IMG/VR virus record: IMGVR_UViG_3300024262_000199
Coordinates: 1 to 27,206 of that record
Length of the DNA: 27,206 bases
Source: a virus
Reading direction: 5' to 3' (one strand)
The translations under genes were made by a program, and so were the position numbers. Shown piece after piece: positions 1 to 27,206 of this stretch (position 1 is the first letter of the stretch; the number at the start of each line of letters is the position of its first letter). Under the pieces are notes generated by a model, which saw only the letters and a list, made by a program, of their open reading frames with translations, did not search any database and had not been told where the DNA came from.

Positions 1-1
1 G

Positions 2-211
2 AGAAAATCTAAGAGAGGTAAAGAAGTAATTCCTTACCAGTTAGGTAAAAAGACTATCTACCTAAAGAGAGATGAGATTCCTCATTTTGAATCAATGGCT
101 AGAGACGAACAAAGAAAGATGGTTAATAGATTTGAGGCAAAAGTTAAATCTGGCAAGATTGTTCCTGTTTATAAGCATGGAAAAATAATTGGTTACATAA
201 ACAAAAGATAA
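2..211 (+). CDS. Partial hypothetical basic protein (3' end)
   Basis: An open frame enters from the left edge and runs 69 codons to a TAA at 209-211; its start lies outside the window. The visible part is rich in Lys and Arg and ends with residues YINKR. I do not recognise the family. The stop overlaps the start of the next gene (TAATG), so it is probably the upstream member of the same small-gene operon that carries the co-chaperonin-like genes. No catalytic motif, signal peptide or membrane segment is visible. Confidence 0.7.
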   Translation, partial: RKSKRGKEVIPYQLGKKTIYLKRDEIPHFESMARDEQRKMVNRFEAKVKSGKIVPVYKHGKIIGYINKR

Positions 212-477
212 TGACTGAAGACGACACTAAAGGAGCTGACCAAATATCTAAACAAAAGATATGGGAGTTACCTATTTATGAAATAAAATATGTTGATCCA
301 ATTAAAGGAATGTCTTTTCGAGTAGGTCAGCATCATAGAGGTCATACTATAAATAGTATAATTCGAGATGTTATTGATGGGGAAGTTCTTTATTTAGTGT
401 TTGGAGAAAAAGATGGTGAGACAAAGCTTTTAAAATCAACTAGTGGAATTGCTGTTTACTTAACATACGAAGTTTGA
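211..477 (+). CDS. Hypothetical 88-residue protein
   Basis: The 88-residue ORF begins at the ATG that overlaps the stop of the upstream gene and ends in a TGA that overlaps the TTG start of the following gene, so it is very likely translationally coupled on both sides. The composition (charged N-terminus, then alternating hydrophobic residues such as VLYLVF and IAVYLTYEV) suggests a small beta-rich fold. No known motif, Cys pair or membrane helix is seen. It sits directly before the co-chaperonin-like genes, so a role next to them is possible, but nothing in the sequence shows it. Function unknown. Confidence 0.65.
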   Translation: MTEDDTKGADQISKQKIWELPIYEIKYVDPIKGMSFRVGQHHRGHTINSIIRDVIDGEVLYLVFGEKDGETKLLKSTSGIAVYLTYEV

Positions 478-1310
478 GTGTAAGACCTACATATTTAGTA
501 GTAGAGAAGTTAGTTAACTATAAAAATATAGTAACATCTCAAAATTACATTAATGAGTATCAGATATGTAAAGTTATTGATTGTCATCCAGACTCAGGAC
601 TTAATCCAAACGAAGAAATTCTGGTAGGAAATAAAATATTCTTTGATTCAGCTAAAGATATAGGAGAAGGAAGGTTCTTTATATTTCTTGAAGAAGTTTA
701 TGGAGTGCTCAGAAATGATACTATAGTTCCAATGGAGGACTTTGTTTATATTGAAACAGATAAAGATAGAAAGTCTATAATAAAGAAAGGTTCTGTAGAG
801 TTGTTTAATGATACTAGCTACAACCCTTTGGATAAAGATAACGTAGTTCAGGATGGAACGGTATTGTCAGTATGTACTAAAGCTAAAGATAGTTATTTTG
901 GATTTCCATTAAATGTCGATATAAAACCAGGAGACCATATTTATACTCATCATTTTCTTACTGATTCAGATAACGAGAGAAAGTTTAATGGTAAAACTTA
1001 TTATGAGATAAGGTATGAGAATTTATACTGCCGGATTTCAGATGGAAAGATAATAATGCTAAATGATTGGAATTTCGTTACTCCGGTAGTAGATGAAACA
1101 AAAATCTCTGAAACAGGAATAGTATTAGATTATAAGCAAAAAAATAAACTGAGAGTCGGTATTATAAACCATACTTGCCAATCATTAATAGAGAAAGGAT
1201 TGGAAGTTGGAGATATGGTATTTTTTAAACAAGGAAGAGAATATGAGATAGATGTAGAAGGAACTACATATTACAGAATACATACAAACGATATTATATA
1301 TAAGTTATGA
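474..1310 (+). CDS. Protein of three tandem GroES-like (Cpn10) modules
   Basis: The 278-residue protein repeats three times the C-terminal pattern of GroES/Cpn10 (hydrophobic-G-D-x-hydrophobic, a short turn, G-x-x-Y, then an acidic residue before a hydrophobic strand). Module 1 covers about residues 6-80 (VGNKIFF at 51-57, RFFIFLEEVYGVL at 67-79). Module 2 covers about 82-188 (KPGDHIY at 151-157, GKTYYEIRYENLY at 173-185). Module 3 covers about 190-278 (EVGDMVFF at 244-251, GTTYYRIHTNDI at 263-274). The family caps the GroEL ring. The start is TTG overlapping the previous stop (TTGA), because no ATG or GTG lies nearby in frame. The last codons overlap the canonical co-chaperonin gene by 4 bp. 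The module reading is inference from pattern; modules 1 and 2 are diverged and lack a clear mobile loop. Confidence 0.65.
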   Translation: MSVRPTYLVVEKLVNYKNIVTSQNYINEYQICKVIDCHPDSGLNPNEEILVGNKIFFDSAKDIGEGRFFIFLEEVYGVLRNDTIVPMEDFVYIETDKDRKSIIKKGSVELFNDTSYNPLDKDNVVQDGTVLSVCTKAKDSYFGFPLNVDIKPGDHIYTHHFLTDSDNERKFNGKTYYEIRYENLYCRISDGKIIMLNDWNFVTPVVDETKISETGIVLDYKQKNKLRVGIINHTCQSLIEKGLEVGDMVFFKQGREYEIDVEGTTYYRIHTNDIIYKL

Positions 1311-1567
1311 CAAAAAGAAAAGGACCACTTGGAACTATTTTGGAAGTAGAGCCATTTAAGAAAGAAACCGAGAAGAATGGGTTTGTTATTTCGGCAAATC
1401 AAGAATATATGCCAGAAAAAGGTAAAGTACTTAATCTTGGAAAAGGAGTATCTGGTATTGAAATAGGTGATGACATTCTATTTCAGAAAGGAGCATACTC
1501 TAAAGTTACTATAGAAGGAAAAGAAGTTTTATTAGTTGATGAATCTAAAGTTTATTATATACTTTAA
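1307..1567 (+). CDS. GroES-like co-chaperonin
   Basis: This 86-residue protein has the layout of a Cpn10/GroES subunit. It has an N-terminal strand (residues 9-15) and a charged, probably flexible stretch at about 17-38. That stretch contains NGFVIS, matching the GGIVL hydrophobic contact of the GroES mobile loop that binds GroEL. GKVLNLGKG follows, then the signature GDDILFQKG (54-62) and IEGKEVLLVDESKVYYIL at the C-terminus. The segment that forms the roof hairpin in E. coli GroES is very short here (residues 46-52). Known phage co-chaperonins such as T4 gp31 adapt host GroEL for folding the capsid protein, and this gene could do the same for the capsid protein encoded at 10174. It overlaps the upstream triple-module gene (ATGA). 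Family call fairly sure, capsid role inferred. Confidence 0.82.
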   Translation: MTKRKGPLGTILEVEPFKKETEKNGFVISANQEYMPEKGKVLNLGKGVSGIEIGDDILFQKGAYSKVTIEGKEVLLVDESKVYYIL

Positions 1568-1569
1568 TT

Positions 1570-1592
1570 TGTTATAACGGTACAGTATAACA
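1570..1592 (+). repeat. TGTTATAAC copy 1 with inverted repeat
   Basis: TGTTATAAC at 1570-1578 recurs exactly at 1985-1993. Here it also begins a 7-bp inverted repeat, TGTTATA at 1570-1576 and TATAACA at 1586-1592, with a 9-base centre. The copy lies just after the co-chaperonin stop codon and marks the left edge of the cassette-like unit. Confidence 0.7.
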
Positions 1593-1986
1593 TTAGTTTT
1601 AGTGAATTAAAAACAAAATTTAATAAATATGGACTTAAGATTAAAAAAAGAATTTAGAGGAGAAACAGGGTTTGATGTATTTGTATGGGATGAAAACAAT
1701 GAAGTAGCTTATACAGAAGCCTATGTAGAATGGCTTGAAGCTAAAATTAATGTTATACATTGTTGTAAGGGCGAAGCCGAAATGTTAAAGGCGATTGAGA
1801 TAGGCGATGAAGTTGTATGTTGGGAAAGTACATTTGCAAAAGTGATTGAAGTTAGACTAACTGGATATGTATGCGAGGACTTAACTAGGTTTACTTTTAT
1901 GGTAGATAATAAAGGTGTAAAACATAAAAGCCTTTAATTGCTTACAACACCAAACGATGTAGCGTTTTAATGCTATATCGTGGCTG
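1572..1986 (+). mobile_element. Integron-gene-cassette-like unit (one gene plus attC-like hairpin)
   Basis: A 415-bp unit lies between two exact copies of TGTTATAAC (1570-1578 and 1985-1993). It holds one short gene close behind the left copy and, immediately after its stop, an imperfect hairpin ending in the right copy. This is the arrangement of an integron cassette: core GTT, single ORF, attC with an inverse core (TTACAAC) and a core (GTTATAA) at the ends of a bulged stem. Cassettes are moved by integron integrases of the tyrosine recombinase family; none is encoded in this window. The attC-like element is about 51 bp, slightly shorter than typical attC sites. The call rests on structure only. 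Other readings are a small site-specific element or a chance repeat in A+T-rich DNA. Confidence 0.45.
1629..1937 (+). CDS. Hypothetical small protein of the cassette-like unit
   Basis: The 102-residue ORF starts at the first ATG after a 61-bp non-coding leader. It is the only gene of the 415-bp cassette-like unit. The N-terminal half is acidic and aromatic (VFVWDENN, VEWLEAK). The C-terminal half looks like strands of a small beta barrel (IGDEVVCW, FAKVIEVRL, RFTFMVDNKGVKH). It has four Cys, including an adjacent pair (INVIHCCKG), with no clear metal-binding spacing. Codon use looks slightly richer in G+C (gcc, ggc, gcg) than in its neighbours, which would fit separate acquisition. I do not recognise the family. 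Many cassette genes are of unknown function, so the context does not help further. Confidence 0.6.
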   Translation: MDLRLKKEFRGETGFDVFVWDENNEVAYTEAYVEWLEAKINVIHCCKGEAEMLKAIEIGDEVVCWESTFAKVIEVRLTGYVCEDLTRFTFMVDNKGVKHKSL

Positions 1987-1992
1987 TTATAA
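1942..1992 (+). other. attC-like bulged hairpin
   Basis: TTACAAC at 1942-1948 is the complement of GTTATAA at 1986-1992 with one mismatch. Inside, AACACC (1946-1951) pairs with GG-C-TGTT (1982-1988) with one bulged C, and ACGATGTAGC (1954-1963) pairs with GCTATATCGT (1972-1981) with one G-T wobble, leaving an 8-base loop. The unpaired AA at 1952-1953 and C at 1984 lie on opposite strands, like the extrahelical bases of attC sites. There is no T-tract after it, so a terminator is less likely. Confidence 0.5.
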
Positions 1993-2031
1993 CATTTAAT
2001 GATAGCCCACTTTCCGGAAGTAAAAAATAAT

Positions 2032-2039
2032 TATCTTTG
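2032..2039 (+). promoter_or_regulatory. Bacteroidota -7 promoter box TATCTTTG
   Basis: TATCTTTG fits the Bacteroidota -7 consensus TAnnTTTG exactly. It lies 13 bases before the ATG at 2053, which implies a very short leader and supports that start over the ATG at 1999. I see no TTTG at the usual -33 distance. Confidence 0.6.
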
Positions 2040-2052
2040 TATAAAAAAAGAT

Positions 2053-2316
2053 ATGTTAGGTAAAACAGCACAATACTACAGAGACAATCCAGAAGCAAGA
2101 AATAAAAAGAAAGCTTACGATACTAAACGTAACAAAACTGCTGCCTCAAAACTTTACAGAGCTAGACTAAACAAAGCTAATAGAGACAACCCTAATAGTG
2201 TAGTAGGCGATGGTAAAGATGTTAGCCATACAAAGAAAGGACTTAGGTTAAAGCCACAATCAAAAAACAGAGGATCTAAATCAGATTCTGCTGGAGATAA
2301 AAGAGCAAGAGGATAA
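2053..2316 (+). CDS. Small basic conserved phage protein (GDGKDVSHTK type)
   Basis: An 87-residue, very basic protein. It has an N-terminal helical part rich in Lys and Arg (YYRDNPEARNKKKAYD, KLYRARLNKANRDN), then GDGKDVSHTKKG, then a Ser/Lys/Arg tail (PQSKNRGSKSDSAGDKRARG). I recognise this layout from small uncharacterised proteins of many large phages, including Bacteroidota phages, but no function is established that I know of. The ATG at 2053 is preferred because a clean -7 box lies at 2032-2039; an in-frame ATG at 1999 would place the promoter inside the gene and overlaps the cassette edge. The high charge would suit nucleic-acid or virion association, which is inference only. Confidence 0.75.
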   Translation: MLGKTAQYYRDNPEARNKKKAYDTKRNKTAASKLYRARLNKANRDNPNSVVGDGKDVSHTKKGLRLKPQSKNRGSKSDSAGDKRARG

Positions 2317-2355
2317 TTTTTTCAATTAACTATATTATTAGTTAGAAAATATTTG

Positions 2356-2363
2356 TACTTTTG
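2356..2363 (+). promoter_or_regulatory. Bacteroidota -7 promoter box TACTTTTG
   Basis: TACTTTTG matches TAnnTTTG and lies 28 bases before the ATG at 2392, followed by an A-rich leader with no Shine-Dalgarno. Just upstream, TAACTA (2327-2332) and TAGTTA (2339-2344) form a 6-bp inverted repeat about where the -33 element would lie. This is the likely promoter of the isolated virion-protein gene. Confidence 0.6.
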
Positions 2364-2391
2364 TTGTGTAATAACTTAAAAAACATTTACC

Positions 2392-3531
2392 ATGTCAAAA
2401 TTAATCTTAAACGACAATACATCAGGTGCTGAAATCACTATTGATGAATCAAACATATTAAAAGCTTATACGGTAAGCTCTGTAACAAATGTAGAATATC
2501 TACATGACTCTTATAAAAGAGTTGCTAAAGTATCTGAGGCTTTAGCTTCGGTAGTTGCAGCTTCAAAAGTATTAATTCCTGTAACACTAACAAGTGGAAC
2601 AGTTATTTACATAAATAAAGATAGAGCAAGAAACATCTACAATGAATCTAGTACTGCTAGAATCATTTATGATGGAGGTGGAGCAGGATTAGAAAGAATA
2701 GTTTCTTCTGATGTTGCTAACGATATTCAAATTGCTATTATAGCTAAAAATGGAGATTTATCTTACGCTATTGATTCATTTACTGCAGCACCAAAGGTTG
2801 TTGTTTTAGATACAGCAATAGGAGATGTTGAGGCAAACTTCCCAATTGGTAGAGTATTTACTGTATTTGGAGAAGATGATGCTAACGATAATATCTACAC
2901 TACTGTTTCAGCAGCATGGGATGGAACAAACACTAAAATTACAGTAGCAGAAACTACAACATTAAATGCAGCAGCAACAGGATATGTTTGGTTAGAGGTA
3001 GAAGATTCTTCTTCTGCAACTTCTTACTCACCTGGAACTACTGGAACGGATGTTACTGCAGTACACTACTCAGCAGATGGTAAACACTTCGTAACTAAAT
3101 TAACATTAACAGATGTTTCATATACTATTGCAGGAGCAGCAAATGAAGCTGTTGGAGCATTAATATATACATTCCCTGCAGGAGTACATTCACACAAAGT
3201 AACAAATATGAATGTTGCTTTACAAGGTGGAGGAACAGTTGATGCAGATACACCAAACATCGGAATAGGATCTGTTATTGGAACAGGAGCTGTAGCTACT
3301 TTAGGTGGTACAACAACTTTTAAAGACTATATAACTGGTCAGTTAGCTACAGATTGTAGTGGTACAGCTACAGTCGAGATGAGTTTTGCTACTGCTGGAT
3401 ATGGCGAGGGTATTTCATTAAACCAAGCTGGAGATGTAAAAGCAGTACATTTAAATATTGCAGACTTATGGGCTGGAGCTGATACAGTATTAGCAACAGG
3501 AACTGTAACTCTTGAGTGGACAATAATCTAA
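2392..3531 (+). CDS. Putative virion protein (head fibre or decoration candidate)
   Basis: The 379-residue protein is rich in Ala, Thr, Val and Gly with alternating strand-forming segments throughout. The N-terminal domain (about 1-120) has the pattern VLIPVTLTSGTVIYINKDRARNIY followed by ARIIYDGG, which I associate with structural proteins of Bacteroidota phages. The middle (about 135-205) resembles an Ig-like insert. The C-terminal part (about 220-379, ending KAVHLNIADLWAGADT and TVTLEWTII) looks like a jelly-roll sandwich. The gene stands alone between its own promoter (2356-2363) and a strong terminator (3552-3583), which suggests high independent expression as expected of an abundant capsid decoration or head-fibre protein. 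The exact role is not shown by the sequence. Confidence 0.7.
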   Translation: MSKLILNDNTSGAEITIDESNILKAYTVSSVTNVEYLHDSYKRVAKVSEALASVVAASKVLIPVTLTSGTVIYINKDRARNIYNESSTARIIYDGGGAGLERIVSSDVANDIQIAIIAKNGDLSYAIDSFTAAPKVVVLDTAIGDVEANFPIGRVFTVFGEDDANDNIYTTVSAAWDGTNTKITVAETTTLNAAATGYVWLEVEDSSSATSYSPGTTGTDVTAVHYSADGKHFVTKLTLTDVSYTIAGAANEAVGALIYTFPAGVHSHKVTNMNVALQGGGTVDADTPNIGIGSVIGTGAVATLGGTTTFKDYITGQLATDCSGTATVEMSFATAGYGEGISLNQAGDVKAVHLNIADLWAGADTVLATGTVTLEWTII

Positions 3532-3551
3532 CTACTACTTAATAAATTAAT

Positions 3552-3583
3552 AAAAAGCCTTATCGATTGATAAGGCTTTTTTT
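3552..3583 (+). terminator. Strong intrinsic terminator
   Basis: A perfect 13-bp stem (3552-3564 with 3569-3581, core AGCCTTATC/GATAAGGCT), a 4-base loop GATT and a run of seven T (3577-3583). It ends the transcription unit of the 379-residue virion protein and insulates it from the terminase operon. Confidence 0.9.
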
Positions 3584-3585
3584 AT

Positions 3586-3593
3586 TATCTTTA
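3586..3593 (+). promoter_or_regulatory. Probable -7 promoter box TATCTTTA
   Basis: TATCTTTA differs from TAnnTTTG at one base. It lies right behind the terminator and 31 bases before the ATG at 3625, so it is the best candidate promoter for the terminase operon. The leader that follows (3598-3620) is nearly identical to the one before the scaffold gene at 8953. Confidence 0.5.
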
Positions 3594-3597
3594 CCTT

Positions 3598-3620
3598 AAT
3601 TATATTAAATTAAATTTAAG
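3598..3620 (+). repeat. Shared 5' leader element, copy 1
   Basis: A 23-base A+T element (containing TTAAATTTAAG-like strings) matches 8926-8948 at 22 of 23 positions, and in both places ends exactly 4 bases before an ATG. It may be a translation-enhancing leader or a common regulatory site. Confidence 0.6.
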
Positions 3621-3624
3621 GTGA

Positions 3625-4032
3625 ATGGAACGTCCTAGTAAATTAACTGGAGAACAAGGAGAATACATACAATTCCTTGAAAAGAAGTTAGAGGTATTTA
3701 ACTCAAAGACTACAAAAGTAGAATCATATTTAACAGTAAAGAAAATAGTAGATGATACAAATAAACTTGTAAGAAATGGGGTATCTATTAATCATTCAGA
3801 AACAGGAGAGTTTTTAAAAAAGGTAGATATAATTAGCGAGGAATCTTTAATGTCTAAAGATGAAAAGACATTTGATAGGCTATCTAAGTTTTTAGATAAA
3901 ATTGAAGAGTATAATGGTATGCTTGATAGATTTAATGAGCAACTTGATCCAGAAGACATTAAATCGGTAGAAAAAGAATTACTAAAAGGAACAGATTCAG
4001 TTGAAGGACGAATTTTCGGAAGAAAGAAATAA
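3625..4032 (+). CDS. Short helical protein upstream of TerL (small-terminase candidate)
   Basis: The 135-residue protein is charged and appears almost wholly helical (EYIQFLEKKLEVFNS, TFDRLSKFLDKIEEYNGML, DIKSVEKELLKG), with likely coiled-coil pairing and a basic end (IFGRKK). Its stop overlaps the ATG of the large terminase (TAATG), so the two are coupled. Small terminase subunits are usually short, helical, oligomeric and encoded just before TerL, so position and shape make this a candidate. I see no recognisable DNA-binding helix-turn-helix and cannot confirm it. The start is chosen because it follows the shared leader at the same 4-base distance as the scaffold gene. Confidence 0.6.
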   Translation: MERPSKLTGEQGEYIQFLEKKLEVFNSKTTKVESYLTVKKIVDDTNKLVRNGVSINHSETGEFLKKVDIISEESLMSKDEKTFDRLSKFLDKIEEYNGMLDRFNEQLDPEDIKSVEKELLKGTDSVEGRIFGRKK

Positions 4033-6209
4033 TGGGAAAAGGATTAGGGCAAAGATATGTGTATAAAGATTTCGAGAGGGAGAGAGAGATAGATGAATTT
4101 AAGTTCACTCTTCCAGAACCTCCTCGATTTGATGAGATAGATGGCTATGAACTATCTAAAGAAAAACAGAAGTTTACACCTCCGGATAAAACCTATGTAA
4201 AAGAGCTTAGTTATAAAATATCAAATGATATTCTAAGAACCAAAGAAGAAAGGGATTTTATAGATTTACAATGGGATAGAAGAGAGCAAGGCTATTGGTT
4301 TTATAATAACGGATATTTAGAGTACATTACAGGACTTCATTATTATTATTTGACGGCATGGAATATTGTTCGTGTTGAGGAGTATGAAAAAAGAGATGGC
4401 ACTCTAGGGAAAAGAAAGATTTCTGGGCTTCCGAAATTCACAGATTCAGATAGAGATTATTTTTACATATGGGATGATGTAGTCAATGATAGCAACTGTT
4501 TTGGGCTTATTCATATAACTAATAGAAGGGATGGAAAAACTTTTAGAAGCACAGCAACAGTAAATGAAATAATATCAAGGTCTCCAGATGCTATTGGTGG
4601 AATACAATCAAAAACAGATACTGATGGCTCAAAAATATTTAAGAAGTTAGTAAAATCATGGAAAGCTTTACCTGAATATTTCAAGCCAGTAGATATTGGA
4701 GAGTCAGATCCAGGAAAAAGATTAGAGTATAGAAATCCAAAAAAGAGAACAAGTAAAACACAGAAGAAAGAATATTCAGAAGTTTTAGATTCAGAGATAA
4801 ACTTTGGTAATGCTAAAGAGGAGTATTATGATGGAGATGGATTAGCTATATTATTTCATGATGAGATTGGTAAAACAGAACCTAGAGTAGCTAATGTATC
4901 TGAGAGATGGGATATTTGTAGAGAGTGTCTTGCTGATGGAGCTGACGTAACAGGAAAAGGTCTTTTAACCACCACAGTAGAGGACATGGAGAAAAAAGGT
5001 GGTAAGTATTGTAAAAAGATTTGGGATGAATCAGACACAGACTCAGAAGCTTATAGAAAAACCAAACAGACAGTTTCCGGTCTTAAAAGATATTTTAAAC
5101 CAGCTTATTATGGATTAAGAGGTTCTGATAGCTCAGATGAAGATGATATAACACCAGAATTTATAAATGAGTATGGATATTCAGATATTGAAGCAGCAAT
5201 AGCATATTTAGTTAAAGTAGAAAAGAATTTATCAGGAGAGAAGCTAATATCAAGAAGAAGAAAGTACCCTAGAAATATTAAGGATGCTTTTATGATTTCT
5301 GGTAAAAGTGATGTATTTCCGACATTTAAAATAATAGAACAAGAAGAGCATAATGAAACACTTAATGAAAGTATTGTCAGGAGGGGAGATTTTGTATGGG
5401 CTGATAAAGGGGCACATAAAGTTGAATTTTTTGACAACCCAAAAGGATTCTTTGAATTGGCGTGGCAACCACATCCAGAAGAACAAAACAAATTTATCTA
5501 TGATGGTAGAGGATTCCCAATGCCGGGCAATGTTTCTGATGGTGTAATTGGAGTCGATCCATTTGACCATAAAGAAACAGTATCTAATAAAAAATCTGAT
5601 GCAGCAGCTTCTTACTTTAAAAGATTTGATATTAATAAACCATTAACCAGTAATGGTTTTGTTGCTCATTACGTAGGCAGAAGAACAAATCCAGATGATT
5701 TTTATGAAGATATGATAATGGCTGCTGTTTATTTCGGAGTACAGATATTATGTGAGAATCAAAAACCTGGACTTTTAAATCACATGAATAGAGAAGGTTA
5801 TAAAAATTACATATTTAAGACACAACAAAGCGACTACACTCAATCTACAAGTAAGAAGTATGTTGAAGGTGTTTCTATGTCTGGAGCATTAGTAAGACAA
5901 CAATCAATAAATAATCTTGTTACTTACATCTATAAGTTTATAGGAAAAATAGATCCTAAAATACAAATGTCAGAATTTGGTTTTTCAGAGGACGAAGTAA
6001 TTCAAGACTTATATGGCCATTGTCCATTTCCTACTTTATTACAAGATTGGAAAGATTTTGATGCTAATAACTGGACAGTTTCTGATGAGACTGTATCATC
6101 TATGATTGCAGTTTTAGGCGTTACTCCCGTAAAAAACAAAGTAAGAAACATAGAAGAAGATGCTAGAGACCTTAAAATAGAATCATTCTTTAAAGTTCGT
6201 AAACTATGA
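4032..6209 (+). CDS. terL: Terminase large subunit
   Basis: This 725-residue protein is the DNA-packaging motor: an ATPase that translocates DNA into the prohead through the portal, plus a nuclease that cuts genome units. A degenerate Walker A appears as TNRRDGKTFRS (163-173, Lys169). Walker B is LAILFHDE (271-278, Asp277 and Glu278). The coupling motif region is LLTTTVED (311-318). The RNase H-fold nuclease begins at VIGVDPFD (505-512, Asp509), with a second acidic site in LCENQ (573-577, Glu575) and a probable third in VSDETVSS (about Asp685). The length and the RRDGKT-type Walker A resemble crAss-like phage terminases. It overlaps the preceding small helical gene and is followed after 42 bp by a new promoter and the portal gene. 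Confidence 0.95.
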   Translation: MGKGLGQRYVYKDFEREREIDEFKFTLPEPPRFDEIDGYELSKEKQKFTPPDKTYVKELSYKISNDILRTKEERDFIDLQWDRREQGYWFYNNGYLEYITGLHYYYLTAWNIVRVEEYEKRDGTLGKRKISGLPKFTDSDRDYFYIWDDVVNDSNCFGLIHITNRRDGKTFRSTATVNEIISRSPDAIGGIQSKTDTDGSKIFKKLVKSWKALPEYFKPVDIGESDPGKRLEYRNPKKRTSKTQKKEYSEVLDSEINFGNAKEEYYDGDGLAILFHDEIGKTEPRVANVSERWDICRECLADGADVTGKGLLTTTVEDMEKKGGKYCKKIWDESDTDSEAYRKTKQTVSGLKRYFKPAYYGLRGSDSSDEDDITPEFINEYGYSDIEAAIAYLVKVEKNLSGEKLISRRRKYPRNIKDAFMISGKSDVFPTFKIIEQEEHNETLNESIVRRGDFVWADKGAHKVEFFDNPKGFFELAWQPHPEEQNKFIYDGRGFPMPGNVSDGVIGVDPFDHKETVSNKKSDAAASYFKRFDINKPLTSNGFVAHYVGRRTNPDDFYEDMIMAAVYFGVQILCENQKPGLLNHMNREGYKNYIFKTQQSDYTQSTSKKYVEGVSMSGALVRQQSINNLVTYIYKFIGKIDPKIQMSEFGFSEDEVIQDLYGHCPFPTLLQDWKDFDANNWTVSDETVSSMIAVLGVTPVKNKVRNIEEDARDLKIESFFKVRKL

Positions 6210-6223
6210 TAATAAATATTTCA

Positions 6224-6231
6224 TATCTTTG
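6224..6231 (+). promoter_or_regulatory. Bacteroidota -7 promoter box TATCTTTG
   Basis: An exact TATCTTTG lies in the 42-bp gap between the terminase and portal genes, 20 bases before the portal ATG. The spacing resembles the other late promoters here. No TTTG is seen at the -33 distance. Confidence 0.6.
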
Positions 6232-6251
6232 TTAAAATAATATTCAGCACA

Positions 6252-8651
6252 ATGGCAGATTACACTCAATCATCAATAGAGGCAAAAGTAAAAGAGAACC
6301 CATTTCCGGTAGAATCTCTTGACTCAAAAGAGAAATCAGAAGATGGCTATGGTAAAAAAATAGCTAAGTTTATATACTATAGAGGAATAGCTAGAGATAT
6401 ATCTACAAACAGAAGAACTATAGCTATAGAGAATAGAGATTATGCTAACAATAGAAATGATATAAATAAGTATAAGCCGTTATTAGATGCTGATTTAGAT
6501 AACAATGGAGATACGTCTTATATGACTATTGACTGGAGTAATCAACATCCAGGAAAGAAGTTTGCTGATACAGTAATTGGGGACATGATTAATCAAGATC
6601 ATAAAATCCAATTCAACGCTATTGATAAAAACTCTAAAGCCAAAGTATCTAAAGTTAGAGATGATTTTTATGGTAAAATTGTAAGACAAAGAGATATTCA
6701 AGAAATGGAAGCTGCTTCAGGATTAGTAGTTGAGGATAGAGGAGACTTTGTTCCAACATCTAAAGAAGAAGTTGATATTTATATGGATATGAATTTCAAG
6801 CAAGCTATAGAGATAGGAATGGAGAGTATTGTTGATTTTGAATTATATAATAATGCTTGGGATAAAAAATTAAAGAAAAGAGTTTGTAGAGATTTTGTAG
6901 AGAATAATATTGGATCAGTAAGATTAGGTTTTGATAGAAATAATCAAATCTATTTAAGATATGTAGATGCTCCTGTAGATTTATATACATCATATACAGA
7001 TGAACCTGATTATGATGATGTAGAATACGAAGCAGAGAGAAGATTTATGTCTATTCGTGAACTTAAAAGAAAAGACTTAAATAATAAGATTACTCAAGAG
7101 CAATGGTTTAAAATTGCTAAGTCAGCATCAAATAAGAATGGTAATGGAGCATGGAAGTTTGGAGATTCTTATTCAACTTATGCTTCTAGTGAGTATGGAG
7201 ATTATTCTTTTGATGATTATAGATTTATAGTTTTAGATTTTATCTATTACACAATAGATAGACTTACATACGCTGAAAAGCAAGATAAGTATGGTAATAA
7301 CCATTTAGAGAAAAAAGCTGCTGGATTTGAATTAAAAGAAGGTTCTAAATACAAGGATATTGTAAGTACTGAAATGGAGATGTCTTATGAAGGGTTTTAT
7401 GTAGTAGATTCAGATATTATTGTTGGTTACGGAAAAAGCAAGAACATAATGAGACCTCAAACTGAGGCAGGGCTTACCCCAAGACTTTTACACAGATACA
7501 TTATATTTCAACCAAACCTTAGAGGAGGAACTAGTAAATCTATAATTGAGGTTATGAAGCCTAATTTAGATACTATACAACTACTTATTTTAAAGAAAAG
7601 ACACTTAATAGCAGAGATGAATCCTTCTGGTGTTGCTGTAGATGTTACAGGAATTACAGATGTAATGGCAGCATTAAAGGAAACTGACCCTATGAAGATT
7701 ATAAAACTCTATAAACAAAAGGGTATCTTATTCTTTAGTAGGACTGATGTTAATGGAGACCCTGCAAATGGGTTACCAATACAAGAGATTAATAATCCAT
7801 TCGCTGAAAACCTTATAGCTTTAGACCAATCTATAATGGCTGAAGTTGAGCAAATAAGACAAAATACAGGAATTAACGATGTAAGAGATGGTAGTTCACC
7901 AGATAAAGATGCGTTAGTCGGTATTGAAAAAATGAGATTACTTGCTAGTAACAATACTACTAGAGAATTATATCAAGGTTATTTAGATGGTGTATTAGCT
8001 CCAATAGGTGCTGTTATGGCAAGAATGATTCAATATAAAGTTGAATACGGTAATGGATTAAAGGAGTATGATAATATAATTGGTGAACTAGGAGCTAAAG
8101 CTGTAGAGTTTGCTAAAGATATTACAATGACTCAATTAGGGATTAAGATTGAGGCACTTCCTACAGATGAGCAAGTACAAACATTACTTGATATGCTTAA
8201 CATATCATTACAACAAGGAGAAATCAGACCAGAGGACGTTCTTGAGATTAAGAGAATGATGAATATTAAGAAAGCAGAGAGACTTCTTATTTACAGAAGA
8301 AAACAATATGCTGAACAAAAAATGTTAGAGTTCCAACAAAAAGAACAGATAACAGCAGAAAGAGAATCGTCAAGTGCTATGGCAGCAGCAGAAGCTCAGA
8401 AAGTTAAAGATGAATCTAAACGTGTTAATGAAGAGCAAAAACTTCAAACAGAATATACGTTAAAGATGCAGTTAAGTGATAGAGATACTGAAAATAAAAT
8501 CAAGCAGATAAATCAAGAAGGACATTGGAAAGAAGTTCTTTTGGAAAAACAAATAAAAGAAGGAGGAGAATCTAAAGAAGGAATTGACAAACCTAAGATA
8601 CTTCAAGATCCATTTGGTGCTACACAAAGAACTGCTGATGTTACTCCTTAA
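6252..8651 (+). CDS. Portal protein
   Basis: The 799-residue protein forms the dodecameric ring at one capsid vertex through which DNA is packaged and ejected. Evidence is its place right after TerL, its size (crAss-like portals are near 800 residues) and its layout: an N-terminal region of mixed helices; a portal-like central part ending in RQNTGINDVRDG and DALVGIEKMRLLASNNTTRELYQGYL (about 534-580), which resembles the region before the wing and barrel helices in other portals; and a long charged helical C-terminus (about 676-775, rich in Gln, Glu and Lys) likely to form a coiled coil or barrel. The 3' end overlaps a reverse-strand regulator by 11 bp. The call is strong from order and pattern, although no short signature motif proves it. 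Confidence 0.88.
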   Translation: MADYTQSSIEAKVKENPFPVESLDSKEKSEDGYGKKIAKFIYYRGIARDISTNRRTIAIENRDYANNRNDINKYKPLLDADLDNNGDTSYMTIDWSNQHPGKKFADTVIGDMINQDHKIQFNAIDKNSKAKVSKVRDDFYGKIVRQRDIQEMEAASGLVVEDRGDFVPTSKEEVDIYMDMNFKQAIEIGMESIVDFELYNNAWDKKLKKRVCRDFVENNIGSVRLGFDRNNQIYLRYVDAPVDLYTSYTDEPDYDDVEYEAERRFMSIRELKRKDLNNKITQEQWFKIAKSASNKNGNGAWKFGDSYSTYASSEYGDYSFDDYRFIVLDFIYYTIDRLTYAEKQDKYGNNHLEKKAAGFELKEGSKYKDIVSTEMEMSYEGFYVVDSDIIVGYGKSKNIMRPQTEAGLTPRLLHRYIIFQPNLRGGTSKSIIEVMKPNLDTIQLLILKKRHLIAEMNPSGVAVDVTGITDVMAALKETDPMKIIKLYKQKGILFFSRTDVNGDPANGLPIQEINNPFAENLIALDQSIMAEVEQIRQNTGINDVRDGSSPDKDALVGIEKMRLLASNNTTRELYQGYLDGVLAPIGAVMARMIQYKVEYGNGLKEYDNIIGELGAKAVEFAKDITMTQLGIKIEALPTDEQVQTLLDMLNISLQQGEIRPEDVLEIKRMMNIKKAERLLIYRRKQYAEQKMLEFQQKEQITAERESSSAMAAAEAQKVKDESKRVNEEQKLQTEYTLKMQLSDRDTENKIKQINQEGHWKEVLLEKQIKEGGESKEGIDKPKILQDPFGATQRTADVTP

Positions 8652-8865
8652 TAACTAAGGAGTCAATAGTTACTTTAAAATATTCAGATACTTTAAGGAG
8701 AGTTAATACACCAGGATTATAGGTGTAGTCATTTTCCATTCTACTAACTGCCTCATAACAAAGATCCACTTCTTTAGCTAAATCATTAGTTAATAATAAT
8801 GTTCCGTCTTCTTTAATAGAGTTCAATCTAAGGGTTCTAATTTTCTTACAATTTATCTTTGGCAT
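8641..8865 (-). CDS. XRE-family helix-turn-helix regulator
   Basis: This 74-residue protein is a single XRE/Cro-C1 type DNA-binding domain. It has an N-terminal helix (CKKIRTLRL, 6-13), helix 2 (LTNDLAKEVD, 25-34), a recognition helix region (CYEAVSRMEND, 36-46) and the closing helices (LTLLKVSEYFKVTIDSLV, 54-71) usual for the family. It is the only reverse-strand gene in the window, sits between the portal and scaffold genes and ends 11 bp inside the portal 3' end. Its control region is shared head to head with the scaffold gene and holds overlapping palindromes (8872-8894) close to its expected transcription start, which suggests autorepression and possibly control of the divergent late unit. 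Targets are not shown by the sequence. Confidence 0.85.
   Translation of the reverse strand: MPKINCKKIRTLRLNSIKEDGTLLLTNDLAKEVDLCYEAVSRMENDYTYNPGVLTLLKVSEYFKVTIDSLVIKE
8643..8663. other. Perfect hairpin across two convergent stop codons
   Basis: ACTCCTTA (8643-8650) and TAAGGAGT (8656-8663) form an 8-bp perfect stem with a 5-base loop. It spans the portal stop (8649-8651) and abuts the XRE stop (8641-8643). There is no T-tract on either strand, so at most it is a weak bidirectional terminator or transcript end stabiliser. Confidence 0.55.
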
Positions 8866-8871
8866 AATGGA

Positions 8872-8894
8872 TTAAGTTATTACTTAACAGTAAT
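8872..8894. promoter_or_regulatory. Overlapping palindromes, candidate XRE operator
   Basis: Two inverted repeats of the same geometry overlap: TTAAGT-N4-ACTTAA at 8872-8887 and ATTACT-N4-AGTAAT at 8879-8894. They lie between the reverse-strand -7 box (8896-8903) and the XRE start codon (8865), near the expected transcription start, a typical site for autorepression by a dimeric XRE protein. Confidence 0.55.
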
Positions 8895-8895
8895 G

Positions 8896-8903
8896 CAAAT
8901 ATA
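8896..8903 (-). promoter_or_regulatory. Probable -7 box of the XRE gene
   Basis: Read on the reverse strand this is TATATTTG, an exact TAnnTTTG match, 30 bases before the XRE start codon. No -33 TTTG is seen at the standard distance. Confidence 0.5.
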
Positions 8904-8908
8904 TTGTA

Positions 8909-8916
8909 TTCCTTTG
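8909..8916 (+). promoter_or_regulatory. Possible -7 box TTCCTTTG for the scaffold-capsid unit
   Basis: TTCCTTTG matches TAnnTTTG at all but one fixed position and lies 36 bases before the ATG at 8953, back to back with the reverse-strand box at 8896-8903. Confidence 0.4.
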
Positions 8917-8925
8917 TAATAATAA

Positions 8926-8948
8926 AATTATATTAAACTAAATTTAAG
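8926..8948 (+). repeat. Shared 5' leader element, copy 2
   Basis: Matches 3598-3620 at 22 of 23 positions (one T/C change) and again ends 4 bases before the ATG. A looser relative (TTAAATTAAATTA) stands before the gene at 11672. Confidence 0.6.
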
Positions 8949-8952
8949 AAAA

Positions 8953-10146
8953 ATGGGAGCAGATGACTTCAAAATGAAAGCAGGCTTTGAGCCTCTTGAA
9001 AAATTAGGACCTAACGGAGAAGATTTACCTAAAGAGACAGATGCTGCAGATGCAGACATTAACCAAGAAGAAAAACCAACGGATGAAATACCAGAGGTTA
9101 AAGAGGAGGTAAAGGAAGAGGGAGAAGAGGTTAAAGCAGAAGAAAATCAGGAAGAAAAACCTGAAACAGAAATAGAAGAAGAAAAACCAACGGATGAGAT
9201 TCCGGAAGTAAAAGAAGAAAAAAGTTCTTTGAATAAAATATCTGAGTTAACAGAAAGTCAATTTGAAAGTGAGGAAGATTTATACGAAGCGTATAAAAAT
9301 CTAAACAGCAAAATTGAAGGAAAAACTTTAATGGAGTCAATTAATGCTCAAGTACAAGAGAAGTATGGTGATGAGAATTTAACCTTTACTGATTTAGTAC
9401 TTGTAAAAAGCATTGATTATGATTCAATGAATGAACTTGATTTAATTGAGAGTCATTTAGAGTTTGAAGACCCAGATATTACAGAAAAGGAAATTAAAGC
9501 CACAATGTATGACTATGAGTTAATGAAAAAGTCAGAGGCTGAAATATCGGAAATGATTGAGAATGATGAAATCACTCAACAAGATTATGACCGTATTCAA
9601 GCTAAAACTATTTCAAGAGCTAGAGTCGCAAAGAAAGCTTTAACAGAATATCAAGCATCTATTAATTTAGATGAATTTGAGATCCATACACCAGGTACAC
9701 CTAGTGTCAATGCAGCACCTCAAAAAACAGAAGCTGAAATTCAGCAAGAACTAGCAGATTATAATGCAGTTATTGATGGTTTAGAAGAAGTTAAATTAAG
9801 TGTTGGTACAAAGGAATCTCCTTTTGAGTTTGAAATAAAAGTTAGTGATGATGACCGAAATGGTATCAAGAACTTTTGTGAAGCTAAAGATGGGAAGAGT
9901 TTCGTTGACAGAAGATGGATGGGTGAGGACGGCAAAGTAAATATGGAAGTTTTGTCAAAAGACATTTATAAAATTGAAAACTACGACAGAGATGTTGCAG
10001 TAGCCTTTACGCAAGGGAAATCCGAAGGAGTAAAAGGAGCAATAAAAGAAAATGACAATATCGAATTGAGAGATAAAGGAGGTTCGCTTCAAGATGTCTC
10101 ATTAGGTAAAAACATCCATGCTGCTGTAGCCAAAAAAATAAATTAA
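8953..10146 (+). CDS. Putative scaffolding / capsid assembly protein
   Basis: A 397-residue acidic protein immediately before the major capsid gene (27-bp gap), where scaffolding proteins usually lie. Residues 25-95 are a low-complexity Glu/Lys/Pro stretch in which EEKPTDEIPEVKEE occurs twice (39-52 and 76-89). The rest is largely helical and charged (ELTESQFESEEDLYEAYKNL, DYELMKKSEAEISEMIEND), and the C-terminus is basic (GKNIHAAVAKKIN), a feature scaffold proteins use to contact coat protein. No protease motif is visible, so I favour a scaffold over a maturation protease. The function is inferred from position and composition; the family itself is not recognised. Confidence 0.6.
   Translation: MGADDFKMKAGFEPLEKLGPNGEDLPKETDAADADINQEEKPTDEIPEVKEEVKEEGEEVKAEENQEEKPETEIEEEKPTDEIPEVKEEKSSLNKISELTESQFESEEDLYEAYKNLNSKIEGKTLMESINAQVQEKYGDENLTFTDLVLVKSIDYDSMNELDLIESHLEFEDPDITEKEIKATMYDYELMKKSEAEISEMIENDEITQQDYDRIQAKTISRARVAKKALTEYQASINLDEFEIHTPGTPSVNAAPQKTEAEIQQELADYNAVIDGLEEVKLSVGTKESPFEFEIKVSDDDRNGIKNFCEAKDGKSFVDRRWMGEDGKVNMEVLSKDIYKIENYDRDVAVAFTQGKSEGVKGAIKENDNIELRDKGGSLQDVSLGKNIHAAVAKKIN
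9067..9086 (+). repeat. In-frame repeat in scaffold gene, copy 1
   Basis: A 20-base string within the acidic region is repeated exactly at 9178-9197, 111 bp (37 codons) downstream. The similarity extends further at protein level (14 identical residues). Confidence 0.8.
9178..9197 (+). repeat. In-frame repeat in scaffold gene, copy 2
   Basis: Exact second copy of 9067-9086. The flanking codons have diverged at synonymous positions (for example ata/att, cca/ccg), so the duplication is older than the one at 26726. Confidence 0.8.
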
Positions 10147-10173
10147 CAGTATTAATTAAAAAAATTAAAAGTC

Positions 10174-11586
10174 ATGGGACTAGCTTACAACACAGGGGCC
10201 TTAAATTCGGCAACTAACCACAACTTCGTATCGTACTACGAAGCACATGAACCAGATATTCAAGAAGAATTGGTTCAAAGATATATGAACACTATTATAG
10301 GGTTCTTAGATTTTACGGATGCTAAAAAAGCAACCAACGCAGCAGAGTTCTCTCGTTTTGAGAAAGATAGAATTATGCCAAAAATTAAAGCTACTTCAGC
10401 AGGAGCAGGAGCAGGAGCACAAGCAACATTTACTGTAGCAGCAGCTTCTAAAGTTGCAATACCATCAGCAGCACCTTATGATACTTCAGCTACACCAGAT
10501 GGTTTAACAATGCCAATCAGATTAAATGATTTAATTATGATTAAGCCTGCATCAGGAGTTGTTTCATCAGGAAGTTACATTAAATGTATCGTTGATTCGG
10601 TAACTAACAATACTCAATTTAAAGCTACACCAATTAAAACTGGAGAATCAGTTCCAGCAATCGGTACTGCTGATGAGATAGTTATTTATGGTAATGCTCA
10701 TGGTGAGGGTTCTGTATTTAATGCTCCAATGAGTACTACAGCTACTAAATTTACTGAGAAGCTACAAATAATCAAACATAGATTAAGAGTAACTGGTACT
10801 GAAGGATTAGTTAAAGAATGGTATAAAGATACTAGTGGTAACAAAAGATTCCAAGTTAAAGGAGAAGGTGATTCATACGCACAATTCTTAAACTGGATGG
10901 ATATGAACTTGTTAGTAGGTGAAGAATTAACTAACACTACTGTTGCAAGTGCATTTCAAGCTACTGGAACTCCAATCGCTTTAACAAGAGGTCTTTTACA
11001 CGCTATCTTAGATGCTGGTAACGTATTGAACTATTCGTCTATTTCAGGATTATTAATCGCTGATATGTACGATTACAATATTATTATCGATGCTAACAAA
11101 GCTCAAAAGAAAAATCTTTGGATGGTAGGTATTGCTTTAGATCAACAAATGGATGTTGAATTAGGTGATAGATTTAAAGATGGAGCAATTAGCTATGGTA
11201 GCTTTACAATGGAACAAGAAAAAGCAGTAAACTTAGCTTTCCAAAAAGCTAGAATCGGTGTTTATGAGTACGACAAAAGATGTATGGAAGCATTTAACGA
11301 TGTTCAAACTCTTGGTGCTGATGGATTCGGTTACAAGTACGAAGGATTTACTGTGCCTGCAGGAGCTACTAAAATTGCTGGTGGTTCTGAAAAAGGAATG
11401 ATGGCTGCATCTTTAAGAAAAAGATACTTAGCTGGAGAAGGTAAATCAAGAGAGATGGTAATTAAGTATTACGATGGTGTATCTACTGGAGATGACGGAG
11501 ACGACATCGAAGAAGTAAGATATATGGCTCACGTTGCTTTAGAAGCACAAGCTTTAAACCAATTTGGTTACATGAAGCGAGTATAA
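10174..11586 (+). CDS. Major capsid protein
   Basis: The 470-residue protein is assigned as the HK97-fold coat subunit. It follows the scaffold-like gene, is followed at once by a strong terminator (11599-11637) as expected of a very abundant product, and has about the size of crAss-like coat proteins. The N-terminus (GLAYNTGALNSATNHNFVSYYEAHEPDIQEELVQRYMNT) looks like the N-arm and first helix. Residues about 75-180 carry an Ala/Gly/Thr-rich inserted domain. The C-terminal half has long mixed helices and strands (NWMDMNLLVGEELTNTT, VALEAQALNQFGY). Codon choice is regular and Ala/Gly-rich like other late genes here. It is the probable client of the GroES-like proteins encoded at the left end. 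Fold assignment is inference from order and shape. Confidence 0.83.
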   Translation: MGLAYNTGALNSATNHNFVSYYEAHEPDIQEELVQRYMNTIIGFLDFTDAKKATNAAEFSRFEKDRIMPKIKATSAGAGAGAQATFTVAAASKVAIPSAAPYDTSATPDGLTMPIRLNDLIMIKPASGVVSSGSYIKCIVDSVTNNTQFKATPIKTGESVPAIGTADEIVIYGNAHGEGSVFNAPMSTTATKFTEKLQIIKHRLRVTGTEGLVKEWYKDTSGNKRFQVKGEGDSYAQFLNWMDMNLLVGEELTNTTVASAFQATGTPIALTRGLLHAILDAGNVLNYSSISGLLIADMYDYNIIIDANKAQKKNLWMVGIALDQQMDVELGDRFKDGAISYGSFTMEQEKAVNLAFQKARIGVYEYDKRCMEAFNDVQTLGADGFGYKYEGFTVPAGATKIAGGSEKGMMAASLRKRYLAGEGKSREMVIKYYDGVSTGDDGDDIEEVRYMAHVALEAQALNQFGYMKRV

Positions 11587-11598
11587 TCTACTCAACTA

Positions 11599-11637
11599 AA
11601 AACAAGAGGAGACTATCCATTCTCCTCTTGTTTTCTT
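11599..11637 (+). terminator. Intrinsic terminator after the capsid gene
   Basis: A 14-bp stem (11599-11612 with 11621-11634, core CAAGAGGAGA/TCTCCTCTTG), an 8-base loop, and TTTTCTTT running through the end. It separates the scaffold-capsid unit from the next gene. Confidence 0.88.
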
Positions 11638-11671
11638 TATTAAATAAAAATTAAATTAAATTATACAATAA

Positions 11672-12784
11672 ATGGAAACAACAGCTATCGCTAGACCTAG
11701 CATTAGAAAATATAATGATCTAGGTAAAACTGAAATAATGTTTCAGTTATCAAAACAACCGGGACAATCTTTCCCTTTTTATCCTCCAACAGAAACTATT
11801 CCTGCTCAATCAGAAGTACTTTTTATTCCTGAAAAGTTAGATTCAAAAGGTCAGCCTACAGGAGAAGGAGATATGGATAAAGCAACAAACAGATTGATTG
11901 CTTATTTACCAGGAATGAGATCTATTTACGTAGATGAATGGTCTGATAAAGAAAAAGAAAATCTTAAAAAATTACAGTCAATTAAATTCATTAATGGATT
12001 TAAGACTGTCTCAACTAGAGAAAAAACACTTTTAGAATATTTAAGAACTGCTGGATATAACCAAGCAAATAATGACACTAGAATTGGTTCAACAACTATT
12101 TATAGAGAAGTTAGTTACGAAGATGAAGCTAAAAAAGCTAATAAATCTGAAGATGAGATAATTACAGCTAAAAACTTTGTAATAAATAATCCTATTGATG
12201 AAGTAAGAGCTTATGCTGAAGTTTTATGTAAAACACAAGCAGAAGTTGAAGAAGTTAGAACAGCAGGGGAACATACTGTAAGGTATAAATTAAAAGAATT
12301 GGCTAGAACTAATCCTGAGTTATTCATTAAAGGGTTATCTGATCCAGCAATGAAAAATAAATTATTTATTGTTAGAGCGTTACAAAGAGATATTATTGGA
12401 ATAGATGATAAGGAAACTGAAATGTTCTGGACAACAAATGATGAAGTATTTATTCAAGCACCATCAGGAATGAATGTAATTTCTTATTTTGCTGATTTAT
12501 CAAGTAAAAATGATAAGTATGGTAAAATGGTTGAATCTATCAAGGAGTTATTAAATGAAGAGCCTAAGAAAGAGAAATCTGATTGGGTTGCTGTATTTAT
12601 AGAAAATGCTATTGAAAAAGGAGCTATAATCACTTCTGGTAATTGGCATTTAATTCCAGGTGAAACAGAAGATGATGAACCTATCCTAAAATATAATGGT
12701 ATCAATAAATTAAGAGATGCTATTAAAGGAAGTAAGGACAACATCATGGAGATTGTAAATAACAAAATGGAGGATGCTGAATAA
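11672..12784 (+). CDS. Conserved-looking hypothetical virion-module protein
   Basis: The 370-residue protein lies between two terminators directly after the capsid gene. The N-terminal part (about 1-80) is strand-rich with a Pro-rich stretch (FPFYPPTETIPAQSEVLFIPEK). The rest is mostly helical and charged (SDKEKENLKKLQSIKFING, DEVRAYAEVLCKTQAEVEEV, SMNEL-type Glu/Lys patches near the end). No enzyme motif, Cys cluster or membrane segment is visible. Proteins of this kind are found next to the capsid gene in crAss-like phages, so a head-associated role (inner capsid or head completion) is plausible, but I cannot name the family. I see no clear promoter; the A+T leader before the ATG loosely resembles the shared leader element. 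Confidence 0.65.
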   Translation: METTAIARPSIRKYNDLGKTEIMFQLSKQPGQSFPFYPPTETIPAQSEVLFIPEKLDSKGQPTGEGDMDKATNRLIAYLPGMRSIYVDEWSDKEKENLKKLQSIKFINGFKTVSTREKTLLEYLRTAGYNQANNDTRIGSTTIYREVSYEDEAKKANKSEDEIITAKNFVINNPIDEVRAYAEVLCKTQAEVEEVRTAGEHTVRYKLKELARTNPELFIKGLSDPAMKNKLFIVRALQRDIIGIDDKETEMFWTTNDEVFIQAPSGMNVISYFADLSSKNDKYGKMVESIKELLNEEPKKEKSDWVAVFIENAIEKGAIITSGNWHLIPGETEDDEPILKYNGINKLRDAIKGSKDNIMEIVNNKMEDAE

Positions 12785-12813
12785 TCAGTAAACATTCATA
12801 AAATAAAATAATT

Positions 12814-12843
12814 AAGGGTACTATATTGATAGTACCCTTTTTT
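12814..12843 (+). terminator. Intrinsic terminator
   Basis: An 11-bp stem (12814-12824 with 12829-12839, core GGGTACTAT/ATAGTACCC), loop ATTG, and a run of six T at 12838-12843. It closes the 370-residue protein gene, and a new promoter follows at once. Confidence 0.9.
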
Positions 12844-12846
12844 GTG

Positions 12847-12854
12847 TATCTTTG
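12847..12854 (+). promoter_or_regulatory. Bacteroidota -7 promoter box TATCTTTG
   Basis: An exact TATCTTTG lies 22 bases before the ATG at 12877, right behind a terminator. It probably starts the long fibre-ring-tail transcription unit, in which genes overlap or lie within 12 bp up to about 25344. ATTG at 12825-12828 is a possible weak -33 element. Confidence 0.65.
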
Positions 12855-12876
12855 TTTCAATATTTAAGAAAATAAG

Positions 12877-14499
12877 ATGGCACTTACTACAGGAACTTAC
12901 GAATCATCATTCAGATACGATTTAGCTACAAAACAAATAACATTTACAGATACTACTGATTATGCAGCTCAAGGAACAGCAGCAGCAGATGTAACTATTG
13001 TTATTAAAGTTGAAAGTGCTATTTCCGGTATTATATACAACAACACTAATCATTCAGCACCAGACATAGATCCTGATGTATCTGTAGATAGTACTATTGT
13101 AATACCATTACCTTTAGATGCAGGAGGATTACCAGAACAAGGTCTTTATACTGTAACTTTACAATATAAAGATACAGGAGGTTTGCCATTAACTGTAACT
13201 GTTAATAAAGAGAAAACATTTACACTAAGCTATACATCACCAGTAGTAGGTATTGAAATGGAAGTAGATTGCTTTACTCCTGTTTTAACAGCTACAGATG
13301 ATACATCCTATACTAAAGGAGGAGTTGATCCAACAATTACTAGAGCATTTCAAATAAACTATCCTTTATCTATGGGGCTTCCTGCAGTAACAGGAACAGC
13401 AAGTGTTTTACAAACTAGTAATTTCTATTACGTAACAGGAGAAGTTATAGAACATTCAAGCGGACTTACATCGACATTATCATATTCTTATCCAGATGGA
13501 TGGTATGTAAAAGATATTGTTTCTGGTTCAGAATTTATTGGAGTATCTTGCCCTGCTGATTTATGTGATATTTATTGTTGTTTAAGAAGTCAATGGCTTA
13601 AATATAAAAATGCTAAATCAACAAATACAGTATTAGCAAATCAAGAATTAGCGAAGTTTAATCAGATAATGGGATTATCTCAATTAGTGGGACAATCTCT
13701 TAGATGTGGTAAAGAAACTCAATCTACTGATTATGTTAATGAGATATTATTAATTGCAGATTGTGATGCAGGATGCTCATGTGCTGATGGACAACCACAA
13801 TTAGTTACAGGTCTGGCAATAAATGGAAATACAGTAATAGTAGAAGCAGGAACAGGAGTATCTATCTCATCTGTAACAGGAGGAGGGACTACAACATATA
13901 CCGTTTCGTTATCTACAGTAAACGTAGATAAACTTGCTGCAACATATAATAGTGTTGTTACAGCAGGAACAAATATCACTAGTGTAACAGATAGTTCTAT
14001 TATATCAGGAAATGTTACAACCACTACTTATGTAGTTAATGCTACTGATACAGTAGTAGAAAGCACATTTGTAGAGGTGTTATTAGCATTTGTTCCTGGA
14101 GCAGTACCATCATATACTGTAACATCTCAAAAACAATATGGAACAGTATTTCAAACAGTAACAGATGCTGTAGGAGGAGACCCTATTTTAGATGTAGAGA
14201 ATGATGGATCAATCCAAGAATGGCAACAAAACTATAACAGCATAATAGTTCAAAACTTCTTTTCAGGAGCTAGTACAGATTATTTTCCAGAAATTATTCC
14301 TGCAGAAGAAGTAACATGGTATAAAGGTGTTAGAGGTGGTCAAAAACAAATTAATGGAGAGAAGGTAGGGTTGATTGATATTTATGATAAAAATGCAAGC
14401 GACTTCAAAATAAGATTTATAAATCCAAAGAAAATGCTTGGTAGTAATGTTGAAGACAAGCTATCTAGTGTTAAACTAATAATTAAAATACAAGCGTAA
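12877..14499 (+). CDS. Beta-rich virion protein with Cys-rich core (fibre/appendage candidate)
   Basis: The 540-residue protein begins with Thr/Ser/Val-rich Ig-like strands (about 1-125) and a second strand domain (about 126-215). A compact helical segment (225-302) follows, holding eight of the nine visible Cys (225, 230, 234, 235, 277, 296, 300, 302), with CPADLCDIYCC and CDAGCSC. After that come repeated Thr/Val strand motifs (about 310-420) and a C-terminal domain with WYKGVRGGQKQINGEK. Strings of Thr/Ser/Gly strands are typical of phage fibres and head or tail appendages, and its position at the start of the tail unit fits. Its stop overlaps the next start (TAATG). I do not recognise a family. 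Confidence 0.65.
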   Translation: MALTTGTYESSFRYDLATKQITFTDTTDYAAQGTAAADVTIVIKVESAISGIIYNNTNHSAPDIDPDVSVDSTIVIPLPLDAGGLPEQGLYTVTLQYKDTGGLPLTVTVNKEKTFTLSYTSPVVGIEMEVDCFTPVLTATDDTSYTKGGVDPTITRAFQINYPLSMGLPAVTGTASVLQTSNFYYVTGEVIEHSSGLTSTLSYSYPDGWYVKDIVSGSEFIGVSCPADLCDIYCCLRSQWLKYKNAKSTNTVLANQELAKFNQIMGLSQLVGQSLRCGKETQSTDYVNEILLIADCDAGCSCADGQPQLVTGLAINGNTVIVEAGTGVSISSVTGGGTTTYTVSLSTVNVDKLAATYNSVVTAGTNITSVTDSSIISGNVTTTTYVVNATDTVVESTFVEVLLAFVPGAVPSYTVTSQKQYGTVFQTVTDAVGGDPILDVENDGSIQEWQQNYNSIIVQNFFSGASTDYFPEIIPAEEVTWYKGVRGGQKQINGEKVGLIDIYDKNASDFKIRFINPKKMLGSNVEDKLSSVKLIIKIQA

Positions 14500-16283
14500 T
14501 GGCAGCTCCAATTTTTTCAAACCCAGCATTAAGTGATATAGGTAATGGTCTTGGGTATATATATGTAACAAACCCTATAGCTATATCAGGTGCTCCTACA
14601 GCAGGAGAGATATTTAAAGTATCACCAAATGATGCTGATGGATTAAGAGATGCAAAGTTATTAGGGTTACAAGCTTCTGCTCTAGCTACAAACAGAGTGG
14701 CTACTGGAATTATAACAGTAGATGTACCTACAGGAGTTGGCTCTATTACGAATATTAAGGTATCTACAATGCCTATAATAAATACAGGATCACCAATTAC
14801 ATATACTGGAGCTACGATAGCTGCTGAGTTAGCACAAAAGATAGTTGACGGTATAAACGCATACTCTCCTGGTTCATCAGAAGATACTTTTTCTGCTGTA
14901 AGAATAGATAATGTTGTTTATATTTCAACTTCTGTATCTGGAGTTTCTAAATATAATAATCAATCAACAACTATAACAAGTACAGGTAACTTTACATATA
15001 CAGAAGACCAGATTGTTTCTGGAGGAAGTACTAGTGATGAGTCTTTTGATGATTCATTTGGTTATCAATTCTTTTTAGATGCTGATTATGCTTCTGGAGG
15101 ATGTTGTTCAGGAGCAGGTACAGCTACAGTAAATGATTTATCGAAAGCTTTAGAGATAACTCCATTTATAGTAAATATTGGACTTCAATCAGCTATACCT
15201 ATAGTTAGTAACCAATTAACAGACGACTCATTAGTTTACGATAGAAAAGGAGCATTAACACTTGTAAAGCTTACAGGAGAAGGTGGAGCTAATGATAGTT
15301 TAGATACTATTATTACTAAAAACCCTTCTGATGGAGATAGAATAGTTTTATATAGTTTAACAAATACGATAACTATAAATTCAGGATCTAGTAATATAAC
15401 ACTAAAAACATCAACATACGATGTTATTACTACTGATTCAATTGAATTGATGTATAACACATCTACTAATATTTGGTATGAATTAAGTCGTTCTAATCAA
15501 GTTATAGGTTCTATAGCTGATTATAGAGCTGCTGGATATGGTATCTTTGGATTAGAAGAATATAATGAGTCGGCAGTTTCAGCAGGTGGAACTACTACCT
15601 ATGTAGCTAATACTGATGACAAATATCAAAAACTAACAGGATCAAGTGTTTTATCGTCAAACGCAATATATGAATTAGATGCTGCAGCTATAGATGGAGA
15701 TGAGTTTTGGTTGGAATATGATGCCTCAGTTGTAGTTGGGGCTTTTTCATTATCAATATTTGGCATAACATTAACTGCCGACCAAGCCTTAAATGGTGGT
15801 CTTATGTTTTACGGTAGATTTTTAGAATCTGGATGGAGAGTTCAGGTAACAATCAACTTAAATAGTGGTAGCACATATACTTTTCAAGCAGCTACTGAGT
15901 TTTATAAAGATAGTTCTGTTACTGTAGCTAAAGTTGAAGATAATTTAAAAACTGAAGTTATAGTGTTGCCTATAAGTTGGGACACAAATAGGACTGGAGA
16001 CCATAAAATAGTACTACCATTCCCATGTACTATCACGCAGATAGATATATATGCTGATGACTTAATTGAAGCAACTGATGACGCTGACGTTGATTTTAAA
16101 AACAACGCAGGATTGTCTATGGGAACTCAAACACTTTCAGCAGGAACAACTATAGGTAGTGGGGTTTCATTAACTCCATCATCTAACAATACATTCACAG
16201 CAGGTCAAGTTTTAACAGCTACAACAACTAAAGCTAACGCTGGAGGTAACGCAAAAGTATCATTAACAATAGTTAAGTCGTAA
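14499..16283 (+). CDS. Beta-rich virion protein (fibre or spike candidate)
   Basis: The 594-residue protein starts at an ATG overlapping the previous stop. It is nearly all short strands rich in Ser, Thr, Ala and Ile. An N-terminal domain (about 1-200) ends in SGGCCSGAGTATV. A middle region (about 215-470) contains regularly spaced segments such as GDRIVLYSLTNTITINSGSSNITLKTSTYDVITTDSIELMY, as in fibre or carbohydrate-contacting repeats; the same type recurs near 395-470. A C-terminal sandwich (about 485-594) has HKIVLPFPCTITQIDIYADD. It is probably part of a virion appendage together with its two neighbours. The receptor or partner cannot be read from the sequence. Confidence 0.65.
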   Translation: MAAPIFSNPALSDIGNGLGYIYVTNPIAISGAPTAGEIFKVSPNDADGLRDAKLLGLQASALATNRVATGIITVDVPTGVGSITNIKVSTMPIINTGSPITYTGATIAAELAQKIVDGINAYSPGSSEDTFSAVRIDNVVYISTSVSGVSKYNNQSTTITSTGNFTYTEDQIVSGGSTSDESFDDSFGYQFFLDADYASGGCCSGAGTATVNDLSKALEITPFIVNIGLQSAIPIVSNQLTDDSLVYDRKGALTLVKLTGEGGANDSLDTIITKNPSDGDRIVLYSLTNTITINSGSSNITLKTSTYDVITTDSIELMYNTSTNIWYELSRSNQVIGSIADYRAAGYGIFGLEEYNESAVSAGGTTTYVANTDDKYQKLTGSSVLSSNAIYELDAAAIDGDEFWLEYDASVVVGAFSLSIFGITLTADQALNGGLMFYGRFLESGWRVQVTINLNSGSTYTFQAATEFYKDSSVTVAKVEDNLKTEVIVLPISWDTNRTGDHKIVLPFPCTITQIDIYADDLIEATDDADVDFKNNAGLSMGTQTLSAGTTIGSGVSLTPSSNNTFTAGQVLTATTTKANAGGNAKVSLTIVKS

Positions 16284-16285
16284 AA

Positions 16286-17830
16286 ATGGCAAAGATAAGA
16301 ATTGAAGATATTGGGGATAAAATTCTCGTAACAATAGGTAGCGAGAGTTCTGATTTTTACAACAAGGACGAAGTTGTTTTCACAGTAAAAGGGTATGTTG
16401 TAACAATGACATATGCCAACGCTGTTATTTTTTCTGAAGAAACAAAAAACTTTGTTTATCCTAAAGAAACGTCTCCAAGAGATTTAATCAAAAAACTCAA
16501 CAGCATCATATCTTCAGTTCCAGCTCAAGAATTAACCTTAAATGAGCTTCAAGCTATACAGTTTGCTAATAGTCCTAGTAGCGGAAATCCATTTGCGACT
16601 ATGGCTGACACTGGATCGCAAGGATTAGAAAATAGAATAATAGTAACACAGTCTAACTTTGCAACTACTATCGGTGGTGTAATAGACAGTACTAAAGATT
16701 ACTTTATCGATGGTATTATAGACTTAGGTGCTACTCAAATTACAGTGCCAGCTACAGGTATTACTATTACAGGTTATAGCTTCGATTTAAGTGCCTTAAT
16801 AAGTAGCGAAGATAACTATACAATGTTCGTAAGCGAAAGCATTGCTATTGGCTCTGGTAATATGTTAGGCTTTGATTATTACGTAAGCGTGACAGGTACT
16901 AACTCTAAGGTTTATGAGTTATATGACGCTACTGGATTCAATGCTTTTGAGTTTAACAGAATTAACTATATTAACTGTACAAGTCTTGGAGATATTTACG
17001 ATTACAGACAGGGGTTAGAAAGTGGTACAGGTCGTTTTGGTAGCTCTCCATCTCTAACTTTACATGGTTTATGGGTTGGGGGTTATCGTATTTCTACTTC
17101 TATAGTGCGTTCTATGAGTGACACTACTACAGAACCATTGTTTAAAGCTGGTACTTTGTTTCAAATGAATAGTAGATTTTTAACAGATATTAATTGTGAC
17201 TTAGGAACATTACAGCCTTTTTGTGACTTCTCTCCTACAGACTTTCCTAATGAGGGTACTATACAATTCAAAGGTGTATTAATGACTAGAGATGGAGTAT
17301 CAGATAGTAACGATGCTAACATAACTCCTAACCTATCTCCTAGTGGAGTTTGCTGTGATTGGGACAATAACATAGGTATGGGTAATACTTTTATAGGTGG
17401 TACTTTATCAGTAACCTCACAAGCTGTATCAACTATTACTACTGCTGGAATCTCTGTAGATATGGCTGGTACTTGGACTGCTTCGGACTTACAACACTTC
17501 GACTCTCCAGCGTCTAACGAATTAAGACATATAGGTACAGATCCCAAAGATTTTAGAGTAACATTTGATTTTGTTATTGAAGGTGGTAGTGGAGATGTTG
17601 TCTCAGTAGATATGGTAAAGATAGATACTCTAGCGAATGTTACGGTTGAATATACCCAAACTAGAGTAATAAACAACTTACAAGGAGCAAGAGATGTGGC
17701 TTACTTTAATGGGACTTTTAATGTTAGGTTGAATCAGAATGATTTATTGATTTGGCAAGTTGCAAATACAACTGATACAAGTGATGTAACTGTAGAGGAT
17801 TCTTCACAATGGATAGTCGAAGAAAGGTAA
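16286..17830 (+). CDS. Putative receptor-binding / tail fibre protein
   Basis: The 514-residue protein has an N-terminal adaptor-like domain (about 1-80, IRIEDIGDKILVTIG to RDLIKKLNSIISS). A linker (TLNELQAIQFANSP) and a middle region follow (about 118-385) with right-handed beta-helix-like strings (DGIIDLGATQITVPATGITITGYSFDL, then successive turns with Asn, Gly and Thr). The C-terminal domain (about 388-514, ISVDMAGTWTASDLQHF to DSSQWIVEER) has the strand pattern of TNF-like jelly rolls seen in phage receptor-binding tips. Adaptor, helical shaft and distal head is the usual order in host-recognition fibres. Codon use looks a little less A+T-rich than its neighbours, which may reflect module exchange. 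The receptor is unknown; the role is inferred from architecture. Confidence 0.6.
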   Translation: MAKIRIEDIGDKILVTIGSESSDFYNKDEVVFTVKGYVVTMTYANAVIFSEETKNFVYPKETSPRDLIKKLNSIISSVPAQELTLNELQAIQFANSPSSGNPFATMADTGSQGLENRIIVTQSNFATTIGGVIDSTKDYFIDGIIDLGATQITVPATGITITGYSFDLSALISSEDNYTMFVSESIAIGSGNMLGFDYYVSVTGTNSKVYELYDATGFNAFEFNRINYINCTSLGDIYDYRQGLESGTGRFGSSPSLTLHGLWVGGYRISTSIVRSMSDTTTEPLFKAGTLFQMNSRFLTDINCDLGTLQPFCDFSPTDFPNEGTIQFKGVLMTRDGVSDSNDANITPNLSPSGVCCDWDNNIGMGNTFIGGTLSVTSQAVSTITTAGISVDMAGTWTASDLQHFDSPASNELRHIGTDPKDFRVTFDFVIEGGSGDVVSVDMVKIDTLANVTVEYTQTRVINNLQGARDVAYFNGTFNVRLNQNDLLIWQVANTTDTSDVTVEDSSQWIVEER

Positions 17831-17841
17831 AAATATAAACA

Positions 17842-18567
17842 ATGATTAATATAGATAAATTTAAGAGGTTTGTATATTTTGTAGCAAACAAAAACGGAAG
17901 AGGTACACTTACCCCTTCTGATTTTAATTCTGCTGCAGAGAGGGCTTTATTTGCTTGGACTCAAAATCAATTATCAAATCAAGAGCAATACCAACCAGGA
18001 AATCCAGTATCTCAAACATCATTAGAATTAGATCAAGCCTCTATTGATAAGTTAAGACATCTTAAAGAAACAAGGTCTATAGGTTTTACAGGAGGAAGGA
18101 TGCCAATACCAAATGGGGTTATTACAGATTTGAATGGAGAGGTAATGCCAGACTATTGGAGGTATTCTAAAATAATGCACAAATATTCTAAGAATGGACA
18201 AGTAATAAGAAGACCTATTGAGATTATTAAGGAGATGGAATATGGCAATAGAATGGATAGTTCTATTGTTGCACCTACAAAGAAAAGAGCAATTGGATTG
18301 TTTCATGATACTTATGTAGAAATACAACCAGAATCTTTAATTACTTTAGTAACTTTAACATATATTAGAAATCCTATAGCTCCAGTTTGGGGTTATACTA
18401 TTGTAAATAATAGACCAGTATATGATGATGCTACTAGCGTTGATTTGGATGCCCCAAATTCGGCATTTAATCAAATAGCAATGATAGCTTTAGAATTTAT
18501 TGGAGTACATATTAGAGAGCAAGAATTAGTTCAATCAGCAATGGGATTTGAAAATAAAGGAGTATAA
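17842..18567 (+). CDS. Neck/ring-type structural protein
   Basis: The 241-residue protein begins INIDKFKRFVYFVANKNGRGTLTPSDFNSAAERALFAWTQ, a helical start with a spacer pattern I associate with conserved neck or head-tail connector proteins of crAss-like and related Bacteroidota phages. It continues with an extended middle part (GGRMPIPNGVITDLNGEVMPDYWRYSK) and ends in a helical segment (NQIAMIALEFIGVHIREQELVQSAM). It is the first of three consecutive genes with the size and order of ring proteins below the portal, and its stop overlaps the next start. The exact ring position cannot be assigned from sequence alone. Confidence 0.6.
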   Translation: MINIDKFKRFVYFVANKNGRGTLTPSDFNSAAERALFAWTQNQLSNQEQYQPGNPVSQTSLELDQASIDKLRHLKETRSIGFTGGRMPIPNGVITDLNGEVMPDYWRYSKIMHKYSKNGQVIRRPIEIIKEMEYGNRMDSSIVAPTKKRAIGLFHDTYVEIQPESLITLVTLTYIRNPIAPVWGYTIVNNRPVYDDATSVDLDAPNSAFNQIAMIALEFIGVHIREQELVQSAMGFENKGV

Positions 18568-19181
18568 TGGCAACTAGCAAGGTAAAAATAGCAGAAGAGA
18601 TACTACGTAGATTACGTAAGTATAGCATTGATTCAGATATTGACGAAAGAGAGTTAATGATTTCTACTCATGAAACATTAAGTACCATAATCAGGAATCG
18701 ATACTTTGAAACTAAAGGCATGGAATGTCAAGAGGTTTCTGGTGTTTTATATTATACGTTACTTGATAGAGAGGTAAAGAAATCTGATAGTGATACTTAT
18801 TATATAGACATCCCTTCAACAACTGTAGAGCTACCTTTCGGTGTTGAAATAAAAAGAGTAGGAACTAGAAAAGGGATGGGTTTTGTACCTGTTCAATTAG
18901 GGTTTAATGACTTATATGCTAATTTAGAATCATCTACTTTAGAAGGTCAGATAGGATATTATAAGCAAGGTAACGCTATTGAGTTTTCTAACATGACATA
19001 TTCTAATAAACCAGATGCAGTTGATATATCTATGGTACTACCATTTGATGCTTTAGATGAAGATGATGCTATAAACATACCACAAGATATGTTAGACCAA
19101 GCTATTGATATAGTATTTAACAAGTATGCTAAAACATTAGGAATACCACCTGATGAAATTGCTAATTCTATAGATAATTAA
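18567..19181 (+). CDS. Head-tail connector / ring-type structural protein
   Basis: A 204-residue protein with a helical N-terminus (KVKIAEEILRRLRKYSIDSDIDERELMISTHETLSTIIRNRY), a strand-rich middle (SDTYYIDIPSTTVELPFGVEIKRVG, YYKQGNAIEFSNM) and a C-terminal helix (MLDQAIDIVFNKYAKTLGI). This helix-strand-helix arrangement is common to connector proteins of the P22 gp4 / T7 gp11 type, whose subunits make rings between portal and tail tube. It overlaps the previous gene by one base and is separated from the next by two, so the three are surely co-translated. The family is inferred from shape and context. Confidence 0.6.
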   Translation: MATSKVKIAEEILRRLRKYSIDSDIDERELMISTHETLSTIIRNRYFETKGMECQEVSGVLYYTLLDREVKKSDSDTYYIDIPSTTVELPFGVEIKRVGTRKGMGFVPVQLGFNDLYANLESSTLEGQIGYYKQGNAIEFSNMTYSNKPDAVDISMVLPFDALDEDDAINIPQDMLDQAIDIVFNKYAKTLGIPPDEIANSIDN

Positions 19182-19183
19182 TA

Positions 19184-19936
19184 ATGAGAAAGCTAGAAGA
19201 AATAATAAGAGAATATTACATTGAAAGTTTAGGTGCTTCTCAAACAGATGAGAGATACCCTATGTTTCTACAGATTGCTATTAGTGGGTTGAGAGACCTA
19301 AGTAATGATTTGCAGCAAGTAGTAACAGATGTTGTTCTTCCGGTAAATGATAATTATACAGTAAACTTACCTTCAGATTATATCGATTATTTATTGATAG
19401 GACAATTACGTGGAGGACAAATACATAGTTTAGGATTAAATAATAACATGGGCCCATTACCAAAAGACTCATGTGGAAATACAATTCCTTTTTCAACAAC
19501 AGAAGGAAATGAAAACTCAAGTTACTTTTTAGACTTTAACTCATCACATTTTTCAGAAGATGGACAATACGTAGGAAGAAGCTTCGGATTAGGAGGAGGA
19601 GGAAATAGCATAGGTACTTATAAGGTTCACAAAGAGTTAGGGTATATTGCTTTAAATAATTTTGCTGGAGATGAAATAATTCTTAGATATGTTTCTAATA
19701 TATCAAAAGTTGATGGTAACTTTATGGTTGATGAATATATGGTAGAAGCTCTTAAAGCATGGATTTTCTGGAAGTATGTTCATAGAAAAAGAAGTTATGG
19801 ACTTGGCGAAAAAGAAACAGCAAGAACTGAATATAGTAGAGAGAAAAGAAAAGCACAAATAAGAGTTAGCAGATTTAATATTCCAGAGTTTATGAACGCT
19901 TATAAATCAGGATTTAGATCTGCTCCAAGAATGTAA
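19184..19936 (+). CDS. Tail tubular A / gp4-like ring protein
   Basis: This 250-residue protein is the clearest of the three ring candidates. Its N-terminus (LEEIIREYYIESLGASQTDERYPMFLQIAISGLRDLSND) and a strand pair (VLPVNDNYTVNLPSDYIDYLLIG) match the usual start of tubular or ring proteins in which helices pack on a portal-facing sheet. A Gly/Ser/Asn-rich insert (about 80-155) is followed by IALNNFAGDEIILRYVSN and a helical end with many Arg and Lys (VEALKAWIFWKYVHRKRSYGLGEKETARTEYSREKRKAQIRV). That end resembles the C-terminal helices of T7 gp11-like proteins. It lies directly before the giant tail-tube/muzzle-like protein, as gp11 precedes gp12. Confidence 0.68.
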   Translation: MRKLEEIIREYYIESLGASQTDERYPMFLQIAISGLRDLSNDLQQVVTDVVLPVNDNYTVNLPSDYIDYLLIGQLRGGQIHSLGLNNNMGPLPKDSCGNTIPFSTTEGNENSSYFLDFNSSHFSEDGQYVGRSFGLGGGGNSIGTYKVHKELGYIALNNFAGDEIILRYVSNISKVDGNFMVDEYMVEALKAWIFWKYVHRKRSYGLGEKETARTEYSREKRKAQIRVSRFNIPEFMNAYKSGFRSAPRM

Positions 19937-19942
19937 TAGATT

Positions 19943-22900
19943 ATGGCTATTGAGAAAAAAGGTTTTTTAGGTGGTTTAGATTCAGATACTGAAGATAGAT
20001 TATTGCCTAATGGAGACTATAGGTATTCATTAAATATACGTGCATCTAAATCAGATGGAGCAAATGAAGGGTCTATAGAGAATACTAAAGGTAATTCAAA
20101 AGTAAGTTATCAATTTAATTTAGGAGGAACATTTAAAACTATTGGATCTTATGATGATATTATCAATAGTAAGGTATATTATTTTGTATGGGCTAGTTCT
20201 AGTGCTCATTTACTTTTAGAATATGATGTAACCAATAATATAATTAATAAAGTCCTTGAATCACCTTTACTAAATTTAGATGTAAATAACCCTATAATAT
20301 CTCAAAACATAGTAGTTTTAGATGGTAAAATATATTGGGTAAATGGACAGCCATATAAAATAAATATTGAGAGAGCTAAGACTGGAGGTTATCCAAATCC
20401 AATTAGAGAGGAAAACATTACAGCAATAGTTCCTCCTCCAATATTATCACCAGATTGCATTTGGGGAAGTACTGATGGTACAATTTCCGGTAGTATAAAA
20501 ACAAATAACGTAAGAGGAAAGCTATTTCAGTTTAGATATAAATTTGTTTACGAAGATAATGAGGAGAGTGCATGGAGTCCAATATCTAAAACATCATTAC
20601 CTATAAATGAGGGACGATATAGACCTTTTGGATATTATGATTCTACGATAAATAATTTTATAACAGTAACTGTTGGTGTTGGTAATGAGATTGTTAAAAG
20701 AGTTAAGATAGCATTTAGAGAAGGAAACACAGGAGATTTTTATTTAGCTAAAGATTTAGATAAAAATAATTTAACATTAGGTGTTGCTGATTATGATTTT
20801 AATTTTTATAATAATGAGGTCTATACTCCATTAGATAATAATGGAAATCAAGGTATGAGATTATATGATTGGATTCCTTTATTATCAAACACACAAAGTC
20901 TTATTGATGGAAATAAAATAACTTATGGAGGTATAACTGAAAATTATGATCCTGTAAATATAGATGTTACAGTATCTCCTATTTATGGGGCTGTACCAGA
21001 AACACAACCTGTAGCTGTAGGATCTGGATTATCTTATCAAATAGTAGAGGTTCAACAGCTTAGCATAGATCCTTCTATATATCAAAATATACAAGGAAAT
21101 AATTTAACCCCTTCAAATGTGGGTAATGTGCTTGGTGGATCTGTTTATTGGGGAAAACGAGCTCATTTACATATTAATACATATACTAGTGCTGCTGGTA
21201 GAGGTTTCTCAGATACGGTAATGATAGAACCTAGTTTTGGTGGACTTAATGGTCATAATGGATTATGGCTAACTACCGAACATTCTTTAGAAGCTGTTAT
21301 TTATAATGATTCCACAGGGGTTGTTCCAGAAGGAAATAAGTTTATTGTTAGTGTATCTGCTAGTTGGAGAGATTTTAGAACACATACATGGGAATATAAA
21401 ACATTTGTTTTTCAGGAAATATCAGTAGCAGGAGATGATTGTATTGCCGTTTTAAATAGATTAAGAAATCAAATAAATAATCTTTCAGATTATAATACTG
21501 GAGGAGCTATAATAAAACTATCATCATCTTCTGCTACACAATGGTCAAGAGGGTATTCCACTAATCTTAGTAATGCAAGATGTATCTATATTCAAGTAGA
21601 AGGATATATAGACCCTAGCCAAATTCAATCTATATCAAATTATACTTCTCTATATTATTACATGAATCCATTACCTGCATTATATTCAGCTTCAGTGAGT
21701 ATAAAATCTTACGCTAGTTGGACTTCAAATATTGAGAAGACGTTAAAGATGGGAGCTAGACATGGTATAGGATTAGTGTATTACGATAAATATAATAGAA
21801 GTACTTTAGCGAATACTTCTGATGATACTGATTTTTATGTTAAATTTCCTACAGAAAGAGGTATTCAAGCTAATTATATAACTGATGTTGTTGAGTTAGA
21901 TGTTGAAGTAAATCATAGCCCACCATCTTGGGCTACGCATTATCAATTTGTTTATACAGGAAATCAAACAGTAGAGAATCTTCAAACTGGAGAGGGGTAT
22001 AAAGGATTTATACAAGCTAGATTAGATAATGTAAAAACATCAGCAACTATAAATGGAGCTTTGGAATCTAGATTATCAAACATAAGTGATTATAGTAACG
22101 GAGTTCCTGAGTTAATATCAATAGCATATTCCTTTACTAAAGGAGATAGGATAAGGTTTATAAAAGATGCTAATAATGATTATTATAATAAGTATATTGA
22201 TGTAGAAATAATATCTTATGATGATACATCTAAACTTTTAACATTCAAAAATCCAGATGTTTATATTTCTGGAGCTGTTGTTGCTGAGATATATACACCT
22301 AAAAAGAATAGTGAGGAAGATTATTATTATGAAATTGGAGAAGTTTATCAGATAAATAATGGGTATCATACAGGTAATACACAAGATCAATCACCTACAT
22401 CTCCAGCTAAATTACGATTAACTGATATTGGTGATGTTTATTTAAGGTATAGAGAATTACCTATGAAAACTCAGGTAGAAGATTATAATTACTCAGATTT
22501 TTATGATTCAGATTCATGGGATAAAGGAAGGGTTTATATCGTTGATAAAAATATAAAGCAAATTTATAGACCTACAACGATAAGATATTCTGAGGCTTTT
22601 ATTCCAGAAACAAATATCAATGGACTTTCTCAATTTAATGATTTTAGTTTTGAGGCTTACGACCATAAATATGGAGATATAAAATTAATGTATTCTGAAG
22701 ATAAATCTCTATTGGTGTTTCAGCAATTAAAAGTTGGAAGTGTTGGAGTAAATCAAAATACGTTATACTCTAATGATGGTGCTACTGTAGGAACAGTGCG
22801 AAATGAAACTAAAGTACTTAGTGATATAAGATATTATGCTGGAGAATTTGGAATAGGAAATAATCCAGAAAGCTTTTCGGTTTATGGTAATATGAAGTAT

Positions 22901-23605
22901 TGGGCTGATGCAAAGAGGGGATCAATATTAAGATTAGGTGGTGATGGTATTACTCAAATTTCAGAATACAAGATGCACAATTACTGGACTGATAAACTAC
23001 AAGAGATAGATGGTAGTATTGGTGGGTATAAAATATACGGTGTTTATGATGTTAGATTTGATGAGTATATACTTCATTTAGTAGGAGGTAATATATCTGA
23101 AACTATAGCATATAGTGAGACTAAAAATAGATGGGTAACATTTTATTCTTATGCTCCTGATTTTATGGTATCAAATAGAACTGGATTAATTACATTTAAA
23201 AATGGAGAGTTGTTTAATCATAATACAAATAGTGTTTATAATAACTTCTATGGAGTACAACATAGTACTGAGTTAGAATTTGTATCTAACATTGAACCAG
23301 GTGCTATTAAAATGTATAATAGTTTGTATGTAGAATCATCTAATGTATTTGAAATGCCAGAAGCTACAAATCAATACGGACAGAAGACATCATTAATAAC
23401 GGATGATTTTGAAGATGTAGAAGGAGTATGGAAGGCTGCATTTCTTAAAGATGAGAATACACCGAATGTAAATCTTCCATTAATAGAAGGAGATACTATT
23501 AGATGTAATTCATTAACTATTAAATTAAGAAATAATGATACAGATTTTGTTAAAATATTCTCTGTAGGAGTAAATGTAGAGTTGTCTGAATTAACTAATA
23601 GATGA
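19943..23605 (+). CDS. Tail tubular B / muzzle-like tail protein
   Basis: The 1220-residue protein is the largest in the window. Its start (KKGFLGGLDSDTEDRLLPNGDYRYSLNIRASKSDGANEGSIENTKGN) is typical of the nozzle proteins of podovirus tails (P22 gp10, T7 gp12, the crAss-like muzzle), which form the distal tube. Repeated strand pairs follow (IGSYDDIINSKVYYFVW, ISQNIVVLDGKIYWVNGQPYKINIE) that suggest a beta-propeller. Fibronectin-like parts come next (GKLFQFRYKFVYEDNEESAWSPIS; DVEVNHSPPSWATHYQFVYTGNQ). The C-terminal part has further propeller-like strings (MKYWADAKRGSILRLGGDGI, VRFDEYILHL). Its ATGA end overlaps the membrane protein gene. Assignment is from pattern and gene order; confidence in a tail-tube role is good. 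Confidence 0.78.
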   Translation: MAIEKKGFLGGLDSDTEDRLLPNGDYRYSLNIRASKSDGANEGSIENTKGNSKVSYQFNLGGTFKTIGSYDDIINSKVYYFVWASSSAHLLLEYDVTNNIINKVLESPLLNLDVNNPIISQNIVVLDGKIYWVNGQPYKINIERAKTGGYPNPIREENITAIVPPPILSPDCIWGSTDGTISGSIKTNNVRGKLFQFRYKFVYEDNEESAWSPISKTSLPINEGRYRPFGYYDSTINNFITVTVGVGNEIVKRVKIAFREGNTGDFYLAKDLDKNNLTLGVADYDFNFYNNEVYTPLDNNGNQGMRLYDWIPLLSNTQSLIDGNKITYGGITENYDPVNIDVTVSPIYGAVPETQPVAVGSGLSYQIVEVQQLSIDPSIYQNIQGNNLTPSNVGNVLGGSVYWGKRAHLHINTYTSAAGRGFSDTVMIEPSFGGLNGHNGLWLTTEHSLEAVIYNDSTGVVPEGNKFIVSVSASWRDFRTHTWEYKTFVFQEISVAGDDCIAVLNRLRNQINNLSDYNTGGAIIKLSSSSATQWSRGYSTNLSNARCIYIQVEGYIDPSQIQSISNYTSLYYYMNPLPALYSASVSIKSYASWTSNIEKTLKMGARHGIGLVYYDKYNRSTLANTSDDTDFYVKFPTERGIQANYITDVVELDVEVNHSPPSWATHYQFVYTGNQTVENLQTGEGYKGFIQARLDNVKTSATINGALESRLSNISDYSNGVPELISIAYSFTKGDRIRFIKDANNDYYNKYIDVEIISYDDTSKLLTFKNPDVYISGAVVAEIYTPKKNSEEDYYYEIGEVYQINNGYHTGNTQDQSPTSPAKLRLTDIGDVYLRYRELPMKTQVEDYNYSDFYDSDSWDKGRVYIVDKNIKQIYRPTTIRYSEAFIPETNINGLSQFNDFSFEAYDHKYGDIKLMYSEDKSLLVFQQLKVGSVGVNQNTLYSNDGATVGTVRNETKVLSDIRYYAGEFGIGNNPESFSVYGNMKYWADAKRGSILRLGGDGITQISEYKMHNYWTDKLQEIDGSIGGYKIYGVYDVRFDEYILHLVGGNISETIAYSETKNRWVTFYSYAPDFMVSNRTGLITFKNGELFNHNTNSVYNNFYGVQHSTELEFVSNIEPGAIKMYNSLYVESSNVFEMPEATNQYGQKTSLITDDFEDVEGVWKAAFLKDENTPNVNLPLIEGDTIRCNSLTIKLRNNDTDFVKIFSVGVNVELSELTNR

Positions 23606-23916
23606 TAGTAGATATTCTTACAATAGTAGGCTTAACAATAATTATAACTACTTCAAGGATGCTTAAACCATTTAGAGAATTTGTATCTACTAAATCTATA
23701 TTCTTTGGTGAGTTATTATCTTGTTCTTTATGTACTGGGTTTTGGGTGGGGATATTCTTTTATCTACTTCCGGAAAATGTAATTATAGATATTGAAATCA
23801 TTAATATTAAAATTAATTTCAATATATTTGTCAAAACAATAATTTCTTATGCTGCTTTAGGTAGTATATTTTCAGAAGTTATGTACTTAATAATTAATCG
23901 ATTAAAAATTAAATAA
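23602..23916 (+). CDS. Small membrane protein, DUF1360-like
   Basis: The 104-residue protein has an N-terminal hydrophobic helix (about 2-18), then FFGELLSCSLCTGFWVGIFFYLL (about 34-56), a strand-like IDIEIINIKINF part and a third hydrophobic helix (about 77-99). The motif ELLSC-x2-CxGFWVG resembles the C-x2-C-x-GFW-x-G pattern of DUF1360 membrane proteins found in many phages, whose role is not established as far as I know. The start overlaps the stop of the tail-tube gene. Two or three membrane spans with the Cys pair near the membrane are predicted by eye. A holin is possible in principle but nothing specific supports it. Confidence 0.65.
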   Translation: MIVDILTIVGLTIIITTSRMLKPFREFVSTKSIFFGELLSCSLCTGFWVGIFFYLLPENVIIDIEIINIKINFNIFVKTIISYAALGSIFSEVMYLIINRLKIK

Positions 23917-23925
23917 CTTAAAGTC

Positions 23926-24228
23926 ATGTCTAAAAAAGCTAAAGTATATTGCGATAAATGTGGTTCTCCAAGAGGATTAGAAAGTGTTGCTATTAAACAA
24001 TTAGAATCTTGTGAGTTTTGTGGTAAATCAAAACTTTGTAATGTTATCAAGGAAAAGAAAAAGGTAACTAAAGAAGAAGTTGTAACGAAAGAGGTTAAGC
24101 CAAATAAAACGGAAGTTAAGATTCCGGAATTAAAAGAAGAAACACCAAAGAAAAAGGCTGCTTCCAAATCAACAGCTAAAAAGACTCCAGTAAAAAAGAC
24201 AACTAAGAAAACTTCTAAAAAGAAGTAA
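23926..24228 (+). CDS. Zinc-ribbon protein with histone-like lysine tail
   Basis: The 100-residue protein has two halves. Residues 1-40 hold YCDKC (Cys9, Cys12) and CEFC (Cys29, Cys32) with another Cys at 38, a likely zinc ribbon (CxxC-x16-CxxC). Residues 43-100 are a low-complexity tail of Lys, Thr, Ala, Ser and Pro (KKKAASKSTAKKTPVKK, TTKKTSKKK) like the C-terminal tails of histone H1 and bacterial histone-like proteins. The tail should bind nucleic acid by charge. It ends in TAATG overlapping the sulfotransferase-like gene. Whether it is packaged with DNA, binds RNA polymerase or has another role cannot be told from the sequence. Confidence 0.65.
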   Translation: MSKKAKVYCDKCGSPRGLESVAIKQLESCEFCGKSKLCNVIKEKKKVTKEEVVTKEVKPNKTEVKIPELKEETPKKKAASKSTAKKTPVKKTTKKTSKKK

Positions 24229-24833
24229 TGATAGTAGTTTCAGGAGCAGCAAGAACAGGGACGAGTCTGATGATACAGACTCTTCTTTGTTTAGGCTATA
24301 AAACACCAGCAAAGAAGTTTCTTCCAGAACATGATGGAGTAGAGCAGTATAATAAGAATGGATTTTATGAATTATATCATGAAGTCATTAATGGTATTCG
24401 TCATAATAAATACAAAGGACAAGTAGTAAAGATATTTCCATCTTGCTTATGTCTTACCCCAAAAAAGTATGTATCTAAAATAATTATTTGTAACAGAAAT
24501 AGGGCAGATGCGATTAGAAGTTACTTACCAGTAAAGGAAGTTTTAGGTGGTCCATTAAGCCCAAAGGAAGCTTATGATGGTTCATATTTATTTTTAAATG
24601 ATTACATTAATGGAATTAATCATATTTTCATTAACTTTGAGGATATTATTAATAATCCAAGAAAGGTTATTTTAGAACTTTGTGATTTTCTGGAAATAGA
24701 ACCTAGTGAAGAACAAATTATAAATGCAATTAAAAACGTAAATCATGGCACTACTGGCAGCAGGAATAATAGGAGGTGGTTCAGCTTTATTAAAGACTGG
24801 ATTAGGTTTCTATCAAAAAAGGCAAGGAGATAA
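24228..24833 (+). CDS. Sulfotransferase-fold protein
   Basis: The 201-residue protein starts MIVVSGAARTGTSLMIQTLLCLGY. The loop SGAARTGTSLM (5-15) is the PAPS 5'-phosphosulfate-binding P-loop of sulfotransferases (usually GxxRSGTS). IIICNRNRADAIRSYL (85-100) fits the 3'-phosphate-binding motif (RNPxDxxxS-like), and INFEDIINNPRKVILELCDFLEIE (135-158) is the usual C-terminal helix region. It would transfer a sulfo group from PAPS to a sugar or other acceptor; the acceptor is unknown. At about 200 residues it is shorter than typical 250-300-residue enzymes. The last 29 codons (from residue 173) overlap the next gene in another frame and encode an aromatic and basic tail (RRWFSFIKDWIRFLSKKARR). 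It is unusual inside a virion-structure module. Confidence 0.7.
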   Translation: MIVVSGAARTGTSLMIQTLLCLGYKTPAKKFLPEHDGVEQYNKNGFYELYHEVINGIRHNKYKGQVVKIFPSCLCLTPKKYVSKIIICNRNRADAIRSYLPVKEVLGGPLSPKEAYDGSYLFLNDYINGINHIFINFEDIINNPRKVILELCDFLEIEPSEEQIINAIKNVNHGTTGSRNNRRWFSFIKDWIRFLSKKARR

Positions 24834-25344
24834 AGCTAGAAATAGTTTAGTTCAACCAGAATATAAAATTCCAGATGAGTTATATGCTAACTTATCAGAT
24901 GCTGAGAAGAGACAAGTAGAGGGATTACCTGCTGAACAAAAAGCAGATTTTGTTAGGAATGTAGAACGAGGTAGATCTACTTCATTAAAAGCAGCAGCAG
25001 ATAGAAAAGGTGGATTATTAGGTATTCAAGAATCAGCAAGAAATGAAACTGATGCTTATAACAATTTAGTTCAAATAGATGCAGCAGCTAGAAAACAATC
25101 TCAATTAGAGAAAGAGGCAGCAATAAGAAATGCTAGAGGAGATATTGCTAATGCTAAAAATATGAAGTTTGGTATTAAAGACCAAAACTACAACAATCAA
25201 TTAAATGCAGCTAATTCAGATATTGGAGCAGGTATGCAGAATATATTTGGTGGGGTTTCTCAATTAGGTACTACTGCTTTAGGTATAGCTGAAATGAAAT
25301 ACAATCATAAAGATGAAGATGAAGATGAAGGAGATTCTAACTAG
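24745..25344 (+). CDS. Putative internal virion (cargo-like) protein
   Basis: The 199-residue protein begins ALLAAGIIGGGSALLKTGLGFYQKRQGDKARN, an Ala/Gly-rich membrane-active or amphipathic start seen in internal ejection proteins of podoviruses. It continues with helical, Ala-, Lys- and Gln-rich segments (AEKRQVEGLPAEQKADFVRNVERG, DAAARKQSQLEKEAAIRNARGD) and ends in an acidic run (HKDEDEDEGDSN) encoded by GATGAA repeats. Its start lies 89 bp inside the sulfotransferase-like gene; I keep this ATG because the Gly-rich N-terminus is the characteristic part. Proteins in this place in crAss-like phages are carried in the tail or capsid and ejected. Function inferred from composition and position. 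Confidence 0.65.
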   Translation: MALLAAGIIGGGSALLKTGLGFYQKRQGDKARNSLVQPEYKIPDELYANLSDAEKRQVEGLPAEQKADFVRNVERGRSTSLKAAADRKGGLLGIQESARNETDAYNNLVQIDAAARKQSQLEKEAAIRNARGDIANAKNMKFGIKDQNYNNQLNAANSDIGAGMQNIFGGVSQLGTTALGIAEMKYNHKDEDEDEGDSN

Positions 25345-25426
25345 TGCTGGTATGCCAATACAAGGGCAATATAACGCTTCAAACGCAATATCTAACCTTC
25401 CTTACGGAATGGTAGGAAGACAATAA
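25313..25426 (+). CDS. Short ORF, possible frameshifted C-terminal extension
   Basis: In the +1 frame relative to the upstream gene, 37 codons run from an ATG at 25313 (also ATG at 25319 and 25325) through the GATGAA repeat and past the TAG at 25342-25344 to a TAA at 25424-25426. The distinctive part reads SAGMPIQGQYNASNAISNLPYGMVGRQ. The 97 bp between the neighbouring genes is otherwise without a gene. It may be a separate small protein, or the C-terminus of the 199-residue protein reached by frameshift or cut off by an indel in the repeat. Confidence 0.35.
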   Translation: MKMKMKEILTSAGMPIQGQYNASNAISNLPYGMVGRQ

Positions 25427-25441
25427 TATTAATAAATAGAG

Positions 25442-26707
25442 ATGGCAAATCCAACAAACACAGGAATAGGTACAGGTTCAGCACAAATATTTGATACATC
25501 AAACGTAGATAATGCTATTAGTAATTTAGCTAATATTAAATTCAAGAAAGATGCTATGTATGGCGAAGGTCAAGCTAAACAACAAGCAAAGAAACAAGCT
25601 GAATTAGCTGAAATACAAGGAGAGTTTAAAGATTTTGATAGAACTAAGTTAAGGTTATCTGATTATGATTTATTTACTGAAAAGAAAAACAACCTACTTA
25701 AGAAGTATGATGAACAATGGGGTAAGATTTTAAACGGAGACCCTAAATTGGCTAATGAATATAGAAGAGATGTAGATGATATTCATAGATTAATATCTAG
25801 GTCTGTTGATACAAAAGGAAAAGTTATTGAGCATTTAAAATTAATTGAAGGAAATCCATTATATTCAAAGGCTTATGTGGATAAATTTAAAATAATGGCA
25901 ACTACTCCTGACTGGAACTTCGAGGAAGCTTTAAGAAATGGTGAATTAGGTAGAGACCAAATAAGACCAGACTTTATGAATAACCTATCAGGATTATTCG
26001 TAGATAAAGGTCAAGAATTATATGACGTTACTAAAAATGAAATACCATTAGGTAATGGACAAACTTCAACAATAGAAGCAAAACAATGGAAACCAGATGC
26101 TGAAGCCTTTAATAAATTTAAAGCAACAGTAGGTATTGACCCAGAAATGTTAACTGATATTAACATTAAGTATGCTGATATTGAATTACCAGAAGAAAGA
26201 GTTAAAGCTGCTTATGATCATTATAAAATATCTACTGAGCAAAGAGAAAACTTTAGAGGAATTTCTGGAAGTGCTAGAGAGCCGAAAGCTACTAAGTCAT
26301 GGTATAATGATAGTAAATGGAATGTAAAAACTGTTGAAAACGAAAAAGAAGGAAGGAAGGAATTATATGTTACTGATAAATATCAAAAACTATTAAAAAT
26401 CTCTAGTGAAACAGTATTAGATAAGAATGGTAAACCTATTGATATATACCAAGCAGATATTAAAAATATTTGGTCTAAAAATGGTAAGGTTTACGCAACT
26501 GTAAGTGGTACTACTGCTGATTATAAGAAGAATGAATCTAAAGCATTTCCTAATAGAGAAGTAGAAATACCTTCAACATCATATAATAATATTGCTACAG
26601 CTTTAGAATGGGAAGGAACAACTAAAGAATTTATAGATAAAATAGAAGCCGAGACAAGGTTAATTAAGGATAATAATACTAATTTTTCCACAGGAGATGC
26701 TTATTAA
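25442..26707 (+). CDS. Putative internal virion (cargo-like) protein
   Basis: A 421-residue hydrophilic protein. After a short Gly/Thr/Asn-rich start (MANPTNTGIGTGSAQIF), residues about 25-130 are strongly helical (NAISNLANIKFKKDAMYGEGQAKQQAKKQAELAEIQGEFKDFD). The pattern DYDLFTEKKNNLLKKYDEQWGKILNGDPKLANEYRRDVDDIHRLI is one I associate with the cargo or ejection proteins of large Bacteroidota phages. The middle and C-terminal parts are mixed strands and helices without enzyme motifs. It sits between two other internal-virion candidates, 8 bp before the next start. The function is inferred from context; no catalytic residues are recognised. Confidence 0.62.
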   Translation: MANPTNTGIGTGSAQIFDTSNVDNAISNLANIKFKKDAMYGEGQAKQQAKKQAELAEIQGEFKDFDRTKLRLSDYDLFTEKKNNLLKKYDEQWGKILNGDPKLANEYRRDVDDIHRLISRSVDTKGKVIEHLKLIEGNPLYSKAYVDKFKIMATTPDWNFEEALRNGELGRDQIRPDFMNNLSGLFVDKGQELYDVTKNEIPLGNGQTSTIEAKQWKPDAEAFNKFKATVGIDPEMLTDINIKYADIELPEERVKAAYDHYKISTEQRENFRGISGSAREPKATKSWYNDSKWNVKTVENEKEGRKELYVTDKYQKLLKISSETVLDKNGKPIDIYQADIKNIWSKNGKVYATVSGTTADYKKNESKAFPNREVEIPSTSYNNIATALEWEGTTKEFIDKIEAETRLIKDNNTNFSTGDAY

Positions 26708-26715
26708 TTGAAACT

Positions 26716-27206
26716 ATGCCAAACGATAAACTAAAAAGGTTACACGGTAATTTAACTGAGAAATGGGAAGGTTTTAATGCTCCTTATGAACAGTTTGCTA
26801 CTGACATGAAAGACACCAATAAACTAAAAAGGTTACACGGTAATTTAACTGAGAAATGGGAAGGTTTTAATGTTCCTTATGAACAGTTTGCTACTGATAT
26901 GGGTGTAAAAAAAAAAACTTTTTCTGGACTACCTACAGCAGATTCAAAAGAAGTTGTCGAGCCTTCTCAACCGAATGGAGAAAGGGTTAGTAAATCTGTA
27001 GAAAGTATAACATCTAAATTTACAGAACCTTTAGATACTACAAAGAAATTCACACCAGAAGAAGATGCTGGAGATTATGATGCTTATAAATCTAATGCAA
27101 TATCTACTATAAAAGATATTCAAAAGCAGAAGAAAGAGCAATCTATATATTCTACTCCTCAACAATCAGAAGTTCAAGATGGAATTAATACAATGGTATC
27201 TACACA
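26716..27206 (+). CDS. Partial internal virion protein with duplicated N-terminal motif
   Basis: An open frame of 163 complete codons runs off the right edge. The ATG at 26716 follows the previous stop by 8 bp. Residues about 5-31 and 36-62 are two nearly identical copies of a motif reading KLKRLHGNLTEKWEGF, Asn, Ala or Val, then PYEQFATDM. Short motifs of the type L-x3-L-x5-Y-x5-FEQF-x-xDM recur at the N-termini of very large internal virion proteins of Bacteroidota phages, so this is probably the start of such a giant protein. After a KKKTF turn the sequence becomes a Ser/Thr/Glu/Lys-rich disordered stretch. Its later domains are outside the window. Confidence 0.75.
   Translation, partial: MPNDKLKRLHGNLTEKWEGFNAPYEQFATDMKDTNKLKRLHGNLTEKWEGFNVPYEQFATDMGVKKKTFSGLPTADSKEVVEPSQPNGERVSKSVESITSKFTEPLDTTKKFTPEEDAGDYDAYKSNAISTIKDIQKQKKEQSIYSTPQQSEVQDGINTMVST
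26726..26808 (+). repeat. 83-bp direct repeat, copy 1
   Basis: 83 bp recur at 26819-26901 (period 93 bp, 31 codons) with only two base differences (GCT/GTT changing Ala to Val, and GAC/GAT silent). The repeat is in frame. Confidence 0.95.
26819..26901 (+). repeat. 83-bp direct repeat, copy 2
   Basis: Second copy of 26726-26808. Near identity even at synonymous sites shows a recent duplication or gene conversion. Confidence 0.95.

Follow-up and report, generated by a model that had tools for sequence, protein, structure and literature searches.

We have found, at the left end of a 27,206-base linear virus fragment (IMG/VR record IMGVR_UViG_3300024262_000199, the whole of which we call the window), a gene for a 278-aa triple Cpn10-like co-chaperonin (474..1310, + strand, TTG start) joined to a gene for an 86-aa single Cpn10 of the GroES type (1307..1567, + strand, ATG start). 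The identity of both products as co-chaperonins is well supported, and so is the triple Cpn10 reading of the longer one, the first of its three modules being the least certain. Multi-domain phage Cpn10 proteins are already in the databases (annotated as chaperonin cpn10/GroES, PHROG_13932, e.g., in Cellulophaga phi38:1 and the Flavobacterium elemo phages); a triple with an adjacent single is new, an unusual version of a viral folding kit that is known but has gone unstudied. Our searches of the open-access literature turned up no account of phage Cpn10 modules in tandem.

Three genes are chained here by stop/start overlaps (211..477, 474..1310 and 1307..1567). The TGA stop of the first overlaps the TTG start of the 278-aa frame (TTGA), and an ATGA joins the latter to the 86-aa frame. 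A previous sequence-only reading had taken this four-base overlap as a sign of coordinated synthesis; both reading frames and the overlap are indeed present, and translational coupling is supported.

The 278-aa protein matched Pfam Cpn10 (PF00166, curated cut-off 21.1 bits) with E=3.2e-12 and 46.7 bits over two stretches (the best at residues 193-275) and PHROG_13932 with E=6.2e-11 (residues 145-277), to which NCBIfam Cpn10 matches can be added; phmmer against the PDB found nothing. The AlphaFold2 model, calculated with 33 relatives as input, none of them covering module 1, had a mean pLDDT of 73.5 and displayed three successive Cpn10-like strand sets, starting at residues 7, 90 and 199. Confidence was low (pLDDT below 50) at the expected mobile loops, i.e., residues 20-26, 101-105 and 108-122. 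The top PDB match of the model was 7ekq_R, an algal chloroplast Cpn20 that is itself a head-to-tail double Cpn10 (Foldseek E=5e-6; VIA-align Z 10.8 over 173 residues). Searched by thirds against the Pfam profile, the protein gave a clear match for the last (33.1 bits), a score below the cut-off for the middle one (15.9 bits, E=0.013) and no match for the first. Module 3 (residues 198-278; 1065..1307, + strand) is thus unmistakable; its fold compares with GroES at Z up to 8.8, and it carries TGIVL (residues 214-218; 1113..1127, + strand) at the position of the GroES mobile loop. Module 2 (residues 87-197; 732..1064, + strand) is firmly placed as a Cpn10 by homology, as the counterpart of the first module in the phage double Cpn10 family. 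Its candidate mobile loop (residues 95-125; 756..848, + strand) includes two of the low-confidence segments, and the first module of the phage doubles likewise has a loop of ca. 31 residues.

Module 1 (residues 1-86; 474..731, + strand) is an additional N-terminal Cpn10-like module for which no counterpart was found in any of the relatives read. In the whole-chain model its first strands run from 7 to 16 and from 29 to 37, and the loop between them (residues 17-28; 522..557, + strand) may be a short mobile loop (KNIVTS). We built a custom profile from the Cpn10 modules of phage doubles and singles; module 1 was kept out of it. Modules 3 and 2 and the 86-aa protein, all three part of its training set, scored 60.2, 40.8 and 38.7 bits, respectively, and module 1 scored 8.0 bits over residues 15-81. 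This value was equalled by 4 of 1956 shuffles and reached by none of ca. 1,218 non-Cpn10 ORFs of 75-110 aa (taken from 1,228 ORFs of related contigs; best score 6.5). With hhalign, module 1 against the family alignments did not rise above a control ORF, and for this reason we consider the sequence evidence weak, although above chance. Of the five AlphaFold2 models calculated for module 1 by itself, with its own sequence as the sole input, one was confident. The best 12 VIA-align rows were all GroES, Cpn10 or gp31 entries (Z 6.5-4.6, a Z below 8 not being conclusive by itself), and Foldseek gave weak, non-significant matches. The stretch 474..731 has coding-like codon usage, in frame, and the reading frame is open from 444. 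Taken with the weak sequence signal, the predicted structure makes a Cpn10 fold probable for module 1, and we hold it very likely that the protein has three modules. The three Cpn10 modules of the sequence-only reading are supported, the second and third firmly and the first as probable.

As had been claimed for it, the 86-aa product is an ordinary one-module Cpn10/GroES (PF00166 E=1.3e-7, 32 bits against the cut-off of 21.1). It matched PHROG_3188 (E=4.6e-9) and, less well, PHROG_931 (E=6e-5), and is 35% identical to the single Cpn10 of the nearest relative. Its mobile-loop motif NGFVIS (residues 24-29; 1376..1393, + strand) aligns with GGLLLS and GGIILP of related singles. Judged by sequence, the hydrophobic triplet of the mobile loop is present in TGIVL of module 3 and in NGFVIS of the single, the loops of modules 1 and 2 being less clear.

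The source of the window is a crAss-like phage of Bacteroidota. The locus is anchored by the terminase large subunit (TerL; 4032..6209, + strand; PHROG_6681 E=6.7e-81), followed by a crAss-type structural block with portal (6252-8651, PHROG_6547) and major capsid (10174-11586, PHROG_13704) genes; ring and tail genes are also present, the CrAss_Ring_2 match being weak (21.7 bits, below its cut-off of 27). At the 5' side, the 88-aa ORF (211..477, + strand) corresponds by position and homology to the small ORF found before the double Cpn10 in relatives, with 26-34% identity in alignment to positions 3715-3960 of the nearest relative (L195) and 632-859 of another (L198). We considered whether this upstream ORF of the relatives could be a further Cpn10 module and rejected it: it belongs to a coiled-coil-like ORF family with weak scores over a short stretch. 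Between the Cpn10 genes and the terminase there are also a basic 105-aa protein (1999..2316, + strand; PHROG_6437 E=1e-20, function not assigned), a 379-aa virion-like beta protein (2392..3531, + strand) and, directly 5' of the terminase, a 135-aa ORF (3625..4032, + strand) that by gene order is the positional counterpart of L195 5924-6322. The N-terminus of the 379-aa protein resembles, by eye, L195 4917..5573 at the same place in the locus; a scan with this ORF found no relatives. Farther along, a 74-aa HTH_3 ORF of the Cro/C1 type lies antisense where the portal gene ends (8641..8865, - strand), the sole minus-strand gene with family support among those tested. A DUF1360 membrane-like protein, slightly above the cut-off, is found directly 3' of a 1220-aa tail protein (23602..23916, + strand), and a Sulfotransferase-domain protein (24228..24833, + strand; PF00685 E=6e-9) lies within the structural region, its 3' end overlapping ORF 24745..25344 in a different frame.

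Relatives were gathered by tblastn, degenerate scans and HMMs. The double Cpn10 family (PHROG_13932, ca. 180-205 aa) was found at about 130 related loci, with 90 distinct sequences, and its place at the loci inspected is just 5' of TerL. In Callevirus it is the gene immediately before TerL and the two overlap, and the same happens in elemo, Panino and phi38:1. The view that phage co-chaperonins are single-domain proteins is therefore wrong for this lineage, where a double Cpn10 upstream of the terminase is the rule; it is also among the three core proteins of the stricter set of Pervagoviridae, alongside structural proteins (PMC8776804). The doubles (Cellulophaga phi38:1 gp089, Calle, Flavobacterium elemoA gp33, Maribacter Panino, Cellulophaga phi18:3) align full length to modules 2-3, lie like the window gene upstream of TerL and behind a small ORF (phi18:3 excepted) and are accompanied by a single Cpn10. 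They differ in having two modules, and in that the single is usually elsewhere, beside GroEL. At 278 aa and with an extra N-terminal module, the window protein exceeds the ca. 200 aa of the family while keeping its position, between the homologue of the small ORF and the TerL at 4032. It was the only triple among the loci read, all 139 other PHROG_13932 matches being at most 240 aa from stop to stop. A BFVD viral model of 304 aa (A0A516L046; E=2e-9, TM 0.59 normalised by query) may, on its predicted structure, be a second triple. Two queries (P0001 and P0002), each used alone, retrieved no relative from viral contigs, and a conserved-pattern scan of genome contigs retrieved none either. The long loop of the first module carries a hydrophobic motif in 74 of the 90 doubles, and in the second (C-terminal) module the loop is short and lacks the hydrophobic triplet, so not every module need dock.

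The nearest relative, L195 (IMGVR_UViG_3300009103_000105), has, in this order, the small ORF, the double, two frames of 94 and 218 aa, the single Cpn10, a frame of 132 aa and TerL. It shares with the window the small upstream ORF and the presence of double and single in one terminase operon, with 37% identity in modules 2-3 and 39% in TerL. It differs in that the Cpn10 is a double, without module 1, and the single lies ca. 1.1 kb downstream. The adjacency of the pair, which the sequence-only reading proposed to look for in related phages, is thus not conserved, the single being usually beside the phage GroEL; only L195 also has both in one operon. We regard the L195 layout as ancestral. Its double begins 11 bases past the end of the small ORF, exactly where the window carries module 1, and for this reason the triple is best read as a double with an inserted N-terminal module: it would have arisen by addition of such a module to the ancestral double Cpn10 of the lineage.

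Phage GroEL was present in 20 of 30 related records, and a separate single Cpn10 was detected with a profile of singles in 18 of them, always on the same strand as GroEL and at most ca. 0.3 kb downstream (positions compared by eye). Near-duplicates are numerous among the IMG/VR records, and the counts therefore do not stand for independent events. Among records of at least 45 kb both genes were found in 11/11, the single in nine by the singles profile and in the other two (phi38:1 and Calle) by PF00166, near GroEL. A single and a double, one of each, occur in all five of the named isolates, and GroEL in four of them. The exception is phi18:3 (L176, NC_021794.1), in which GroEL was not found and which presumably uses that of its host; it belongs to Pachyviridae, so the pair of single and double is not limited to one phage family, extending to at least two. 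In the relatives that have them, GroEL and the single lie ca. 6 kb upstream of the double, which sits in the packaging module. Neither the window nor the L195 contig, both of them fragments, yielded a GroEL, and the position that it has in relatives would fall beyond the left end of the window. The isolated phage elemoA (L168, NC_055852.1) has the complete kit (GroEL gp46, GroES gp47, double Cpn10 gp33) and would be the best experimental model, with phi18:3 as a useful contrast for testing the lid.

We lean towards an explanation in which the 278-aa and 86-aa genes encode the lid of a chaperonin used by the phage. Seven modules are needed for a ring on GroEL. Doubles by themselves can only add up to an even number, and 2+2+2+1 with one single would give seven; the window set would reach it as 3+3+1 or, alternatively, as 3+4x1. 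Two triples and one single would co-assemble into a seven-module ring that caps GroEL through mobile loops, the GroEL being either phage-encoded outside the fragment or that of the host, and the capped chamber would fold abundant virion proteins, e.g., capsid or portal. By its length such a 2:1 complex would have an estimated mass of about 74 kDa. Co-assembly, stoichiometry, GroEL partner and substrates are all inferred. The arithmetic and the co-occurrence of single and double are our reasons to prefer a mixed lid, and the earlier suggestion of one is plausible. There is a natural case of the 2+2+2+1 kind: Chlamydomonas chloroplast Cpn20/23 and Cpn10 form mixed seven-module rings (PMC5780408). 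The stricter version, with a fixed 2:1 ratio in a 3+3+1 lid on the virus's own GroEL and 2+2+2+1 in the lineage at large, like chloroplast Cpn20/Cpn10, seems possible but rather doubtful.

Less probable than the mixed lid, in our judgement, is a co-chaperonin role in which the two proteins do not share a ring. The triple could build a ring of six or nine modules by itself, or else serve as a substrate-specific lid for a virion protein while the single acts as general GroES. T4 gp31, a specific lid for the virion protein gp23, would be an analogy for the latter. The usual place of the single beside GroEL means that it could be a separate general lid, and the ca. 6 kb to the double in the packaging module suggests separate expression. 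Besides, artificial six- and eight-module concatamers also work with GroEL in vitro (PMC5780408), so a lid need not have exactly seven modules. However, the window and L195 have both genes within the terminase operon, the window with the ATGA overlap, and double and single occur together in every well-covered record, which speaks against separate roles. It is improbable that the protein with several Cpn10 modules serves in head or terminase assembly, as a repurposed Cpn10 barrel that has lost GroEL binding. Its position directly upstream of TerL is fixed, with overlapping genes in phi38:1, Calle and the elemo phages, it is listed with structural proteins in the Pervagoviridae stricter core set (PMC8776804), and the C-terminal loop of the doubles is short; but the hydrophobic motif in the long first-module loop of most doubles, TGIVL in module 3 of the window and the constant company of single Cpn10 and GroEL all speak against this.

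An improbable reading too, by a similar measure, is that only two modules are real, residues 1-86 being an unrelated beta domain or translation starting at ATG 732 (residue 87), which would leave an ordinary double. Module 1 has no Pfam match and Met87 is exactly where the doubles begin, but the upstream codons are open and coding-like, the TTG shares bases with the preceding stop codon, the way genes of a compact operon do, and both the predicted fold and the profile score of module 1 point to Cpn10. Finally, we give very little credit to a cap for the host ClpP protease instead of GroEL, like the algal Cpn11/20/23 cap. In its favour, the structure closest to the model, from 7ekq, is the Cpn20 chain of a ClpP complex; however, this may just reflect that it is a solved double Cpn10, and phage GroEL genes accompany the family.

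Natural lids in which the order of modules is fixed covalently would take the seven-fold symmetry from the GroEL cage, and each module could then perform a job of its own. The rule of double plus single with its exception of triple plus single gives a testable prediction on ring parity. Bacteroidota phages seem to carry a whole private kit of GroEL, GroES and multi-Cpn10, for which we found no study in the literature searched.

Compared with known systems, T4 gp31 and the RB49 type share with the window a phage-encoded Cpn10 fold, to which the window single has its weak PHROG_931 match, but they are single-module homoheptamers that use host GroEL; the triple is not of this type and the 86-aa single is closer to the GroES of PHROG_3188. 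Phage EL is a GroEL-only phage. The phage-encoded GroEL-GroES systems of elemo and phi38:1 come from the same lineage, with GroEL and single GroES together, and differ from the 27-kb window, in which GroEL was not found. The chloroplast Cpn20/Cpn21/Cpn23 proteins likewise have tandem Cpn10 modules in one chain and work with a single Cpn10 in mixed seven-module rings, but they are plastid-targeted proteins of two head-to-tail modules and have no close sequence relation to this phage protein of three, the likeness being one of fold (to 7ekq_R). A phage lid of fixed ratio would, if true, be a viral counterpart of the lid that Cpn20 and Cpn10 make in chloroplasts.
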